A stretch of DNA of 64,000 nt from Saccharomonospora piscinae. GTDB lineage: Bacteria > Actinomycetota > Actinomycetes > Mycobacteriales > Pseudonocardiaceae. Within the stretch, counting starts at the first letter, position 1, and each line of letters opens with the position of its first letter. The stretch lies in contig NZ_VCEK01000003.1 of NCBI RefSeq assembly GCF_005862235.1, forward strand, positions 62,199 to 126,198, read 5' to 3'. The notes under the pieces are model-generated. The model ran no database searches, was not told the origin of the DNA, and saw only the letters and a list, made by a program, of their open reading frames with translations. Of this stretch, positions 1 to 64,000 are shown one piece after another. Both the position numbers and the translations under genes were made by a program.

Positions 1-446
1 CTCTCCTGCGTCTCCTGCGCTGCCTCACCGGACGAGTTGCCGCTGCTGGTGCTCGGCGCGCCCTGCGTGTTGGTGCCCTCGTAGTTCCCGCTGGTGTAGC
101 CCCGGGAGCCGCACACCGGCCACGCGCCGATGCCCTGGCCGTCCAGGACCCGCTCCGCGACCGCGATCTGCTGCGCGCGGGACTGCTCGTGCGGCATGCC
201 GGTACCGCCGTAGGCCTGCCAGGTGCTGAGGCTGAACTGCAGACCGCCGTAGTAACCGTTGCCGGTGTTGATGCTCCAGTCGCCGCTGCTCTCGCACTCG
301 GCGATGGCGTCCCAGTTGACGCTGTCCGCCTGCGCGGGCGTCGCCGCGATGGCGAGCGGGGCGCCCACCGCCATGCCCGCGACAGCGACGCGGGCGAGGT
401 TGCGGGACGCGGCGGAGGGTTTGCGGTGCTTGCCTCGGTAGGACAT
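1..446 (-). CDS. rpfA: Resuscitation-promoting factor-type transglycosylase, C-terminus outside window
   Basis: Secreted peptidoglycan-cleaving enzyme of the Rpf (transglycosylase-like) family; the frame runs off the left edge after about 148 codons. Residues 1-40 form a signal peptide with a basic start, a hydrophobic core and an AQA-type cleavage site. The Rpf domain follows at about 43-113: NWDAIAECESSGDW carries the catalytic Glu50, and Cys51 and Cys112 are placed for the family's disulfide. A Ser/Gly/Thr-rich tail then begins, as in RpfA proteins that end in a low-complexity or LysM region. The family acts on cell-wall glycan during growth and exit from dormancy. The ATG at 446 fits the signal peptide. 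The next genes on this strand upstream are moaD and moaA, the order known for M. tuberculosis rpfA-moaD2-moaA2. A long leader precedes it. Confidence 0.92.
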   Translation of the reverse strand, partial: MSYRGKHRKPSAASRNLARVAVAGMAVGAPLAIAATPAQADSVNWDAIAECESSGDWSINTGNGYYGGLQFSLSTWQAYGGTGMPHEQSRAQQIAVAERVLDGQGIGAWPVCGSRGYTSGNYEGTNTQGAPSTSSGNSSGEAAQETQE

Positions 447-599
447 GTCGACTCGCTCGACTTCCGCACCTACGAGAGGGCAGGCAGGCCGGTGAGTGCG
501 ACTGGGCACCGCTGAGCGCGGCCGAGTGCGACTCGGTGCGACTCGTTGCGACTCAGCGCGGTCCAGCGCGTCCTCGCGTGGCCTGGCCGTCCGGGCAGT

Positions 600-790
600 C
601 CGGTCGGCAGCCGGCACCGGGGGATGCCGGCTCCTTCCCGTCCCAGTCCGAGAAGTTCTTTTCGCTCGGGGTTCGGTTCCGGGGTCCCGCCGGACTGGGC
701 TCGGCGCAACGGAATCCCGGTTGTCGGTCGGTTCGGGGCCAACCGGAATGCGACGGTACGTAACCCCGAGCGTGATCGGAAATCTTCGTC
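600..790 (-). promoter_or_regulatory. Structured 5' leader of rpfA with competing hairpins
   Basis: The gap 447-998 holds no gene. On the minus strand it contains three strong pairings. CCCAGTCCG at 641-649 pairs perfectly with 692-700. The ten-base GCTCGGGGTT at 664-673 pairs with 761-770. AGCCGGCA at 609-616 pairs with 625-632. The first two cross each other, so they can only coexist as a pseudoknot or act as alternatives, which suggests a regulatory RNA. Known biology: actinobacterial rpf genes are often controlled by the c-di-AMP (ydaO/yuaA) riboswitch. GGAAGGAG occurs on this strand near 630-637, but I do not find the conserved AGCTAACC box, so that assignment is only a hypothesis. The part at 840-998 is AT-richer and has a possible -10 TATAAC (861-866, minus). 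Confidence 0.4.
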
Positions 791-792
791 GA

Positions 793-808
793 CGTGAGCT
801 AGACCACA
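793..808 (-). promoter_or_regulatory. CRP-like operator upstream of rpfA
   Basis: Read on the minus strand the site is TGTGG-N6-TCACG, matching eight of ten positions of the CRP consensus TGTGA-N6-TCACA. Known biology: CRP (Rv3676) controls rpfA in M. tuberculosis. The site lies about 350 bases ahead of the start codon. The promoter it would serve is not settled: a -10-like TACGTA lies at 757-762 downstream and a TATAAC at 861-866 upstream. The call is inference from motif and synteny. Confidence 0.35.
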
Positions 809-998
809 GTAACGGCACGCAACCTTGTGCGATCGTGGTATTTTCCCTGATCAGACGGCCGTTATAACTCCGTTTCCTTCTCGAAATAATTCACCCAATG
901 TGAGGTCTGAATCACGCCGGTCTAGACCCTGTTGCTCCGTTCGTGGCAGCCCGCGCGAGGGCCGCCACGTCCCCTCCCGGCACGGGCGCGGGGGTGGT

Positions 999-1328
999 TC
1001 AACCGCCGGCGAACGGGGGCAGCACGTCGAGTTCGGAGCCGTCCGGGACGGGCCGGTCGAGTTCGCGCACGGCGATCCCGTCGAGCAGGAAGCTGGCGGC
1101 GTCGAGGATGCGCGGCAACGTCTCGGGATGGAGTCGGCGCAGGTGCTCCACCGCCTCGCCGACCGAGGCGGAGGGCGGCAGGCGCAGTGTCTCGGTCTCC
1201 ACTCCCGCCGCCGCACGCGCGGACGCGAAGTACCGGACCAGCACGGTCACCGCGTGCCTGGCGGTCGACGTGGCGGCCTGGGTCGCGTCACCAGCGTCAC
1301 CAGCGTCACCAGAGCCTGCTGTGTTCAA
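999..1328 (-). CDS. moaD: MoaD/ThiS-family sulfur carrier
   Basis: Small subunit of molybdopterin synthase, the ubiquitin-like protein whose C-terminal thiocarboxylate supplies sulfur for the molybdopterin dithiolene. The 109-residue frame ends in LPPFAGG; the terminal Gly-Gly is the thiocarboxylation site. It contains VLVRYFASARAAAG at the start of the fold. I chose TTG at 1328 because GAGGAG lies six bases ahead of it; a GTG inside the first strand is an alternative. Residues 4-14 come from a three-fold repeat of the nine-base unit GGTGACGCT and look like a dispensable extension. It follows moaA by 23 bases on the same strand, so the two are probably one transcript. The matching MoaE is not in the window. 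Confidence 0.85.
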   Translation of the reverse strand: MNTAGSGDAGDAGDATQAATSTARHAVTVLVRYFASARAAAGVETETLRLPPSASVGEAVEHLRRLHPETLPRILDAASFLLDGIAVRELDRPVPDGSELDVLPPFAGG

Positions 1329-1351
1329 CCACCACTCCTCGGTCAGGGCGC

Positions 1352-2407
1352 TCAGCCGCCGATGGCGCTCATCGGGCGGATCGGCTGGGCGAAACCGGCT
1401 TCGTTGATCTCGTGGCCCGCCAGCTTGCCCCACATCGTGTCGCGCCAGACGTTGGCGATGGCCTCGTCGTCGGCGCCGTCCCGCAGCAGGGCGCGCAGGT
1501 CGGTCTCGCTGGTGCTGAACAGGCACGAACGCACGGCGCCGTCGGCGGTGAGCCGGGTGCGTTCGCAGGCGGCGCAGAACGGCCGCGTGACGGACGGGAT
1601 GACGCCGACCTCCTGCGGGCCGCCGTCGACCAGCCAGCGTTCGGCCGGCGCTCCGCCGCGTTCCGTCGGGCTGGGGGTGAGCGTGAACTCCGTGCCGAGC
1701 AGGTCGAGGATCTCGTCCGCGGTGATCATGTTGGAACGGTTCCAGCCGTGCTGGGCGTCCAGCGGCATCTGCTCGATGAACCGCAGGTGATAGCCGTGAT
1801 CGAGCGCGAACCGCAGGAGGTCGGTCGCCTCGTGGTCGTTGAGGTCCCGCATGAGGACAGCATTGATCTTGACCGGTTCGAGTCCGGCGTCGCGCGCGGC
1901 TTCCAGCGCGTCGAGCACGTGGCGTAACCGGTCGCGCCGGGTGAGGCGGGCGAAGGTCTCCGGGTTGACCGTGTCGAGCGAGATGTTCACCCGGTCGAGT
2001 CCCGCATCGGCGAACGCGCGTGCCCGCTTGGCGAAGCCGACGCCGTTCGTGGTCATCGCCAGTCTGGGCCGGGGCCGCAGCGCAGCCATCCGGCCGACCA
2101 GGTCTTCCAGCCCGCGCCGTAGCAGGGGTTCGCCGCCGGTCAGCCGTACGTCGGTTACGCCGAGCAGCCGCACCGCGATGTCGATGAGGCGGATCAGCTC
2201 GTCGTCGCCGAGTACCTGCTCGCCTGGCATCCAGTCGAGCCCCTCGGCGGGCATGCAGTACGTGCAGCGCAGGTTGCAGCGGTCGGTCACGGAGACCCGG
2301 AGGTCGGTGGCGACCCGGCCGAAGCTGTCGATGAGCGCAGGATCGTCAGGGCGCGACCGATCGGGGGCCGTGCGTTCGCCGGGCACCCGGGGGATGCCGA
2401 GGTCCAC
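1352..2407 (-). CDS. moaA: GTP 3',8-cyclase MoaA
   Basis: Radical-SAM enzyme of molybdenum-cofactor synthesis, converting GTP to 3',8-cyclo-GTP, the first step towards cyclic pyranopterin. The 351-residue protein has CNLRCTYC (Cys44, Cys48, Cys51) for the N-terminal 4Fe-4S cluster, a GGEPLL motif for SAM binding, a C-terminal cluster segment FCAACERTRL followed by RSC, and the terminal Gly-Gly pair needed for activity. Length is normal for the family. A longer open frame extends upstream, but GTG at 2407, behind GGGAGAGG, starts where the MoaA fold starts. It is divergent from the HTH/TOBE gene at 2522. Confidence 0.95.
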   Translation of the reverse strand: MDLGIPRVPGERTAPDRSRPDDPALIDSFGRVATDLRVSVTDRCNLRCTYCMPAEGLDWMPGEQVLGDDELIRLIDIAVRLLGVTDVRLTGGEPLLRRGLEDLVGRMAALRPRPRLAMTTNGVGFAKRARAFADAGLDRVNISLDTVNPETFARLTRRDRLRHVLDALEAARDAGLEPVKINAVLMRDLNDHEATDLLRFALDHGYHLRFIEQMPLDAQHGWNRSNMITADEILDLLGTEFTLTPSPTERGGAPAERWLVDGGPQEVGVIPSVTRPFCAACERTRLTADGAVRSCLFSTSETDLRALLRDGADDEAIANVWRDTMWGKLAGHEINEAGFAQPIRPMSAIGG

Positions 2408-2521
2408 TCCCGTCACCTCTCCCAGCCTAGTGCCGACTCCGACAAAATCGGGCACGAGCGCACGCCGGGCTTCAGGGTTGCTGGCTGTCCGATCCGCAAC
2501 TGCGGCGATATTCTGGTTTTC

Positions 2522-2938
2522 GTGACGCAGATTCGGATAGCCCAGGCAGCCCGGCTGCTCGGCGTCAGCGATGACACCCTGCGTCGCTGGACCAAGGCGG
2601 GGCTGCTGGCCGAGAACACCGACGCGGCGGGGCGCAAGGTCGTCGACGGTGCCGAGCTGGCCGCGTTCGCCCGGCGCATGGGCGAGACCCCGGATCCGTC
2701 GCCCGATCCGACCGGGGTCTGGCGTTCGGCGCGGAACCGGTTCGTCGGGCTGGTCACCGACGTCGTCACCGACACCGTGATGGCCAAGGTCGAGCTCCAG
2801 TGCGGGCCGAACCGGATCGTGTCGCTCATGAGCGCCGAGGCGGTCGCCGAGCTGGGGCTGCGGCCCGGGGTGATGGCGGTGGCCGTGGTCAAGGCGACGC
2901 AGGTCATCGTCGAGACGCCAGCCGAGGGCCCGCGATGA
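2522..2938 (+). CDS. HTH plus TOBE (Mop-type) molybdate-responsive protein
   Basis: 138-residue protein with a MerR/excisionase-like helix-turn-helix at about 3-50 (QAARLLGVSDDTLRRWTKAG) and a TOBE/Mop domain at about 70-135 (RNRFVGLV ... VMAKVELQ ... SAEAVAEL). TOBE domains bind molybdate or tungstate, so this is probably a molybdate sensor or store regulating the transporter that follows. Its stop overlaps the start of modA (ATGA). The GTG start is preceded by TATTCT at 2509-2514 with a seven-base gap, so the message is probably leaderless. It is not a canonical ModE, which has a larger winged HTH domain. Confidence 0.85.
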   Translation: MTQIRIAQAARLLGVSDDTLRRWTKAGLLAENTDAAGRKVVDGAELAAFARRMGETPDPSPDPTGVWRSARNRFVGLVTDVVTDTVMAKVELQCGPNRIVSLMSAEAVAELGLRPGVMAVAVVKATQVIVETPAEGPR

Positions 2939-3720
2939 GTCCGGCCATGAGTCCGGCCACGTCCCGGACGGCGCGGCCGGGCGCACTCCGCCTGGCCGTC
3001 GCCGCCCTGCTGGTGGCGGCGCTGTCCGCGTGCGGCCCCGCGACGGGCGAGCGCACGCTCACCGTCTTCGCCGCCGCGTCGTTGACCGAGGTCGTCACCT
3101 CGCTGGAACGGCGATTCGAGCGGACCCACGACGTCGACGTCCGGGTCAATCTCGGTGGTTCCTCCCGGCTCGCGCGGCAGATCACCGAGGGTGCCGAGGC
3201 CGACGTGTTCGCCTCGGCCGACGAGCGCGCCGTGGGCGAGCTCGCCCGCGAGGGCCTGCTCGACGGCCCCGCCACCCCGTTCGCCACGAACACCCTCACC
3301 ATCGCCGTGCCCAGGGGTAATCCGGCGCGGGTCACCGGACTGGCCGACCTCGCCGACCCGGACCGCACCGTGGTGGTGTGCGCGCCGACGGTGCCGTGCG
3401 GTGCCGCGGCCGACCGCGTCGAGCGGCGCGCGGGGGTGACACTGCGGCCCGACAGCGAGGAACTCGACGTGCGGGCGGTGCTGACGAAGGTGGAACTGGG
3501 CGAGGCCGATGCGGGACTCGTCTACGTCACCGATGTGGCGGCCTCCGACCGCGTCGAACGAGTCCCGCTCGCCGACGACGTCAACGTGGTCAACACCTAT
3601 CCCGTGGCGGTCCTGGCCGACCCGGCGGCGCCGGAGCTCGCCAGGGAGTTCCGCGCGCTGCTGCTGTCCGGGGACGGCAGGCGGCTGCTGAGCGAGGCGG
3701 GCTTTGGCCGCCCGGGCTGA
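2935..3720 (+). CDS. modA: Molybdate ABC transporter substrate-binding lipoprotein
   Basis: Periplasmic-type binding protein for molybdate, anchored as a lipoprotein: a hydrophobic signal is followed by the lipobox LSAC with Cys33. The mature part carries [12 protein letters not shown] and [10 protein letters not shown], the ModA signatures whose Ser and backbone amides bind the oxyanion, and GLVYVTDV near the C-terminus. The 261-residue length fits the family. ATG at 2935 overlaps the preceding stop by four bases. The modB frame begins before this gene ends, indicating a translationally coupled operon with modB and modC. Confidence 0.95.
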
Positions 3721-4525
3721 GCGCGGTTCGCGCGAGGTCGCCACCGGGGTGCCGCGCGTGCTGTGGCTGCCCGCCGCCGTCGCACTGGCGCTGGTGGTCC
3801 TGCCGGTGGTGGGCCTGCTGGCGCGCACGGACCTCACCCGGCTGCCCGCGCTGCTGACCACACCGGCGTCGCTGAACGCGCTGCGCCTGTCGCTGCTCAC
3901 GGCGACGCTGTCCACGCTGGCCTGTGTCGTGCTCGGGGTTCCCCTGGCCGTGGTGCTCGCGCGGTCCACCGCCAGGGGCGTGCGGCTGCTGCGGGCCGTG
4001 GTGCTGCTGCCGCTGGTGCTACCGCCGGTGGTGGGCGGGCTCGCGCTGCTCTTCCTGTTCGGCCGCAACGGCTTCCTCGGCTACCTGCTCGACGTGGTGG
4101 CCGGGGTGCGCGTCCCGCTGACGACGGGGGCCGTGGTGCTCGCCCAGACGTTCGTGGCCATGCCGTTTCTGGTGGTCAGCCTCGAGGGGGCGCTGCGCGG
4201 GTCGGGTGATCGCTACGAGCGGGTCGCCGCCACGCTCGGAGCCCGGCCGTGGACGGTGTTCCGGCGGGTCACGCTCCCGCTGCTGCTGCCCGCGCTGGGC
4301 TCGGGTGTGGTGCTGAGCTTCGCCCGCGCACTGGGCGAGTTCGGGGCCACCATCACCTTCGCGGGCAGCCTGGAGGGCGTCACCAGGACCCTGCCGCTGG
4401 AGGTCTATCACCAGGTGGAGGTGGACGTCGACAGCGCGGTGGCGATGGCGTTGCTGCTGGTGGTGGTGGCTGTCCTCGTGATCGCCGTGGCCCGGCCGAG
4501 GGCGCTGGAAGGAGTGCGGTCGTGA
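3704..4525 (+). CDS. modB: Molybdate ABC transporter permease
   Basis: Membrane subunit of the ModABC importer, 273 residues with five to six membrane segments. The EAA-type loop that contacts the ATPase is visible at [21 protein letters not shown], followed by [14 protein letters not shown], a typical ModB signature. The TTG at 3704 lies inside the end of modA; a GTG about 15 codons later would also give a complete permease. The stop overlaps the modC start as GTGA. Confidence 0.93.
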
Positions 4526-5619
4526 CACTGCGCGCCTCGCTGTCGCTGCGGAGGACCACGTTCGCGCTCTCGGTGTCCCTTGAGGTGCCCGACGGCGGCG
4601 TGCTGGCGGTGCTGGGCCCCAACGGCGCGGGCAAGTCCACGGTGCTGTCGTCTCTCGCCGGTCTGCTGCGCGCGCAGCGGGCCAGCGTGAGCCTGGGCGA
4701 GCGCGTCCTCGACGACGACCGTGGCCACGTGCCGCCGCACGCGCGGGGCATCGGCCTGCTCGCCCAGCACGCGCTGCTGTTTCCGCACCTGTCCGTGCTC
4801 GACAACGTGGCCTTCTCGCCCCGCTCGCGGGGGGCCTCGACCAGGGCGGCACGCGCGGTGGCGCGGCGGTGGCTGTCGGAGGTCGGCGCGGCCGAACTCG
4901 CCGGCCGCGCCCCGGCGGCGTTGTCCGGCGGGCAGGCGCAGCGCGTCGCGCTGGCGAGGGCACTGGCCGGCGAGCCCGGACTGTTGCTGCTCGACGAACC
5001 ACTGGCCGCACTCGACGTCGATGCCGCGCCCGCCGTGCGGGGTGTGTTGCGCCGGGTGCTGCGCGAGAGCGGCCGGGGGCTCACGACCGTGCTCGTCACC
5101 CACGATCCGCTGGACGCGCTCACCCTCGCCGACCACGTCGCCGTGCTGGCCGGGGGCCGGATCGTGGAGCGGGGGCCGACCCGGCAGGTGCTCGCGGCCC
5201 CGAGGACGGAGTTCACGGCCAGGCTGGCGGGGCTCAACCTCGTCGCGGGGGTGGCACGGCGGTCGGCGACGGGCGCCGCGGTGCGCACCCCGGACGGCCG
5301 TCACGTGTACGGCGTGCCCGCGCCCGACCTCGGCGACGGCGACGCCGCCGTCGCCGTGTTCGCCCCCGGCGCCGTGGCGGTCCACGCCGGGGACGCGGAG
5401 GTACACGGCTCGCCCCGCAACATCCTGGCCGCCGTGGTGACGGCGGTCGAACCCCACGGCCCTGTCGTGCGCCTGCGCACCAGCGAGAACGTCAGCGCCG
5501 ATCTCACCCCGCAGTCGGTGGCCGATCTCGCGCTCGATCCGGGATCGGCCGTCCGGCTCGCCGTCAAGGCCGCCGCCGTCACGGTTCATCCTGCCCCGGA
5601 GCAGCCGCGCAGGCCATAG
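4522..5619 (+). CDS. modC: Molybdate ABC transporter ATP-binding protein
   Basis: ATPase of the molybdate importer, 365 residues. Walker A is GPNGAGKST at 32-40, the signature is [15 protein letters not shown], Walker B is [12 protein letters not shown], and the switch His is in VTHDPLDAL. After residue about 235 comes a C-terminal region with a TOBE (MopI-like) domain ([14 protein letters not shown] ... [13 protein letters not shown]), which senses or gates on intracellular oxyanion. GTG at 4522 overlaps the modB stop and has GGAAGGAG upstream. Confidence 0.95.
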
Positions 5620-5630
5620 GCTGGGGCACC

Positions 5631-6425
5631 ATGACCGAGCCGCAGTGGAACTACCTCACCGACATGGACGGCGTGCTGGTACACGAGGAGCACCTCGTGC
5701 CGGGGGCCGACCAGTTCCTCGACGAGTTGAAGTCCCAGGGCGCACCGTTTCTCGTCCTGACCAACAACTCCATCTACACGCCCCGCGACCTGCGGGCCAG
5801 GCTCTCGCGGTCCGGCCTGGACGTGCCGGAGGAGTCGATCTGGACCTCGGCGCTGGCCACGGCGCGGTTCCTGCGCAACCAGCGGCCGGGCGGTTCCGCG
5901 TTCGTGATCGGCGAGGCCGGGCTCACCACCGCGCTGCACGAGGCCGGGTACGTGCTCACCGACATCGAGCCCGACTACGTGGTGCTCGGTGAGACCCGCA
6001 CCTACAGCTTCACCGCCATCACCAGGGCCATCCGGCTGATCGAGCAGGGGGCGCGGTTCATCGCCACCAACCCCGACCCCACCGGGCCGAGCCGCGAGGG
6101 CGTGCTGCCGGCCACGGGCTCGATCGCCGCGCTGATCGAGCGGGCCACCGGGCGGTCGCCGTACTACATCGGCAAGCCGAATCCGCTGATGATGCGCTCC
6201 GCGCTGCGCGCACTGGGAGCGCACAGCGAGCACACGATCATGATCGGTGACCGGATGGACACCGACATCCACTCCGGTATCGAGGCCGGGCTGCAGACGG
6301 TGCTCGTGCTCAGCGGCATCTCCACGCGGGAGTCGGCCGAACGGTACCCGTTCCGGCCGACCATGGTCGTGGACTCGGTCGCCGACCTCGTGGGCCGAAC
6401 GAACGACCCGTTCCGGGCGGGCTGA
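5631..6425 (+). CDS. HAD-IIA family sugar-phosphatase (NagD-like)
   Basis: Cytoplasmic phosphatase of the NagD/AraL subgroup. Motif I is TDMDGVL with nucleophile Asp11 and Asp13, motif II is LTNNS, motif III Lys lies in IGKPNPL and motif IV is GDRMDTDI. The 264-residue length and the C2-type cap between motifs II and III fit HAD-IIA. The substrate is not deducible; relatives hydrolyse sugar phosphates and nucleoside monophosphates. TAGGCT at 5617-5622 sits eight bases before ATG, suggesting a leaderless transcript separate from modC, whose stop is 11 bases upstream. Confidence 0.9.
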
Positions 6426-6462
6426 GACGGGGGCCGCGAGCACCAGGGATTATGGTCGGGGC

Positions 6463-7317
6463 GTGATGGACCATCCCATGTTCGTCGTCGGCGACGTTCA
6501 CGGTCATCGAGACGAACTGGCCGACGCCCTGCGCGACGCCGGTCTGCTGGACGACGCGGACCGGTGGAGCGGCGCCGACGCCAGCCTGTGGTTCCTGGGC
6601 GATTTCGTGGACCGGGGGCCCGACGGCGTCGCCGCGATCGACCTGGTCCGGTCACTACAGCAGCAGGCGCCGTCGTCGGACGGTTCCGTCGAGACGCTGC
6701 TCGGCAACCACGAGATCCTGCTGCTCGGTACCTACTTCTTCGGCGACACCACACTGCCCGCCGACGCGGGCGCCCCGGCCGGCCGCAGCTTCGCGCGCAG
6801 TTGGGCCGTCAACGGTGGCCAGGTGGCCGACCAGGACGCACTCACCCGCGAGCACGTCGAGTGGCTGATCACGCGGCCGGTCGTGGCGCTCGCCGCCGAC
6901 CACCTGCTGCTGCACTCGGACACCCTGGAGTACCTCGACTGGGGCGACACCGTCGACGAGATCAACGCCGAGGTGAAGCGGGTGCTGGCCGCCGACGACA
7001 TCATGCACTGGTGGGGCGTGTGGCGTCGCATGACCACGCGGTTCGCGTTCCGGGGCCCGGAGGGCGCGGAGGCCGCCGACGCGCTGCTGGCGCAACTCGG
7101 CGGTGACCGCGTCGTTCACGGGCACAGCGTGATCGCCGACCAGGTGGGGGTTCACCCCGTGGAACTGGACGCTCCGCACCTCTACGCCGGGGGCCGGGTG
7201 CTCGGGGTGGACACCGGACTGTTCGCGGGCGGACCGTGCCTGGTGACCGAACTGCCCTACGAGCCGGGCGAGCCCACCGACGACGTCGGCTGGGAGTCGG
7301 TCAGTTCCCGGGACTGA
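6463..7317 (+). CDS. Calcineurin-like (PPP-type) metallophosphatase
   Basis: 284-residue metallophosphoesterase with the PPP-family metal motifs in order: GDVHGH at 10-15, GDFVDRGPD at 46-54 and GNHE at 81-84, then C-terminal His residues in VVHGHS. PPP-type bacterial enzymes dephosphorylate proteins or diadenosine polyphosphates; the target here is unknown. GTG at 6463 is preceded by TATGGT (6451-6456), so it may be leaderless; ATG at 6466 is the alternative. The gene converges on the SRPBCC gene with a 17-base overlap of their 3' ends. Confidence 0.88.
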   Translation: MMDHPMFVVGDVHGHRDELADALRDAGLLDDADRWSGADASLWFLGDFVDRGPDGVAAIDLVRSLQQQAPSSDGSVETLLGNHEILLLGTYFFGDTTLPADAGAPAGRSFARSWAVNGGQVADQDALTREHVEWLITRPVVALAADHLLLHSDTLEYLDWGDTVDEINAEVKRVLAADDIMHWWGVWRRMTTRFAFRGPEGAEAADALLAQLGGDRVVHGHSVIADQVGVHPVELDAPHLYAGGRVLGVDTGLFAGGPCLVTELPYEPGEPTDDVGWESVSSRD

Positions 7318-7849
7318 ACGGGGCAGGCGGCCCGGCGTCGCGCTCCGCCACCAGCCGTGCGATGCCCTCCAGGGTGGCCGTCATGGCCGTGCGCAGGTCG
7401 GCCAGCCGCTGCCGCACGATGGCCTCGGCCTTGTCCGGCATGGCGTCGGTCGCCAGGCTCAGCCCCGACCGAGCGGGGCCGAGCCGGACGTGGTGGCGCA
7501 GCCGTGCACCGCCGGGTTCGGGAACCAGGTCGTAACGCCACGTGGCCACGGGCCGCGCCGGGTCCGGTTCCCCGCCGAACCGCCGTTCGGGATCGACCAC
7601 GGCCCAGGCGAACACCCGGCACTCCTTCCAGGCCACGACGTGTGACTCGGTGCGCCACCACCCGAGGAAGTCGTTGTGGTTGTGACCCTCGAAGCGGGCT
7701 CCCAGCGCGGGCCCCGTCGCCCCGTCCAACCAGCGCACCCGACGCAGTTCCGGACTGAAGTTCGTGGGGACGGTGATGTCGCTGACGACCTCCCACACCC
7801 GGCGCGGATCGGCGTCGAGCACGACCGTGTACTCGGTCTCCGGAGCCAT
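7301..7849 (-). CDS. SRPBCC (START-like) family protein
   Basis: 182 residues with the polyketide cyclase/dehydrase-type helix-grip fold: an N-terminal strand YTVVLDADPRRVWEVVSDI, the typical VWxxxSD segment, then alternating strands (RFEGHNHND, TWRYDLVPE) and a long C-terminal helix. Such proteins bind lipids or small hydrophobic ligands and some act in polyketide ring closure. No catalytic residues or partner genes allow a specific role to be assigned. It converges on the phosphatase gene. Confidence 0.8.
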   Translation of the reverse strand: MAPETEYTVVLDADPRRVWEVVSDITVPTNFSPELRRVRWLDGATGPALGARFEGHNHNDFLGWWRTESHVVAWKECRVFAWAVVDPERRFGGEPDPARPVATWRYDLVPEPGGARLRHHVRLGPARSGLSLATDAMPDKAEAIVRQRLADLRTAMTATLEGIARLVAERDAGPPAPFSPGN

Positions 7850-7946
7850 CGGTCACCCTCCCAGGACGAACACCGGTGTGGGGCGACAGTACCGGCCACG
7901 GGCCGCGTGATCACGCGACGACGAGGGATTCAATCGATCCGTGACC

Positions 7947-8324
7947 TCAGTCGCGCACTGGGACGATGTCGCGGCCCAGCGGGAGCAGTGACACGGGGAT
8001 CATCTTGAAATTCCCGATCCCCAGCGGGATGCCGATGATGGTGATGCACAGCGCGATGCCGGTGACGACGTGGGCGAGGGCGAGCCACCAGCCCGCGACG
8101 ACGAGCCAGATGATGTTGCCGAGCAGCGAGGGGATGCCCGCCGTGTCGCGGTCGGCCATCGTCCGCCCGAACGGCCACAGCGCGTAGCCCGCGATGCGGA
8201 ACGACGCGAGCCCGAACGGGATCGTGACGATGAGGACGCAGCAGATGATGCCGGCGACGACGTAGCCGAGGGCGAGCCAGAACCCCGACAGCACCAGCCA
8301 GATCACGTTCAGCAGAGCGCGCAT
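7947..8324 (-). CDS. YccF-domain inner-membrane protein
   Basis: 125-residue membrane protein with two related YccF repeats, each pairing a Trp-rich hydrophobic helix (NVIWLVLSGFWLALGYVVAG; NIIWLVVAGWWLALAHVVTG) with an IPFG/IPLG loop. Function is unknown for the family. From memory, M. tuberculosis has a YccF-type gene next to moaA2 and cspB, in line with the synteny here. ATG at 8324 begins directly at the first membrane helix; the longer open frame has only a low-complexity extension. Confidence 0.87.
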   Translation of the reverse strand: MRALLNVIWLVLSGFWLALGYVVAGIICCVLIVTIPFGLASFRIAGYALWPFGRTMADRDTAGIPSLLGNIIWLVVAGWWLALAHVVTGIALCITIIGIPLGIGNFKMIPVSLLPLGRDIVPVRD

Positions 8325-8512
8325 GATCCCATTCTGCCCGGTTGCCGGGTGGCTGGGGGGACGCCGCCTTCGCGGCACAACGCGGGCGAAGTGCGATGCC
8401 GAGTCGACGCGGCCCGAATATCCGTTGATTGAAGGATGGGGACCACCCCGCCCGCGGTGCTAGCTTCTCCCCGTTCACGCTGCCGCCCGACCCGCCTGGA
8501 AGGACCCGGCCC

Positions 8513-9922
8513 TTGCGATCGCTACGCCCGTTTTCGCGCCGCGCTCGCCGCGAGTACCGGGACGATGTCGACCGGGCGTTCGGCCGCGTCGAACGGATCA
8601 CCGCGGTGGGCGGGTTGATCGGGACGCTGGAGCAGCTCACCACGGCCCGGAGCATGAGCGATCGTGGTCTGCTGGCGTGGCCGGTCGCGCGCACGCGGCT
8701 GCGCGGGTTCAACGGCAGGGCGGGCAGCGTACTGAACGCGCTGGTCGCGTACCCGAACGTCAAGCTGACGCTGGCCGCCCGTGCCACCGCTGCCGCCGGT
8801 CTCCTGCTGGGCGCGCGGAGCCGGCGCGGCCGAGCCTCGTTGACCGCCGCCATGGCGGGGAGCAACACGGTGCTGCACCTGCGCAACGTGTACGGCTCCG
8901 ACGGGTCGGACCAGCTGGCGACACTGAGCTACGCGGCGGCGAGTCTGGAGAAGCTCGCCGCCGTGGACGACCGGGTCAGCAGGGAGATCGCACTCGGTTT
9001 CGTGGCCGCGCAGAGTTGCCTCGCCTACGGCACCTCGGGTGCGGCGAAGCTGGTGTCGTCCACGTGGCGCGACGGCACCGCGATCCTGCACATCTTCCGA
9101 TGCGTGACCTACGGCGACCGGACGCTGTACGAGCTGTGCCGCCACCGTCCGTGGCTCGCCCGCGTGCTCGCATGGAGTGTGATCGTCGGTGAGCTGGCGT
9201 TCCCGCTCGTGCTGGTGGCTCCGCAGCGGCTGCGGCCGCTGTTCTTCGGTGCCGGGGCGGCCTTCCATGTCGCGAACGCCAAGTTCATGGGCTTGAACAG
9301 GTTCTTCTGGTCGTTCGTCGGGAGCTATCCCGCCGTCGCCCACGTCGCCGGCCGGCGGTGGCGCAGTGCGAGCCCCGTGCCGGTGGAGAGGTCCGTCGCG
9401 CGCGGGCACCGGTTGTCGGGTCTGCTGGCGATCGCCGGGTTCGGGGCCTGGCTCGGGGTGTCGGTGTTGCAACAGCTCAACCGCCGGGACCCGTGGTCGA
9501 AACGGCTCGACCCGAGTTCGGTGTTCGTACCCGAGTGGAAGTTCTTCGCCCCCACTCCGGTGCGCCACGACTACAACCTCCTGTACCGGGTGGAAGCCGA
9601 CCACGGCGAACCGAGCCCGTGGCGCGAGATCGGAATCATCGAGCCCCGGCGGACGGGCCACCTGGTCTGGCATCCGGGCAGGCGCGAGGAGAAGGCGTTG
9701 TTCGACGCCGCCAACGAACTGTTCCGCACGGCCCAGCGCACCGAGAACCGGGACCAGGTCCGGCTGACCGTCCCGTACCTCACGCTGCTCAACTACGTGA
9801 CGAACCGGGCGGAAGGGGTGAAGTCGGGGGACCGGGTCCAGTTCCTGCTCGCCACGTCCGCCTCCCACGAGCCGGACGTGCGGCCCGAAGCCGTCTACGT
9901 GTCGTCGTTCCACCGGATCTGA
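8513..9922 (+). CDS. HTTM-like membrane protein
   Basis: 469-residue protein with an Arg-rich N-terminus (PFSRRARREYRDD), several hydrophobic helices and a soluble C-terminal part. The segment FRCVTYGDRTLYELCRHRP and, after the last helix, VPEWKFFAPTPVRHDYNLLYR resemble HTTM/DoxX-like proteins, a group related to vitamin K-dependent gamma-carboxylase membrane domains. I do not see the gamma-carboxylase active-site Lys context with confidence, so no reaction is claimed. TTG at 8513 follows GGAAGGA at 8498-8504; a TTG at 8429 would add 28 low-complexity residues. The gene converges on the P450 with a 29-base gap. Confidence 0.7.
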   Translation: MRSLRPFSRRARREYRDDVDRAFGRVERITAVGGLIGTLEQLTTARSMSDRGLLAWPVARTRLRGFNGRAGSVLNALVAYPNVKLTLAARATAAAGLLLGARSRRGRASLTAAMAGSNTVLHLRNVYGSDGSDQLATLSYAAASLEKLAAVDDRVSREIALGFVAAQSCLAYGTSGAAKLVSSTWRDGTAILHIFRCVTYGDRTLYELCRHRPWLARVLAWSVIVGELAFPLVLVAPQRLRPLFFGAGAAFHVANAKFMGLNRFFWSFVGSYPAVAHVAGRRWRSASPVPVERSVARGHRLSGLLAIAGFGAWLGVSVLQQLNRRDPWSKRLDPSSVFVPEWKFFAPTPVRHDYNLLYRVEADHGEPSPWREIGIIEPRRTGHLVWHPGRREEKALFDAANELFRTAQRTENRDQVRLTVPYLTLLNYVTNRAEGVKSGDRVQFLLATSASHEPDVRPEAVYVSSFHRI

Positions 9923-9951
9923 CGGGCGGGAGGCTCACCGACGACGCGGGG

Positions 9952-11157
9952 TCAGTCGCTCGCGCGTGCTCCGAGTTTGACGGGAAGGCGTCGCAGCGAG
10001 TGCAGATAGGGGTTCTGCGCCCAGTCGAGTTCTTCCGGTCGGCAACCGATCCGCAGCTGTGGGTAACGCCGCAGCAGTGTGCCGATCGCGATCTTCGACT
10101 CCAGCCTGGCCAGCCCCGCGCCGAGACAACGGTACTTCCCGTGCCCGAACGCCAGATGCGCTGATGCGTCCCGGGTGGGGTCGAAGCGATCCGGGTCGGT
10201 GAACTGTCGCGGGTCCCGGTTGCCCGACGTCAACGCGAAGGAGACCAGTTTCCCTTCCGGGATCTCGGTGTCGGCGACCCGCACCGGTGCAGTCGTCGCG
10301 CGCACGGCACTGATGTTGTGCGGGCCGTTGTACCGCAACAGCTCCTCCACGGCACCGTCCAACAGCGACGGATCGCGTCGGATCGCCGCGAGGCTTTCCG
10401 GGTGGCGAAGCAGGGTGTGGACGGAGGTGGTGATGAAGCTGAACGTCGTCTCGACGGCGAGAGTGATCAGAATCAGCCCGCTGTGCAGCAGAGTGGTGTC
10501 GGAGAGCCGGGAATCCTCGCGTGCGCGAGCCAGCAGAGCGGAGAGCAGGTCGGCACCGGGCGCAGAACGGAGCCGCACGATCGTGTCGGCGAGTACGCCG
10601 ATCAACGCGCGGTTGGCCGCCCTGCTTCCGCCGAGCACCATGTCGCGCACGTGCCCGGCCACCTCGTCCTGCCGATCCTCGGCGATGCCGAGCAGCTCGC
10701 AGCACATCGCCGACGCGTACGGCAGGGCGAAGCCGCGCAGCAGGTCATCGTCGTCTCCGGCGGCGAACCGGTCGAGGAACCGCTCGGCGTGCCGCCTCGC
10801 GGACCCCTCCAGCGACGTCGCATGGGTGGTGCCGAGTTCGGTGCGCAACAGGCCCCGAAGGTGCTCCCCGAACGTGCGCATGACCTGTTCGGACGCCTGG
10901 GCCTCCGGATCGTCCCCGATGCCGAGCTGCCGCCTGTTGGCGGCGATCAACGTCTCCGGGTCCTTACTCAGGCGGTGGTCTCGCAGCAGGCGGCGGATGT
11001 CGTCGTAGTTCACCACCAGCCACGACTGTTGCCTGCCACCGGCGAGGAACCGGTGCAGGCCGCCCTCGGCCCTGAGCTCGGCGAAGGTGTCGTGGGGCGC
11101 CTCATGGAACCGGGCGTCCAAGGTGAGTTCCGGGCTCGCCCGGTTCCATTCGGTCAT
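9952..11157 (-). CDS. Cytochrome P450
   Basis: Soluble bacterial class I P450, 401 residues. The haem-ligand loop is FGHGKYRCLGAGLARLE with Cys344; the usual His two residues before Cys is Arg here and the usual GxH is G-K-Y. The I-helix has LAVETTFSF with the acid/Thr pair for oxygen activation, and the K-helix ExxR is EELLR. No ferredoxin or reductase is adjacent, so electrons must come from elsewhere. ATG at 11157 lies 16 bases after the stop of the small CxCxC peptide gene; a TTG at 11187 would overlap that gene. Tight linkage suggests that the peptide, or a product tied to it, is the substrate or partner; this is inference. An orphan tailoring P450 is the alternative. Confidence 0.93.
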   Translation of the reverse strand: MTEWNRASPELTLDARFHEAPHDTFAELRAEGGLHRFLAGGRQQSWLVVNYDDIRRLLRDHRLSKDPETLIAANRRQLGIGDDPEAQASEQVMRTFGEHLRGLLRTELGTTHATSLEGSARRHAERFLDRFAAGDDDDLLRGFALPYASAMCCELLGIAEDRQDEVAGHVRDMVLGGSRAANRALIGVLADTIVRLRSAPGADLLSALLARAREDSRLSDTTLLHSGLILITLAVETTFSFITTSVHTLLRHPESLAAIRRDPSLLDGAVEELLRYNGPHNISAVRATTAPVRVADTEIPEGKLVSFALTSGNRDPRQFTDPDRFDPTRDASAHLAFGHGKYRCLGAGLARLESKIAIGTLLRRYPQLRIGCRPEELDWAQNPYLHSLRRLPVKLGARASD

Positions 11158-11173
11158 GTCGTCAGTGTTTCGC

Positions 11174-11431
11174 TCACTGCGTGACAAGCTCGCGGCGAGC
11201 GTTGATCAGTTCGGCCGCGCTGCTGTCCTCCGGAAGCCGCGCCACGGTCTCCTCGACCGCGATCCCGTAGTTGGCGCTCGCCACGTCGCAGCTACACCCG
11301 CACACGTACATCGTCATGTCGAAACCGCTGATGAATCCCGTGATCGCCTTCTCGGCCAGTGCGGCGGCCAACTCGGTCGAGTCCCGGGACAGCTCACTGT
11401 CGTTCATGGCGGCGGCAACACTCGTGTCCAT
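11174..11431 (-). CDS. Small Cys-rich protein with CxCxC core, coupled to P450
   Basis: 85-residue protein I do not recognise. Residues 1-38 are an acidic, helix-prone N-terminus (SELSRDSTELAAALAEKAI). The centre is DMTMYVCGCSCDVASANYG with Cys44, Cys46 and Cys48, the only cysteines. An acidic helical tail follows. There is no signal peptide or membrane segment. ATG at 11431 has AAGGGA upstream. The layout of a helical leader followed by a short Cys/Ser/Tyr-rich stretch is reminiscent of ribosomally made, post-translationally modified peptides, but here a further 35-residue tail follows the core, so a small metal-binding protein serving the P450 is equally possible. Confidence 0.7.
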   Translation of the reverse strand: MDTSVAAAMNDSELSRDSTELAAALAEKAITGFISGFDMTMYVCGCSCDVASANYGIAVEETVARLPEDSSAAELINARRELVTQ

Positions 11432-11574
11432 TCCCTGATCCCTTCGTGCGTCGTCCGTGGCACGGCTGGCCAACTCACGGTAGATCGGCGCAGGTCACCC
11501 GCGAGTCCAGCAAGATGCTGATTTCTCGGGGTCGGCCGGGCGGCGGCAGGTGGACAGAGGTTGGCGGCGCTCGC

Positions 11575-12366
11575 TCAGCCCGGTGCCGTCACCCGCCAGT
11601 GGTAGCCGTCGGGGTCGGTGAAGCGCCCAGTGTGGCGCCCGTCGGCGGTCCGGCTCGCCGGGGCGGTGACCCGGCCCCCGGCGGCGGCCGCGGCCTTGAG
11701 CAGGGCGTCGAGGTCGTCGCGGGAGGCGGCGGTGTGGGCGAGGACCACGGCGGAGAAGCCGTCGCCGCGTTCGTCGACGCCGACGTCCTTGGCGAGGGCC
11801 TTGCGGGGAAGCAGGCCGAGCCGGTATCCGCCCCCGGGGCGGGTGAAGTCGACGAACTTGTCTCCGTAGTCGTGGTCGGCGCTCATGCCCAGCGCCTCGT
11901 AGAACGCCTGGGACGCGGTCGGTTTGGCGACCCCGAGGTAGACCGCGAGTTCGAGGGGCTTCGGCTGGGCGTGCGGGGGTGTGGTGTTCTTCTTCGCCGT
12001 AGCCGCCAGCTTCCACAGGGCCCCGTCCGGCGCCCGGTACGCGCCGGTGAACTCGCCGAAGAGTTGCTTCTTCGCCGGTTTCACGACGGTCGCGCCGTGG
12101 TCGGTGGCCGTGCCGAGAAGTGTCTCAACGTCGCTGGGCGCCTCGACGATGGCGGACAGAACGACGCCGCGGAATCCGGTCGTCGCCGGGGAGGTGCCGA
12201 CGTCGCTCGCGAGCGTGCCGATCTCGCGGAGCTCCAGCTTTCCGATGCCGTGCAGGTCGAGGTTGTTTCCGTGATCTTCGGTCGCGGCGAACGCGCCGGT
12301 GTAGAACGCGCGGGCGGACTGCTCGTCCGCGACGCCGAGCGTGACGAGGTCGAGGGTGAGTGACAA
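11575..12366 (-). CDS. Two-domain VOC (glyoxalase-like) protein
   Basis: 263-residue protein with two vicinal-oxygen-chelate modules, about 1-125 and 135-260. Each starts with the typical strand and helix (LDLVTLGVADEQSARAFYTGA; LAVYLGVAKPTASQAFYEALG), and each ends in a DPDG-type turn (APDGALWKL; DPDGYHWRV). VOC proteins include glyoxalases, dioxygenases and resistance proteins; no substrate can be assigned. It lies 44 bases downstream of the next VOC gene on the same strand, probably in one operon with the AraC regulator. Confidence 0.85.
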   Translation of the reverse strand: MSLTLDLVTLGVADEQSARAFYTGAFAATEDHGNNLDLHGIGKLELREIGTLASDVGTSPATTGFRGVVLSAIVEAPSDVETLLGTATDHGATVVKPAKKQLFGEFTGAYRAPDGALWKLAATAKKNTTPPHAQPKPLELAVYLGVAKPTASQAFYEALGMSADHDYGDKFVDFTRPGGGYRLGLLPRKALAKDVGVDERGDGFSAVVLAHTAASRDDLDALLKAAAAAGGRVTAPASRTADGRHTGRFTDPDGYHWRVTAPG

Positions 12367-12410
12367 GGCGTGGCTCCGTTGTGGGTGGTGTGACGTGCCG
12401 GGTGGGCCGG

Positions 12411-12821
12411 TCAGCCGCGCTGGTTGATGCGGATGAGGTTGCCGGAGGGATCGCGGAAGGCGCAGTCGCGGACGCCGTAGTCCTGGTCGATCGGTTCCTG
12501 GACCACGTCCGCACCGGCGGCTTCGAGCCGTTCGAAGAGGCCGTCGAGGTCGTCGGTGGCCAGGGTGATGGCCGTGTAGGCGCCCTTGGCGATCAGTTCG
12601 AAAATTGTGCGGCGCTCGTCGTCGTTGATGCCGGGATCGAGGGCGGGCGGGTGCAGGAGGATCGAGGTGTCGGCCTGCCCGGGCGGGCTCACGGTGATCC
12701 AGCGAAGGCCCTGGTAGCCGACGTCGTTGCGGACCTCGAAGCCGAGCTTGTCGCGGTAGAAGCCCAGTGCGGCCTCGGGGTCGGTCTGCGGGAGGAAGGC
12801 GTACTGCACGGTGATGTCCAT
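12411..12821 (-). CDS. VOC (glyoxalase/bleomycin-resistance-like) protein
   Basis: Single-module VOC protein of 136 residues: MDITVQYAFLPQTDPEAAL, a helix GFYRDKLGFEV, and the closing turn FRDPSGNLIRINQ with its conserved Asp-Pro-x-Gly. Length and motif order fit the bleomycin-resistance/glyoxalase subgroup. ATG at 12821 starts at the fold; the longer open frame extends into the upstream regulator. It sits 19 bases behind the AraC-type gene, so that protein is likely its activator. Confidence 0.87.
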   Translation of the reverse strand: MDITVQYAFLPQTDPEAALGFYRDKLGFEVRNDVGYQGLRWITVSPPGQADTSILLHPPALDPGINDDERRTIFELIAKGAYTAITLATDDLDGLFERLEAAGADVVQEPIDQDYGVRDCAFRDPSGNLIRINQRG

Positions 12822-12840
12822 ACCCGTCACGCTAGGGCGC

Positions 12841-13275
12841 CTACTGGGGTCGCGCTTCTCGATTCCTGACCGGCTTGGACACCTGCTTGGCAAGGCACGG
12901 AGGAACCCCCGCAGCGGCGTGGGCCTGGTCGCGGCGGTAGGAACTCGGAGGTAGACCCACCAACTCGGTGAACCGCGTACTGAAGGTTCCCAGCGACGAG
13001 AAGCCCACCGCGAAGCACACCTCGGTGACCGTGAGATCACCACGCCGCAGCAATGTCATCGCGCGTTCGATGCGCCGGGTCATCAGATAGGAGTACGGAG
13101 CCTCGCCGTACACCCGCCGGAACTCGCGGCTGAGGTGCCCGGCGGACACGTGCGCCTCGCGGGCGAGCGCCTCCACGTTCAACGGCTTGGCGTAGTCCCG
13201 GTCGATCCGGTCCCGGACACGACGCAGCGCCACGATGTCCCGCAACCGTTGCGACTCCGAGCGCCGTGCCGTCAT
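12841..13275 (-). CDS. AraC-family transcriptional regulator
   Basis: 144-residue regulator made of little more than the AraC DNA-binding domain: first HTH LNVEALAREAHVSAGHLSREF, second HTH in LTVTEVCFAVGFSSLGTFSTRF, and the PSSYRR end signature. It lacks the usual ligand-binding domain, as in the short SoxS/MarA-like or VOC-linked regulators of Actinobacteria. It heads an AraC-VOC-VOC operon. ATG at 13275 removes a low-complexity extension that would run into the hairpin at 13312-13364. Confidence 0.9.
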   Translation of the reverse strand: MTARRSESQRLRDIVALRRVRDRIDRDYAKPLNVEALAREAHVSAGHLSREFRRVYGEAPYSYLMTRRIERAMTLLRRGDLTVTEVCFAVGFSSLGTFSTRFTELVGLPPSSYRRDQAHAAAGVPPCLAKQVSKPVRNREARPQ

Positions 13276-13311
13276 GGCGGCATCATGCCACGTGGTCGGC
13301 TGGGGTGGGTC

Positions 13312-13364
13312 GCCGCGAAGGCCACCCTCGCTGCGTCTCACGCAGTCAGGGTGGCCTTCGCGGC
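13312..13364 (-). terminator. Perfect 17-bp hairpin downstream of the K+ channel gene
   Basis: Arms 13312-13328 and 13348-13364 are exact reverse complements over 17 bases. The 19-base loop itself can form CTGCGT/ACGCAG. No U-tract follows, as is common in high-GC actinobacteria. It lies 14 bases beyond the channel stop and upstream of the AraC gene, so it should end the channel transcript. Confidence 0.7.
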
Positions 13365-13377
13365 ACACACCGCTGCG

Positions 13378-14415
13378 CTAGCCGCCGTCCTGACGCAGGG
13401 CCGTGGCCACGTCGGCCGGGGTCAGTGGCCGCTCGCTCACGTAGTACAGGATCGCGCCGGCGGGGAGTTCGGCGCGCCAGCCCGGGTTGACCACGAGGCC
13501 GTCGTCGCCGCGCGCGGCCAGCAGGGTGGCGTCGTGGGCGCGGGCGAGCGCGGTGCGGCACCGCGCCGCCGGCACGGCACCCAGCTCACGGGGCAGCGTG
13601 AGCGAGTAGGTGTTGGCGCCGCCGTGGGTCATCAGGCCCGCGTAGACCTCGCTGATCCCCGGGGACTGGAGCTCCTCGGTGATCATGCGGGTGGTGTGCC
13701 ACTGCACCGGCTGCACCCGGTCGCTGACATAGTTCAGCAGTCGCGCCCGTTCGAGGTCCCGCAGTGTCACCACCACGTGCGCGCCCTCGTCGACCTCGTC
13801 CACCGCCAGTGCCACCGCGAGGGCCTCGTTGTCGTCGCGGGCGTCAACGAGCACGGTGCGCGCCCGGTGGACGCCCGCCCTGCGCAGGACGCCGGTGTCG
13901 GTGAGGTCGCCGCGCACGAACGCCACGGGTTCACCGGACATCGGGTGGGAGCCGACCTCGTCCCACGCACACAGCACGAGCGTGCGGTTCTCGCCGTCGG
14001 ACAGCAGTTCCGTGACGATGCGTTCGGTGCGGCCCGGCGTGTAGCCGAGCAGGACGGTGTGGCCCGACTCGTCGATCGTGATCGTTCCCTGCATGCGCTG
14101 CCCCCTCACCTTCTCCAGCACCGAGGCCAGTTTCGTGAACACCGTGGTGAGGGCCACGATGCCGCCGATGATGACGTAGACACCCACGGCGTGTCCCGCC
14201 GCCGACTCCGGGTAGAAGTCGCCGTAGCCGACGGTCGAGGCGGTGACGACGAAGTACCACCAGTAGTTCGCGGGCTCGGTGAGTTCGTTGCCCGGCTCGG
14301 CCAGCGCCATCAGCGGCCAGCTCGTGGCGAACACACCCAGGATCACGATCACGGGTGTCGCCCACGACGTCACCACCGCGAGCCGCGACAGCAGCCGCGA
14401 CAGGACGAACAGCAT
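13378..14415 (-). CDS. Potassium channel with TrkA-N (RCK) domain
   Basis: 345-residue channel of the two-helix Kch type. Membrane helix 1 spans about 12-33, then the pore helix and selectivity filter TVGYGD (61-66), then helix 2 at about 77-97. The cytoplasmic part has a TrkA-N Rossmann segment (HTVLLGYTPGRTERIVTELL) and a C-terminal TrkA-C-like portion. K+ flux is probably gated by nucleotide binding. The filter is intact. It is a single gene with its own downstream hairpin. Confidence 0.92.
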   Translation of the reverse strand: MLFVLSRLLSRLAVVTSWATPVIVILGVFATSWPLMALAEPGNELTEPANYWWYFVVTASTVGYGDFYPESAAGHAVGVYVIIGGIVALTTVFTKLASVLEKVRGQRMQGTITIDESGHTVLLGYTPGRTERIVTELLSDGENRTLVLCAWDEVGSHPMSGEPVAFVRGDLTDTGVLRRAGVHRARTVLVDARDDNEALAVALAVDEVDEGAHVVVTLRDLERARLLNYVSDRVQPVQWHTTRMITEELQSPGISEVYAGLMTHGGANTYSLTLPRELGAVPAARCRTALARAHDATLLAARGDDGLVVNPGWRAELPAGAILYYVSERPLTPADVATALRQDGG

Positions 14416-14516
14416 CCGGCCCTCCGGAGATCACGAGATGTCGGTACCAGAGTGAAGCACGCCGCCGTGATCGCCTCACGCGGTGCCCGGCATCGCGCGC
14501 GCCGGACGCCGCGTGG

Positions 14517-15482
14517 TCAGGACTGCTCGGCGGCCCTGGCGAATGCCTTCTCGTCCTCCCTGCCGAACGTGTCCTCCAGCTGTTCGGGGGAGTGGTCGAC
14601 GTCGATCTCGGCGACGTCGGCACCCCGTGCCGACTCGATCGCGCCGAGGCGCCGCTGGGCCCGGTCGGCGGCGTACTGGACGAACTCCTGGTTGTCGATG
14701 CCGAACGGATGCTCGTCGAACTGCTCGTTCACCCACTCGATCATGCTGAGGGCGTGGGGCAGCAGTTCGCCCATGCGCTGCTGCACGACGTCCCACAGCG
14801 AGTCGTCGGCGGCGACGTGTCGGCGGCACGTGAACGTGCCCCACGCCATGTGCCTGCGCTCGTCGTCGGCGATGCGGCGCACGAGTTCCTGCATGCCGGG
14901 CAGGATCGCCCTGCCGGTGCAGATCTTCTGCCAGGCGTAGTAGCCGGTCAGCGCGAGCGAACCCTCGATGACGTGGTTGTAGGTCACGCTGGCGCGCACC
15001 TGGTTGCGGGGGCTGGGGTCGTCGGCGAGGACGCGCAGCGACGCGGGCAGCTCCTCGTAGAACAGCCTGCGGTAGTGCGGGTTCTCGGCGACGAAGGGAT
15101 GCAGGTCGTCGGTGAGCCCCACGGCGTCCATCCAGCGCCGGAACACTTCGGTGTGCTTGGCCTCCTCGAAGCAGAACTGCGACAGGTACATCTCGTCGCC
15201 GAGCCTGCCTTCGGCGGCCATCGCCCGCAGGAACGGCTGGATGTCCTCGGTGACCGCTTCCTCGCCTGCCACGAACTGCGCACAGAGGTAGGTGGCCGAA
15301 CGGCGTTGCTCGTCGGTGAGGGCGGCCCAGTCCGCGGCGTCGGAGCCGAAGTCGATGTCGGCCGGGTTCCAGAACCGCCGGTTGCCCTTGACGAACAGGC
15401 GCAGCGGGAACGAGTCCCAGTTCAGTCCCCCTCGGCGCAGCGACTGAAAGCCGTCTCGGTGCTTGGTGCCGGTGTCGGTCAT
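14517..15482 (-). CDS. R2-like ligand-binding oxidase (R2lox)
   Basis: 321-residue ferritin-fold protein of the R2lox group (Rv0233-like), related to ribonucleotide reductase R2 but acting as a Mn/Fe ligand-binding oxidase. Metal-ligand motifs are visible: [17 protein letters not shown], a middle Glu in [14 protein letters not shown], and [10 protein letters not shown]2lox proteins bind a long-chain fatty-acid ligand and form a Tyr-Val ether crosslink. ATG at 15482 overlaps the TetR stop (ATGA) and has GGAAGGA upstream, so the regulator and oxidase are translationally coupled. No reductase R1 gene is near, which supports R2lox over true R2. Confidence 0.88.
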
Positions 15483-16090
15483 GGCGTTGTCCTTCCGGTC
15501 TCGTCGGAGTGCTCGGTACGGAGCAGCGGACCGACCGCGGCGCACACGGCCTCGGCCGCGTCGGTGGCGGAACGGGTGGGCAGGACGACGTAGCTGAGGG
15601 TGAGCCGGGTCATGGTCTCGGCCACGAACCGGGGATCGTGGATCGCCGGGAGCCGCTCGCGCAGGTACGACTCGGCCAGGTCGGTGGCGGCGTGCAGCAC
15701 CGGTTGCCCCCGGGTGGTGAGCAGCGGGAGCAGGTCCTCGGCGGCCTCCGCGCCCGTGACGGCGGCGACGAGCCGGTTCTCCTTGGCGTGCCGGACGGTG
15801 TAGGCCGTGGCGGCGCGGATGCCCGCGAGGACGTCGTCCGCGCCGTCGAGCCGTTGCCGTACTCCGTCGGTGAACTCGGCGAGCGTGCGCAGCGCCACGG
15901 CCTGCACCAGCGCGGACTTGCTGCCGAACTCGTTGTAGACGGTCTGCCTGCTCACCCCGACGGCGGTGGCCACGTCGGCCATGCGCAGGCCCGCGTATCC
16001 GCCGCGTGGCAGCAACGCGGCCGTGGCGTCGAGCAGCTGTTCGCGCAGCGACGCTCTGGCTCGCTCGGTGAACGGTGTGATCGAGGACAC
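15479..16090 (-). CDS. TetR-family regulator of the R2lox operon
   Basis: 203-residue TetR regulator: the N-terminal [25 protein letters not shown] is at about 37-58, and the rest is an all-helical ligand domain. It is cotranscribed with R2lox through an ATGA overlap. I chose GTG at 16090: a TTGACG -35 (16120-16125) and AAGAAT -10 (16097-16102) with a 17-base spacer put the transcript start at that codon, so the message would be leaderless. A GTG at 16114 lies inside the promoter. Autoregulation is likely through the inverted repeat TTGAC...GTCAA over the promoter. Because the oxidase binds fatty acids, a lipid effector is plausible but inferred. Confidence 0.88.
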
Positions 16091-16096
16091 GATGGG

Positions 16097-16125
16097 ATTC
16101 TTGACACCGCGCACGTTCGCGTCAA
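16097..16125 (-). promoter_or_regulatory. Promoter and candidate TetR operator
   Basis: On the minus strand -35 TTGACG and -10 AAGAAT are 17 bases apart, one of the clearest promoters in the window. The same stretch contains TTGAC and GTCAA as inverted arms 15 bases apart, covering the -35 and the edge of the -10, a usual place for TetR autorepression. It serves the TetR-R2lox operon. Confidence 0.6.
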
Positions 16126-16173
16126 TCCGCTGGACGTGCGATGTCGGGCCGTCAACCCGCTACCGTGGTCGCC

Positions 16174-16824
16174 GTGACCGCGTGCGTGGGCTTCGACCTC
16201 GACATGACCCTCATCGATCCGCGGCCCGGCATGGCCGAGGCGATGAACACCCTCGCCGGGGAGTCGGGGCTGCCGTTCGACGGCGAGCACTTCGCCGCGA
16301 ACCTCGGAGCACCCCTGGAGCACGTGCTGCGCGAGTTCGGCGCGCCCGAGGACCGGCTGCCCGCGCTCGTCGCGCGGTTCCGGCAGACGTATCCCGACCT
16401 CGTCATCCCGCGCACCGTGGCGCTGCCCGGCGCGGGCGAGGCACTGGCCGCCGTGCGTGGTGCGGGCGCGCGGACGCTGGTCGTCACGGGCAAGTACGCG
16501 CCCAACGCCCAGCGCCACGTGCGGGCGCTGGGCTGGACCGTGGACCGGCTCGTCGGCGGGCTCTGGTCAACGGCGAAGGCCACGGCGCTGACCGAACACC
16601 GGGCGTCGGTGTACGTGGGGGACCACGTCGGCGACATCCGGGGTGCGCTGGCCGCCGGTGCCGTCGCCGTCGGGGTCGCCACCGGACCGTGTCCCCGGGA
16701 CGAGTTGCTGGCCGCGGGCGCGCACGTGGTGCTGGACTCGCTCACCGAGTTCCCGCGCTGGTTCGCGGCACACGGTGAGCGCGGCGCGATCACGCCTGGC
16801 GGTGCTCCCGGACCAGCGCGATGA
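16174..16824 (+). CDS. HAD-superfamily phosphatase
   Basis: 216-residue HAD hydrolase with nucleophile motif GFDLDMTLID close to the N-terminus, motif II LVVTGKYAP (Thr), and motif IV VYVGDHVGDI. The cap is the small helical type between motifs I and II (subclass I, PGP-like), so phosphoglycolate or another small phosphate ester is possible but not shown. GTG at 16174 is seven bases behind TACCGT (16159-16164), consistent with a leaderless start; ATG at 16141 would add 11 residues that overlap the promoter. It diverges from the TetR gene and its end overlaps the next, opposite gene. Confidence 0.85.
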   Translation: MTACVGFDLDMTLIDPRPGMAEAMNTLAGESGLPFDGEHFAANLGAPLEHVLREFGAPEDRLPALVARFRQTYPDLVIPRTVALPGAGEALAAVRGAGARTLVVTGKYAPNAQRHVRALGWTVDRLVGGLWSTAKATALTEHRASVYVGDHVGDIRGALAAGAVAVGVATGPCPRDELLAAGAHVVLDSLTEFPRWFAAHGERGAITPGGAPGPAR

Positions 16825-17032
16825 GCCCCAGCGCGAGGCCGAGCGGGCTGACGATCCCGGCGAACGCGGACAGCCAGATGGGCAGTTCCGAGTAGCCCGC
16901 CGCGAAGAGCAGGAACACGACCACCACGGCGACCATGCCCACCGCGAACAGTCCGATGCCGAGCCGCATCAGCCAGGGCTTTCGCGTGATGGCCGAATTC
17001 TTGTCGTGGACAGTGGTTCCCATGTCGGACAT
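16790..17032 (-). CDS. Small two-helix membrane protein, hypothetical
   Basis: 80 residues with two hydrophobic helices (IGLFAVGMVAVVVVFLLFAAG and LSAFAGIVSPLGLALGLIAL), short basic ends and no recognised motif. Its 3' end overlaps the HAD gene by 35 bases in convergent orientation. ATG at 17032 or 17023 are both possible. Function unknown. Confidence 0.65.
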   Translation of the reverse strand: MSDMGTTVHDKNSAITRKPWLMRLGIGLFAVGMVAVVVVFLLFAAGYSELPIWLSAFAGIVSPLGLALGLIALVREHRQA

Positions 17033-17187
17033 CTTAGAGGCGGGCCACGGCCTGAGCCGTGGCGCGTGCGGGGAGATACGCTTGTCGGGTGCGCGTCCTG
17101 GGTACGCCTGGGGCGCGTTCGTCGTGCGGGGGCTGTGACGTCGATGTCGCGGCCCGTGGCAGGAGAGCGAAGGAACGGTGAGGGGCA

Positions 17188-17574
17188 GTGCCGACCGGCA
17201 AGGTCAAGTGGTACGACGCGGACAAGGGCTTCGGCTTCGTCACCCAGGACGGAGGCAAGGACGTCTACGTCCGTAAGTCCGCGCTACCGCAGGGCGTCGA
17301 GGCCCTGAAGGCCGGTCAGCGGCTGGAGTTCGGGGTCGCCGACGGGCGTCGCGGCCCGCAGGCCCTGTCCGTGCGCCTGCTCGACCCGCCGCCGTCGGTG
17401 GCGGAGGCGCGGCGGCGCCCTGCCGAGGAACTGCACGGCCTCGTCGAGGACATGATCAAGCTGTTGGAGACGACGGTGCAGCCGAACCTGCGCAAGGGCC
17501 GCTATCCCGAGCGCCGGTCCACCAAGCGCATCGCCGAGGTGATGCGCGCCGTCGCGCGCGATCTCGACCCGTAG
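17188..17574 (+). CDS. Cold-shock-domain protein with C-terminal extension
   Basis: 128 residues. The cold-shock domain occupies 1-65 with RNP1-like [11 protein letters not shown] and RNP2-like DVYVRKSAL, although RNP2 is diverged from the usual VFVHxS. The remaining 60 residues ([27 protein letters not shown]) form a helical, basic tail seen in the longer actinobacterial CspB-type proteins (the Rv0871 position). It binds single-stranded RNA or DNA as a chaperone. GTG at 17188 follows GGTGAGGGGC. Confidence 0.9.
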
Positions 17575-17598
17575 GCCGCCGTTCTCTCAGCCGTTTAC

Positions 17599-18117
17599 TC
17601 AGTCGTCCCGCTGCTCCGGCGGGTCGAGCTGCAGCGACCAGATGCCGCGCGGGCTGACCACCAGCTGCGGGTCGCCGTTCTCGTCGACGACGGGGTTGTT
17701 CTCCGAGTCGACCGCCTGTGCGGCGCCGAGTTGCTGAACCTCCACCACGAGCGGCTGATGCCCGAACGTCTCGGGAACCACCGTGTGGGCGTGGGTGGTC
17801 CCGTCGGTGAACACCTCCTGCCGCATCGGCAGCAGGTTGCCCTCCGGGTCGAGGCTCTGCACGATGACCAGCCACGGTGTCTCGGCGATCTCGCTGGGCA
17901 CCGAGATCTGTACGGGCCGGCCAGGGCGCGAGTCGAGCACCACCGGGTCGCCGCCGGTCACCGAGCACTCGGTGCGCAGGGCGTCGCAGTAGTCCATCGG
18001 CGGGGCCGCGACGCTCTCGCCGTCGGTGTAGAAGGTGACCTCGGGCGGGTGCGGTGCCGAACACCCCGTCAGGACGGCCGCGCCCACCGCGACCAGCGCT
18101 ACTACCGAACGTCGCAT
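17599..18117 (-). CDS. DUF2771-type lipoprotein
   Basis: 172-residue exported lipoprotein: signal sequence MRRSVVALVAVGAAVLTGCS with lipobox LTGC (Cys19). The mature part has two further Cys (YCDALRTEC) that could form a disulfide, and strands of an Ig-like fold. This family (DUF2771) is confined to Actinobacteria and has no assigned function. It follows the MFS gene by nine bases in an apparent three-gene operon with the glutaminyl cyclase, the same neighbourhood as Rv0875c-Rv0876c. Confidence 0.82.
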   Translation of the reverse strand: MRRSVVALVAVGAAVLTGCSAPHPPEVTFYTDGESVAAPPMDYCDALRTECSVTGGDPVVLDSRPGRPVQISVPSEIAETPWLVIVQSLDPEGNLLPMRQEVFTDGTTHAHTVVPETFGHQPLVVEVQQLGAAQAVDSENNPVVDENGDPQLVVSPRGIWSLQLDPPEQRDD

Positions 18118-18126
18118 GAGGCGAGA

Positions 18127-19896
18127 CTACGAGCCGGTCCGGTCGGGCTGCGGATCGGGTCGGACCGCGCGGCGGCGCCGTGGTGACGGCACCAGCGACG
18201 AGCCACCGCGCACCAGCCAGGTTTGCGTGAGTCCCAGTGCGAGCAGCCCGGACACCACGAGGAAGCCGATCCAGTAGGTCGGCGGCAGCAGCAGGCCGAC
18301 CGCGCCGCCGAACACCCACGCGAGCTGGAGCACCGTCTCGGAGCGCCCGAACGCCGACGCGCGGGACTCCTCCGGCATGTCCTGCTGGATCACGGCGTCG
18401 AGGCTGTTCTTGGCCAGGGCGCTGGCTGTGGCGCCGACCAGTCCGACGAGCGCGGCGGTCGCCAGACCCGCGGCGACCGCCGCGACGAGAGTCGCCGCGA
18501 GCGCGCTCGCCAGGCACGCCAGCACGACCTGGTCGGGCTTGCCGAACTGCATGCGCGAGCCGAGCGCGTTGCCGAGGAACCCGCCCGCTCCGGCCGCCGC
18601 GCCGATTATGCCGAGCAGCAGCAGTTGCACGAAGGCGCTCTGCCCGCTGTTCTCGGTGTCGGACTTCACCGCGAACGCGGCGAACATCATGAGAAAGCCG
18701 GTGAGCAGGCGGATCGAGCCGTTGCCCCACAGGGCCACCACCACGTGCCGGGCCATCGGCTGCCGGGGCTTCTTCGCGGCCGGGGTGGCGGCCGTCAGCG
18801 ACGCGGGCACCTCGCCCTCGGTGACCTCGACCCAGGCCGGGATGCGCATGGCCTGCACCGCGCCCACGACGCAGATCACCGCGGTGAACCACAGTGCTCC
18901 CGCCGAACCGAACGCCCAGTTGAACCCGCTCGCGACCGCGCCGAACGCGCCTCCCGCGGCGAGCCCGAACACGGCGAGTCGCGCGTTGGTCTTCGACAGC
19001 GTGATCTCCGGTGGCAGTACCCGGGGTGTGACGGCGGCCTTGAGCACCATGAACGACTTCGACAGCACCATCTTGCCCAGCGCGGCGGGATAGAGCATCC
19101 AGCTGTCGAAGTTCAGCGCCATCAGCACACACATGAGCGCCTGCCCCGCCGAGGACACGCACATGGCCAGCCTGCGGCCCCGTTGGATGCGGTCGAGCGC
19201 GGGGCCGATCACCGGGGCCACCAGTGCGAACGGGGCGATCGTGATGAGCAGGTACAGGGCCACCTTGCCCCGGCTCTCGCCGCTGCTCGCGGCGAAGAAC
19301 AGCGTGTTGGCCAGCGCGACGGCCATGGCGGCGTCGCTGGCGTAGTTGAGCATCACCGCGTACGACAGCGAGGTGAGGCCCGACTTGTCCGCCCCGTCGG
19401 CCCGCGTGGCACGGCGGAACGCGTCGACGGCCTGGCCGCTGAGCTGGCGGCTGCGCAGGGCCGCGACCCGGGTGACCGTGAGCTTCTTCGGCACACGGGC
19501 CGAGTTCTCGGCGGAGTCGAAGCCGTGCCGGGCGGTGGGCGGTTCGGGCTCGTCGGCGTCGAACTGCTCCCGCGACGATCCCGGCGGATAGCCCCCGGTG
19601 TCGTAGTGCTCGTAGCGCGGCCTGCCCTGCGACGACCGCCACGGCGGTGGAGCCGGTGGAGTCTGCGGAGTCTGCGGCGGTGCTCCCCGACGATACGAGC
19701 GCGCCCCGCGCGGGGGTGGGGGCGTCACGGGTACCGCGCCGGTCGGGGCGTCGTCGGCCGTGGGGGCGTCACCACGGGAGTACGCCCTGGTCGCGGGAGG
19801 CGGCGCGGGCCGCCGCTCGCGCTCGGGTGGTGCGGACGGCTCGGGCGCGCCCTCACCGGGCGCCCACTTCCGCCTACCCCTGCGACCGGAACGCAT
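18127..19896 (-). CDS. MFS transporter with long Pro-rich cytoplasmic N-terminus
   Basis: 589 residues. The first 150 are disordered and rich in Pro, Arg and Glu (APPERERRPAPPPATRAY), followed by twelve membrane helices of a major-facilitator protein. The loop after helix 2 is GPALDRIQRGRRLAM, a variant of the MFS motif A. Substrate unknown; orthologues of Rv0876c carry the same kind of extension. ATG at 19896 was chosen because the longer frame belongs to the preceding cyclase gene read out of phase. Confidence 0.88.
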   Translation of the reverse strand: MRSGRRGRRKWAPGEGAPEPSAPPERERRPAPPPATRAYSRGDAPTADDAPTGAVPVTPPPPRGARSYRRGAPPQTPQTPPAPPPWRSSQGRPRYEHYDTGGYPPGSSREQFDADEPEPPTARHGFDSAENSARVPKKLTVTRVAALRSRQLSGQAVDAFRRATRADGADKSGLTSLSYAVMLNYASDAAMAVALANTLFFAASSGESRGKVALYLLITIAPFALVAPVIGPALDRIQRGRRLAMCVSSAGQALMCVLMALNFDSWMLYPAALGKMVLSKSFMVLKAAVTPRVLPPEITLSKTNARLAVFGLAAGGAFGAVASGFNWAFGSAGALWFTAVICVVGAVQAMRIPAWVEVTEGEVPASLTAATPAAKKPRQPMARHVVVALWGNGSIRLLTGFLMMFAAFAVKSDTENSGQSAFVQLLLLGIIGAAAGAGGFLGNALGSRMQFGKPDQVVLACLASALAATLVAAVAAGLATAALVGLVGATASALAKNSLDAVIQQDMPEESRASAFGRSETVLQLAWVFGGAVGLLLPPTYWIGFLVVSGLLALGLTQTWLVRGGSSLVPSPRRRRAVRPDPQPDRTGS

Positions 19897-19937
19897 AGAC
19901 CAATCCTGCCGTACTCGAGCCGGACCCGTCGGGGCAT

Positions 19938-20759
19938 TCAACCCGTCGGGACGAACCTCACCACGAACATCTTGGGCCACAGCTTGCCGGTGAGCAGGAA
20001 GTGGTCCGTTCCGGGCAGTGCCGCGACGCCGTTGAGCACGTCGGCCTCGGCGGCCTCTTCCGGCGTGAGCAGGCCCCCGGCGTCGACGCGGGCGGTCACG
20101 GCTCCCGTTTCGGCGTCGATGCGCAGCAGGTCGTCGCTGTGCCAGACGTTGGCGTACACGTCGCCGTCCACGCACTCCAGTTCGTTGAGGTCCGTGACCG
20201 GGGTGCCGGTGTCGGTGACGGTGACGGTGCCGAGCACCGTGAAGTCGGCGGGATCGCGGAAGGTGAGCGTCGCGGAGCCGTCGCTCATCACGAGCCGGTC
20301 CCGTTCCGGCTGGTGGCACAGGCCCCAGCCCTCGCCGTCGTAGTCGACGCGGCGGCGTTCCTCCAGCGTGTCGCGGTCGCGTTCGATGGCGATGCCCGCG
20401 CGCCAGGTGAGCTGCCAGATCCGGTCGTCGACGACGGTGATGCCCTCGCCGAACAGCGGCTCCGGCACGGCGACCGTGGTGGTGGGCTCGCCACCGACCG
20501 GGCCCGCCCGCAGCGTGGACTCGCCGACGAGCCCCGTGCCCTCGTAGAGCGTGTCCCCGGATACTTCGAGGCCCTGGGTGAACGCCTCGGGGTCGTGGGG
20601 CAGCACGTCGAGTACCTCGGCCCGGAGCGGACGCGGCGCGGGGTCCTCGGCGTCGGTGTCCTGCGATGATCGGGGCGCCTCCGGCGCGCACGCCGCGATC
20701 GGCAGCGCGGACAGTGCCGCCGTCAGAAGGCCGACCATCCGGCTGATCTTTACCCGCAC
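19938..20759 (-). CDS. Glutaminyl-peptide cyclotransferase (plant/bacterial type), lipoprotein
   Basis: 273-residue exported protein of the beta-propeller glutaminyl cyclase family that makes N-terminal pyroglutamate on secreted proteins. It has a lipobox LPIAAC, then family signatures PHDPEAFTQGLEV, LYEGTGLVGESTLR, LTWRAGIAIE, DLNELECVDGDVYANVW and LNGVAALPGTDHFLLTGK. The start is GTG at 20759, giving a normal signal peptide; ATG at 20738 is possible. It leads the operon with the MFS and DUF2771 genes. It diverges from DUF3027. Confidence 0.9.
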   Translation of the reverse strand: MRVKISRMVGLLTAALSALPIAACAPEAPRSSQDTDAEDPAPRPLRAEVLDVLPHDPEAFTQGLEVSGDTLYEGTGLVGESTLRAGPVGGEPTTTVAVPEPLFGEGITVVDDRIWQLTWRAGIAIERDRDTLEERRRVDYDGEGWGLCHQPERDRLVMSDGSATLTFRDPADFTVLGTVTVTDTGTPVTDLNELECVDGDVYANVWHSDDLLRIDAETGAVTARVDAGGLLTPEEAAEADVLNGVAALPGTDHFLLTGKLWPKMFVVRFVPTG

Positions 20760-20822
20760 CGTCCCAGACTGGCACGAACCCACCGCTTCGGTGTAGGGCC
20801 CCAGTGCTGCACAATTGGTGTC

Positions 20823-21614
20823 ATGACCCTGCTGCTGACGCACGACGACGGCACGATCCGCAGGAAGCTGCTCGACGCGGTCGAGTCGGCGCGTGAGGCG
20901 GCGGTGCGGGACGCCGGTGACGGCACGGTGGGCGATCACGTGGGTGTGGTGCACGAGGACGCCGTGTCGGTCACCCATCTCTTCGACGCGAGGCTGCCCG
21001 GCTATCGCGGCTGGCGCTGGTCGGTCACCGTGGCCACGGCCGACGAGGACGCGCCCGTGACCATCAGCGAGGTCGTGCTCACCCCGGGGCCGGACGCGAT
21101 CGTCGCGCCCCGGTGGGTGCCGTGGGAGCGGCGCGTGCGGCCCGGCGACCTGGGCGTCGGTGACATCTTTCCCACCGAAGCCGACGATCCGAGGCTCGCG
21201 CCCGCGTACTCGACGCTCGACGACCCCGAGGCCGTCGAGGCCACGCACGAGATCGGGCTCGGCAGGGTCAGGGTGCTGTCGCGGCTCGGGCGCGGTGAGG
21301 CCGCGACCCGCTGGCACCGCGGCGAGTACGGACCCCGCACCGACATGGCCCGCAGCGCTCCCGCCACGTGCGGTACCTGCGGCTTCTACCTCCAGCTCGC
21401 CGGATCGCTGCGGTCGGCCTTCGGGGTGTGCGGCAACGAGCTCTCGCCAGCGGACGGCCACGTGGTCCACGCGGAGTTCGGTTGCGGCGCGCACTCCGAG
21501 GTCGAGATCGAGGCGCGGTCCTCGGTCCCGGTGGCCGAGCTGGTGTACGACGACTCGCTGCTGGACGTCGACACTGCCGACACGGCCGCCACCGATCCCG
21601 TCGCGGCGGACTGA
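20823..21614 (+). CDS. DUF3027 protein with putative zinc site
   Basis: 263-residue actinobacterial protein (the Rv0877 position). The N-terminal half has WRWSVTVATADEDAPVTISEV and WVPWERRVRPGDLG. The C-terminal part holds ATCGTCGFYL, FGVCGNELSP and FGCGAHSEV, a spaced set of Cys plus His that suggests a zinc ribbon. Function is unknown. Its stop overlaps the apparent CTG start of the next gene (CTGA), implying that the two are made together. Confidence 0.87.
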   Translation: MTLLLTHDDGTIRRKLLDAVESAREAAVRDAGDGTVGDHVGVVHEDAVSVTHLFDARLPGYRGWRWSVTVATADEDAPVTISEVVLTPGPDAIVAPRWVPWERRVRPGDLGVGDIFPTEADDPRLAPAYSTLDDPEAVEATHEIGLGRVRVLSRLGRGEAATRWHRGEYGPRTDMARSAPATCGTCGFYLQLAGSLRSAFGVCGNELSPADGHVVHAEFGCGAHSEVEIEARSSVPVAELVYDDSLLDVDTADTAATDPVAAD

Positions 21615-24469
21615 GCGGACCCGGAACACTGCTGTCCTCCGGCGATCTCGACGAACTCAGGCAGGCGGTACTGCGGTCGTGGCATGACTCGCCCACCCGC
21701 TTCACCGAGGACACCCAGGCCGAGCGCGACCTGCTTCGCGGCGCCTACCGCGACCGGGTCTTCGTGGAGCTCGCGCAGAACGCGGCCGACGCGGCGGCAC
21801 TGGCGGGGCGTCCGGGCAGGCTGCGGGTGAGCGTCGTCGACGGCGAGTTGCGGGTGGCGAACACCGGGGCTCCGCTCGACCGTCGTGGTGTCGCCGCGCT
21901 CGCGTCTCTGCGTGCCTCGGGCAAGCCCCCGTCGGGCCAGGGCCTGGTGGGCCGGTTCGGGGTCGGGTTCGCCGCCGTGCTGGCGGTCACGGCCGAGCCG
22001 AGGGTCGTTTCGCGCACGGGCGGTGTGGCGTTCTCGGAACGGCGGACCCGGCAGGTGTGGGAGGCCCCCGAGGTCCCGGTGCTCCGGTTGCCGTGGCCGC
22101 TGCCCGAGGACGAGCCGCCGCTGCCGGAGGGGTTCGACACCGAGGTGCGGCTGCCGCTGCGCCACGATCCGGGCCCGCTGCTGGAGCAGGTCGCCGCCGA
22201 GGTGGCGGACGTGCTGCTGGTGCTGCCGTGGCTGGCCGAGGTGGAGGTGGGACAGCGCCGGTGGACCCGCCGCACCGAGGGCGGTACCGCCGATGCCTCC
22301 GACGAGGTCGTGCTCACCCTGCCCGGTGAGCGGCGGGCCCGCTGGCTGACCCACCGTGGTGAGGGCTGCGTGTGGGCACTGCCGCTGGCCGACGACGGCG
22401 CGCCCCGGCCCCTGCCGGGCGACCCCGGTGACGTTCTGCACGCACCGACTCCGACGGACGAGCGCCTGTCGCTGCCCGCGCGGTTGCTGACGACCGCCGT
22501 GCCGTTGGAACCGTCGCGGCGCAGGGTGCTCGCCTCGGCGGGAACCCCCGAGGTGACGCGGGCACTGGACGCCGCCGCGGCGGCCTATCCCGGGCTCGTG
22601 CGGGCGTTGCCGCCCCGCCACCGGCTCGCGCTCGTCCCTCGGCCCCACTTCCCGCTCTCGGATGTCGACGCGGTGCTGCGGGAGCGGGTCACCCGCCGGC
22701 TCGCCGACGCCGAGTGGGTTCCCTCGGCCGAGGGCGGATCGTTGCCCGGCAGGCGGGCGCGGGTGCTGGACCTCGCCGCTGCCCGGCTGGTGGAGCTGGT
22801 GGCCGAGCTGGTGCCCGACCTCGCCGCGGCCCCGTTGTGTGGCCGGGAGGCGGCGCGCACGGCGGCGGTGGCGGGGGCCCGGCCCCTGGGGGTCGCGGAG
22901 CTGGCGGAGGCGCTGACCGGAGTCGAGCGTCCTCCGTCGTGGTGGCACGCCGTGTACACGGAGCTGCACGCGGCCGTGGAGCGTTCCGAGGTCGATCCCG
23001 ACGAACTGGGCGCGCTCCCGGTGCCGCTCACCGACGGCCGCACCGTGCCGGGGGCGCGGGGTGCGCTGCTGCTCGACGACGCGGAGGGTGCCGTCAGTGC
23101 CATGAGTGCCGTCGCCGAGCTGGCGATACCGGGGCTGCACGTGGTGCATCCGGGTGCCGCGCATCCGCTGCTGCACCGGCTGGGTGCGCGGCGGGCCGGT
23201 CCCGCCGATCTGCTCGCCGCACCCCCGGTGGCAGCGGCCGTCGACCGGAGCGTCGACGACGCGCTGGCCGGGCTCGACGTCGAGCCGCTCGCCGAGGCGG
23301 TGCTGAGCTGGCTGTCGTCGGCTCCGGGCCTGCCCGAGCCGGAGCGCGCCGCGCTGGGCGCGCTCGCGCTGCCGTCGGTCCACGGCCCGCGCCGGGCTGA
23401 CGAGCTGCTGCTGCCGGACGCCGCGATCCTGCCGGTGCTCGATCCCGACGCCGTCGGCGACGACGCGCCGCTGGACGTGCTGGCACGCGACCTCGCCCAG
23501 CGCTGGAACCGCGACACCCTCGTCAGGGCCGGGGTGCGCGACACCTTCCCCGTGGGCCACGCCACCACCGACGAGTCCGAGCCCGCCGTCGCCGACCTGG
23601 ATCTCGTGGCCGACGACGCCTGGCCCGCCGCGCTGCGGCTGCTCGCCTCGGAACCCGCGACGTGGCGGGTGCTCAGCGCGCCCGACGGCCGGTTACGGGA
23701 CTGGCTCGCGGCGCACGCGCTGCTGGCGGGACGGTCGCCCGGGCAGTGGCGGCTCGCCTCGGCGCGCGCGGCGGTGGGACTGTTCGACCCGGTACCCGAC
23801 GTGGGCCTCGGCGACGACCTGCTGGTGGCGGCAGGGGTGCGCACCGGCGTCGTCGGTCTCGCCGTGCGCGACGCCGACGACGCCGCGCTGGTCTGCGCGC
23901 GGCTCGGTGACCCGGACAGAACCGTGCCGCCCGGTGTCGTGCTGCGTGCCCACGGCGCGCTGTCGGAGCTTCCGCCCGACGACGTGGAGCCACCGGCGCG
24001 CGTGCGCACGCTGGCCGGGTCGGTGTGCGACGCGGCCGACGCCGTCGTGCTGGACGCGCCGTGGCTGCTCGGTGTCTGGCCCGCCGACCGGCTCGTCGCG
24101 GCGGCCGAGTTCGCCGACGCTGCCGCGCTGGCCGACGTGCTGGACCTGCCCCTGGCCTCGGACGAGACCACCGTGGGGCCCGACGACGACGGCGAGTTCG
24201 CGGCGTGGGCGGAGCTGCCCGCGATCGTGGAGGTGGCCGACCTGCTGGGCGCGGAGCTTCCCGACGGCGGTGTGCTGGTTCACGACGAGTTGACCGTGGG
24301 CGGCGTCGTCGTGCCGTGGTGGCACGACGGCGAGTTCGGGACGGCGCATGCCAGCGACTCGCCGGACGGGCTCGCGCGGGCGTTCGCGTGGGAGGCGGGC
24401 CGGTGGACCGAACGGGTGGTCGTGGAGCGGCTGCTCGACGACCCCGGACCGCGCACCGTGCTGGGCTGA
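21611..24469 (+). CDS. Sacsin/Hsp90-like ATPase-domain protein
   Basis: Large cytoplasmic protein of about 952 residues. Near the N-terminus is a GHKL-type ATP site: N-box RVFVELAQNAADA (Glu, Asn, Asp), then VANTGAPL and the glycine lid GLVGRFGVGFAAVLAV. This matches actinobacterial proteins annotated as sacsin N-terminal-like. The rest has no recognised domain. The start is uncertain: the frame is open well upstream inside DUF3027, but no ATG, GTG or TTG occurs between its stop and the conserved region, and CTG at 21611 overlaps that stop. Starting later at GTG would cut the ATP site. Role unknown, perhaps a chaperone-like ATPase working with DUF3027. Confidence 0.8.
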   Translation: MSGPGTLLSSGDLDELRQAVLRSWHDSPTRFTEDTQAERDLLRGAYRDRVFVELAQNAADAAALAGRPGRLRVSVVDGELRVANTGAPLDRRGVAALASLRASGKPPSGQGLVGRFGVGFAAVLAVTAEPRVVSRTGGVAFSERRTRQVWEAPEVPVLRLPWPLPEDEPPLPEGFDTEVRLPLRHDPGPLLEQVAAEVADVLLVLPWLAEVEVGQRRWTRRTEGGTADASDEVVLTLPGERRARWLTHRGEGCVWALPLADDGAPRPLPGDPGDVLHAPTPTDERLSLPARLLTTAVPLEPSRRRVLASAGTPEVTRALDAAAAAYPGLVRALPPRHRLALVPRPHFPLSDVDAVLRERVTRRLADAEWVPSAEGGSLPGRRARVLDLAAARLVELVAELVPDLAAAPLCGREAARTAAVAGARPLGVAELAEALTGVERPPSWWHAVYTELHAAVERSEVDPDELGALPVPLTDGRTVPGARGALLLDDAEGAVSAMSAVAELAIPGLHVVHPGAAHPLLHRLGARRAGPADLLAAPPVAAAVDRSVDDALAGLDVEPLAEAVLSWLSSAPGLPEPERAALGALALPSVHGPRRADELLLPDAAILPVLDPDAVGDDAPLDVLARDLAQRWNRDTLVRAGVRDTFPVGHATTDESEPAVADLDLVADDAWPAALRLLASEPATWRVLSAPDGRLRDWLAAHALLAGRSPGQWRLASARAAVGLFDPVPDVGLGDDLLVAAGVRTGVVGLAVRDADDAALVCARLGDPDRTVPPGVVLRAHGALSELPPDDVEPPARVRTLAGSVCDAADAVVLDAPWLLGVWPADRLVAAAEFADAAALADVLDLPLASDETTVGPDDDGEFAAWAELPAIVEVADLLGAELPDGGVLVHDELTVGGVVVPWWHDGEFGTAHASDSPDGLARAFAWEAGRWTERVVVERLLDDPGPRTVLG

Positions 24470-24505
24470 CCGGCGGGCCGAGCACCGCGCCCTCACCCGC
24501 GTGTG

Positions 24506-24778
24506 TTAAAGGTTTCGTTGAGCAAAACGCGACCCTCTGCGGGACGCGGCGCGCTGCCAGAGCATGACTGCCATGCCCACCAGGCCGAGCCCGCCGCCCG
24601 TCAGGGCCGTCCACAGCCACATCCCGTGGACGCCGGTGGCCAGCAGCACGACTGAGGCGATCAGCCAGACCGCCGTGCCGCCGACCACGGGAATCCAGGG
24701 ACTGACCACTGATGTCGGCAGGTCAGGGGTAGGACGAAGCCGTCCGGTGATCTCAGGTGGGTCGTTCGGTTCGTCCAC
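24506..24778 (-). CDS. DUF2530-type small membrane protein
   Basis: 90 residues with a short acidic N-terminus and two membrane helices (VVGGTAVWLIASVVLLATG; WLWTALTGGGLGLVGMAVML). It fits the actinobacterial DUF2530 family (Rv0879c position), function unknown. GTG at 24778 has TAGCCT at 24786-24791 seven bases upstream, a leaderless pattern; the longer frame to 24931 runs into the divergent permease. Confidence 0.8.
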   Translation of the reverse strand: MDEPNDPPEITGRLRPTPDLPTSVVSPWIPVVGGTAVWLIASVVLLATGVHGMWLWTALTGGGLGLVGMAVMLWQRAASRRGSRFAQRNL

Positions 24779-24824
24779 AGGGGTCAGGCTACCGCCGCCG
24801 TACACGACGCGAAGCAGGTGAGCG

Positions 24825-26291
24825 ATGTCAGACGTGACCACGCGGCAACGGCCCCCGAGGCTCGACCGGTTCTTCCGGATCAGCGAGCGGGGTTCCAACG
24901 TGGGCCGGGAGGTCCGAGGTGGTCTGGTCACCTTCGTGACGATGGCCTACATCATCGTGCTGAACCCGCTGATCCTCGGCAGCTTCTCGCCGGACGACGC
25001 GGGCGCGGCGAAGGACGTCACCGGAGCCATCCTGCCGGTCGCCCAGGTGACGGCGGTCACCGCGCTCGTCGCCGGGGTGCTCAGCATCCTGATGGGCGTC
25101 GTCGCGAACTTCCCGTTCGCGCTCGCCGCGGGGCTGGGGATCAACACCCTCGTCGCCGTCACCATCGCGCCCCAGATGACGTGGTCGGCGGCGATGGGGC
25201 TCGTGCTCGTGAACGGCGTCGTGGTGCTGCTGCTCGTGATCACCGGGGTGCGCAGCATGGTGTTCAACGCCGTGCCGCAGCAGCTCAAGGCGAGCATCGC
25301 GGTCGGGATCGGGCTGTTCATCGCCCTGATCGGCCTGGTGGACGCGGGCTTCGTGCGGCGGGTGCCCGACGCGGCGGGAACCACGGTGCCGGTGCAGCTC
25401 GGCATCGACGGTTCGATCGCCTCGTGGCCCACGGCGGTGTTCGTGGTGACACTCGTGCTGATGGGCGTTCTGGTGGCGCGCGGAGTGAAGGGCGCCATCC
25501 TGATCGGTGTGCTCGCGGGCACGGTGCTGTCGATCGTCATCGAGGCCATCGTGGCCGCGGGTCCCTCGCAGGGCGTGGACCCGAAGGGCTGGAACCTCGG
25601 CTATCCGGCGCTGCCGGACTCGGTGCTGAGCCTGCCCGACCTCTCGCTCGTGGGGCAGGTCTCGTTCGACGCCTGGGTGCAGGTGCCCGCGCTCACGGCG
25701 GCGCTGCTGGTGTTCACGCTGGTGCTCACCGACTTCTTCGACACCATCGGCACGATGACGGGGCTCGGTCGGGAGGCCGGGCTGGACGACGACCGGGGGC
25801 GGCTTCCGAACGTGGGCAAGGGCCTGTTCGTGGACTCGCTCGGCGCCATCGGCGGTGGCGCGGCGTCGGCCAGCTCCAACACCGTCTATGTCGAATCGGC
25901 CGCCGGGATCGCCGAGGGCGCGCGGACCGGACTGGCCAACGTCGTCACCGGTCTGCTGTTCATCGCCGCCATGTTCTTCACGCCGCTGTACGAGGCGGTG
26001 CCGATCGAGGCCGCCGCGCCCGCGCTCGTCGTCGTCGGCGCGCTCATGGTGCGCCAGATCGCCGACGTGGACTTCCGGGACTTCACGGTGGCGCTGCCCG
26101 CGTTCCTGACGATCGTGGTGATGCCGTTCACGTACTCCATCGCGAACGGCATCGGCGCGGGCTTCGTCAGCTACGTCGTGCTGCGGGCGGCGACCGGGCG
26201 CGCCCGCGAGGTACACCCGCTCATGTGGGTCACGTCGGTGGCGTTCGTCGTGTACTTCGCGATCGACCCGATCCAGCAGCTCCTCGGCTGA
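24825..26291 (+). CDS. NCS2 (AzgA-type) purine permease
   Basis: 488 residues with about 12-14 membrane helices. N-terminal GGLVTFVTMAYIIVLNP and the central TDFFDTIGTMTGLG are hallmarks of the AzgA-like NCS2 group that imports adenine, guanine or hypoxanthine by proton symport. GGGAASASSNTVYVESAAGI corresponds to the second pore motif. Substrate choice cannot be read from the sequence. ATG at 24825 follows AGGTGAG. Apparently a single gene. Confidence 0.93.
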   Translation: MSDVTTRQRPPRLDRFFRISERGSNVGREVRGGLVTFVTMAYIIVLNPLILGSFSPDDAGAAKDVTGAILPVAQVTAVTALVAGVLSILMGVVANFPFALAAGLGINTLVAVTIAPQMTWSAAMGLVLVNGVVVLLLVITGVRSMVFNAVPQQLKASIAVGIGLFIALIGLVDAGFVRRVPDAAGTTVPVQLGIDGSIASWPTAVFVVTLVLMGVLVARGVKGAILIGVLAGTVLSIVIEAIVAAGPSQGVDPKGWNLGYPALPDSVLSLPDLSLVGQVSFDAWVQVPALTAALLVFTLVLTDFFDTIGTMTGLGREAGLDDDRGRLPNVGKGLFVDSLGAIGGGAASASSNTVYVESAAGIAEGARTGLANVVTGLLFIAAMFFTPLYEAVPIEAAAPALVVVGALMVRQIADVDFRDFTVALPAFLTIVVMPFTYSIANGIGAGFVSYVVLRAATGRAREVHPLMWVTSVAFVVYFAIDPIQQLLG

Positions 26292-26352
26292 CGCGCGGCG
26301 TCACCGGCGGCGGGCCGGGCACGCGCGCGCAATCGTGAGGTATGCTAAGGAT

Positions 26353-26787
26353 GTGTCGGAAACCGCTGACGAACGATCGCTGGCCAGTAGGCTGAGGCTG
26401 GCGGTTGTCCGGCTCAACCGCAGGTTGCGGGCACAGCGCGCCGGTGACGACCTGTCGCTCACCCAGATCTCGGCTTTGTCCACGCTGCACAAATGCGGCC
26501 CAGTGACACCCGGACAGCTCGCCGCCAGGGAAGGTGTGCAGCCGCCGTCGATGACGCGGGTCATCGCCGCGCTGGAGGAGCGGGCGTACGTCGTGCGCAC
26601 CCCGCACCCGACCGACGGCAGGCAGGCGATCGTCACCCTGACCGACGCGGGCCGGGACTACGTCCTGGCCACGATCTCCCGCAGGGAGGCATGGCTGGAC
26701 ACCCGGCTCGCCGAGCTGAGCGACGAGCAGCGGCGGGTGCTGTCGGACGCGGCCGAGATCATCGAACGCATGGCGGAGCGCGGCTGA
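26353..26787 (+). CDS. MarR-family transcriptional regulator
   Basis: 144-residue winged-helix regulator: SLTQISALSTLHKCGPVTPGQLAAREG, the recognition region PPSMTRVIAALEERAYVVR, and the wing PHPTDGRQAIVTLT. TATGCT (26341-26346) lies six bases before the GTG start, so the mRNA is probably leaderless; an ATG at 26335 would overlap that box. The MFS gene follows by 43 bases and is its probable target. It corresponds to the Rv0880 position, where the regulator controls multidrug transport genes. Confidence 0.9.
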   Translation: MSETADERSLASRLRLAVVRLNRRLRAQRAGDDLSLTQISALSTLHKCGPVTPGQLAAREGVQPPSMTRVIAALEERAYVVRTPHPTDGRQAIVTLTDAGRDYVLATISRREAWLDTRLAELSDEQRRVLSDAAEIIERMAERG

Positions 26788-26830
26788 CGCCCGCGTTCCC
26801 CGTGGCGCAGACGGGAGGCGACATCACCGC

Positions 26831-28168
26831 GTGACCATCACGGGTAGCGACGCGACGACACCGAGGAAGCCGACCGCCACCCGTGACTCACCACCTCCGC
26901 CGGAGCCGCCGGAGCGAGGCGGAGGCATGTTCGCGTCTCTGCGCGTGCGTAACTACCGCCTGTTCTTCGGCGGGCAGATCATCTCCAATGTCGGTACCTG
27001 GATGCAGCGCATCGCCCAGGACTGGCTGGTGTTCGAGCTCAGCGGGTACGACCCCGTGGCGCTGGGCGTGGCGGTGGCGTTGCAGTTCCTGCCGACCCTG
27101 CTGCTGTCGTTGTGGGCCGGGGTGCTCGCCGACCGCGTGGACAAGCGGCGGCTGCTGATCGGCATCCAGACCGCGGTGGCGTCGCAGGCGCTGGTGCTCG
27201 GTGCCCTGGTGCTGACCGGGGTCGCCGCGCTGTGGCAGGTCTACGCGCTGTGTGTCGTACTCGGCACGCTGTCGGCGCTGGAGGTGCCCACGCGGCAGGC
27301 CTTCGTGGCCGAGATGGTGGGCCGTGACCAGGCCGCCAACGCGGTGGCACTGAACTCCTCGATCTTCAACCTGGCTCGCATCGCGGGCCCCGCCGTCGCC
27401 GGGTTCGCGATCGTGCTCGTGGGCACGGGCTGGCTGTTCGTGGCGAACGCGGTCAGCACGGTGGCGGTCATCGCGGGACTGGCGCGGATGAATCCCGCCG
27501 AACTGTTCCGCGCGCCCTCGGTGGGGCGCGGCAAGGGACAGTTGCGCGACGGACTGCGTTACGTGCGCGGCAGGCCGGATCTGCTGACCGTGATGGTGCT
27601 GGTGTTCTTCGTGAGCACCTTCGGCATCACGTTCTTCACGTCGCTGGCCGTGGTCGCGGCCAACGTCTTCGGAACCGAGGCCGACGGCTACGGGTTGCTC
27701 TCGACGATGCTCGCGGTGGGGACGTTCACCGGCGCGCTCGCCGCCGCGCGCCGGGGCAGCCGGGGCGGGCCGACGCTGCGGCTGCTCGTGGTGTCCGCGG
27801 CGGCGCTGGGGCTGTGCGAGCTGGGGGGCGCGTTCCTGCCGACCTACCTGTTGTTCGGGCTCGGCCTCGTGCCGCTGGGGTTCGCCACGATCACGTTCCT
27901 CAACACGGCCAACGCCCTCGTGCAGACGACGGTGAGCCCGCAGTTGCGCGGGCGGGTCATGGGCCTGTATGTCCTGGTGCTGATGGGTGGCAATCCGGTG
28001 GGCGGCCTGCTGACGGGCTGGCTGGCCGGCACCTTCGGCGGGCGGTCGCCGTTCTACGTCGGCGGCGCGGTGGCGCTCGTGGCGGCGCTGGTGTGCGGGT
28101 ACGTGGCGCACCGGGCCCGTCGCGGCGCCCGGCGTCCGGGCACCACGCGCCCCTTGCCCCAGGAGTGA
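26831..28168 (+). CDS. MFS exporter (EntS/DUF894-like)
   Basis: 445-residue transporter with a 30-residue Pro-rich N-terminus and about 12 helices. FGGQIISNVGTWMQRIAQDWLVF and WAGVLADRVDKRRLLI (MFS motif A) are typical of the MFS_3/enterobactin-exporter-like group, which includes drug and siderophore exporters. It is cotranscribed with the MarR regulator. Directly after its stop lies an iron-box-like sequence. Substrate unknown. Confidence 0.9.
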   Translation: MTITGSDATTPRKPTATRDSPPPPEPPERGGGMFASLRVRNYRLFFGGQIISNVGTWMQRIAQDWLVFELSGYDPVALGVAVALQFLPTLLLSLWAGVLADRVDKRRLLIGIQTAVASQALVLGALVLTGVAALWQVYALCVVLGTLSALEVPTRQAFVAEMVGRDQAANAVALNSSIFNLARIAGPAVAGFAIVLVGTGWLFVANAVSTVAVIAGLARMNPAELFRAPSVGRGKGQLRDGLRYVRGRPDLLTVMVLVFFVSTFGITFFTSLAVVAANVFGTEADGYGLLSTMLAVGTFTGALAAARRGSRGGPTLRLLVVSAAALGLCELGGAFLPTYLLFGLGLVPLGFATITFLNTANALVQTTVSPQLRGRVMGLYVLVLMGGNPVGGLLTGWLAGTFGGRSPFYVGGAVALVAALVCGYVAHRARRGARRPGTTRPLPQE

Positions 28169-28170
28169 GG

Positions 28171-28189
28171 TTAGGTTAGCCTCAGTTTC
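28171..28189 (+). promoter_or_regulatory. DtxR/IdeR iron-box-like sequence
   Basis: TTAGGTTAGCCTCAGTTTC matches the first 12 positions of the DtxR/IdeR consensus TWAGGTTAGSCTAACCTWA exactly and then diverges. It is in a convergent gap two bases after the MFS stop, with no gene start nearby, so a regulatory role is doubtful. Confidence 0.2.
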
Positions 28190-28221
28190 GTCGCTTCGTG
28201 GTGGGAGCGGCAGTCAGTTCG

Positions 28222-28287
28222 GGAAACACGTGAGGCCCCGTCCCTTCCGGAAGCGAACTCCGGCAGGACGGGGCCTCACGTGTTTCC
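28222..28287. terminator. Bidirectional terminator, perfect 22-bp stem
   Basis: Arms 28222-28243 and 28266-28287 are exact reverse complements over 22 bases with a 22-base loop. It lies between the convergent MFS and superoxide dismutase genes and should stop both transcripts. No U-tract is present. Confidence 0.85.
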
Positions 28288-28305
28288 GGCTCGGGCGGAA
28301 AGCGA

Positions 28306-28929
28306 TCAGGGCAGCAGCAGCCCGTTGCGGCCTGCCTTCGCGTCCTCGAAGCGCCTGCCGATCTCGGCCCAGTCGAACACGTTCCACAGCGCCTTGACGT
28401 AGTCCGGCTTCACGTTCTTGTACTGCAGGTAGAAGGCGTGCTCCCAGACGTCGACCAGCAGGATCGGGGTCGTCGGCAGGATCAGGTTGTTGTGGTGGTC
28501 GCGCAGCTGCTGGGTGATCAGCGTCTTGCCGATCGGGTCCCACGACAGCGCGCCCCAGCCGTTGCCCTGGATGGTGGTGCAGACCGCGGTGAACTGCGCC
28601 TTGAACTTGTCGAACGAGCCGAAGGACTCGTCGATCGCGGCGGCCAGCTCGCCGGTCGGCTTGTCGCCGCCGTTGGGCGAGAGGATCTTCCACCAGACGA
28701 CGTGGTTCGCGTGGCCGGCCAGGTTGAAGGCCAGCGTGGTCTCCAGGCCGACGATGGAGCCGAAGTCGTCGGCGTCGCGCGCGGCGGCCAGCTTCTCCAG
28801 CGTCTGGTTGGCGCCGTTGACGTAGGTCTGGTGGTGCTTGCTGTGGTGCAGCTCGTTGATCTCGCCGGAGATGTGCGGCTCGAGGGCACCGTAGTCGTAG
28901 TCGAGGTCGGGAAGCTCGTACGTGGGCAT
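28306..28929 (-). CDS. sodA: Superoxide dismutase (Mn/Fe)
   Basis: 207-residue cytoplasmic dismutase. Metal-binding His28 is in [12 protein letters not shown], the second His in [13 protein letters not shown], and the last Asp and His in [16 protein letters not shown] and GWGALSWDP are typical of the Mn/cambialistic group in Actinobacteria. ATG at 28929 follows GAAGGAGG with ideal spacing. It converges on the MFS exporter across a strong terminator. Confidence 0.97.
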
Positions 28930-29097
28930 GAGCCCTCCTTCTTGTCTCGCGAACCAAGCCTTGTCGTCGCTGCCAAACCTAGTAGCCACTGTGTGCTCGG
29001 GCTAACCGGGGCGTGACGTAGTTGACCTTGCAAAGTGGAGTTAGGTCGAGGTCAAGGCACTGTTACTCGCGCCACAGCGGGGCGGACCCCGACCGGT

Positions 29098-30594
29098 TCA
29101 GTCCACCGGCCACGAATGCACGGGCTCGCCGGTGCGCGAGAGTTCGACGTAGCGCGCCAGCATGGCGGCGAGCGCGGAGTCGCGGTCCAGGCCACGGTCC
29201 TCGGCGCGCAGGACGGCTTCCCGCTGCCACACGCTTCCGGTCCGCTGCCGCAGGCACCGCTGCTCGATCACCCCGAGGTACCGGTCGGCGACACTGTCCG
29301 GGACGTCCGAGTCCCGCAGCCCCTGCCGGGCCAGCGGCAGCAGCACCCGCAACGCGAGCTCGTCCGGCGGGATCCAGCCGATGCCGGGCCAGTACAGGTG
29401 TGCGTCGAACCCGTTGCGAGCGCCGGAGTACAGGTTCTCCTCGGCGGCCTGGAACGACATCTGTGTCCACACGGGCCGCTCCTGCTCCGCCAGCGCGCGC
29501 TGCGCACCGTAGAAGAACGCGGCGTTGGCCATCATGTCGAGCACCGTGGGCCCCGCGGGCAGCACCCGGTTCTCCACCCGCAGGTGCGGCATGCCGTCCA
29601 CCACGTCGTACACCGGCCGGTTCCACCGCCACACCGTGCCGTTGTGCAGTCGCAGCTCCGTCAGCTTCGGCACCTGGCCCGACTCCAGTGCCTCCATCGG
29701 GTCCTCGTCGTCGGTCTCCGGCAACAGGCCGGGGAAGTACCGGACGTTCTCCTCGAACAGGTCGAAGATCGACGTGATCCAGCGCTCGCCGAACCACACC
29801 CTCGGCCGTACCCCTTGATTCCGCAGCTCCTCGGGCCGGGTGTCGGTGGCCTGGAGGAACAGCGGAATGCGCGTCTCGTGCCACAGCGCCTTGCCGAGCA
29901 GGAACGGCGAGTTCGCGCCGAGCGCCACCTGAACGCCCGCGAGGCACTGGGCCGCGTTCCAGTGCGCCGCGAACTCCTCGGGTGCGACCTGGAGATGCAG
30001 CTGCACCGACGTACACGCCGCCTCGGGCAGGATCGACTGGGCGAAGGCACGCAACCGTTCCGGTTCGCGGCCCGGCAGGCCGACGCCCTCCAGCGACAGC
30101 AGTGGCTGTTCACCGCGCGCGGCGAGGATCTCGTCGTTGAGCAGGGAGTACCGGGCACTGCTGGTGAGCCATTTCTGGTCGAAGTGCTCCGAGCGCAGGG
30201 TCGGCAGCACGCCGATCATCGCGACCTGTGACTCCGCCTCCGTCGCCTGCCGCTCCGCCCTGGCGAGGTACTCGTCCAGCATCGACTCCAGCCGGAGCGC
30301 GGACGTGCCGTCCAGCGGACACGGCGGCACGTTGAGCTCGATGTTGTGCTGCGAGAGTTCGGTGGTGAACGCCGGATCGGCCAGCGCGTCGAGTACCTCG
30401 GTGTTGGCCATCGACGGCCGCATGTCGGCGTCGACGAGGTTCAGCTCCACCTCGAGACCGATGTGCTTGCGCGGAAACGTGAAGCTGCCGTCCGAGAGCA
30501 TTCGCGCCAGAGTGTCCAGACAGCGTTGCACCTTGCGGCGATACCGCCCCCTGTCCCTCGGGGTGAAGGCGTCCGGTGACACGTCCTTACCCAT
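29098..30594 (-). CDS. Glutamate-cysteine ligase-like (GCS2 family) carboxylate-amine ligase
   Basis: 498-residue ATP-dependent ligase of the GCS2 superfamily. HIGLEVELNLVDADMRPS carries the metal-binding Glu pair, and QHNIELNVPPCPLDG, TSVQLHLQV and LHNGTVWRWNRP match family blocks. The reaction would join an amino-acid carboxylate to an amine; glutathione is not expected in mycothiol-using Actinobacteria, so the true product is open. ATG at 30594 follows AAAAGGA. It diverges from the methyltransferase gene across a 204-base gap in which I see no further gene. Confidence 0.85.
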   Translation of the reverse strand: MGKDVSPDAFTPRDRGRYRRKVQRCLDTLARMLSDGSFTFPRKHIGLEVELNLVDADMRPSMANTEVLDALADPAFTTELSQHNIELNVPPCPLDGTSALRLESMLDEYLARAERQATEAESQVAMIGVLPTLRSEHFDQKWLTSSARYSLLNDEILAARGEQPLLSLEGVGLPGREPERLRAFAQSILPEAACTSVQLHLQVAPEEFAAHWNAAQCLAGVQVALGANSPFLLGKALWHETRIPLFLQATDTRPEELRNQGVRPRVWFGERWITSIFDLFEENVRYFPGLLPETDDEDPMEALESGQVPKLTELRLHNGTVWRWNRPVYDVVDGMPHLRVENRVLPAGPTVLDMMANAAFFYGAQRALAEQERPVWTQMSFQAAEENLYSGARNGFDAHLYWPGIGWIPPDELALRVLLPLARQGLRDSDVPDSVADRYLGVIEQRCLRQRTGSVWQREAVLRAEDRGLDRDSALAAMLARYVELSRTGEPVHSWPVD

Positions 30595-30798
30595 GGGATC
30601 GTCCTTTTCCTGCTCGGCCTCGGCACACCCGAACGCCTTGGCGTTGACCCCTTGCCAGGCGGCAACCGTGACACACCGTCGGGGCCGCGACTAGCGGCCA
30701 ATCTGGTGCTCTGGGTCACCTGCCCTTAACGCTGCGCACGCGAAGGCCCGTTCGTACGACCGGGCTACCCCGCATTCGGAGCACCAACGCCTGCCGTA

Positions 30799-31626
30799 AT
30801 GGCGGAGTGCGAGACTCCGGGCGTGGCCACACTGATCGAGACCGACCGGGCCGACGACGAGCGCCTCGACGACTTCCGCGACCTCACCACGGCCGACCGC
30901 AGGCCCGACCGCCCCGGCGGGCGGGGGCTGGTCATCGCCGAGGGCACCGTCGTGGTGCGGCGGCTGCTGCACTCGCCCTACCCGGTACGTGCGCTGCTGG
31001 GCGTGCCGAAGCGGATCGCCGAGCTGCGCGACGACCTGGCCGGGCTCGCCGTCCCCGCGTACGTCACCTCGGCGGAGACCATGTCGGAGGTCGTGGGCTT
31101 CCACCTCAATCGCGGTGTCCTCGCGGTCGCCGACCGCGCGCCGAGCCCGTCGCTGCCCGACGTGTTGTCCCGTGCCCGCGTGCTCGCCGTGCTCGAAGGC
31201 GTCAACGACCACGAGAACCTCGGATCGCTGTTCCGCAACGCCGCCGCGCTCGGGGTGGACGGGGTGCTGCTGGGCGCAGGCTGTGCCGACCCCCTATACC
31301 GGCGCAGCGTGCGGGTGTCGATGGGGCACGTGCTGCGGGTGCCGTTCGCCCTCGCCTCGCGCTGGCCCGCCGAGCTGGCCGAGGTGCGCCACCACGGGTT
31401 CCACGTCGCGGCTCTCACGCCGCGGCCCGGCGCGGTAGCGTTGCGCGACGTCCGCGACGCGGGTCACGAGCGGCTGGCGTTGCTGGTCGGTTCGGAGGGG
31501 CACGGCCTCTCCGACGCCGCGCTCGCCGCCGCCGACAGCGCGGTGCGCATCCCGATGTCGGAGGGCGTGGACTCACTCAACGTCGCCACGGCGGCGGCCG
31601 TCGCGTTCTACGAGGTGACGAGGTGA
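30799..31626 (+). CDS. SpoU/TrmH-family RNA 2'-O-methyltransferase
   Basis: 275-residue SPOUT methylase. An N-terminal substrate-binding region (GLVIAEGTVVVRRLL) is followed by the three SPOUT motifs: VLEGVNDHENLGSLFRNAAA, LLVGSEGHGLSD and RIPMSEGVDSLNVATAAAV, which form the SAM-binding knot. The target RNA (23S rRNA or tRNA) cannot be told. GTG at 30823 is an alternative start. It is followed 21 bases later by DUF2537, the Rv0881-Rv0882 order. Confidence 0.93.
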   Translation: MAECETPGVATLIETDRADDERLDDFRDLTTADRRPDRPGGRGLVIAEGTVVVRRLLHSPYPVRALLGVPKRIAELRDDLAGLAVPAYVTSAETMSEVVGFHLNRGVLAVADRAPSPSLPDVLSRARVLAVLEGVNDHENLGSLFRNAAALGVDGVLLGAGCADPLYRRSVRVSMGHVLRVPFALASRWPAELAEVRHHGFHVAALTPRPGAVALRDVRDAGHERLALLVGSEGHGLSDAALAAADSAVRIPMSEGVDSLNVATAAAVAFYEVTR

Positions 31627-31647
31627 CATGCGAGCCGGTGAGCGGGC

Positions 31648-32265
31648 GTGACTGACGAGGCCGAGCTGTTGTTGCGCGACGACCGCGCCGTCCTCGTGCT
31701 GCCCACACGCCGCGAGAACGGCGACACGGACCAGCGGAGCGCCGAGCTGGCCGACGTGCTCGGCGCCGACCTCGCCGACGCGCTCGCGGAGTGGGCGCGG
31801 GTGTGCGCGGCGATGTCGCGCACCGGCAGCGGCGCGGGCAGCGAGGTCGTCTCCCGCCGGGGGCGCCAGCTCGCGGGCAGAGTCGCCGTGCGGCTGGGCG
31901 GGCCGGTGCGCTACCGCGACCCGGCGAGCGGGCACAGCCGCGTGGTCAGGCCGGGACGTTCACCCGCCTTCGCCCGGCCCCCGCACGGGCGCACGGTCGA
32001 CCCCACACCGCCGTGGGCCACCGGGCTCACCGTCGCGGCGTTCGCCGCCGTGTTCGTCGTCGTGGCGATGCTCGCGCTGGCCTCGACACTGGCCTCGGAG
32101 ACCGCGGGCTGGGTCGCGATCCTCGCCGCCGCCGTGGTGAGCGCGGGACTCGCTCCGTCGCTGTGGCTGGGCCGGACCGTTCCCGTGGTGCGCTGGCTCG
32201 TCCTCGGCGCGGTGGTGGGCACCGCCGTGTCGTGGCTCGGAGTGCTGGTCATCGCCTTCTCGTGA
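31648..32265 (+). CDS. DUF2537-type membrane protein
   Basis: 205 residues: a soluble, acidic N-terminal half, an Arg/Pro-rich linker (RPGRSPAFARPPHGR) and three membrane helices from about 127 on. It fits actinobacterial DUF2537 (Rv0882 position), function unknown. GTG at 31648 overlaps nothing and follows GGTGAGCGGGC. Probably cotranscribed with the methylase. Confidence 0.8.
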   Translation: MTDEAELLLRDDRAVLVLPTRRENGDTDQRSAELADVLGADLADALAEWARVCAAMSRTGSGAGSEVVSRRGRQLAGRVAVRLGGPVRYRDPASGHSRVVRPGRSPAFARPPHGRTVDPTPPWATGLTVAAFAAVFVVVAMLALASTLASETAGWVAILAAAVVSAGLAPSLWLGRTVPVVRWLVLGAVVGTAVSWLGVLVIAFS

Positions 32266-32343
32266 CCCGCCCGTGCGCAGTGGACCGCGCTGTGGTGCGG
32301 GTATGGCGTTGGGCCGATCGGCGCACGGGGTAGTTTTGACCAC

Positions 32344-33288
32344 ATGTCTTCGCCCACGAACTCAGGCTCGCCCCACGTCGTGGTCACGGGTGGTTGCGGC
32401 TTCATCGGACGCGCGGTCGTCGCCGCCTTCCGCAGGCGTGGCGCGCGGGTGACGATCGTGGACCGGGAACCGGTGACCGTCGCCGACGAGGGCGTCGTCG
32501 CCGTGCAGGGCGACCTGGCCGACCCCGAGGTGCGGGAGCGCGCGGTGGTCCCCGGGACCGACGGCATCGTGCATCTCGCGGCCATCACGTCGGTGCTGCG
32601 CTCGGTGGAGATGCCGTCGAGGACGTATTCCGAGAACGTCGCCAACACCCACGAGCTGCTGGAACTGGCGCGCATGCACGGGGTGCGGCGGTTCGTCCTG
32701 GCCTCGACCAACGCCGTCGTCGGCGACGTCGGCACCGCCACCATCACCGAGGACATGCCGCTGCGGCCACTGACGCCGTACGGTGCCACCAAGGCCGCGT
32801 GCGAGATGCTGATGTCCGGCTACGCGGGCGCCTACGACATGGCCACCTGCGCCCTGCGGTTCACCAACGTCTACGGGCCCGGCATGAGCCACAAGGACAG
32901 CTTCGTGCCCCGGCTCATGCGCGCGGCGCTGACCGGCGGTGGCGTGAAGGTCTACGGTGACGGCGGCCAGCGGCGCGACCTCGTGTTTCTCGACGACGTG
33001 GTGCGCGCCATCGAACTGGCCTGGGACTCGGGCCACGTCGGCCGAGCCGTCGTCGGCGCGGGCCACTCGGTGTCGGTGCTGGAACTGATCGACACCGTGC
33101 GGGAGGTCACCGGCTGCCCGATCCCGGTCGAGCACGTTCCCGCTCCGGGCGGTGAGATGCCCGCGGTGGTCGTCGACGTCTCCCGCAGCGCGGACACCAT
33201 CGGCTACCGCCCGTCGTACTCCCTGCGGGACGGGCTCGCGGCCACCTGGCAGTACTTCCTCGACCACGACAGGCAGAAAGTGTTCTGA
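32344..33288 (+). CDS. NAD-dependent sugar epimerase/dehydratase
   Basis: 314-residue extended SDR: VTGGCGFIGRA at 14-24 binds NAD(P), ASTNAVVGD supplies the active-site Ser/Thr, and PYGATKAACEM gives the catalytic Tyr-x3-Lys. It resembles UDP-glucose 4-epimerase-type enzymes and should make an activated sugar for the downstream glycosyltransferase. TAGTTT (32331-32336) is seven bases ahead of ATG, so the transcript is likely leaderless. Its stop is immediately followed by the GTG of the next gene, so they form an operon. Confidence 0.9.
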   Translation: MSSPTNSGSPHVVVTGGCGFIGRAVVAAFRRRGARVTIVDREPVTVADEGVVAVQGDLADPEVRERAVVPGTDGIVHLAAITSVLRSVEMPSRTYSENVANTHELLELARMHGVRRFVLASTNAVVGDVGTATITEDMPLRPLTPYGATKAACEMLMSGYAGAYDMATCALRFTNVYGPGMSHKDSFVPRLMRAALTGGGVKVYGDGGQRRDLVFLDDVVRAIELAWDSGHVGRAVVGAGHSVSVLELIDTVREVTGCPIPVEHVPAPGGEMPAVVVDVSRSADTIGYRPSYSLRDGLAATWQYFLDHDRQKVF

Positions 33289-35574
33289 GTGACCGGCTTC
33301 CTCCGCCGCCACTGGTTGCTGCTCGTTCTGCTCGCCGGTGGCCTCACGCTGCGCGTGCTGACGTGGCTGGCCTACGAGCCGGCGCTGCTCTACATCGACA
33401 GCTTCCGGTATCTGGGCAACCTCGACGACCTGCGGCCCACCGACCTCAACCCGCTCGGGTACACGGTGGTGCTCAAGGCGCTGCTCTCGTTCGGCGGGCT
33501 CGCCTTCGTGCAGGCCGTGCAACACCTGGTCGGCCTGCTGCTCGCGGTGTCGCTCTACGCGCTGACGTTGCGCTACACGTCGAGAACGTGGCTCGGGGCG
33601 CTGGTCGCCGCTCCCGTGCTGCTCGACGCGTACCAGTTGCAGGTCGAAGCGCTCATCATGTCCGAGGTCTGGTTCCAGGCGCTGCTGGTCGGGGCGCTGT
33701 GGGCGCTGCTGGGCCGGGGCGAGCCGACGTGGTGGCGGGCGGGGCTGGCCGGGGCGCTCATCGCCTGCGCGGTCCTCACCAGGTCCATCGGCATGACGCT
33801 CGTGCTGCCCCTGCTGGTCTATCTGGTGCTGGCGGGCGGAGCGTGGCGCAGCAGGGCGGGCTGGAAACGCATCGGCGTGCGCACGGCGGCCGGGGTACTC
33901 GGCCTGGTGGCGGTGCTCCTGCCGTACTCCGCGTACTTCTACTCGCAGGCGGGCTACTGGGGGCTGACGGGCGCCACCGGCAACGTGCTCTACGGGCGCA
34001 CGGCCACCATCGCCGACTGCTCGCAACTGCCGGAGGACGACGCGGGGCTCCAGCTGTTCTGCCCCGACGAGCCGCTGAACGACCGCCGCAAGATCGACTA
34101 CTACACGCACTTCGTGTACGGCGATCCCGACTGGCCTGCGGAGGGATTGCCCGACGAGCGGACCAAGGAGGACCTGGCCAACCAGTTCGCCAGGGAGGTC
34201 ATCCTCAACCAGCCGATCGACTTCGCCACCGGCATCATGCGGGACTTCCTGAAGAACTTCGACCCGATCAAGCGCACGCATCCGAAGGACGTGCCGGTCG
34301 AGCGGTGGCAGTTCCAGCTGACCTACCCGTATTACAACGTCGGTGAGTCGTCGCTGGAGTACTACAACCAGGTGACCTACGCCTACGACGGCGTGCTGCC
34401 CGACGCGAACACCGATCTCACGGCGTTCCTGCGGTCGTACCAGCTCGGTGGCGGCTACACGTGGGGCCCGCTGCTCGCCGCGTTCTCGCTGCTCGGGCTG
34501 CTGGGGGCGGCCGGCCTCGGCCGGGCACGCCGGTCCGGGCTCCGGGCCGCCGCACTGCTCGCCACCGGTAGTGGCCTGATCCTGCTCGCGGGCGCCGCGT
34601 CGTTCGAGTTCTCGTGGCGCTACCAGATCCCCGCCCTGGTCCTGCTCCCCCTGGGCGGCGCTCTCGGGCTCGCTGCGATCCTGGGTGCGCGCGCGGCGGC
34701 GTCCGGCGTGTCACCCCGGTACCCCCGGAACCCCCACTCACCCCAGTCACGAGGTCGGAGGCCCACGTTGGACGACTACCCCGATGAGATCGACGCCGGG
34801 GCGGCTGCCGACTTCCGGCAGCGGTACGGCACCAGCCCGCTGACCCCGCTGGTCGTGGTGATCGCGGCCTACAACGAGGCCAAGGGCATCGGGACCGTGT
34901 TGCGGGAGATGCCGACCCACTGCGGCGAGTTGCCCGTCTCCACGCTCGTCGTAGTGGACGGCTCCACCGACGACACCGCGCGGATCGCCCACGAGGCCGG
35001 TGCGTACGTGTGCGTGGCGAGCCGCAACCGGGGCCAGGGTGCCGCGCTGCGGCTCGGCTACCACCTCGCCGCCGAGTGTGGCGCGCGCTACATCGTCACC
35101 ACCGACGCCGACGGTCAGTACGACAACAGTGAGATGCCGCTGCTCATGGCGCCGCTGCTGGACGGCACGGCCGACTTCGTGACCGGGTCGCGCAGGCTCG
35201 GCAGCTACCAGCACGACAGCACCATCCGCTGGGTCGGTGTGCGCGTCTTCGCGTGGCTGGCGACGGTACTGACCTTCCGCAAGATCACCGACACGTCGTT
35301 CGGTTTCCGGGCGATGCGCGCCGACCTCGCCACCTCGGTGACGCTGCGGGAACCGCAGTACCAGTCGTCGGAGCTGCTGCTCGGCGTGCTGGCCCAGGGC
35401 GCGCGGGTCCGGGAGGTCCCGATGACCATGCGGCTGCGCAACAACGGGGCCAGCAAGAAGGGCCGCAGCGTCGCCTACGGCGCCAACTACGCGAGGGTCA
35501 TGACCGGGACCTGGCTCCGCGAGTACCTTCTCCGCCGCGGAAAACGAGCCGATCGAGCAGTGCGAACTTCATGA
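33289..35574 (+). CDS. Polytopic membrane protein fused to GT2 glycosyltransferase
   Basis: 761-residue frame. Residues 1-480 are a multi-spanning protein with an N-terminal TM helix and a large extracytoplasmic loop (FCPDEPLNDRRKIDYYTHFVY), resembling the GT39/GT-C type membrane transferases. After a Pro/Ser/Arg linker (VSPRYPRNPHSPQSRGRR) a GT2 domain begins at about 520: VVVIAAYNEAKGIG, VVVDGSTDD and TTDADGQYD (DxD metal site near 605), like dolichol/polyprenol-phosphate sugar synthases. An internal in-frame TTG at 34768 has GGAGG at 34757-34761, so a free GT2 may also be made. It probably builds or transfers a surface glycan with the neighbouring epimerase and GtrA. Confidence 0.85.
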   Translation: MTGFLRRHWLLLVLLAGGLTLRVLTWLAYEPALLYIDSFRYLGNLDDLRPTDLNPLGYTVVLKALLSFGGLAFVQAVQHLVGLLLAVSLYALTLRYTSRTWLGALVAAPVLLDAYQLQVEALIMSEVWFQALLVGALWALLGRGEPTWWRAGLAGALIACAVLTRSIGMTLVLPLLVYLVLAGGAWRSRAGWKRIGVRTAAGVLGLVAVLLPYSAYFYSQAGYWGLTGATGNVLYGRTATIADCSQLPEDDAGLQLFCPDEPLNDRRKIDYYTHFVYGDPDWPAEGLPDERTKEDLANQFAREVILNQPIDFATGIMRDFLKNFDPIKRTHPKDVPVERWQFQLTYPYYNVGESSLEYYNQVTYAYDGVLPDANTDLTAFLRSYQLGGGYTWGPLLAAFSLLGLLGAAGLGRARRSGLRAAALLATGSGLILLAGAASFEFSWRYQIPALVLLPLGGALGLAAILGARAAASGVSPRYPRNPHSPQSRGRRPTLDDYPDEIDAGAAADFRQRYGTSPLTPLVVVIAAYNEAKGIGTVLREMPTHCGELPVSTLVVVDGSTDDTARIAHEAGAYVCVASRNRGQGAALRLGYHLAAECGARYIVTTDADGQYDNSEMPLLMAPLLDGTADFVTGSRRLGSYQHDSTIRWVGVRVFAWLATVLTFRKITDTSFGFRAMRADLATSVTLREPQYQSSELLLGVLAQGARVREVPMTMRLRNNGASKKGRSVAYGANYARVMTGTWLREYLLRRGKRADRAVRTS

Positions 35575-35995
35575 GGAAGACCAGGACGTAGCCGCCGAGG
35601 AACACCGCGTCGAGCACCACGATGCGCACGAACCCGGAGAGGTCGAGCGGCTCGATGAGGTAGCCGGCCAGGGTGGTCAGGCCCACCGAGGCGAGACCGG
35701 CGAGGCCGATGACCAGGAAGTAGGGCAGCAACTCGCCCTTCACGGGCGGGCTGCCCCTGCGGCCCCAGGCCCAGCGCCGGGCGATGATGAAGTTCGGGAT
35801 GGCCCCCGAGACGAACGCCACGGCGCTGGCCAGCGCGGGAGCGGCACCCCACCACAGCAGCCCGATCAACATCACCTGGCTGATGGCGGTGGCGAGCGCG
35901 GAACTCGTGGCGGCCCGAAAGAACCGGACCACCAGTCGGGGCTGTGTCACCGGCATTGGCGGAGGTTCCGCCGCGGCCGTCGAAGCGGTGCTCAC
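35498..35995 (-). CDS. GtrA-family membrane protein
   Basis: 165 residues with four membrane helices and the GtrA signature ISQVMLIGLLWWGAAPALASAVAFVSGAIPNFIIARRWAWG. GtrA proteins are thought to move polyprenyl-linked sugars across the membrane for surface-glycan modification. The start is uncertain: GTG 35995 lies behind a TATGCA -10 box; ATG at 36010 or 36019 would overlap it. The 3' end overlaps the opposing glycosyltransferase gene by 77 bases. It is divergent from the SqdB-like gene. Confidence 0.87.
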   Translation of the reverse strand: MSTASTAAAEPPPMPVTQPRLVVRFFRAATSSALATAISQVMLIGLLWWGAAPALASAVAFVSGAIPNFIIARRWAWGRRGSPPVKGELLPYFLVIGLAGLASVGLTTLAGYLIEPLDLSGFVRIVVLDAVFLGGYVLVFLMKFALLDRLVFRGGEGTRGARSRS

Positions 35996-36146
35996 TCTTC
36001 CATTGTGCATACCCGCCATTCAGGTGGCCGCGGTGCGTCCGTATCCTCCGAGCGGGTTGATCCGTGCCCCCGAGTGGTACACGGTAGACCTGGATGCAGA
36101 GGGGCGCACCCACAGTAAGGTCAACGTGGGGTGTGCTGTGGAGTAA

Positions 36147-37322
<1,176 letters not shown>

Positions 37323-37325
37323 CGT

Positions 37326-37379
37326 GACACGTCGAAGGCCCCCGCGAGCACATCGGTCGCGGGGGCCTTCGACTGTGTC
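37326..37379. terminator. Bidirectional terminator
   Basis: Perfect 17-base arms at 37331-37347 and 37357-37373, extended by GACAC/GTGTC at 37326-37330 and 37375-37379 across a one-base bulge. It sits between the convergent sqdB and sepH genes and should end both. Confidence 0.85.
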
Positions 37380-37388
37380 GGGGTCTCG

Positions 37389-38267
37389 TCAGCCGCGCTG
37401 GCTGCGCACGCCGAGCAGTACGTCCTCCCAGGCCGGCACCGTGGGGTGGCCCTTGCGTGGCTTGGTCTGGGCCGCCGGTCCCGACGAGGGCTGCTCGGGC
37501 ACGAACCGGGCGTCGTCACCGGCACCGCCGGTACCCGCGACCTCGCGGTCGTCCTCCTGGGGCGGCGGGGGGATCGGCGCCTCGATCACCGTGGCGCGCT
37601 CGGGCTCGGGGGCGAACGGGTCGGCCACCGCCTCCTCGTCGGCGCGCGGGGGCTCAGCCCGGTCGCCGACGGCCCTGGGCATGCGGTGGGCCTCCGGGTC
37701 GAGCAGGGTCTCCGCGAGCTGGTCCAGTGCCACGACGGTGCCACCGTGGGCGCCGGGGGAGTACGACCAGTGCGCGCGGTTGTCGGAGCGGCCCGCGGCC
37801 CAGGTCAGCCCGATCACCCACTTGCCGTCCTCGGGGCGCCAGGCGTCCCAGCTCGCCTGGGTGTAGTCCTGCCCGCGCAGGGCGAACGAGTGCGCCACGG
37901 TCTCACCCAGCGTCACCACGTCGGGTCCGTCCTCGCGGACCGGGTGGGCACGCTGGGCCAGCTCGGCGGTGCGAGCCCGCTCCTGCAACACCGGGTAGGC
38001 GAACCGCTCGACCCGCGAGGTGGACATCCCCGCGGCCGAAGCGACCTCCTCGACGGACTCGCCAGCCCGGATGCGGGCCTGGATCTCCCGTGGGCGCATC
38101 GACCTCTCCTGCTCGATCTCGATCTGGCCGAGCCGGGCGATGTCGCCCCGGGCGGCGGCACGCAGCCGCTCGTCCGCGGGCAGGAGGAACCGCTCATGTC
38201 GCTCGGGGTCTTCGCACACGATGGACACGCCGTCCTCGTGCAACCCGACCACTCGTAGCGTTCGCAT
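37389..38267 (-). CDS. sepH: SepH, division protein partner of FtsZ
   Basis: 292 residues of the DUF3071/SepH family, which assists FtsZ assembly in Actinobacteria. The N-terminal domain (1-180) includes DERLRAAARGDIARLG and a HTH-like MRPREIQARIRAGESVEEVASAAGMS, a WDAWRPEDGKWVIGLTW block and then a long Pro/Glu/Asp-rich linker (200-265). The conserved C-terminal peptide KGHPTVPAWEDVLLG is the family signature. It sits next to serC as in M. tuberculosis (Rv0883c-Rv0884c). Confidence 0.92.
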   Translation of the reverse strand: MRTLRVVGLHEDGVSIVCEDPERHERFLLPADERLRAAARGDIARLGQIEIEQERSMRPREIQARIRAGESVEEVASAAGMSTSRVERFAYPVLQERARTAELAQRAHPVREDGPDVVTLGETVAHSFALRGQDYTQASWDAWRPEDGKWVIGLTWAAGRSDNRAHWSYSPGAHGGTVVALDQLAETLLDPEAHRMPRAVGDRAEPPRADEEAVADPFAPEPERATVIEAPIPPPPQEDDREVAGTGGAGDDARFVPEQPSSGPAAQTKPRKGHPTVPAWEDVLLGVRSQRG

Positions 38268-38445
38268 GACCGCCTCCGAAAAACATCACCTCTGTGGGTG
38301 TCCACGGTAGAACGGCGCGTCGCCTTGACGGGTGAGGCGCGCCGAACTCCCTGTACATCCGTTATCGATGGTGCTCGATAAGGCCCACATGCCAGTGCCG
38401 ACGCGCCGGTCTACCCGCTTCCCGATCAGGCGAAACCGCTGACAC

Positions 38446-39588
<1,143 letters not shown>

Positions 39589-39620
39589 TCACGGTGTGCC
39601 CGAGGGGTGAATGACGTGTC

Positions 39621-40994
39621 TCACCCCTCGGACCCAAGCCAGCCGGCCTCGTCGACGCCGCCAGGGACGGGGGCGCTCGGGTCATAGGGCGTGCGGGTGA
39701 ACACGAAGGTGGCCAGATCGAGGTAGTGCGGGCGCCCCGCGCCGTCCCGGACGACGGTGAGGGTCTCGCCCGCGTAGTAGCCGTCGAGGCCCACCCAGCG
39801 GTCGTGGGAGAGCGGCCGGAATCGGGACGCCCTGCCCGCACCGCCGGCGGGAGCGAGGTCGAGCCAGCCCTCCGGCAGGGCGCGCAGGTGGAACGGCGAC
39901 GGGCCCCAGTGCCACAGCCCGGTCAGCTCGAGCAGCGCGGGATCGACGGGCGCGGGCCGCCATTCCTCGGGCAGCGGCGGCTCGTAGTCGTCGGCCATCG
40001 CGACGAGGTCGGCCGCCAGCGACAGGATGCCGACCCCCGAGGTGGCGTTGGCGAAGGTCACCGCTCCGGTCCCGGTCGCCGGGTCGATCATGGTGCAGGC
40101 CAGGAAGCCGGGCATGGACCCGGTGTGCCCGGCCAGGCGCTTGCCGTTCGCCCAGGCGAGTTGCAGGCCGAGCCCGTAACCGGCGGTCCACGGCCCGCTG
40201 TCGTCGATGACGGCGGCCTCGCGCATCTCCGCGACCGTGTCGGGATGCAGCACCTCACCGGTGTCGCCCCCGACGAACGCCGTCCAGCGGGCGAGGTCGT
40301 CGGCGCAGGACCACAGCTGCCCCGCTGGTGCCATCGCTCCCGCGTCGTGCTCGGGTTCGGGCAGGAGAACGTCGGCGAACGGATGCACGGCGTAGCCCCG
40401 CGCGTGCGGGGCGGTGGGCCGGTCGGTGGTGTGCGTCATCTCCAGCGGGCGCAGGATCTCGTCGCGCACGGCGGTCAGCCAGTCGGTGCCCCGCAGGCGG
40501 GCGACCAGCTCGCCCAGCACGCCGTAGCCGACGTTGGAGTAGTGGAAGCGGCGCCCCGCCCTGTGCTTGACCTCGGCGGGGCCGAGGGTCGCGCTGAGCT
40601 GGGCCCAGTCGCCACCCGGGCTGCGTTCCCACCACGCGCCCGGCGACTCGGAGGTGAGGCCGCTGGTGTGCGCGAGCAGGTGCGCCACCGTCGTGTCGCC
40701 GAAACTCGTGCCGGGGACGTGGGTCTCCAGCCGGTCGTTCAGGTCGAGCTTGCCCTCGTCGCGCAGCCGCAGCACCACGGCGGCGACCAGCGACTTGGTG
40801 ATCGATCCGATGCGGTAGAGCGTGCGGGGGCCCGGCCGGTCGCCCTCGCCGCCCACCGTGCCGCGGGCGGCCCACCACCTCAGCTCACCGTCGCGGACCA
40901 CGCCGGCCACGAGCGACGGTGCGCGTCCCGCGGACTGTTCGGTGGCGACACGGCGGAGCAGGGCGAGTTCGGTGGTAGGCAGCATGGCGGCCAT
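39621..40994 (-). CDS. Serine hydrolase, class C beta-lactamase-like
   Basis: 457-residue protein of the beta-lactamase/DD-peptidase superfamily: nucleophile motif SITK, second motif HYSNVGYGVL (Tyr-x-Asn) and third motif AGHTGS in place of KTG. A C-terminal beta-barrel-like region (residues 345-457) follows. No signal peptide is seen, so it acts in the cytoplasm, probably as an esterase or peptidase rather than as antibiotic resistance. It resembles Rv0907. ATG at 40985 is an alternative start. It reads in the same direction as the lactate permease gene 12 bases upstream. Confidence 0.88.
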   Translation of the reverse strand: MAAMLPTTELALLRRVATEQSAGRAPSLVAGVVRDGELRWWAARGTVGGEGDRPGPRTLYRIGSITKSLVAAVVLRLRDEGKLDLNDRLETHVPGTSFGDTTVAHLLAHTSGLTSESPGAWWERSPGGDWAQLSATLGPAEVKHRAGRRFHYSNVGYGVLGELVARLRGTDWLTAVRDEILRPLEMTHTTDRPTAPHARGYAVHPFADVLLPEPEHDAGAMAPAGQLWSCADDLARWTAFVGGDTGEVLHPDTVAEMREAAVIDDSGPWTAGYGLGLQLAWANGKRLAGHTGSMPGFLACTMIDPATGTGAVTFANATSGVGILSLAADLVAMADDYEPPLPEEWRPAPVDPALLELTGLWHWGPSPFHLRALPEGWLDLAPAGGAGRASRFRPLSHDRWVGLDGYYAGETLTVVRDGAGRPHYLDLATFVFTRTPYDPSAPVPGGVDEAGWLGSEG

Positions 40995-41006
40995 TCTGCC
41001 GCCTGC

Positions 41007-42785
41007 TCAGCCCGTGCGCGCCGGGCGGCCGGACTGCAGGCGGTAGATCACCGCCGCGACCGCGGCCAGCAGCACCACCAGCATGAGCGTGCCGAGGTTG
41101 ACCCCGATCCCGGAGGTGAGGACGAAGGTCAGCGCACCGGCGAACAGGCAGTAGTAGACCATCGGGATGATCGTCTTCCGGATGGTCTCGCCTTCCCGGC
41201 CCAGTAGCCCCACCGTCGCCGACGCGGCGACGACGTTGTGAACGGTGATCATGTTGCCCGCCGCGCCACCGACGGCCTGACCGGCCACGACCGTCTCCGG
41301 CGCGACGCCGATCTGCTCGGCTGTGGAGAACTGGAACAGGGAGAACATCAGGTTGCTCACCGTGTTGCTGCCCGCGACGAACGCGCCGAGTGCCCCGATC
41401 CACGGTGCCAGCACCGGCCAGGCGTCGCCGACGGCCGCCGCGGCGCCGTCGGCCAGCGTCAGCGGCATACTCTCGTAGCCCGACCCGTTCTCCCCGGAGT
41501 TGATGAACACCCGGACCAGCGGCAGGGCGAACAACAGCGCCACGGCCGTGCCCGCGATCTGCCTGCCCGCCACCGTCCAGGCCGCGGCGATCTGTGCCCG
41601 GTTCATGCGATGCAGTGCGTAGGCCGACACGCTGGCGACGATGAGGACGAAACCGGGCAGGTAGAACGGTTGCAGGCTCTCGTCGATGCCGGTGCCGAGG
41701 ATGGCGTCGAAGTCGAGGGACAGCCCGGTGAGGAACTCGGTGAGCGGGTCGATCGTGCGCGTGAGCACCAGCAGCACGGCCACGAGCAGATACGGCGCCC
41801 ACGCCCGCAGTGGATGCATCGTGCGTTCCGCGACGTCGGCGTCGGGCTTGACCGCCCCCATCCAGCCGGGCTGCCAGCGCTCGCGGGGCGCGAAGTCCCA
41901 CGGCGTGCGGGGCAGGAACAGTCCGCGCCGCGCGGCGGCGACCACGACGGCCAGGCCGACGAGGCCGCCGATCAGCGCGGGGAACTCCGGGCCGAGCAGG
42001 GCGGCGACCAGTACGTACGGCACCGTCATCGACACCGCGGCGAACAGCGCGAACTTCCAGATGCCCAGGCCGTCGGCGAACCGTCGCAGCCTCGGCCGGT
42101 CGTCCGGGCCGAAGAAGCCGGTGAGCAGGCACGCCAGGAACAGCGGCACCAGGGTCCCGATGAGCGCGTGGATGATCGCGGCGTCGAGCGCGATGGTGGC
42201 GATGTAGTCGGGCAGCGGCAGCCCGAGCAGCGAGGCCCGATCCTCGACGGCGGGGCTGCCGCTCAGCCCGTCGGTGACCCCGACCAGCACCGGAGTGCCC
42301 ACCGCGCCGAACGTGACGGGCGTGCTCTGGATGACCAGCCCGACCATCACCGCCGCCATCGCGGGGAAGCCGAGTGCGAGCAGCAGTGGTGCGACGACGG
42401 CGGCGGGGGTACCGAACCCGGACGCGCCCTCGATGAAGCTGCCGAACAGCCAGCCGATGATCACGGCCTGCACCCGGCGGTCGGTGCTGATGTCGGTGAA
42501 GCTGGCCCTGATGGTGGCGAGCGCGCCGCTGCCGGCCAGGGTGCCGAGCAGGAGCAACGCGCCGAACACGATGTAGAGCAGGCCGACGGCGAGGATGAGT
42601 CCCTCGATGCCGGAGGCGGCGATGACGACGGGCTCGACGCCCCACACGAAGGCGGCGATGGCGACCACGACGGCGAACCCGATCGGCATGGCGTACTTGG
42701 CCGGCCAGCGCAGGCCCACGAGCAGGAAGCCGATGACCGCGATGGGCGCGAGCGCGACCACACTCAGCACTGCCAGGTTGTCCAT
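41007..42785 (-). CDS. lctP: L-lactate permease
   Basis: 592 residues with about 13-14 membrane helices, the LctP/LldP family of proton-coupled lactate or glycolate importers. Diagnostic stretches include IIGWLFGSFIEGASGFGTPAAV and IQSTPVTFGAVGTP near the N-terminal half and VSNLMFSLFQFSTAEQIG with GGAAGNMITVHNVVAA near the C-terminus. No lactate dehydrogenase is nearby. Its upstream region contains two palindromes that could bind regulators. Confidence 0.93.
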   Translation of the reverse strand: MDNLAVLSVVALAPIAVIGFLLVGLRWPAKYAMPIGFAVVVAIAAFVWGVEPVVIAASGIEGLILAVGLLYIVFGALLLLGTLAGSGALATIRASFTDISTDRRVQAVIIGWLFGSFIEGASGFGTPAAVVAPLLLALGFPAMAAVMVGLVIQSTPVTFGAVGTPVLVGVTDGLSGSPAVEDRASLLGLPLPDYIATIALDAAIIHALIGTLVPLFLACLLTGFFGPDDRPRLRRFADGLGIWKFALFAAVSMTVPYVLVAALLGPEFPALIGGLVGLAVVVAAARRGLFLPRTPWDFAPRERWQPGWMGAVKPDADVAERTMHPLRAWAPYLLVAVLLVLTRTIDPLTEFLTGLSLDFDAILGTGIDESLQPFYLPGFVLIVASVSAYALHRMNRAQIAAAWTVAGRQIAGTAVALLFALPLVRVFINSGENGSGYESMPLTLADGAAAAVGDAWPVLAPWIGALGAFVAGSNTVSNLMFSLFQFSTAEQIGVAPETVVAGQAVGGAAGNMITVHNVVAASATVGLLGREGETIRKTIIPMVYYCLFAGALTFVLTSGIGVNLGTLMLVVLLAAVAAVIYRLQSGRPARTG

Positions 42786-42821
42786 GCCCGCCCCGCCTTC
42801 GTTGGAGGTTCGAGTGGCCTT

Positions 42822-42864
42822 TCACATGGCGGAATGTGACTTCCACCATGTTGTCAGGGTCACA
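42822..42864. promoter_or_regulatory. Palindromic sites between lctP and ephD-like genes
   Basis: TCACAT-N6-ATGTGA (42822-42839) is a perfect inverted repeat, and TGTTGT-N4-GTCACA (42849-42864) is a CRP-like imperfect one; on the minus strand it reads TGTGA-N6-CAACA. Both lie upstream of lctP, where catabolite or lactate-responsive control would be expected. A -10-like TAGCAT for the plus-strand gene is at 42921-42926. Confidence 0.4.
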
Positions 42865-42932
42865 AAGTGTTACAGCGGGTGCGCCCGGCGTCAATAGTTC
42901 GAGTGGCGAAGGGGGCGCCGTAGCATGAGCCG

Positions 42933-44639
42933 ATGCGAACGACTGTGACGGTCGGCGACGGTGTGCGGCTGGCGGTGCGCGTGCGGGAGGCGGGGCCGGA
43001 CGCGCCGACGCTCGTGTGCGTTCACGGCTACCCGGACAACGCGACGCTGTGGGACGGCGTGCTCGCCGAACTGCCGGACACACTGCGCGTGGTCACCTAC
43101 GACGTGCGCGGAGCGGGGGACTCCGACCGGCCCCGCACCCGGGAGGCGTACCGGCTCGACCGGCTCGCCGAGGACCTGCGTGCCGTCGTCGACGCCGTCT
43201 CGCCCGACCGGCCGGTGCATCTGCTCGCACACGACTGGGGCTCCATCCAGACCTGGCACGCGCTGTCGGGGGCGTGGCTGACCGGCAGGGCGGCGTCGTT
43301 CACCTCGATCTCGGGCCCGTCGCTCGACCACGCGGCCCGGTGGCTGCGCTCCGGACTGCGCCGCCCGCGCACGCTGCCGACCGTGGCGCGGCAGCTCGCG
43401 CACTCCGCGTACCTGGGTTTCTTCCAGCTTCCCCGGCTGCCGGAACTGGCCTGGCGCTCCGGCATCGCGGCGGCCGTGGTGCGGCGGGCCGAGCCGGCCG
43501 AGCCGAAGCCCGTGACCGCCGACGCCGTCGCGGGACTGGAGCTCTACCGCGCCAACATCCGGGGCCGGGGCCCGCGGCAGCCGGGCCGCGTCGAGGTGCC
43601 GGTGCAGGTGCTCGCGCCCCGCGACGACCCATTCGTGGGCACGCCGATGCAGACCGAACTCGGGAACTGGGTGCCGGACCTTCGCGTGCGGCGGATCTCC
43701 GGCAGCCACTGGGTCGTGCGCGCAGACCCTCGCCGCATCGCCGCAGCCACGGCCGAGCTGGTCGCCCACACCGAGGGCGGGCCCGAGCCTCGCGCGTTGC
43801 GGCGGTCCCGCCGTGGCGCGGCGCACCGGCGCCGGTTCGACGGGCGGCTCGTCGTCGTCACCGGCGCGGGTGGTGGCATCGGCAGGGCCACCGCGCTGGC
43901 GTTCGCGCGGGAGGGTGCCGATCTGGCGCTCGCCGACCTCGACGCGGCGTCGCTCGACACGGCGGCGGAGCAGGCCCGCGCACTCGGTGTGGACGTGACG
44001 ACCCACCTGCTCGACGTGGCCGACGGCGACGCGCTCGCGGCGTTCGCCGACACCGTGACACGCGAGTCCGGCGTGCCCGACGTCGTGGTGAACAACGCGG
44101 GAATCGGACTGGCGGGCAGGGTGCTCGACACCACCGACGCCGAGTGGCAACGCCTGGCCGACGTCAATCTCTGGGGCGTCACCCGCGGCTGCACGCTGTT
44201 CGCCGAGCGGATGGTCGAGCGCGGCGAGGGCGGGCACCTGGTCAACGTCGCGTCGATGGCGGCCTACCTGCCCAACGGCTTCCTGCCCGCGTACTCCACG
44301 GTCAAGGCGGCCGTGCTCATGTTCAGCGAGTGCCTGCGGGCCGAACTGGCGTCCTCGGGGATCGGCGTCAGCGCCGTGTGCCCCGGGTTCGTCGCGACCG
44401 GCATCGTCGAGGCGACGCGGTTCGCGGGCACCGACGAGGCCGAGCAGCGGCGACGGCGGCGCGGTGCGCAGCGCTTCTACACCGCGCGCAACGCGCGCCC
44501 CGAGGCGGTGGCTGAGGACGTGTTGCGTGCGGTGCTCGACAACCGCGCCGTCGTGACACCCACGGCCGAGGCGAAGGCCGCCCGCGTGCTGTCCCGCTGG
44601 ACACCGGGACTGTTGCGCGCGGCCCTGCGCCGGCGCTGA
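42933..44639 (+). CDS. ephD: Alpha/beta hydrolase fused to short-chain dehydrogenase (EphD-like)
   Basis: 568 residues in two enzymes. Residues 1-285 are an epoxide-hydrolase-type alpha/beta hydrolase: CVHGYPDNATLW oxyanion region and nucleophile Asp in LLAHDWGS. From about 305 a classical SDR begins: VVVTGAGGGIGRA (NAD(P) binding), NNAGIGLAG and active-site YSTVK near 455. The same fusion is known as EphD in mycobacteria, which acts on epoxy-mycolic acids; the substrate here is unknown because mycolates are not expected. ATG at 42933 is six bases after TAGCAT, a leaderless pattern. Confidence 0.92.
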   Translation: MRTTVTVGDGVRLAVRVREAGPDAPTLVCVHGYPDNATLWDGVLAELPDTLRVVTYDVRGAGDSDRPRTREAYRLDRLAEDLRAVVDAVSPDRPVHLLAHDWGSIQTWHALSGAWLTGRAASFTSISGPSLDHAARWLRSGLRRPRTLPTVARQLAHSAYLGFFQLPRLPELAWRSGIAAAVVRRAEPAEPKPVTADAVAGLELYRANIRGRGPRQPGRVEVPVQVLAPRDDPFVGTPMQTELGNWVPDLRVRRISGSHWVVRADPRRIAAATAELVAHTEGGPEPRALRRSRRGAAHRRRFDGRLVVVTGAGGGIGRATALAFAREGADLALADLDAASLDTAAEQARALGVDVTTHLLDVADGDALAAFADTVTRESGVPDVVVNNAGIGLAGRVLDTTDAEWQRLADVNLWGVTRGCTLFAERMVERGEGGHLVNVASMAAYLPNGFLPAYSTVKAAVLMFSECLRAELASSGIGVSAVCPGFVATGIVEATRFAGTDEAEQRRRRRGAQRFYTARNARPEAVAEDVLRAVLDNRAVVTPTAEAKAARVLSRWTPGLLRAALRRR

Positions 44640-44661
44640 ACAGGCCGAGCGTGCGGCCGGG

Positions 44662-45825
44662 TCAGGCCCCGGCGGCCACGCGAGCCCAGCCCCGGACGTC
44701 GCGCGGGGCCCTGGGGCCCGGCCCGACGTAGCTCGCCGACGGCCGCACGAGCCGTCCGGTGCGCTTCTGCTCCAGGACGTGCGCCGCCCAGCCCGCCGTC
44801 CGCGCCGCCGTGAACATCGCGGGCATCATCGAAGGCGGAACCTGGGCGAAGTCGAGGATGACGGCGGCCCAGAACTCCACGTTGGTCTCGATCGCCCGGT
44901 CCGGCCGCCGTTCGCGCAGCTCGGCCAGCGCGGCCTGCTCCAGTGCCTCGGCTACCTCGTAGCGCTGCGCGCCGAGTTCCCGGCACGTGCGCCGCAGCAC
45001 GCGCGCCCTCGGGTCCTCGGCCCGGTACACGCGGTGCCCGAAGCCCATCAGCCGTTCCCCGCGGTCGAGGATGCCGCGCACGACGGCGCGGGCGTCGCCG
45101 GTCCGCTCCACCTCGGAGATCATCGGCAGGACCCGGGCCGGAGCTCCGCCGTGCAGCGGGCCGGACATGGCGCCGATCGCCCCGGAGAGGGCGGCGGCGA
45201 CATCGGCGCCGGTCGAGGCGATCACCCTGGCCGTGAAGGTGGAGGCGTTGAGGCCGTGCTCGGCCGCCGAGACCCAGTAGGCGTCGAGCGCCCTGACGTG
45301 GGCCGGGTCGGGCTCACCGCGCCAGCGCACGAGGAACCGCTCGGTCGTGCCGCGCGCGTCGTCGACCCGGCGCTGTGGCACGTCGGGCAGCGCCGTGCCG
45401 CGCGCGGACTGCGCGATGATCGACAGTGCGGTGGCCGACACCCGGGCGAGCTGGCCCCTCGCCTCGGTGTCGGAGACGTCGAGCAGCGGCCCGAGTCCCC
45501 ACCGCGGCGCGAGCGCGGGCAGCGCGGCCTGCGCGTCGGCGCGGACGTCGCCGCTGCGCGCGGAAAGCGGAAACGGGTCCTCCGCGGGCAGGGGATCGTC
45601 GAAATGGCCGTCGACGAGCAGCCCCCATACGTCGCCGAAGCCCGCGGTGCCCGCGAGGTCCTCGATGTCCACGCCCCGGTAGCGCAGAGCGCCGCCGTCT
45701 CGGTCCGGTTCGGCGATCTCGGTGCGGAACGCGACGACACCTTCGAGGCCCGGCCGGAAACCGTCGTCCGGCTCGGTCCCCGCCGTACCCTGTGCCGCCT
45801 GCTGCCCGCTCGTGGTGGATGTCAT
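44662..45825 (-). CDS. citA: Citrate synthase 2 (CitA-like)
   Basis: 387-residue citrate synthase. The N-terminus has LEGVVAFRTEIAEPDRDGGALRYRG, then the catalytic His in SGPLHGGAPARVL, the substrate-binding MGFGHRVYRAEDPRA, and Asp/Glu region ETNVEFWAAVILDFA where the usual catalytic Asp is replaced by Glu (NVEFW against NVDFY in gltA). That change is found in other CitA-type proteins, and activity may be lower or altered. It diverges from pdxH. ATG at 45825 follows AAAGG. A second citrate synthase lies at 53317. Confidence 0.93.
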   Translation of the reverse strand: MTSTTSGQQAAQGTAGTEPDDGFRPGLEGVVAFRTEIAEPDRDGGALRYRGVDIEDLAGTAGFGDVWGLLVDGHFDDPLPAEDPFPLSARSGDVRADAQAALPALAPRWGLGPLLDVSDTEARGQLARVSATALSIIAQSARGTALPDVPQRRVDDARGTTERFLVRWRGEPDPAHVRALDAYWVSAAEHGLNASTFTARVIASTGADVAAALSGAIGAMSGPLHGGAPARVLPMISEVERTGDARAVVRGILDRGERLMGFGHRVYRAEDPRARVLRRTCRELGAQRYEVAEALEQAALAELRERRPDRAIETNVEFWAAVILDFAQVPPSMMPAMFTAARTAGWAAHVLEQKRTGRLVRPSASYVGPGPRAPRDVRGWARVAAGA

Positions 45826-46096
45826 GGCAGTGGACCTTTCGTGCGAAACGCCGGTGGGCCGTCGGTCGCCAGGGCACAACGATCACGCGCCCCGTCGCGC
45901 GGTGAATAGTGACTTTGCACCTATTACCCAGCGGTAGCAATCACGGGCGCGGTGGTTTCCGTCACGATTCCGAGAACGATTCAGGAAACCCGTGGCCGGG
46001 CCGAGTGGCTCCCATCACCGTCCGCGTACTTTCGCGTATCCACGGGACCATTTACCGTCGGCCAGAAGCCGGGGAGATCGGGTGCGGGAGGTTGGC

Positions 46097-46768
46097 ATGA
46101 GCGAGCTGGGAAACACCGCGGACGTGGCCGTCAGGCTGCCCGCCATGCGGGTCGCCTACAACGGCGGCTCGCTCGACGAGACGGACCTCGCACCCACTTG
46201 GACCGAACAGCTCCAGGCGTGGCTCGACGAGGCGATCGCAAACGGACTCGCCGAGCCCAACGCGATGGTGCTCGCCACCGCCGACGCCGACGGGCTTCCC
46301 TCCTCGCGCACCGTGCTGTGCAAGGGGCTCGACGAGCGCGGTGTCGTGTTCTACACCAACTACACCTCCGCCAAGAGCCACGACCTCGCCATCACGCGGT
46401 ACGCCTCCGCCACCTTCCCGTGGTACGGGCTGCAGCGACAGGTCCACGTGCGTGGCGAGGTCCAGAAAGTCGAGCAGGCCGAGACCGCCGCCTACTGGGC
46501 CGAACGTCCCCGGGGTTCCCAGCTCGGGGCGTGGGCGTCGCCGCAGTCCCAGCTGGTCGACGGCAGGCGTGCGCTCGACACCGCACTGAGCGCCATCGAG
46601 CGGCGGTTCCGCGACGTCGAGCAAATTCCGGTGCCGCCGCACTGGGGCGGGTGGCGCATCCGGCCCACCGTGGTCGAGTTCTGGCAGGGCAGGCAGGACC
46701 GGCTGCACGACCGGCTCCGCTACGTCGACACCGACGACGGCTGGCGGGTGCGCCGCGTCGCACCCTAG
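46097..46768 (+). CDS. pdxH: Pyridoxamine 5'-phosphate oxidase
   Basis: 223-residue FMN enzyme that oxidises pyridoxine or pyridoxamine phosphate to PLP. MRVAYNGGSLDETDL, NAMVLATADADGLPSSRTVLCKG, FYTNYTSAKSHDL, the FMN-binding GLQRQVHVRGEV, SQLGAWASPQSQ and terminal DDGWRVRRVAP are all canonical. GGGAGG precedes ATG. PLP supplied here would serve the nearby SerC. The 271-base gap to citA (45826-46096) holds divergent promoters but no gene I can support. Confidence 0.97.
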   Translation: MSELGNTADVAVRLPAMRVAYNGGSLDETDLAPTWTEQLQAWLDEAIANGLAEPNAMVLATADADGLPSSRTVLCKGLDERGVVFYTNYTSAKSHDLAITRYASATFPWYGLQRQVHVRGEVQKVEQAETAAYWAERPRGSQLGAWASPQSQLVDGRRALDTALSAIERRFRDVEQIPVPPHWGGWRIRPTVVEFWQGRQDRLHDRLRYVDTDDGWRVRRVAP

Positions 46769-46776
46769 AAACGGTG

Positions 46777-46815
46777 ACGGACCAGTTCGTTAGCTCCGCT
46801 AAGCTCCTGGTCCGT
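46777..46815 (+). promoter_or_regulatory. 39-bp two-layer palindrome over MFS promoter and start
   Basis: Outer arms ACGGACCAG (46777-46785) and CTGGTCCGT (46807-46815), inner arms TTAGC (46790-46794) and GCTAA (46798-46802), all centred on 46796. It contains the -10 box TAAGCT (46800-46805) and the GTG start at 46814, so a bound repressor, or the hairpin formed in a transcript, would block expression. Confidence 0.55.
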
Positions 46816-48118
46816 GACTGAGCAGACCGCACCCTCCGGGCGTCCGAGCCGCCTGCGCCGAGCCGTCGGTTCGGTCGTGGCCGACCGCAGGCCGCTGCGC
46901 ATTCCGGCGTTTCGCAGGCTGTGGGTGAGCTCGATCGTCACCGCGGTCGGCAGCCAGCTCACGGCCGTCGCCGTGCCGAAGCAGATCTTCGATCTCACCG
47001 GCTCGTCGGCCTACGTCGGGCTCACCGGCGTGTTCGGGTTCGTGCCGCTCGTGGTCTTCGGCCTGTGGGGCGGTGCCATCGCCGACACCGTGGACCGGCG
47101 TGTGCTGCTGCTCGTCAGCAATGTGGGCATCGCCGTGACGGCCCTGCTGCTGTGGGCGCAGGCCTTCGTGCAGCTCGGGTCCGTGTGGGTCGTGCTCGGT
47201 CTGCTCAGCGTCAACCAGGCGTTCTTCGCGATCAACATGCCCACCCGGCAGGCCGTCGTGGCGCGTGTCGTGCCACCACACCTGCTGTCCTCCGCCGCGG
47301 CGCTGACCAGCACGGTCATGACGTTCGGCGCCGTGTTCGGGCCGATGATGGCCGGGGCACTGCTGCCCTTCATCGGGCTGTCCACCCTGTACGTCGTGGA
47401 CACCGTGGCGCTGGTCGCGGTGCTGTGGGCCGTGTGGGGACTGCCGTCGCTGCCACCGCTGTCGGGGCAGGTCCGCCGGGCGGGGTGGCGCGACGTGGTC
47501 GGCGGCTTCCGCTACCTGGCGACCCAGAAGGTGCTGCTCGCGTCGTTCGTCGTGGACATCGTCGCCATGGTGGCCGGAATGCCGAGGGCGCTGTTTCCCG
47601 AACTCGCCGAACGCACCTTCGGCGATCCGCCCGGCGGTGGGCTCGCGCTGGGCTGGCTGTACGCGGCGCTGCCGCTGGGCGCGTTGCTGATCGGTCTGCT
47701 GTCGGGCTGGGCGCATCGCGTGAGCCGGCACGGCGTGGCGGTCGTGGCCGCCATCGGCGTGTGGGGTGTCGCGATGGTGGGCTTCGGGCTGTCGTCGTCG
47801 CTGTGGGTCGCGGTCTGCTTCCTGGCGCTCGGCGGGGCAGCCGACATGGTGAGCGCGATCTTTCGCCAGGCGATCCTGCAGACGGCGGCCACCGACGAGA
47901 TGCGCGGGCGGATGCAGGGCGCGTTCACCGTCGTGGTCGCGGGCGGGCCCCGCGTCGCGGACCTCACGCACGGCTGGGCCGCCGCGGCGGTGGGCACCAC
48001 GGCGGCGACGTCGGGTGGTGGCGTGCTCGTGCTGGTGGGCCTGGTCGTGGCGGTGCTACTGCTGCCGGCGTTCTGGCGCTACCGAGCGCCGACGGAAACC
48101 GCGGACAAGACTACGTAA
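46814..48118 (+). CDS. MFS transporter
   Basis: 434-residue transporter, about 12 helices, MFS_3/TMEM-like group: PAFRRLWVSSIVTAVGSQLTAVAV, GLWGGAIADTVDRRVLLL (motif A) and NMPTRQAVVARVVPP. Related in type to the exporter at 26831. The substrate is unknown. GTG at 46814 is eight bases after TAAGCT and inside a palindrome. The last codons (ACT ACG TAA) come from the repeat array that starts at 48101, so the array has shaped this protein's C-terminus. Confidence 0.88.
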   Translation: MTEQTAPSGRPSRLRRAVGSVVADRRPLRIPAFRRLWVSSIVTAVGSQLTAVAVPKQIFDLTGSSAYVGLTGVFGFVPLVVFGLWGGAIADTVDRRVLLLVSNVGIAVTALLLWAQAFVQLGSVWVVLGLLSVNQAFFAINMPTRQAVVARVVPPHLLSSAAALTSTVMTFGAVFGPMMAGALLPFIGLSTLYVVDTVALVAVLWAVWGLPSLPPLSGQVRRAGWRDVVGGFRYLATQKVLLASFVVDIVAMVAGMPRALFPELAERTFGDPPGGGLALGWLYAALPLGALLIGLLSGWAHRVSRHGVAVVAAIGVWGVAMVGFGLSSSLWVAVCFLALGGAADMVSAIFRQAILQTAATDEMRGRMQGAFTVVVAGGPRVADLTHGWAAAAVGTTAATSGGGVLVLVGLVVAVLLLPAFWRYRAPTETADKTT

Positions 48119-48204
48119 CCTGCGGACACGGCTACGTAACCTGCGGACACGGCGTTGTGGCGCCGTGTCCGCAGCCTGGGTAGCCGTGTCCGCAGTTCGC
48201 GTAG
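48101..48204. repeat. 21-base repeat array, head-to-head (four units plus a degenerate one)
   Basis: Unit CTGCGGACACGGCTACGTAAC. A degenerate copy (48101-48120) lies within the end of the MFS gene, then two forward copies, a short spacer around GTTGTGG, and two copies in reverse orientation (CCGTGTCCGCAG...). The halves fold into an arm of about 40 bp. It probably also terminates the MFS transcript. The same unit recurs at 63744-63884. Confidence 0.85.
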
Positions 48205-48228
48205 TCCCCGGTGGGTATCGTTTCGGGC

Positions 48229-49140
48229 ATGGCGAATCCGACGGGGGAACAGTTCGAGCTGACCAGGGGCGGCGCCCGCGCCGTGGTCACCGAGATCGGG
48301 GCGGGACTGCGCGCGTTCGAGATCAACCGGGTGCCCTACCTGGAGACCTTCGGCGAGGACTCCGCGCCTCCCAAGGCGGCGGGCCAGGTGCTGCTGCCGT
48401 GGCCCAACCGCACGCGGGACGCCCGCTGGACCCACGACGGCGAGCCGCAGGAGCTCAAGATCACCGAACCCGACCGGGGCAACGCCATCCACGGCCTCGT
48501 GCGGGACCGGGAGTGGGAACTGCTGGAACACGGCGAGTGGTTCATCCGGCTGGCCGTGGACGTCGGCGCCGACCCGGGCTGGCCGGTCCCGCTGCGCGCG
48601 GAGATCACCTACGAGCTGGCGCCGCGCGGGCTCACCGTCACGCACGAGGTCCGCAACGAGGGCGACGCGCCCGTGGGTTTCGGCCTCGGCACCCACCCGT
48701 ACCTGCGCCTCGGTGACAGCCCCACCGACGAGCTGACCCTGACGCTGGCCGCGTCGCGGGTGCGCCCGCACGTCGCGGGGCAGTCGTGGCCGTTCGGGCC
48801 GGAGCAGGATGTCGCGGGAACGGAGTACGACCTGGGCGGCGGCCGTATCGTCGGCGGGCTCGACCTCGACACCGCGTTCGGCGGGCTGGTCCCCTACGAC
48901 GACGGCAGGCACCACCACCTGCTCCACCATCACGACACCACGCTCGATGTGTGGACCGACCCGGACTTCGCGTGGGTGCAGGTGTTCACCCCCGCCGACT
49001 TCCCCGGCCGGGGGCGAGCGGTCGCGGTGGAGCCGATGACGTGCCCGCCCGACGCGCTGAACTCGGGCACGGACCTGATCGAGCTGGAACCCGGCACGTC
49101 CTGGCGTGGCTCGTGGGGAATCCTCGTCGATATTCGTTAG
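48229..49140 (+). CDS. Aldose 1-epimerase
   Basis: 303-residue galactose mutarotase-type protein: LLPWPNRTRDARW, the His in NAIHGLVRDREW, the second His in GLGTHPYLRL and the base Glu in AVEPMTCPPDALNSG. It interconverts anomers of an aldose. TATCGT (48216-48221) is seven bases ahead of ATG 48229, so I preferred it to GTG 48211, which overlaps that box. The amidohydrolase follows after 11 bases with its own -10-like box. Confidence 0.92.
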   Translation: MANPTGEQFELTRGGARAVVTEIGAGLRAFEINRVPYLETFGEDSAPPKAAGQVLLPWPNRTRDARWTHDGEPQELKITEPDRGNAIHGLVRDREWELLEHGEWFIRLAVDVGADPGWPVPLRAEITYELAPRGLTVTHEVRNEGDAPVGFGLGTHPYLRLGDSPTDELTLTLAASRVRPHVAGQSWPFGPEQDVAGTEYDLGGGRIVGGLDLDTAFGGLVPYDDGRHHHLLHHHDTTLDVWTDPDFAWVQVFTPADFPGRGRAVAVEPMTCPPDALNSGTDLIELEPGTSWRGSWGILVDIR

Positions 49141-49151
49141 CCTCGCAAACT

Positions 49152-50363
49152 ATGAAGACTGCGATCACCAACGGCTATGTGGTCCCCGTCGACGGCGACC
49201 CGATCGACGGCGGCACCGTGCTCATGGACGACGGCGTCATCGTCGCGGTCGGGTCCGCGAGCGACGTCGAACTCGACGGCGGCACCGAGGTCGTCGACGC
49301 CGCGGGGGCCTGGGTCCTGCCCGGCTTCCTCGACGCGCACGCGCACCTGGGCGTCCACGAGGACGGCGAGGGCTGGTCGGGCAACGACACCAACGAGATG
49401 ACCGACCCCAACGGCGCCCGGTTCCGGGCCATCGACGGGATCGACCCGTTCGAGATCGGCTTCGACGACGCGCTCTCCGGTGGCGTCACCAGCGTGGTGA
49501 TCAAGCCGGGTTCGGGCAACCCCATCGGCGGCCAGACCGTGGGCGTCAAGACCTGGGGCCGCACGGTCCTCGACATGCTCTTCGCCGAGGGCGTCAGCGT
49601 GAAGAGCGCGCTCGGTGAGAACCCCAAGCGCGTGTACGGCGAGAAGGACAAGACGCCGTCCACCCGGCTCGGGGTCGCCGCCGTGCTGCGGGAGGCGTTC
49701 ACCGAGGCCCGCAACTACGCCGCCCGGCGCGACCACGCCCGCGCGGAGGGCAAGCCGTTCGACGTCGACCTCACGCTGGAGACGCTGAACCGGGTCCTCG
49801 ACGGCGAGCTGTACTGGGACCAGCACACCCACCGCGCCGACGACATCGTGACGGCCGTGCGGCTGGCCGAGGAGTTCGGCTACAACCTCGTGGTCAACCA
49901 CGGCACCGAGGGCCACCTGATCGCCGACTTCCTCGCCGAGCGCGACATCCCGGTGATCCTCGGTCCGCTGTTCACCAGTCGCGTCAAGGTCGAGGTCCGC
50001 CACCGGACCCTGCGTTCGGCCGGCATCCTCGCGCGGGCCGGCGTGCGGATCGCGATCACCACCGACCACCCGGTCGTGCCGATCAACTTCCTCGTCTACC
50101 AGGCCGCGCTGGCGGTGAAGGACGGGCTGGACCGCGACACCGCGCTGCGCGCGCTGACGGTCAACCCGGCCCGCATCCTCGGTCTCGATGACCGGGTGGG
50201 CGCGCTGCGGCCCGGTCTCGACGCCGACGTGGCGATCTGGTCGGGTGACCCGCTCGACGTCATGAACCGGGCCCTGCGCGTGTTCGTCCGGGGCCGCGAG
50301 GTGTACCACTTCGACGAGACCTCGGGCGAGGGCGTCGTCGCGGAGCGGCGCTTCCGCGAGTGA
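49152..50363 (+). CDS. Amidohydrolase family protein
   Basis: 403-residue metal-dependent hydrolase. The metal site starts with LPGFLDAHAHLGVHEDG (HxH), then the His of QHTHRADD, NHGTEGH and ITTDHPVVP, all typical of imidazolonepropionase/dihydroorotase-like amidohydrolases. It resembles proteins annotated as amidohydrolase with unknown substrate; an isoaspartyl dipeptidase or cyclic-amide role is possible. TAGCCT (49138-49143) sits eight bases ahead of ATG. Confidence 0.9.
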   Translation: MKTAITNGYVVPVDGDPIDGGTVLMDDGVIVAVGSASDVELDGGTEVVDAAGAWVLPGFLDAHAHLGVHEDGEGWSGNDTNEMTDPNGARFRAIDGIDPFEIGFDDALSGGVTSVVIKPGSGNPIGGQTVGVKTWGRTVLDMLFAEGVSVKSALGENPKRVYGEKDKTPSTRLGVAAVLREAFTEARNYAARRDHARAEGKPFDVDLTLETLNRVLDGELYWDQHTHRADDIVTAVRLAEEFGYNLVVNHGTEGHLIADFLAERDIPVILGPLFTSRVKVEVRHRTLRSAGILARAGVRIAITTDHPVVPINFLVYQAALAVKDGLDRDTALRALTVNPARILGLDDRVGALRPGLDADVAIWSGDPLDVMNRALRVFVRGREVYHFDETSGEGVVAERRFRE

Positions 50364-50366
50364 CGC

Positions 50367-51545
50367 TCACGCCCCGCGCAGCTCCCGCGCGATGACCATG
50401 CGCTGGATCTGGTTGGTGCCCTCGAAGATCTGCGGGACCTTGGCCTCCCGCAGGTAGCGCTCGACGGGGAAGTCGCGGGTGTAGCCCGCGCCGCCGAGCA
50501 CCTGCACGGCATCGGTGGTCACCTTCATGGCGGCGTCGGTGGCGACGAGTTTCGCCACCGACGACTGCCGCTGGAACGGCAGGCCCCGGTCGCGTCGGCG
50601 CGCGGCGTCGAGGTAGGTCGCGCGCGCCGAGTCGACGGCGGCGGCCATGTCGGCGAGCAGGAACTCCAGGCCCTGGAACTCGATGATCGGCTTGCCGAAC
50701 TGGGTGCGCTGCCGGGCGTAGGCCACGGCCTCGTCGAGTGCCGCCTGCGCCAGGCCCACCGAGCACGCCGCGATGCCGAGGCGGCCGGAGGCGAGCGAGG
50801 ACAGCGCGATCTTTAGGCCGTCTCCCTCGGCGCCAAGGAGCCGATCGGCGTCCACCCGGGCGTCCTCGAAGATCATCTGTGTGGTGGTGGAGCCGGTCAG
50901 GCCCATCTTCCGCTCCGGGGGCGCGGACGAGAGCCCGGCAGTCGCGCCGTCCACGAGCAGGCAGCTGATGCCCCGGCCGCCGTCGGGCGAGGTGCGCACC
51001 ATCGTCGTGTAGTAGTCGGCCTCGCCGCCGTGGGTCGTCCACGCCTTGACCCCGGTGACCACGTAGGTGTCACCGTCGCGGCGCGCCCGCGTGGACAGGG
51101 CGGCGGCGTCCGAACCGGCGTGCGGCTCCGACAGGGCGTAGGCGCCGAGTTGCCCACCCTCCAGCATGCCGGGCAGCCAGCGGTCCCGCTGCTCGTCGGT
51201 GCCGTGGTGGGCCAGCGCGTAACACGACATCGTGTGGACCGACAGGCCGACGCCCACGGACATCCACGCCGCGGCGATCTCCTCCAGCACCTGGAGGTAC
51301 ACCTCGTAGGGCACGTCGCCGCCGCCCCAGCGCTCCGCGTACGGCAGGCCCAGCAGTCCCGCGGCCCCCAGGGTCCGGAACCGCTCGCGCGGAAAGATCG
51401 CCTTCTCCTCGTACTCGGCGGCCAGCGGCGCGAGTTCGTCGCGGGCGATCTCCCTGGTCAGGGCCAGCAGGTCCTCGGCCTCGGTGGTGGGGAGCAGGCG
51501 CTGCACGGTGGGCCTTGTGGGCATCGCGGGCATCGCGGGCATCAT
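50367..51545 (-). CDS. Acyl-CoA dehydrogenase
   Basis: 392-residue FAD enzyme of fatty-acid or branched-chain acyl-CoA oxidation: [25 protein letters not shown], and FAD/adenine region [18 protein letters not shown]; the catalytic Glu lies in [12 protein letters not shown]. The N-terminus begins with a repeat of ATG CCC GCG (M-P-A), giving three extra possible starts close together; GGAGG precedes the first. Divergent from a TetR gene with shared operators. Specificity is not deducible. Confidence 0.94.
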
Positions 51546-51558
51546 TGCCTCCGAAACG

Positions 51559-51595
51559 GTACTGAAAATAGTACTGACGTTCCTTTGAGAGTACT
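51559..51595. promoter_or_regulatory. AGTACT-type operators between acyl-CoA dehydrogenase and TetR
   Basis: GTACT-N6-AGTAC (51559-51574) is a perfect inverted repeat, and a third AGTACT lies at 51590-51595. The minus-strand -10 TATTTT of the dehydrogenase (51565-51570) is inside the first site, and the plus-strand -10 of the TetR gene starts seven bases beyond the third. One repressor could therefore control both genes. Confidence 0.5.
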
Positions 51596-51614
51596 ACACC
51601 GTAGGATGGCTCCC

Positions 51615-52196
51615 ATGCGTCCGACCGGTCCCCGCACGCGCAGGCAGCAGGCGCTGCTCGCGGAGCTGGAGGAGCTGTTTCTCGCCGAGGGTTTCGTCTC
51701 GTTCACCCTCGACGACCTGGCGGCGAAGCTGCGCTGTTCCAAGACCACGCTCTACGCGCTGGCTCCGAGCAAGGAACAGCTCGCGACCACGGTGGTGGCG
51801 CACTACTTCAAGGGTGCGGCCGCACGGATCGAGGCACGGGTCGCCGGTATCGACGACGCGGTGAGCGCGGTGCGCACCTACCTCGCGGGTGTCTCGGGCG
51901 AGCTCGACCGGGCCTCGGCGGCGTTCCTGGCCGACGTGGCCGAGTTCGAGCCGGCCAGCGCCGTGTACGCGTTCAACTCCGAGGCCGCGGCGCGCCGGAT
52001 CCGCCAGTTCATCGCCCACGGTGTCGCGCAGGGCGCGTTCCGCGACGCCCATGCCGACGCGATCGCCGAGATGGCGGGCATCCTCGTCGAGGCGATCCAG
52101 TCGGGTGCCGTCGGGGCGCGGGCCCGCACGAGCGACGCCGAGGCGTTCGAGGCGCTGGCGGAGCTGCTGCTGGGCGGACTCCGGCGCGACGCCTGA
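51615..52196 (+). CDS. TetR-family regulator
   Basis: 193-residue regulator: HTH FTLDDLAAKLRCSKTTLYALAPSKEQL at about 30-56, then a helical ligand domain (AFLADVAEFEPASAVYAFNSEAAARRI). The start at 51615 is seven bases after TAGGAT (51602-51607); an in-frame ATG at 51606 overlaps that box. It is divergent from the acyl-CoA dehydrogenase and likely represses it and itself, probably responding to an acyl-CoA; that is inference from neighbours. Confidence 0.9.
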   Translation: MRPTGPRTRRQQALLAELEELFLAEGFVSFTLDDLAAKLRCSKTTLYALAPSKEQLATTVVAHYFKGAAARIEARVAGIDDAVSAVRTYLAGVSGELDRASAAFLADVAEFEPASAVYAFNSEAAARRIRQFIAHGVAQGAFRDAHADAIAEMAGILVEAIQSGAVGARARTSDAEAFEALAELLLGGLRRDA

Positions 52197-52230
52197 CGAA
52201 CGGCGGGCTCAACCGCTAGAGTCGGCAGCC

Positions 52231-53151
52231 GTGATCGTGTCCGGTGGTGAAGCGCTCGTCGACCTCGTGCCCGCGGGCCCCGACGGTGCCATGCTGGCAC
52301 CCCGTCTCGGCGGTGGTCCGTACAATGTGGCCCTCACGGCCGCACGTCTCGGCGTGCCCTCGGCATTTCTCTCGCGGGTGTCGACCGACGGGTTCGGCGA
52401 AGCTCTCGTCCGCAGGCTCGAAGAGTCCGGTGTGGACACCTCGTTGGTGCAACGTGGACCCGAGCCGACGACGCTCGCGGTGGTGACGCTGGACGACGAT
52501 TCCAGCGCCCGCTACAGCTTCTACACCGAGGGGACGGCCGACCGGCTCGTCGCCGATCCCGGCCCTCTTCCCGCCGCCACCACCGCACTCTCGGTGGGCA
52601 CGCTCGGCATGGTGCTCGATCCCGGTGCCCGCTCCTACGAGGCGGTGCTGCGGCGAGAGCACCGGCGCGGAGTGCTGACGGCGCTCGACCCGAACATCCG
52701 CGCCGAGATGATCGCCGACCCGGATGCGTACCGGGCCAGGTTCGCGTCGTGGCTGCCGTCGGTGTCCGTGCTCAAGGTGTCGGAGGAGGACGCGGCGTGG
52801 CTCGCCGCCGACGGCGACGTCGAGCGGGCCGTGCGGTCGTGGCTCGACGCCGGACCGGCCGCAGTGGTCCTGACCAGAGGCGCGCGGGGCGTGTCTCTGG
52901 TCACGTCGTCGGGCGTGGACGTGACGGTGCCCACCGTGCCGGTCGACGTCGTGGACACGATCGGCGCGGGAGACACGGTCCAGGGGGCCGTGCTGGCGTG
53001 GCTGACGCGGCACCGGGTGGCCGACGTCGCCGCGCTGTCCGCGGCCGAATGTCGTGCCATGCTGGGATTCGCGGCGCACGCCGCGGCCGTCACCGTGTCG
53101 CGCAGCGGCGCTGAACCACCAACGGCGGACGAATTGCCGCAGGGCGTGTGA
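52231..53151 (+). CDS. PfkB-family carbohydrate kinase (fructokinase-like)
   Basis: 306-residue ribokinase-fold kinase. The N-terminal GGEALVDLVPAG and GGGPYNVALTAARLG are sugar-binding elements of fructokinase-type members; the C-terminal VDTIGAGDTVQGAVLAW holds the catalytic Asp and anion hole. It phosphorylates a sugar, most likely fructose or a related sugar. TAGAGT (52217-52222) lies eight bases ahead of GTG. No transporter or other sugar gene adjoins it. Confidence 0.93.
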   Translation: MIVSGGEALVDLVPAGPDGAMLAPRLGGGPYNVALTAARLGVPSAFLSRVSTDGFGEALVRRLEESGVDTSLVQRGPEPTTLAVVTLDDDSSARYSFYTEGTADRLVADPGPLPAATTALSVGTLGMVLDPGARSYEAVLRREHRRGVLTALDPNIRAEMIADPDAYRARFASWLPSVSVLKVSEEDAAWLAADGDVERAVRSWLDAGPAAVVLTRGARGVSLVTSSGVDVTVPTVPVDVVDTIGAGDTVQGAVLAWLTRHRVADVAALSAAECRAMLGFAAHAAAVTVSRSGAEPPTADELPQGV

Positions 53152-53316
53152 ACCTGGTCGCACTCCGTTAGCTGTGGGTAACGCCACGGCTGCGTAACCG
53201 GCCTCTTCTGGACTAGCGTGGGAGAGCATTCATACCCCAGCGGGGCGGTGTGCGAAGAATGTGACACGCACGACCTGCGGTCACAGCCGGCCCGTGTGAC
53301 CGTGAGAGGCATGTGC

Positions 53317-54630
53317 ATGTCCGACGCGACTGCGGCGCAGACCGGGGGCGAGAAGGTCCAACTCCGCCTGCCGACTGGCGAGCACGAGTTGAACGTCGTT
53401 CGCGCCGTGGAGGGCGCGCCCGGTGTGGAGCTTGGAAAACTGCTCGCCCAGACCGGATACATCACCTACGACCCGGGTTTCGTCAACACGGGGTCGGCAT
53501 CGTCCGCGATCACCTACATCGACGGTGACGCCGGAATTCTGCGGTACCGGGGTTACCCGATCGAGCAGCTCGCACAGCGCTCGAACTTCATCGAGGTCTC
53601 GTATCTGCTGATCTACGGCGAGCTGCCCACGCCGCAGCAGCTGGAGGACTTCACCTCGAAGATCAACAGGCACACGCTGTTGCACGAGGATCTCAAGCGG
53701 TTCTTCGACGGCTTCCCGCGCGACGCGCACCCGATGCCGGTGCTGTCGAGCGCGGTGTCGGCTCTGTCCACCTTCTACCAGGACTCGCTCGACCCGGCCG
53801 ACCGGTCGAACGTCGAGCTGTCCACCATCCGCCTGCTGGCGAAGGTGCCGACGATCGCGGCCTATGCCTACAAGAAGTCGATCGGCCAGCCGTTCCTCTA
53901 CCCGGACAACTCGCTGGGCCTCATCGAGAACTTCCTGCGGATGACTTTCGGGCTGCCCGCCGAGCCCTACGAGATCGACCCGGCGATGGCGAAGGCGCTC
54001 GATCTGCTGTTCATCCTGCATGCCGACCACGAGCAGAACTGCTCGACGTCGACCGTGCGACTCGTGGGTTCATCGGAGGCGAACCTGTTCGCCAGCATCT
54101 CCGCCGGCATCATGGCGCTGTTCGGCCCGCTGCACGGTGGTGCGAACAGCGCGGTGCTGGAGATGCTGGAGGGCATCAAGGCCGACGGTGGCGACGTCGA
54201 CAAGTTCGTCAACCGGGTGAAGAACAAGGAGGCGGGTGTCCGCCTGATGGGCTTCGGGCACCGGGTCTACAAGAACTACGACCCGCGCGCGAAGATCATC
54301 AAGGAGACGGCCGACGAGATCCTCTCCAAGATCGCGGGCGGCGACCAGCTGCTCGACATCGCCAAGCGGCTGGAGGAGCGCGCGCTGTCCGACGACTACT
54401 TCGTCGAGCGCAAGCTGTACCCGAACGTCGACTTCTACACCGGCCTGATCTACCGCGCGATGGGCTTCCCGACGAAGTACTTCACCGTGCTGTTCGCGCT
54501 GGGCCGCCTGCCCGGCTGGATCGCGCACTGGCGGGAGATGATGCAGGACCCGGCCACCAAGATCGGCCGCCCGCGCCAGATCTACACCGGCGAGAAGCAG
54601 CGCGACTACAAGCCGCTGTCGGAGCGCTGA
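53317..54630 (+). CDS. gltA: Citrate synthase (hexameric type)
   Basis: 437-residue primary citrate synthase. GYITYDPGFVNTGSASSAITYIDG, the catalytic His in FGPLHGGANSAV, substrate site MGFGHRVYKNYDPRA and catalytic Asp in YPNVDFYTGLIYR are intact. ATG at 53317 is seven bases after AGAGG; two earlier Met/GTG codons lie in a leader region. TAGCGT near 53214-53219 is a candidate -10, giving a leader of about 90 bases. Corresponds to gltA2 of the mycobacterial order; the paralogue citA is 8 kb away. Confidence 0.97.
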   Translation: MSDATAAQTGGEKVQLRLPTGEHELNVVRAVEGAPGVELGKLLAQTGYITYDPGFVNTGSASSAITYIDGDAGILRYRGYPIEQLAQRSNFIEVSYLLIYGELPTPQQLEDFTSKINRHTLLHEDLKRFFDGFPRDAHPMPVLSSAVSALSTFYQDSLDPADRSNVELSTIRLLAKVPTIAAYAYKKSIGQPFLYPDNSLGLIENFLRMTFGLPAEPYEIDPAMAKALDLLFILHADHEQNCSTSTVRLVGSSEANLFASISAGIMALFGPLHGGANSAVLEMLEGIKADGGDVDKFVNRVKNKEAGVRLMGFGHRVYKNYDPRAKIIKETADEILSKIAGGDQLLDIAKRLEERALSDDYFVERKLYPNVDFYTGLIYRAMGFPTKYFTVLFALGRLPGWIAHWREMMQDPATKIGRPRQIYTGEKQRDYKPLSER

Positions 54631-54638
54631 GCGCCTGC

Positions 54639-54674
54639 GGGCTGAGCGGAACACCCACGCACGCCGCTCAGCCC
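54639..54674. terminator. Bidirectional terminator overlapping a stop codon
   Basis: GGGCTGAGCGG (54639-54649) and its reverse complement (54664-54674) form an 11-bp GC-rich stem with a 14-base loop between the convergent gltA and ThDP-enzyme genes. The right arm includes the stop codon of the latter (54668-54670). Confidence 0.75.
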
Positions 54675-56452
54675 GGCAGGAACTCCTGGGCCTTGGTCTT
54701 GGCGCCCTGCACCAGCAGGTGCCAGGCGTTCGGGTCGCCCTTCGCCAGTGCCTGCGTCATCGACGTGAGCTGGTCGAGCGTGGCGTGCGGCGGAATCGGC
54801 GGCACCTCGGGGTCGCAGTGCACGTCGAGCACGGTGGGCCGGTCGGCGGCGAGCGCCGTGTCCCACGCCGTGCCGAGGTCGGCCGGGTCGTCGACCGTGA
54901 TGCCGCCGAGCCCGATGAGCTTCGCGAACTCGGCGTAGGGGACCTCGGGCAGGCTCTGTGACTCCTCGAACTTGGGTGCCCCGCCCATCGCCCGCAGCTC
55001 CCAGGTGACCTGGTTGAGGTCGTGGTTGGTGAACACACACACCACGAGCCGCTGGTCCTGCCACAGGTGCCGGTAGCGGTTGACGGTGACGAGCTCGGCC
55101 ATCCCGTTCATCTGCATCGCGCCGTCGCCCACCAGCGCCACGACGGGACGGTCGGGGTGCGCGAACTTGGCCCCGATCGCGTACGGCACCGCGGCCCCCA
55201 TGGTGGCGAGCGTGCCCGACAGCGATCCGCGCATCCGGCCACGCATCCGGAGGTTGCGCGCGTACCAGTTGGTGGATGACCCGGAGTCGGCGGTGACGAT
55301 CGCGTCGTCGGGAACGCGTTCGGACAGTTCGTGGACGACGCGCATCGGGTTCACCGGGTCGGCCGACAGCATGGCCTGGTCGCGCATTGTGGTCCACCAC
55401 CGCGCCACGGTGTGCTCGACGGTCTCGCGCCAGCTCCGGTCGGCCTTGCGCTCCAGCAGGGGCAGCAGGGACCGCAGCGTGGCCTTCGCCTCGCCGACGA
55501 GGTTGACCTCGGTGGGGTAGCGCATGCCGAGCAACCCGCCGTCGAGGTCGATCTGCACGGCACGAGCCTGGCCGAACTCGGGCAGGAACTGCGAGTACGG
55601 CAGGTTCGACCCGACGATCAGCAGGGTGTCGCAGTCGCGCATCAGCTCGTAGCTGGGGCGGGTTCCGAGCAGCCCGATCGAGCCGGTGACGTACGGCAGG
55701 TCGTCGGGGAGCACGTCCTTGCCCAGCAGCGCCTTCGCGATGCCCGCGCCCGTGGCCTCGGCGACACCACGCAGCTCCTCACCCGCGTTGCGCGCGCCCT
55801 GGCCCGCGAGGATCGCCACCCGCTCGCCCGCGTTCAGCACCTCGGCGGCGCGTGCGAGCTCGTCCTCCGGTGGGATCACCACCGCTCTCGACGTCGCGGG
55901 CGGGCTCGACGGGACGTGCTTGAAGGCGTGCCCGGGCGGTGTGTACTCCTCCTCCTGGAGATCGGCCGGAATGATCAGTGCGGTGGGCGCCCTGCGCGAC
56001 CACGCGGTGCGGAACGCGCGGTCGAGCGCGTTCGGCAGTTGCTCGGCGACGTTCACCTGGACCAGGTACTCCGACGCGACGTCCTTGAGCAGCGAGGGCA
56101 GGTCGATCTCCTGCTGGTAGCGGCCTCCAATCGCGCTGCGCGCGGTCTGCCCCACGATGGCGACGACGGGCACGTGGTCGAGCTTCGCGTCGTACAGACC
56201 GGTCAGCAGGTGGGTCGCGCCCGGACCCGAGGTCGCGAGGCACACGCCGACGTCGCCGCTGAACTTCGCGTAGCCGACGGCTTGGAAGGCCGCCATCTCC
56301 TCGTGCCGCGCCTGCACGAATCGCGGCTGATTGCCGGCTTTGCCGAACGACGCGACGATTCCGTTGATACCGTCACCCGGGTAGCCGAACACCTGCCGCG
56401 TTCCCCATTCGCGCAGTCGCCGGAGTACGTGGTCGCCGACCGTGTCGGTCAT
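54668..56452 (-). CDS. Thiamine-diphosphate enzyme, pyruvate oxidase/decarboxylase-like
   Basis: 594-residue ThDP enzyme of the POX/acetolactate-synthase superfamily. Catalytic Glu is in RHEEMAAFQAVGYAK, a PYR domain runs from 1 to 180, the central FAD/CoA-like domain from 190 to 330, and the ThDP site is GDGAMQMNGMAELVTVNRYR with TNHDLNQVTWE. It resembles PoxB-type pyruvate:quinone oxidase and related stress-linked decarboxylases; the product (acetate or acetyl phosphate) is uncertain. A single gene ending in the shared terminator with gltA. Confidence 0.88.
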   Translation of the reverse strand: MTDTVGDHVLRRLREWGTRQVFGYPGDGINGIVASFGKAGNQPRFVQARHEEMAAFQAVGYAKFSGDVGVCLATSGPGATHLLTGLYDAKLDHVPVVAIVGQTARSAIGGRYQQEIDLPSLLKDVASEYLVQVNVAEQLPNALDRAFRTAWSRRAPTALIIPADLQEEEYTPPGHAFKHVPSSPPATSRAVVIPPEDELARAAEVLNAGERVAILAGQGARNAGEELRGVAEATGAGIAKALLGKDVLPDDLPYVTGSIGLLGTRPSYELMRDCDTLLIVGSNLPYSQFLPEFGQARAVQIDLDGGLLGMRYPTEVNLVGEAKATLRSLLPLLERKADRSWRETVEHTVARWWTTMRDQAMLSADPVNPMRVVHELSERVPDDAIVTADSGSSTNWYARNLRMRGRMRGSLSGTLATMGAAVPYAIGAKFAHPDRPVVALVGDGAMQMNGMAELVTVNRYRHLWQDQRLVVCVFTNHDLNQVTWELRAMGGAPKFEESQSLPEVPYAEFAKLIGLGGITVDDPADLGTAWDTALAADRPTVLDVHCDPEVPPIPPHATLDQLTSMTQALAKGDPNAWHLLVQGAKTKAQEFLPG

Positions 56453-56643
56453 CGCTGGGCCTCCTCACACGGTGTCCGGCCTCCGGCTACCCGGGGGCGG
56501 CGGGTTCAATCCCGGAAGGAGGGTCGCGCGCCGTGACAGGGCCTGTACGGAGGGAGCCGTGATCCACTACGCTGACCGGCGGAGTTAAGGTAGGCCATTC
56601 ATCCGGCAGGCTCGCGGGAGCCTCGACCGAACTCTGGAAGCAC

Positions 56644-58143
56644 ATGAACTCTTCGTCGAGTGTTCCGCGGGGACAGCGCGTTCTCGCCTGGGCGGGCGGG
56701 GCGCTCGCCGCGGCCTATGTCGTGACCGCGTCGGTCGTCCTGGCGATCGGGGTGACGGCCAGTCCCTTGTGGCTCATCCCCGGAGCCGTGGCGCTCGCCG
56801 CGCTCATCGCACTCGCCGCGCACTCCGTCGCACAGGCGCGCGTCGCCCGCGGTGCCGCCGAGGACCGTGCCGCGCTGGAGAGCGAACGCGCGTCCCTGGC
56901 CGCCGAGCACGTGGCGTTGCGGGAGGTCCACGACGCGTTCGTCGGGTACATGGAGAGCCTGACCTCCGATTCCCTGCTTCCCACTTTGCCCGAGACGCCG
57001 ACCTGCCCCGAGGCCGCGCGGGAGTTCGAGCGGATGCACTCGCTCGTGGTCAACGCGCGCGACATCTACCTCGCGCAGCGCAGCGCCGTTCACTCCACCG
57101 TCGTGTCGCTGGCACGAAAGGTCCAGACCTCCGCGCACCGCATGCAGGAGGAGGCCGGGCTCATGGTGCACCGGCACCCGCACGATGCCGACGTGCTGGA
57201 GACGAGCATGCGCGTGGACCACGCCGCCGCCCAGCAGGCGCGGTACGCGCAGTCGCTGGCCGCGCTGTGCGGGGAACGGCCCGGACAGCAGTGGAACGAG
57301 CCGTTGCCGCTCTCCGAAGTCGTGCGCGGCGCGGCGGGCCGCATCACCGCCTACCAGCGGGTCGAGGCGTCCGGTGATCCCGCGATCGCCGTGACGGCCA
57401 GGGTGGTGGAGCCGCTCATCCACATTGTGGCGGAGCTGCTGGCGAACGCGGCGCAGTCCTCGCCGCCCACCACGAACGTCCTGGTGACCCTGCGCCATGT
57501 GCAGCGCGGCGCGGTCATCGAGATCGACGACTGCGGCGTCGGCATGGACGAACGCAGGCTGGAGCAGGCGCGGGTCGTCGCCTCCGGTGAGCAGGCCGTG
57601 GATTTGTTCGTGCTCGGTGAGGTCCCGCAGACCGGGTTGCCGTCGGTCGGCACCTACGCGCGGCGCTACGGTTTCCGGGTCGACCTCGGTGAGTCCGTCT
57701 ACGGCGGGGTGCGGGCCATCGTCATGGTCCCGTCGGAGTTCACCGAGCCGCTGCCACCGGGACACGCCGCCATCAGCGGCCAGCTGGCGCTGACCCGCCA
57801 GCACAGCACCGCCGACAACCTCAAGCCCGTGCCACCGCCGGCTCCGCCCCCGCCGGAACCGGAGCCCGCCCGGGGACACCACGCCGAGGCCCCGTCGCCC
57901 GTGCCCGGTGGTGACGGCCTTCCCGACCTCCCGCGCCGTAGGTCCCGCCGGGGCGAGGCGGTGGTCGAGAACAGCAGTGAGATCACCATGGACCTTCCCG
58001 TCGTGCCCACGGACCCGAAGCAGGCCGCGGAGCAGGCGGGCGAATGGATGAGTGCCTTCCTCAGTTCGGACGGCGACGCCACCACGCGGATCGCCGCCAC
58101 GCCGAACCCGCCTTCCGACCGCCGCGACATTCCGGAGGAGTAA
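56644..58143 (+). CDS. cvnA: Conservon sensor-like ATP-binding protein (CvnA)
   Basis: 499-residue membrane protein: two helices at about 15-60 then a coiled segment rich in Ala/Arg/Glu (HSVAQARVARGAAEDRAALE) and a GHKL ATPase fold with N-box HIVAELLANAAQSS and DDCGVGMDERRLEQARV. The histidine for phosphorylation is not obvious in the dimerisation region. A Pro-rich C-terminal tail (VPPPAPPPPEPEPARG) follows. In conservons CvnA senses a signal and works with CvnB-D. It begins a four-gene operon with overlapping or nearly adjacent starts. Confidence 0.9.
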   Translation: MNSSSSVPRGQRVLAWAGGALAAAYVVTASVVLAIGVTASPLWLIPGAVALAALIALAAHSVAQARVARGAAEDRAALESERASLAAEHVALREVHDAFVGYMESLTSDSLLPTLPETPTCPEAAREFERMHSLVVNARDIYLAQRSAVHSTVVSLARKVQTSAHRMQEEAGLMVHRHPHDADVLETSMRVDHAAAQQARYAQSLAALCGERPGQQWNEPLPLSEVVRGAAGRITAYQRVEASGDPAIAVTARVVEPLIHIVAELLANAAQSSPPTTNVLVTLRHVQRGAVIEIDDCGVGMDERRLEQARVVASGEQAVDLFVLGEVPQTGLPSVGTYARRYGFRVDLGESVYGGVRAIVMVPSEFTEPLPPGHAAISGQLALTRQHSTADNLKPVPPPAPPPPEPEPARGHHAEAPSPVPGGDGLPDLPRRRSRRGEAVVENSSEITMDLPVVPTDPKQAAEQAGEWMSAFLSSDGDATTRIAATPNPPSDRRDIPEE

Positions 58144-58538
58144 TGGTGCCCCAGGCCGGTGACAACAGTTGGATGCTGGAGCAGATCAGGAGCGTGCGCG
58201 GAGTGCGGCACGCGATCGTGCTCACCTCCGACGGCCTGCTGCGTGTGAAAACGGAGCAGACCGATCCGGACGTTGCCGACAAGCTGGCCGCCGCGTGTGC
58301 CGGCCTGACCTCGCTCGGCAGGGGAGTCGGCGACGAGTTCGGCGAGGGCGGCGAGCCCAAACAGGTCATGGTGGAGTTCGACGGCGGGTTCCTGTTCGTC
58401 CGGGGCGCCGGTGACGGCTCGCGGCTCGCCGTCGTGACCGACCAGGTGATCGACCCGGGCCTCATCGCGCAGCAGATGCAGCTTCAGGTGCTGCAGATCG
58501 GCGAGCGGACCCTCAGCACGCCGACCCGCTCGCGGTGA
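58143..58538 (+). CDS. cvnB: Conservon roadblock/LC7 protein (CvnB)
   Basis: 131-residue roadblock/LC7 domain protein: WMLEQIRSVRGVRHAIVLTSDGLL and the central helix DVADKLAAACAGLTSLGRG fit the MglB-like fold, a likely regulator of the GTPase CvnD. ATG overlaps the stop of cvnA (TAATG), so translation is coupled. Part of the cvnABCD operon. Confidence 0.93.
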   Translation: MVPQAGDNSWMLEQIRSVRGVRHAIVLTSDGLLRVKTEQTDPDVADKLAAACAGLTSLGRGVGDEFGEGGEPKQVMVEFDGGFLFVRGAGDGSRLAVVTDQVIDPGLIAQQMQLQVLQIGERTLSTPTRSR

Positions 58539-58541
58539 CTC

Positions 58542-58895
58542 ATGGGCCACCCCGACTACCGTGACCGGCCGGTGCGCCCGTACGTGATAACGGGCGGGCG
58601 GGCCCATCCCACGCGCAACACGCTGCGCCCCGAGACGCTGCTGGTCGCCAACCCCGAAGCGGCGTTGCCGGTGTCGGCGGGCCGGGAGAAACGCTCTCTC
58701 GTCGACCTCTGCCGCGGCCTGCTGTCGGTGGCGGAGGCCGCCGCGCATCTCGGCCTGCCGGTGAGCGTCGTGGTGGTGCTCGCGTCGGACCTGATCGACA
58801 CGGGGCATCTCGTGGTGCGGTCCGCGCCGCAACGACTCGTCATGCCCGATCTCGATCTGCTGGAGAAAGTGCTGAATGGGCTCCGAAAGCTCTGA
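58542..58895 (+). CDS. cvnC: Conservon DUF742 protein (CvnC)
   Basis: 117-residue DUF742 protein. RPYVITGGRAHPTRNTLRPETLL at the N-terminus, then a wHTH-like region (LLSVAEAAAHLGLPVSVVVVLASDLID) are typical. It overlaps the cvnD start by 20 bases. Its molecular role in the conservon is not established. Confidence 0.93.
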   Translation: MGHPDYRDRPVRPYVITGGRAHPTRNTLRPETLLVANPEAALPVSAGREKRSLVDLCRGLLSVAEAAAHLGLPVSVVVVLASDLIDTGHLVVRSAPQRLVMPDLDLLEKVLNGLRKL

Positions 58896-59481
58896 GCGTT
58901 ACGTCGCCCCGACCGTCATCCAGTCGGTCAAGATCCTGGTGGTCGGCGCGTTCGGCGTCGGCAAGACCACGCTGATCGGGTCGGTCAGCGAGATCGAGCC
59001 GCTGCGCACCGAGGAGAGCATGACCGCGGCCAGTGTCGGGGTGGACTCGCTCGGCGGGCTCGACGAGAAGAACACCACGACGGTGGCGATGGACTTCGGC
59101 CGGATCACGATCGCCTCCGACACGGTGCTGTACCTGTTCGGCACGCCGGGGCAGAAGCGGTTCTGGAACCTGTGGGAGGGCCTGGCCGACGGCGCGGTCG
59201 GAGCGCTCGTGCTGGTGGACACGCGCCGCATCGAGGACAGCTTCGAGGTGTTCGACCAGCTCGAACTGCACACGAAGGTGCCGTTCGCGGTGGCGGTGAA
59301 CGAGTTCCCCGACTCTCCCCGGTACGAGCCGGAGAAGCTGCGGGAGGCCCTCGACCTGCTGCCGGACACGCCGATCGTCTACTGCGACGCGCGGGATCGG
59401 AAGTCGTCGGCCCAGACGATGATGCGGCTGGTCGAGTACGCCATCGCGATGCGAGCGGAGGCCGGGGCGGCGCGGGCATGA
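58876..59481 (+). CDS. cvnD: Conservon Ras-like GTPase (CvnD)
   Basis: 201-residue small GTPase with P-loop GAFGVGKT at 24-31, switch II in LYLFGTPGQKRF and NKxD-type region replaced by AVNEFPD, usual in MglA-like proteins. It is the signalling output of the conservon with CvnB as its likely regulator. ATG at 58876 lies inside cvnC. Downstream is the convergent importer operon. Confidence 0.93.
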   Translation: MGSESSERYVAPTVIQSVKILVVGAFGVGKTTLIGSVSEIEPLRTEESMTAASVGVDSLGGLDEKNTTTVAMDFGRITIASDTVLYLFGTPGQKRFWNLWEGLADGAVGALVLVDTRRIEDSFEVFDQLELHTKVPFAVAVNEFPDSPRYEPEKLREALDLLPDTPIVYCDARDRKSSAQTMMRLVEYAIAMRAEAGAARA

Positions 59482-59498
59482 CGGCGGCCACGCCGCTG

Positions 59499-60332
59499 TC
59501 AGCGCCGGACCGTGGGGCGCGGTGAGGGCCGGGGCAGGACGAGCGGTGTCCCGGTCAGCGGATCGTCGATCACGGCGCACGGCAGGGCGAAGACCGACTC
59601 CACGTGGTCGGCGGTGACCACCTCGGCGGGAGGACCCTCCGCCGCGATGCGGCCGTCCTTCATGGCGATGAGGTGATGGGCGTAGCGGCCCGCGAGGTTG
59701 AGGTCGTGCAGCACGAGCACGATCGTGCGGCCGGACTCGGCGTTGAGGCCGGTGAGCAGGTCGAGCACGTCGATCTGGTGGGCGAGGTCGAGATAGGTCG
59801 TCGGCTCGTCGAGCAGCATCACGTCGGGGCCCTGGGCGAGGGCGAGCGCGATCCACACCCGCTGGCGCTGGCCGCCGGACAGCTCGTCGACGGGCCGCTG
59901 CGCGAGGTCCGCGACGCCGGTCGCGGTCAGGGCGGCCGTCACGGCGTCGGCGTCGGTCTCACTGAACTGGCGGAACCATGTCTGGTGCGGGTGCCGCCCC
60001 CGGCCCACGAGGTCGGCCACGGTGATGCCGTCCGGTGCGATCGGCTGCTGGGGCAGCAGCCCGAGCCGCCGGGCGACGCCGCGAGCGGGCAGCCGGGCCA
60101 CGTCGCGCCCGTCCAGCAGCACGGCACCGTGCCGCGGCGCGAGCAGGCGGGCGAGCCCGCGCAGCAGCGTCGACTTGCCACACCCGTTCGGACCGACGAT
60201 CGCCGTGATCCGGCCGGGCGGGACCGTCACCGACACGCGGTCGACGACGTGCCGGGTGCCGTAACCGAGGCTGAGCTCGTCGGCGGCCAGCGTGGCCAGC
60301 GTCTGCGCTCTGGTGTGCGGGTCGTCGGTCAT
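59499..60332 (-). CDS. btuD: Cobalamin ABC importer ATPase (BtuD-like)
   Basis: 277-residue ATPase of the iron-siderophore/B12 import family: Walker A GPNGCGKST at 47-55, signature LSGGQRQRVWIALAL, Walker B VMLLDEPTTYLD. Sequence alone cannot separate siderophore from B12 use; the cobalamin riboswitch ahead of the operon favours B12. ATG overlaps the permease stop (ATGA), so this is the last gene of a four-gene operon. Confidence 0.9.
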   Translation of the reverse strand: MTDDPHTRAQTLATLAADELSLGYGTRHVVDRVSVTVPPGRITAIVGPNGCGKSTLLRGLARLLAPRHGAVLLDGRDVARLPARGVARRLGLLPQQPIAPDGITVADLVGRGRHPHQTWFRQFSETDADAVTAALTATGVADLAQRPVDELSGGQRQRVWIALALAQGPDVMLLDEPTTYLDLAHQIDVLDLLTGLNAESGRTIVLVLHDLNLAGRYAHHLIAMKDGRIAAEGPPAEVVTADHVESVFALPCAVIDDPLTGTPLVLPRPSPRPTVRR

Positions 60333-61372
60333 CCGGCGGCTCCGATCCGGTTGGCGCGGGCGAGCAGGTACAGCAGAACCGGAGCACCCAGCACTCCGGT
60401 GACGACTCCGACCGGCAACTCGGCCGGTGCGAACAGCAGCCTGGCCGCGAGGTCGGAGCAGACCACGAGCAGCGCGCCCGTCGCCGCAGCGGGGCCCAGC
60501 GCGGCCTGGCGGCCCGGCAGCAGTCTGCGCACGATCTGCGGCGCCACCAGCGCGACGAACCCCACCGGTCCCGCCGCCGCCGTGGCCGTCGCGGCCAGCG
60601 TCACCGCCAGGAGCACGAGAGCGAGGCGGCTGCGCCGCGCGTGGCCGGACAGCACCGTGGCGAGGTCGTCACCGAGTTCGAGCAGCCGCAGGTGCCGTGC
60701 CAGCACGAGCAGTGCCGGCACCGCGAGCGCGAGTGCGGTGGCGATGACGGCGACGTGCAGGGCGCCCCGGTTGGCGAGGCTGCCGGTCAGCCACGCGGAC
60801 GCGCTCAGCACCCGGTGGTAGTCCGCCCGGGTCAGCAGGAACGAGATGGCCGAGGTCAGCATGGCCGCGATGCCGATGCCGACCAGCACGAGCCGGTAGC
60901 CATGCAGACCCCGCTTCGCCGAGAGGGCGACGATGGCCGCCGCGGTCAGCAGTGCCCCGGCGAGCGCTCCGGCCACCGTGGTGACGCCCGTGGCGCCGAG
61001 CAGGGTGACCACGGCGAGCGCTCCGAACGCGGCTCCCGCGTTCACCCCGATCACGTCCGGACTGACCAGCGGGTTGGTCGCGATCCGTTGCAGGATCGCC
61101 CCCGACAGCGCGAACGCCGCACCCACGCCGAGGCCGGTCAGCGCGCGGGGCAGGCGGTTGCGCACCACGACGTCGTACTCGATGAGCGAGCCGCCCCCAC
61201 CCAGCACACGGAGGACTTCGGCGGTACCGAGTTCGAACTGCCCCAGCGTCAGCGACCACATCGCCACCCCCGCCGCCAGCAGCCAGCCCAGCGCCGTCAG
61301 CACGGTGGAGCGGCGGTCGAGCCGGAACGCCACCCCGCCCGTGCGCAGCAGCACGGTCCGCGCCGCGCTCAC
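60329..61372 (-). CDS. btuC: Cobalamin ABC importer permease (FecCD family), second
   Basis: 347-residue FecCD-family permease with about ten helices: RLPRALTGLGVGAAFALSGAILQRIATNPLVSPDVIGVNAGAAFG is its signature block, and GPVGFVALVAPQIVRRLL matches the C-terminal consensus. With the permease at 61369 it would form a heterodimeric channel. GTG start overlaps the stop of the preceding gene (GTGA). Confidence 0.9.
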   Translation of the reverse strand: MSAARTVLLRTGGVAFRLDRRSTVLTALGWLLAAGVAMWSLTLGQFELGTAEVLRVLGGGGSLIEYDVVVRNRLPRALTGLGVGAAFALSGAILQRIATNPLVSPDVIGVNAGAAFGALAVVTLLGATGVTTVAGALAGALLTAAAIVALSAKRGLHGYRLVLVGIGIAAMLTSAISFLLTRADYHRVLSASAWLTGSLANRGALHVAVIATALALAVPALLVLARHLRLLELGDDLATVLSGHARRSRLALVLLAVTLAATATAAAGPVGFVALVAPQIVRRLLPGRQAALGPAAATGALLVVCSDLAARLLFAPAELPVGVVTGVLGAPVLLYLLARANRIGAAG

Positions 61373-62445
61373 AGTTGCGCCACCGTGCGGTTGCGGACGA
61401 GGTAGAGGAAGAACGGTGCCCCGACCACTCCCATGACGATGCCGACCTGCAACTGCTCCGGCTGGATGAGAATCCGGCCGAGGACGTCGGCCAGCAGCAA
61501 CGCCGTGGGCGCCAGCAGCACGCACCACGGCACGATCCAGCGGTAGTCGGGCCCGCTGAGGGCGCGAGCCACGTGCGGGACGACCAGCCCGACGAACCCG
61601 ATGGGGCCCGCCACCGCCGTCGCGGCGCCGGCCAGCAGCATGACCGCCACCGCAGCCAGCAAGCGCGTCACCACCAGCCGCGTGCCCAGGCTCCGGGCCA
61701 TGTCGTCGCCGAGGGCGACGAGGTTCAGATCCCGGCTCACCGCCATCGCCAGCAGCACGCCCACGAGCAGAAACGGTGTCACGGTCAGCAGTTGCGCGCT
61801 GTCCGCGCGGGTCAGCGACCCGACCACCCAGAACCGGAAGTCGTTCAGGGTCGCCGCGTCCAGCAGGGTGATTCCGGTGGTCACGGAGTCGACCAGTGCC
61901 GTGAACGCCGCACCGGCCAGCGCGAGCTTCACCGGCGTCGCGCCACCACCGCCCAGCGAGCCCAGCGTGTAGACGAACAGCGCGGACACCGCGGCTCCCG
62001 CGAAGGCGAACCACAAGTAGCCCGACAGCGCGCTCACCCCGAACACCGTCATGGCGACCACCACGGCGAACGACGCACCCGCGTTGATGCCCAGAATGCC
62101 CGGTCCCGCGAGCGGATTACGGGTCAGGCCCTGCATCACCGCACCCGCGACGCCCAGTGCGACACCCGCGAGCAACCCCGTGATCGTTCTCGGCACCCGC
62201 ACGTGCCACACGATGCGCTCGATGTCACCGCCCGAGGGAGCCGTCAGCGCCGAGACCGCCTCGGACACCGAGACGGGATAGGAGCCGACGAGGACCGACA
62301 GCGCACACGCGCAGGCCAGCGCCACCGCCGCCAGCGCGAGCCCCGACACCCTGCCGGTGACGCCGGTGAGCAGGCCCGTGGCGAGATCCAGCCGGGCGCG
62401 CGATCCCGTCGCGGGGGCGGCCTCCGCCGCACCGATGCCCGCCAC
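61369..62445 (-). CDS. Cobalamin ABC importer permease (FecCD family), first
   Basis: 358 residues, about ten helices: RVPRTITGLLAGVALGVAGAVMQGLTRNPLAGPGILGINAGASFA and PIGFVGLVVPHVARALSGPDYRW are the FecCD signatures. It pairs with the second permease. The start is GTG 62445, three bases after the stop of the binding-protein gene. Confidence 0.9.
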   Translation of the reverse strand: MAGIGAAEAAPATGSRARLDLATGLLTGVTGRVSGLALAAVALACACALSVLVGSYPVSVSEAVSALTAPSGGDIERIVWHVRVPRTITGLLAGVALGVAGAVMQGLTRNPLAGPGILGINAGASFAVVVAMTVFGVSALSGYLWFAFAGAAVSALFVYTLGSLGGGGATPVKLALAGAAFTALVDSVTTGITLLDAATLNDFRFWVVGSLTRADSAQLLTVTPFLLVGVLLAMAVSRDLNLVALGDDMARSLGTRLVVTRLLAAVAVMLLAGAATAVAGPIGFVGLVVPHVARALSGPDYRWIVPWCVLLAPTALLLADVLGRILIQPEQLQVGIVMGVVGAPFFLYLVRNRTVAQL

Positions 62446-62448
62446 GGG

Positions 62449-63480
62449 TCACCGGTCGGGATGCAGGTAGGAGGCCACGAGTTCGATGCTGTGCGCGGCT
62501 CGGACACCGGCGGACCGGTGCGCGAACAGGAACGGGTGTACCGCGTCGTCGGTCACGGCGGTGACACCGGCCAGCGCGGGATCGGAGGTGATGGCGGAGA
62601 CCTCGGCCCGCGCGTCCTGCTCCGTCAATCCGGCGTCGCAGCAGGCGTCGGTGAGAATGACGTCGGGGTCCCGCGCGATCAGTTCCTCGACCCCGACGTC
62701 CACGTTGCGGGCGTCGGTGAGGTCGGCGAAGGCGTTGGTGCCGCCCGCGTGCTCGATGATCCGCGTACCGAAGTCGAGCCCGCTCGCGACCCGGTAGCCG
62801 CCGTCGTCACCGGGCGACACGATGGCCACCGACGGCCGTGGTGCGTCCTCGACCCGCTGCTCGACCGCGGCGATCCGTCGTCGCAGGTCGTCGATCACAC
62901 GCTCCGCGTCGCGTTCGACGTCGAACAGCGCGCCGAGGTCGCGCAGGTCCTGGTAGATGCTCTCGACCGTCACCGTGGCGGGGTCGATCGCGCGGTCGGT
63001 GAGGCCGTCCTCGCTCGGGCACAGCGGGCTCAGGATCCAGCTCTGCACGCCGAGTTCGCGCAGGCTCGCCCGCGTGCCGAACGAGCTGTCCGCGCTGTCC
63101 TCGGCGAACACGCCGTTGAAGCCCGACAGCACGAAGTCCGGCCGCGTCGCCAGCAGGCCCTCCCGGCTGGGCAGCGAGGGCACGTAGTCGACCTTCGCCT
63201 GCTCGTCGGCGTACTCCGGCAACACCGTGGCGTCCAGAAACGCCGTTCCGACCAGCCGGTCGCCGAGGCCCAGAGCGTGGGCCACCTCGATCGCGGGCTG
63301 GTAGGCGGCATACACGCGCTCGGGCGGGCCGGACACGGCGACGTCGATGCCGCAGTTGGTGCGGCTGACGGATTCTTCCCCGCCCGCTTCGGGTTCGGGT
63401 GCGGCACAGCCTGCCAGCACGGTGGCGGAGACGGCGGCGAGCGCCGTCGGTCGACGAAGTCGCGCCAGGACACGGGTCAT
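62449..63480 (-). CDS. btuF: Cobalamin-importer substrate-binding lipoprotein (BtuF-like)
   Basis: 343-residue lipoprotein of the class III (siderophore/B12) binding family: signal MTRVLARLRRPTALAAVSAT and lipobox LAGC (Cys25). A Glu/Asp-rich linker is followed by two lobes with FVLSGFNGVF and IIEHAGGTNAFADLTD, joined by a long helix (VIDDLRRRIAAVEQRVED). Two Cys (LTDACCDAG) are next to each other in the second lobe. It is the first gene of the operon and lies directly behind a cobalamin riboswitch, so its ligand is probably a corrinoid. Confidence 0.9.
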   Translation of the reverse strand: MTRVLARLRRPTALAAVSATVLAGCAAPEPEAGGEESVSRTNCGIDVAVSGPPERVYAAYQPAIEVAHALGLGDRLVGTAFLDATVLPEYADEQAKVDYVPSLPSREGLLATRPDFVLSGFNGVFAEDSADSSFGTRASLRELGVQSWILSPLCPSEDGLTDRAIDPATVTVESIYQDLRDLGALFDVERDAERVIDDLRRRIAAVEQRVEDAPRPSVAIVSPGDDGGYRVASGLDFGTRIIEHAGGTNAFADLTDARNVDVGVEELIARDPDVILTDACCDAGLTEQDARAEVSAITSDPALAGVTAVTDDAVHPFLFAHRSAGVRAAHSIELVASYLHPDR

Positions 63481-63517
63481 GGTCCAGACCGCCCTTCCAG
63501 GTCCTCGTGGAATCGGG

Positions 63518-63688
63518 TCACACGGTGCCGTGGCCGGTCTCCTGGCTGACGGGCGATTGCGTGCCGCGCCTGCCTTCCCAGGACCCGTGGGTCCCAGTGG
63601 CCCGCCCGCGAGCGGACGGCGCGTCACTTCCCGATCACAGTGGCGAGGGCCGCACCGGCATCACACCGGATTCCCGTACACCACGGCG
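63518..63688 (-). promoter_or_regulatory. Cobalamin riboswitch controlling btuFCD
   Basis: On the minus strand the conserved elements appear in order: GGGAATCCGGTG near 63665-63676, GCCGGTGCGG, CGCCACTGTGA, then CCACTGGG, CTGGGAAGG and the B12 box GTCAGCCAGGAGACCGGCC near 63532-63550. The closing stem is CCGTGG with CCACGG. Known biology: this aptamer binds adenosylcobalamin and lowers expression of downstream B12 uptake or synthesis genes. A -10-like TAGCGT (63695-63700) lies just ahead. Confidence 0.92.
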
Positions 63689-63743
63689 CCGCTGACGCTA
63701 GCACGATCAAGCCCGGCGTGGTGGTGACAGCCCGCACGCGCCA

Positions 63744-63884
63744 CCGTGTCCGCAGGTTACGTAGCCGTGTCCGCAGTTCCCGTAGCCGTGTCCGCAGGTT
63801 AGGTAGCCGTGTCCGCATCGTGCGGTGCGGACACGACTACGCAGGCTGCGGACACGGCTACGCAGGCTGCGGACACGGCTGCGC
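63744..63884. repeat. 21-base repeat array, head-to-head (four plus three units)
   Basis: Four units CCGTGTCCGCAG-N9 in one orientation, with TTACGTAG, TTCCCGTAG and TTAGGTAG variants, then three in the reverse orientation (TGCGGACACGACTACGCAGGC and two similar). At the centre, CGTGTCCGCA pairs with TGCGGACACG across an eight-base loop. It lies between glpD and the btu promoter on the same strand and may act as terminator for glpD. Confidence 0.85.
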
Positions 63885-63887
63885 GCG

Positions 63888-64000
63888 TCAGCGCAGGCCC
63901 CGCAGGGAGCGCTCCACGAGGTCGGTCACTTCCGGTCTCGCCGCTTCGGCCTCGGGGGCCACCAGGCCGAGGCGGGTGCGGCGGTGCAGCACGTCGTCGG
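63888..64000 (-). CDS. glpD: Glycerol-3-phosphate dehydrogenase C-terminus (partial)
   Basis: Only the last 37 residues are present: a frame reading DDVLHRRTRLGLVAPEAEAARPEVTDLV and ending LRGLR before TGA at 63888-63890. The DDVLxRRTR stretch is characteristic of the C-terminal helical domain of FAD-dependent glycerol-3-phosphate dehydrogenase (GlpD). The call rests on this short motif; the gene body lies outside the window. Confidence 0.6.
   Translation of the reverse strand, partial: DDVLHRRTRLGLVAPEAEAARPEVTDLVERSLRGLR

Follow-up and report, generated by a model that had tools for sequence, protein, structure and literature searches.

Among the dispersed repeats of bacteria, those studied in depth are palindromic, and many of them are linked to a transposase. 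The STRR of cyanobacteria are dispersed intergenic tandem repeats with a much shorter unit, for which we know of no helical lattice or dialects. Plasmid iterons and other phased multi-site arrays consist of direct repeats that are about 20-22 bp long and spaced by two helical turns, and the ends of Tn7/Tn402-type elements carry several direct binding sites of about 20 bp facing inverted ones. DNA-uptake sequences typically include solitary and intragenic copies, and MIRUs are longer than 21 bp. In the available passages of PMC12548453, MIRUs are described as apparently mobile elements that lie at gene boundaries with little harm, insert at start codons and carry a coupled ORF. REPs are described in the available passages of PMC3733652 as palindromic, tagged, high-copy and intergenic, often occurring as inverted pairs and in species-specific families, and located behind genes and in convergent or tandem gaps; their GTAG types are linked to a transposase. 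Nothing on the array family reported here was found in the open-licence PMC literature (subscription papers lie outside this coverage), nor by term search in the available text of the RepRanger paper (PMC12306157). The family resembles REP and MIRU repeats, yet falls outside the REP definition.

The window analysed is a stretch of 64,000 nucleotides of Saccharomonospora piscinae. The original prediction placed a seven-unit array at 63744-63884, upstream of a btu riboswitch. The array is real, with four + units followed by three - units at a period of 21 (TRF scores 120 and 104). A cobalamin riboswitch is indeed present beside it, and since this occupies 63515-63700 on the - strand, the array begins 44 bp further upstream. 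The features in this part of the window are:

62449..63480, - strand, periplasmic-binding-protein gene (Peripla_BP_2), behind the riboswitch
63515..63700, - strand, cobalamin riboswitch (RF00174, 84.4 bits)
63744..63818, + strand, + arm of the 63-kb array, four 21-bp units
63819..63824, 6-nt centre CGTGCG joining both arms
63825..63878, - strand, - arm of the 63-kb array, three units
63888..63998, - strand, gene (own call) running past the window end

The + cores start at 63744, 63765, 63786 and 63807 (the last differing at 1 of 12 positions), and the - cores at 63825 (2 mismatches), 63846 and 63867. Across the centre, the step from CGTGTCC at 63808 to GGACACG at 63829 is again 21 bp. The stop of the gene at 63888..63998 (TCA on the + strand) lies 9 nt past the outer end of the - arm, and the gene at 62449..63480 can be called BtuF-like only by its place behind the cobalamin riboswitch. 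With at most 1 mismatch, CCGTGTCCGCAG has 12 matches in the window, compared with a mean of 1.74 and a maximum of 5 in 100 shuffles.

A first array had been announced 15.6 kb away and was located at 48097-48204, in the following setting:

46877..48118, + strand, MFS-family transporter gene, 3' end within the 48-kb array
48099..48152, - strand, - arm of the 48-kb array, cores at 48099 (3 mismatches), 48120 and 48141
48163..48195, + strand, + arm of the 48-kb array, cores at 48163 and 48184
48211..49140, + strand, aldose 1-epimerase-family gene, starting 15 nt past the last core

The stop codon TAA of the MFS-family gene sits within the - arm. The 63-kb array had been taken for a second copy of this one, which is correct as to the unit family; the layouts, however, are opposite. 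The CCGTG ends meet in the 48-kb array (- - - + +, the first unit being the one with 3 mismatches) and point outward in the 63-kb array (+ + + + - - -). Likewise, the period of 21 stands, but the unit is not a uniform 21-mer: a core of 12 bp, CCGTGTCCGCAG, is joined to a linker of 9 bp that is less strictly conserved and mostly ends in GTAG.

From the two arrays a genome-wide family had been predicted, and the S. piscinae genome (G000; 4,897,614 bases in 11 contigs) contains 348 exact cores, 168 on the + and 180 on the - strand, the reversed control giving 0. Placement was studied in 854 kb of the 4.90 Mb, of which C3:1-440,000 and the window were included without selection, the remaining stretches being picked for holding arrays. 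None of the 110 exact cores in this sample was solitary, and only 11 lay inside called CDS, though genes cover 90% of it. Neither an absence of further copies nor a scatter inside genes, both named beforehand as contrary outcomes, was found. The exclusion of CRISPR was also confirmed, as the 9-nt linkers between exact cores form a shared set (32 kinds among 74, the commonest, CCTGCGTAG, occurring 23 times) and are not unique spacers. The sample held 50 clusters, of which 45 with at least two units at up to 2 mismatches were counted as arrays and 5, having fewer such units, were left out. Genes were called by a home-made codon-usage caller, with some genes running into arrays; nine negative head-to-gene gaps stem from such run-ins or from spurious short genes. 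Three contigs start inside arrays (C3:4, C4:1 and C5:22), which suggests that arrays may break assemblies and that the true counts may be higher.

We regard the arrays, with a probability of roughly 0.4, as phased docking sites for a putative DNA-binding protein, which turn over like a mobile repeat. Each 21-bp unit would be a site for a sequence-specific protein reading CGTGTCC, and binding to neighbouring sites would be cooperative and, since 21 bp make two helical turns, on the same side of the DNA. Cooperative binding of this kind would be the simplest reading of the spacing. Among same-orientation neighbours no more than 30 bp apart, G000 has 125 of 126 pairs at a distance of 21 bp; in G024 (35 pairs) and G154 (70 pairs) there is no exception, and the pooled count is 230 of 231. 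In G000 the spacing stayed constant even though the 125 linkers were of 46 distinct kinds, and it was retained even in units with 1-3 mismatches. When the 7-mer was allowed at most 1 mismatch in G000, a step of 21 was counted 127 times and one of 42 four times; steps of 8, 13 and 38 each occurred once. As a separate observation, an array with a 16-bp period and the GTGTCC word lies in a convergent gap of L121, so the word is possible at other periods.

By the same count of up to 2 mismatches, the 45 arrays of G000 comprise 27 one-way arrays, 16 two-armed arrays with CCGTG outward and 2 with CCGTG inward; some one-way arrays, such as that at C3:412189, retain a degenerate opposite arm. All 16 + to - junctions in G000 keep CGTGTCC and GGACACG on the 21-bp lattice (12 at 21 and 4 at 42), not counting a doubtful turn with an offset of 20 at C3:959938, which involves a 3-mismatch unit. 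The - to + steps were 6, 19 and 31. Outside G000, 7 of 17 + to - steps fell on multiples of 21 (exact words, gaps up to 70): 1 of 2 in G024, 0 of 1 in G154, 1 of 2 in NB11, 4 of 4 in the set of G144, G090, G111 and G062, 1 of 1 in Amycolatopsis arida and 0 of 7 in Prauserella shujinwangii. Unbroken phasing across the turn is firmly kept in G000, though some relatives depart from it, and common descent from a single two-armed array may account for the 16 junctions that are in phase. The recount in relatives slightly lowers the odds of the binding-site reading and of its wider landmark version, and raises those of a selfish repeat, both of which are taken up below.

Among 150 family genomes, 7 of them from Saccharomonospora, the exact 12-mer exceeded 10 copies in G000 (348), G024 (120), G090 (59), G062 (50) and G144 (39), with lower counts in G111 (10), G128 (4) and the other genera (0-10). 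The word itself reaches further: pairs of the form CGTGTCC-N14-CGTGTCC numbered 101-346 in 8 of 12 genus genomes and 1-3 in the other four, and CGAGTYGC pairs at period 21 numbered 40, 111, 136 and 269 in these four and 0-2 in the eight. One genus thus holds two exclusive dialects (CGTGTCC in 8 of 12, CGAGTYG in 4 of 12), in which the period stays and the word changes. In the 390 family genomes, CGTGTCC pairs numbered 91-131 in all four genomes of Haloechinothrix (g4), and at least 15 pairs were present in 20 genomes from 7 of 46 genera; reversed controls in the pair-rich genomes gave 0-2, except in G144 (2 and 13). The pair counts and the consensus were computed with word and period preset, so the constancy of CGTGTCC is partly by construction; both words, as well as the Haloechinothrix array (G003), were first detected by periodicity alone with no word supplied. 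A blind period scan of 80 kb each detected no 21-bp arrays in four genomes of other genera, G013, G034, G059 and G016 (52, 35, 26 and 43 gaps). CGTGTCC arrays with other linkers occur in Haloechinothrix, two Prauserella and two Amycolatopsis; the matches listed include Saccharomonospora sp. NB11, Prauserella salsuginis and P. shujinwangii, Amycolatopsis arida and A. taiwanensis, and also single matches in remote taxa. The unit consensus is species-specific, and beyond the search word a pyrimidine pair at positions 12-13 recurs and G stands at position 16 in 11 of 12 groups. A class-wide spread was rejected: in a draw of 394 genomes, which included only two further family members, 10 matched the three-unit pattern, nine of them with 1-5 matches each. 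Under the docking-site reading, the sister lineage's version of the putative protein would read CGAGTYG. That core and spacing are kept despite fast linker turnover, and that the word differs throughout the genome between sister lineages, suggests a factor reading the unit in trans.

The lineage of G150-G153 also has a second dispersed family behind genes, which is palindromic with a period of about 30 bp (GTGAGGGGCACTTTCCCTGCGT and variants; L119 6418-6487, L120 19910-19992 and behind leuA in L304-L307).

As to genes, an array was present in 3 of the 20 convergent gaps of at least 60 bp, in 13 of the 134 tandem ones and in 1 of the 64 divergent ones (C3:1-440,000 and the window; Fisher p against divergent gaps 0.040 for convergent and 0.039 for tandem). 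The 59 outer (CCGTG) ends face a stop in 35 cases and a start in 22, with 2 unassigned; 28 outer ends lie within 60 nt of a stop at a median of 3.5 nt, and 13 tail ends within the same distance at a median of 18. A bias relative to gene orientation had also been anticipated. The copies are intergenic, as described above, but the bias is weak, since one-way arrays between tandem genes run along the upstream gene in 11 cases and against it in 8, and an RNA role is thus not demanded by orientation. At the clpC locus of G000 an ordinary terminator hairpin is retained and the array lies downstream of it; in G150-G152 an array is likewise placed after a hairpin-like inverted repeat (both by inspection). 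Under the docking-site reading, species would acquire and lose whole arrays, frequently directly downstream of a stop codon or terminator, and the putative protein-DNA complex would likely form a boundary between transcription units, as a roadblock or a topological anchor. Such a role behind genes is plausible.

Two side observations concern these sites. At clpC, array-free relatives show a CGTGTC-like tail after the terminator hairpin (L324-L330; CGTGTCC in G111 and CGTGTCG in G128), and such tails, where G000 has its array, are a possible seed for new arrays. In the G000 sample, of the 41 genes whose stop has an array no more than 60 nt away, 34 end in TGA, 7 in TAA and none in TAG, compared with 653, 24 and 97 of all 774 genes; some TAA stops sit within or against an array.

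The best surviving rival, a real possibility though we would not bet on it, is a selfish or neutral dispersed tandem repeat with a MIRU-like life style, which survives where it is harmless behind genes, spreads by transposition or gene conversion and multiplies by slippage, its core being kept for the spreading enzyme or the conversion pool and not for the host. Turnover bears on this reading. The leuA array was found in G000 only (1 of 12 genomes), as was the clpC array (1 of 11), and this speaks against arrays serving a conserved function at particular genes. Downstream of gnd, the units are of the CGTGTCC type in G000 and of the CGAGTYG type in G153 (10 readable genomes, one N-masked locus and the cut G154 being left out). 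G000 shares its arrays at C3:862600 and C3:622931 with G111 and G090, the units themselves being specific to the species, and G154 bears an array at a locus where G000 has none. Such gains and losses at species level favour a repeat-like life style, as do the patchy presence among the family genomes, the depletion between divergent genes, the wholesale change of dialect and the local duplication of linkers. Local duplication contributes because linkers are identical more often in adjacent units than between different arrays (35% versus 7% in G000, 38% versus 0.8% in G024 and 24% versus 2.6% in G154), and part of the 21-bp register may therefore be copying rather than selection.

Closer relatives show the smaller steps. 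Between G024 and G154, which are 84-90% identical at most shared loci, the three comparable arrays are all common to both; two have nearly kept their cores and changed their linkers, and the third, lying in a 97.6% identical block, differs in unit number. This block of 11 kb (L127 1-11357 in G154, L097 7525-18909 in G024) reflects either recent exchange or a binning effect. Similarly, G151 differs by one whole 21-bp unit from G150 and G152, shared loci among G150-G152 being mostly 91-97% identical. Docking arrays would win and drop such whole units, but unequal recombination alone yields 21-bp steps, which counts against the binding-site reading. Against the selfish repeat stand the lack of solitary exact cores, the spacing kept in units with 1-3 mismatches, the lack of a phage or plasmid match for the 63-kb array and the fact that searches for Y1_Tnp and Mu-transpos_C found no mobilising gene, the latter (PF09299) being silent throughout, in 0 of 12 genus genomes and also 0 of 14 controls. 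The protein-binding and mobile-repeat readings are compatible, and both may hold.

A phage or plasmid vehicle was rejected, as the 63-kb array had no blastn match at E 0.01 among 50,697 phage and 72,556 plasmid records; the three-unit word pattern did occur in 23 viral-contig stretches, whose linkers differ and which appear to be repeats of a simple or coding type. Also rejected was an origin by insertion into the loop of a terminator, as true flanks paired no better than mismatched ones (mean score 12.1 versus 11.2 in 15 two-armed arrays, 1 of 15 at 16 or above).

Rather unlikely are RNA-level 3'-end elements, under which the transcripts of arrays would form long hairpins, acting as terminators or shielding the ends of mRNAs. 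The folding energy of the 63-kb array is -110.8 kcal/mol (z -10.5) on one strand and -108 kcal/mol (z -12.7) on the other, the 48-kb array reaches z -10.0, and outer ends often lie directly behind stop codons. The 27 one-way arrays, however, hardly fit, because z was -2.6 and 0.4 in two that were folded and -3.3 in a third, which keeps a degenerate opposite arm; moreover, clpC retains its usual terminator hairpin ahead of the array, and in tandem gaps one-way arrays occur in both orientations. The extra-strong terminators of the original prediction are therefore tenable for two-armed arrays (z -10.0 to -12.7) and cannot be general.

Chromosome-scale signals such as FtsK/KOPS, parS or DNA-uptake sequences are very improbable: high copy number and dialects between relatives would suit them, but in the listed first 0.94 Mb of G024 and the listed places of G000 the arrays are spread along the contigs in mixed orientation, which also disfavours the segregation role proposed earlier, and the absence of solitary copies and the few intragenic ones are unlike uptake sequences.

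REP/BIME elements mobilised by RAYT (Y1 tyrosine transposase) are scarcely credible, and RAYT as the general mover is largely refuted: the arrays lie behind genes as REPs do and most units of G000, G024 and G154 have GTAG ahead of the core, like the GTAG-tagged REPs in the available passages of PMC3733652, but the units are not palindromes by inspection, the exact GTAG-bearing 16-mer GTAGCCGTGTCCGCAG occurs at most once in each of the remaining 9 of the 12 genus genomes, several of these low-GTAGCCGTGTCCGCAG genomes have GCAC or GTAC at the tag position, and a search for Y1_Tnp (PF01797) gave hits in 4 of 12 genomes, the array-rich G024, G090, G062 and G144 and the 91%-complete G154 not being among them. 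The outer flank of arrays is GACR-like, with G at -4 in 34 of 58 and a purine at -1 in 53 of 58.

Compared with the known systems, the arrays share with REP, BIME and REPIN elements, as far as the consulted descriptions go, a high copy number, an intergenic position mostly behind genes, frequent pairing in inverted orientation and families particular to a species, but their unit is a non-palindromic direct tandem at 21 bp with no tracking Y1 transposase. No shared inverted repeat within the unit was seen by inspection, and the fold with z 0.4 belongs to a pure four-unit one-way array, that with z -2.6 to another. Like MIRUs, as these are partly described, they are actinobacterial, repetitive, apparently mobile and at gene boundaries; they differ in being 21 bp long, mostly behind genes, in either orientation, two-armed and split into dialects. 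With iterons they share direct-repeat phasing at about two helical turns, but they are dispersed over the chromosome at gene ends, whereas iterons lie at one origin. They are dispersed intergenic tandem repeats as STRR are, and two-armed arrays, with direct sites facing inverted ones, recall Tn7/Tn402 ends, although cargo and transposase were not seen with them (the PF09299 search being silent in controls too). The arrays are accordingly filed among the dispersed intergenic repeats, as a variant phased like iterons; new are the 21-bp phasing despite variable linkers, which in G000 also runs through all 16 + to - turns, the dialect switch at constant period, and the frequent start of arrays directly behind a stop codon, together with their rarity in divergent gaps and their turnover between species.

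The combination of a non-palindromic unit, two-turn spacing and lineage-specific words leads to a testable claim, namely that the unit would be read by a clade-shared factor which diverges with its word. In a wider version, which we consider improbable though worth stating, the arrays would be chromosomal landmarks, in which cooperative filaments of a host protein on phased sites behind genes mark or insulate the ends of transcription units across an actinobacterial clade, with co-evolving dialects. If this landmark reading is true, protein and sites would change together, so that genomes switch dialect while lattice and placement stay. Finding the putative reader would reveal a protein that forms chromosomal boundaries or else a new route by which repeats spread.
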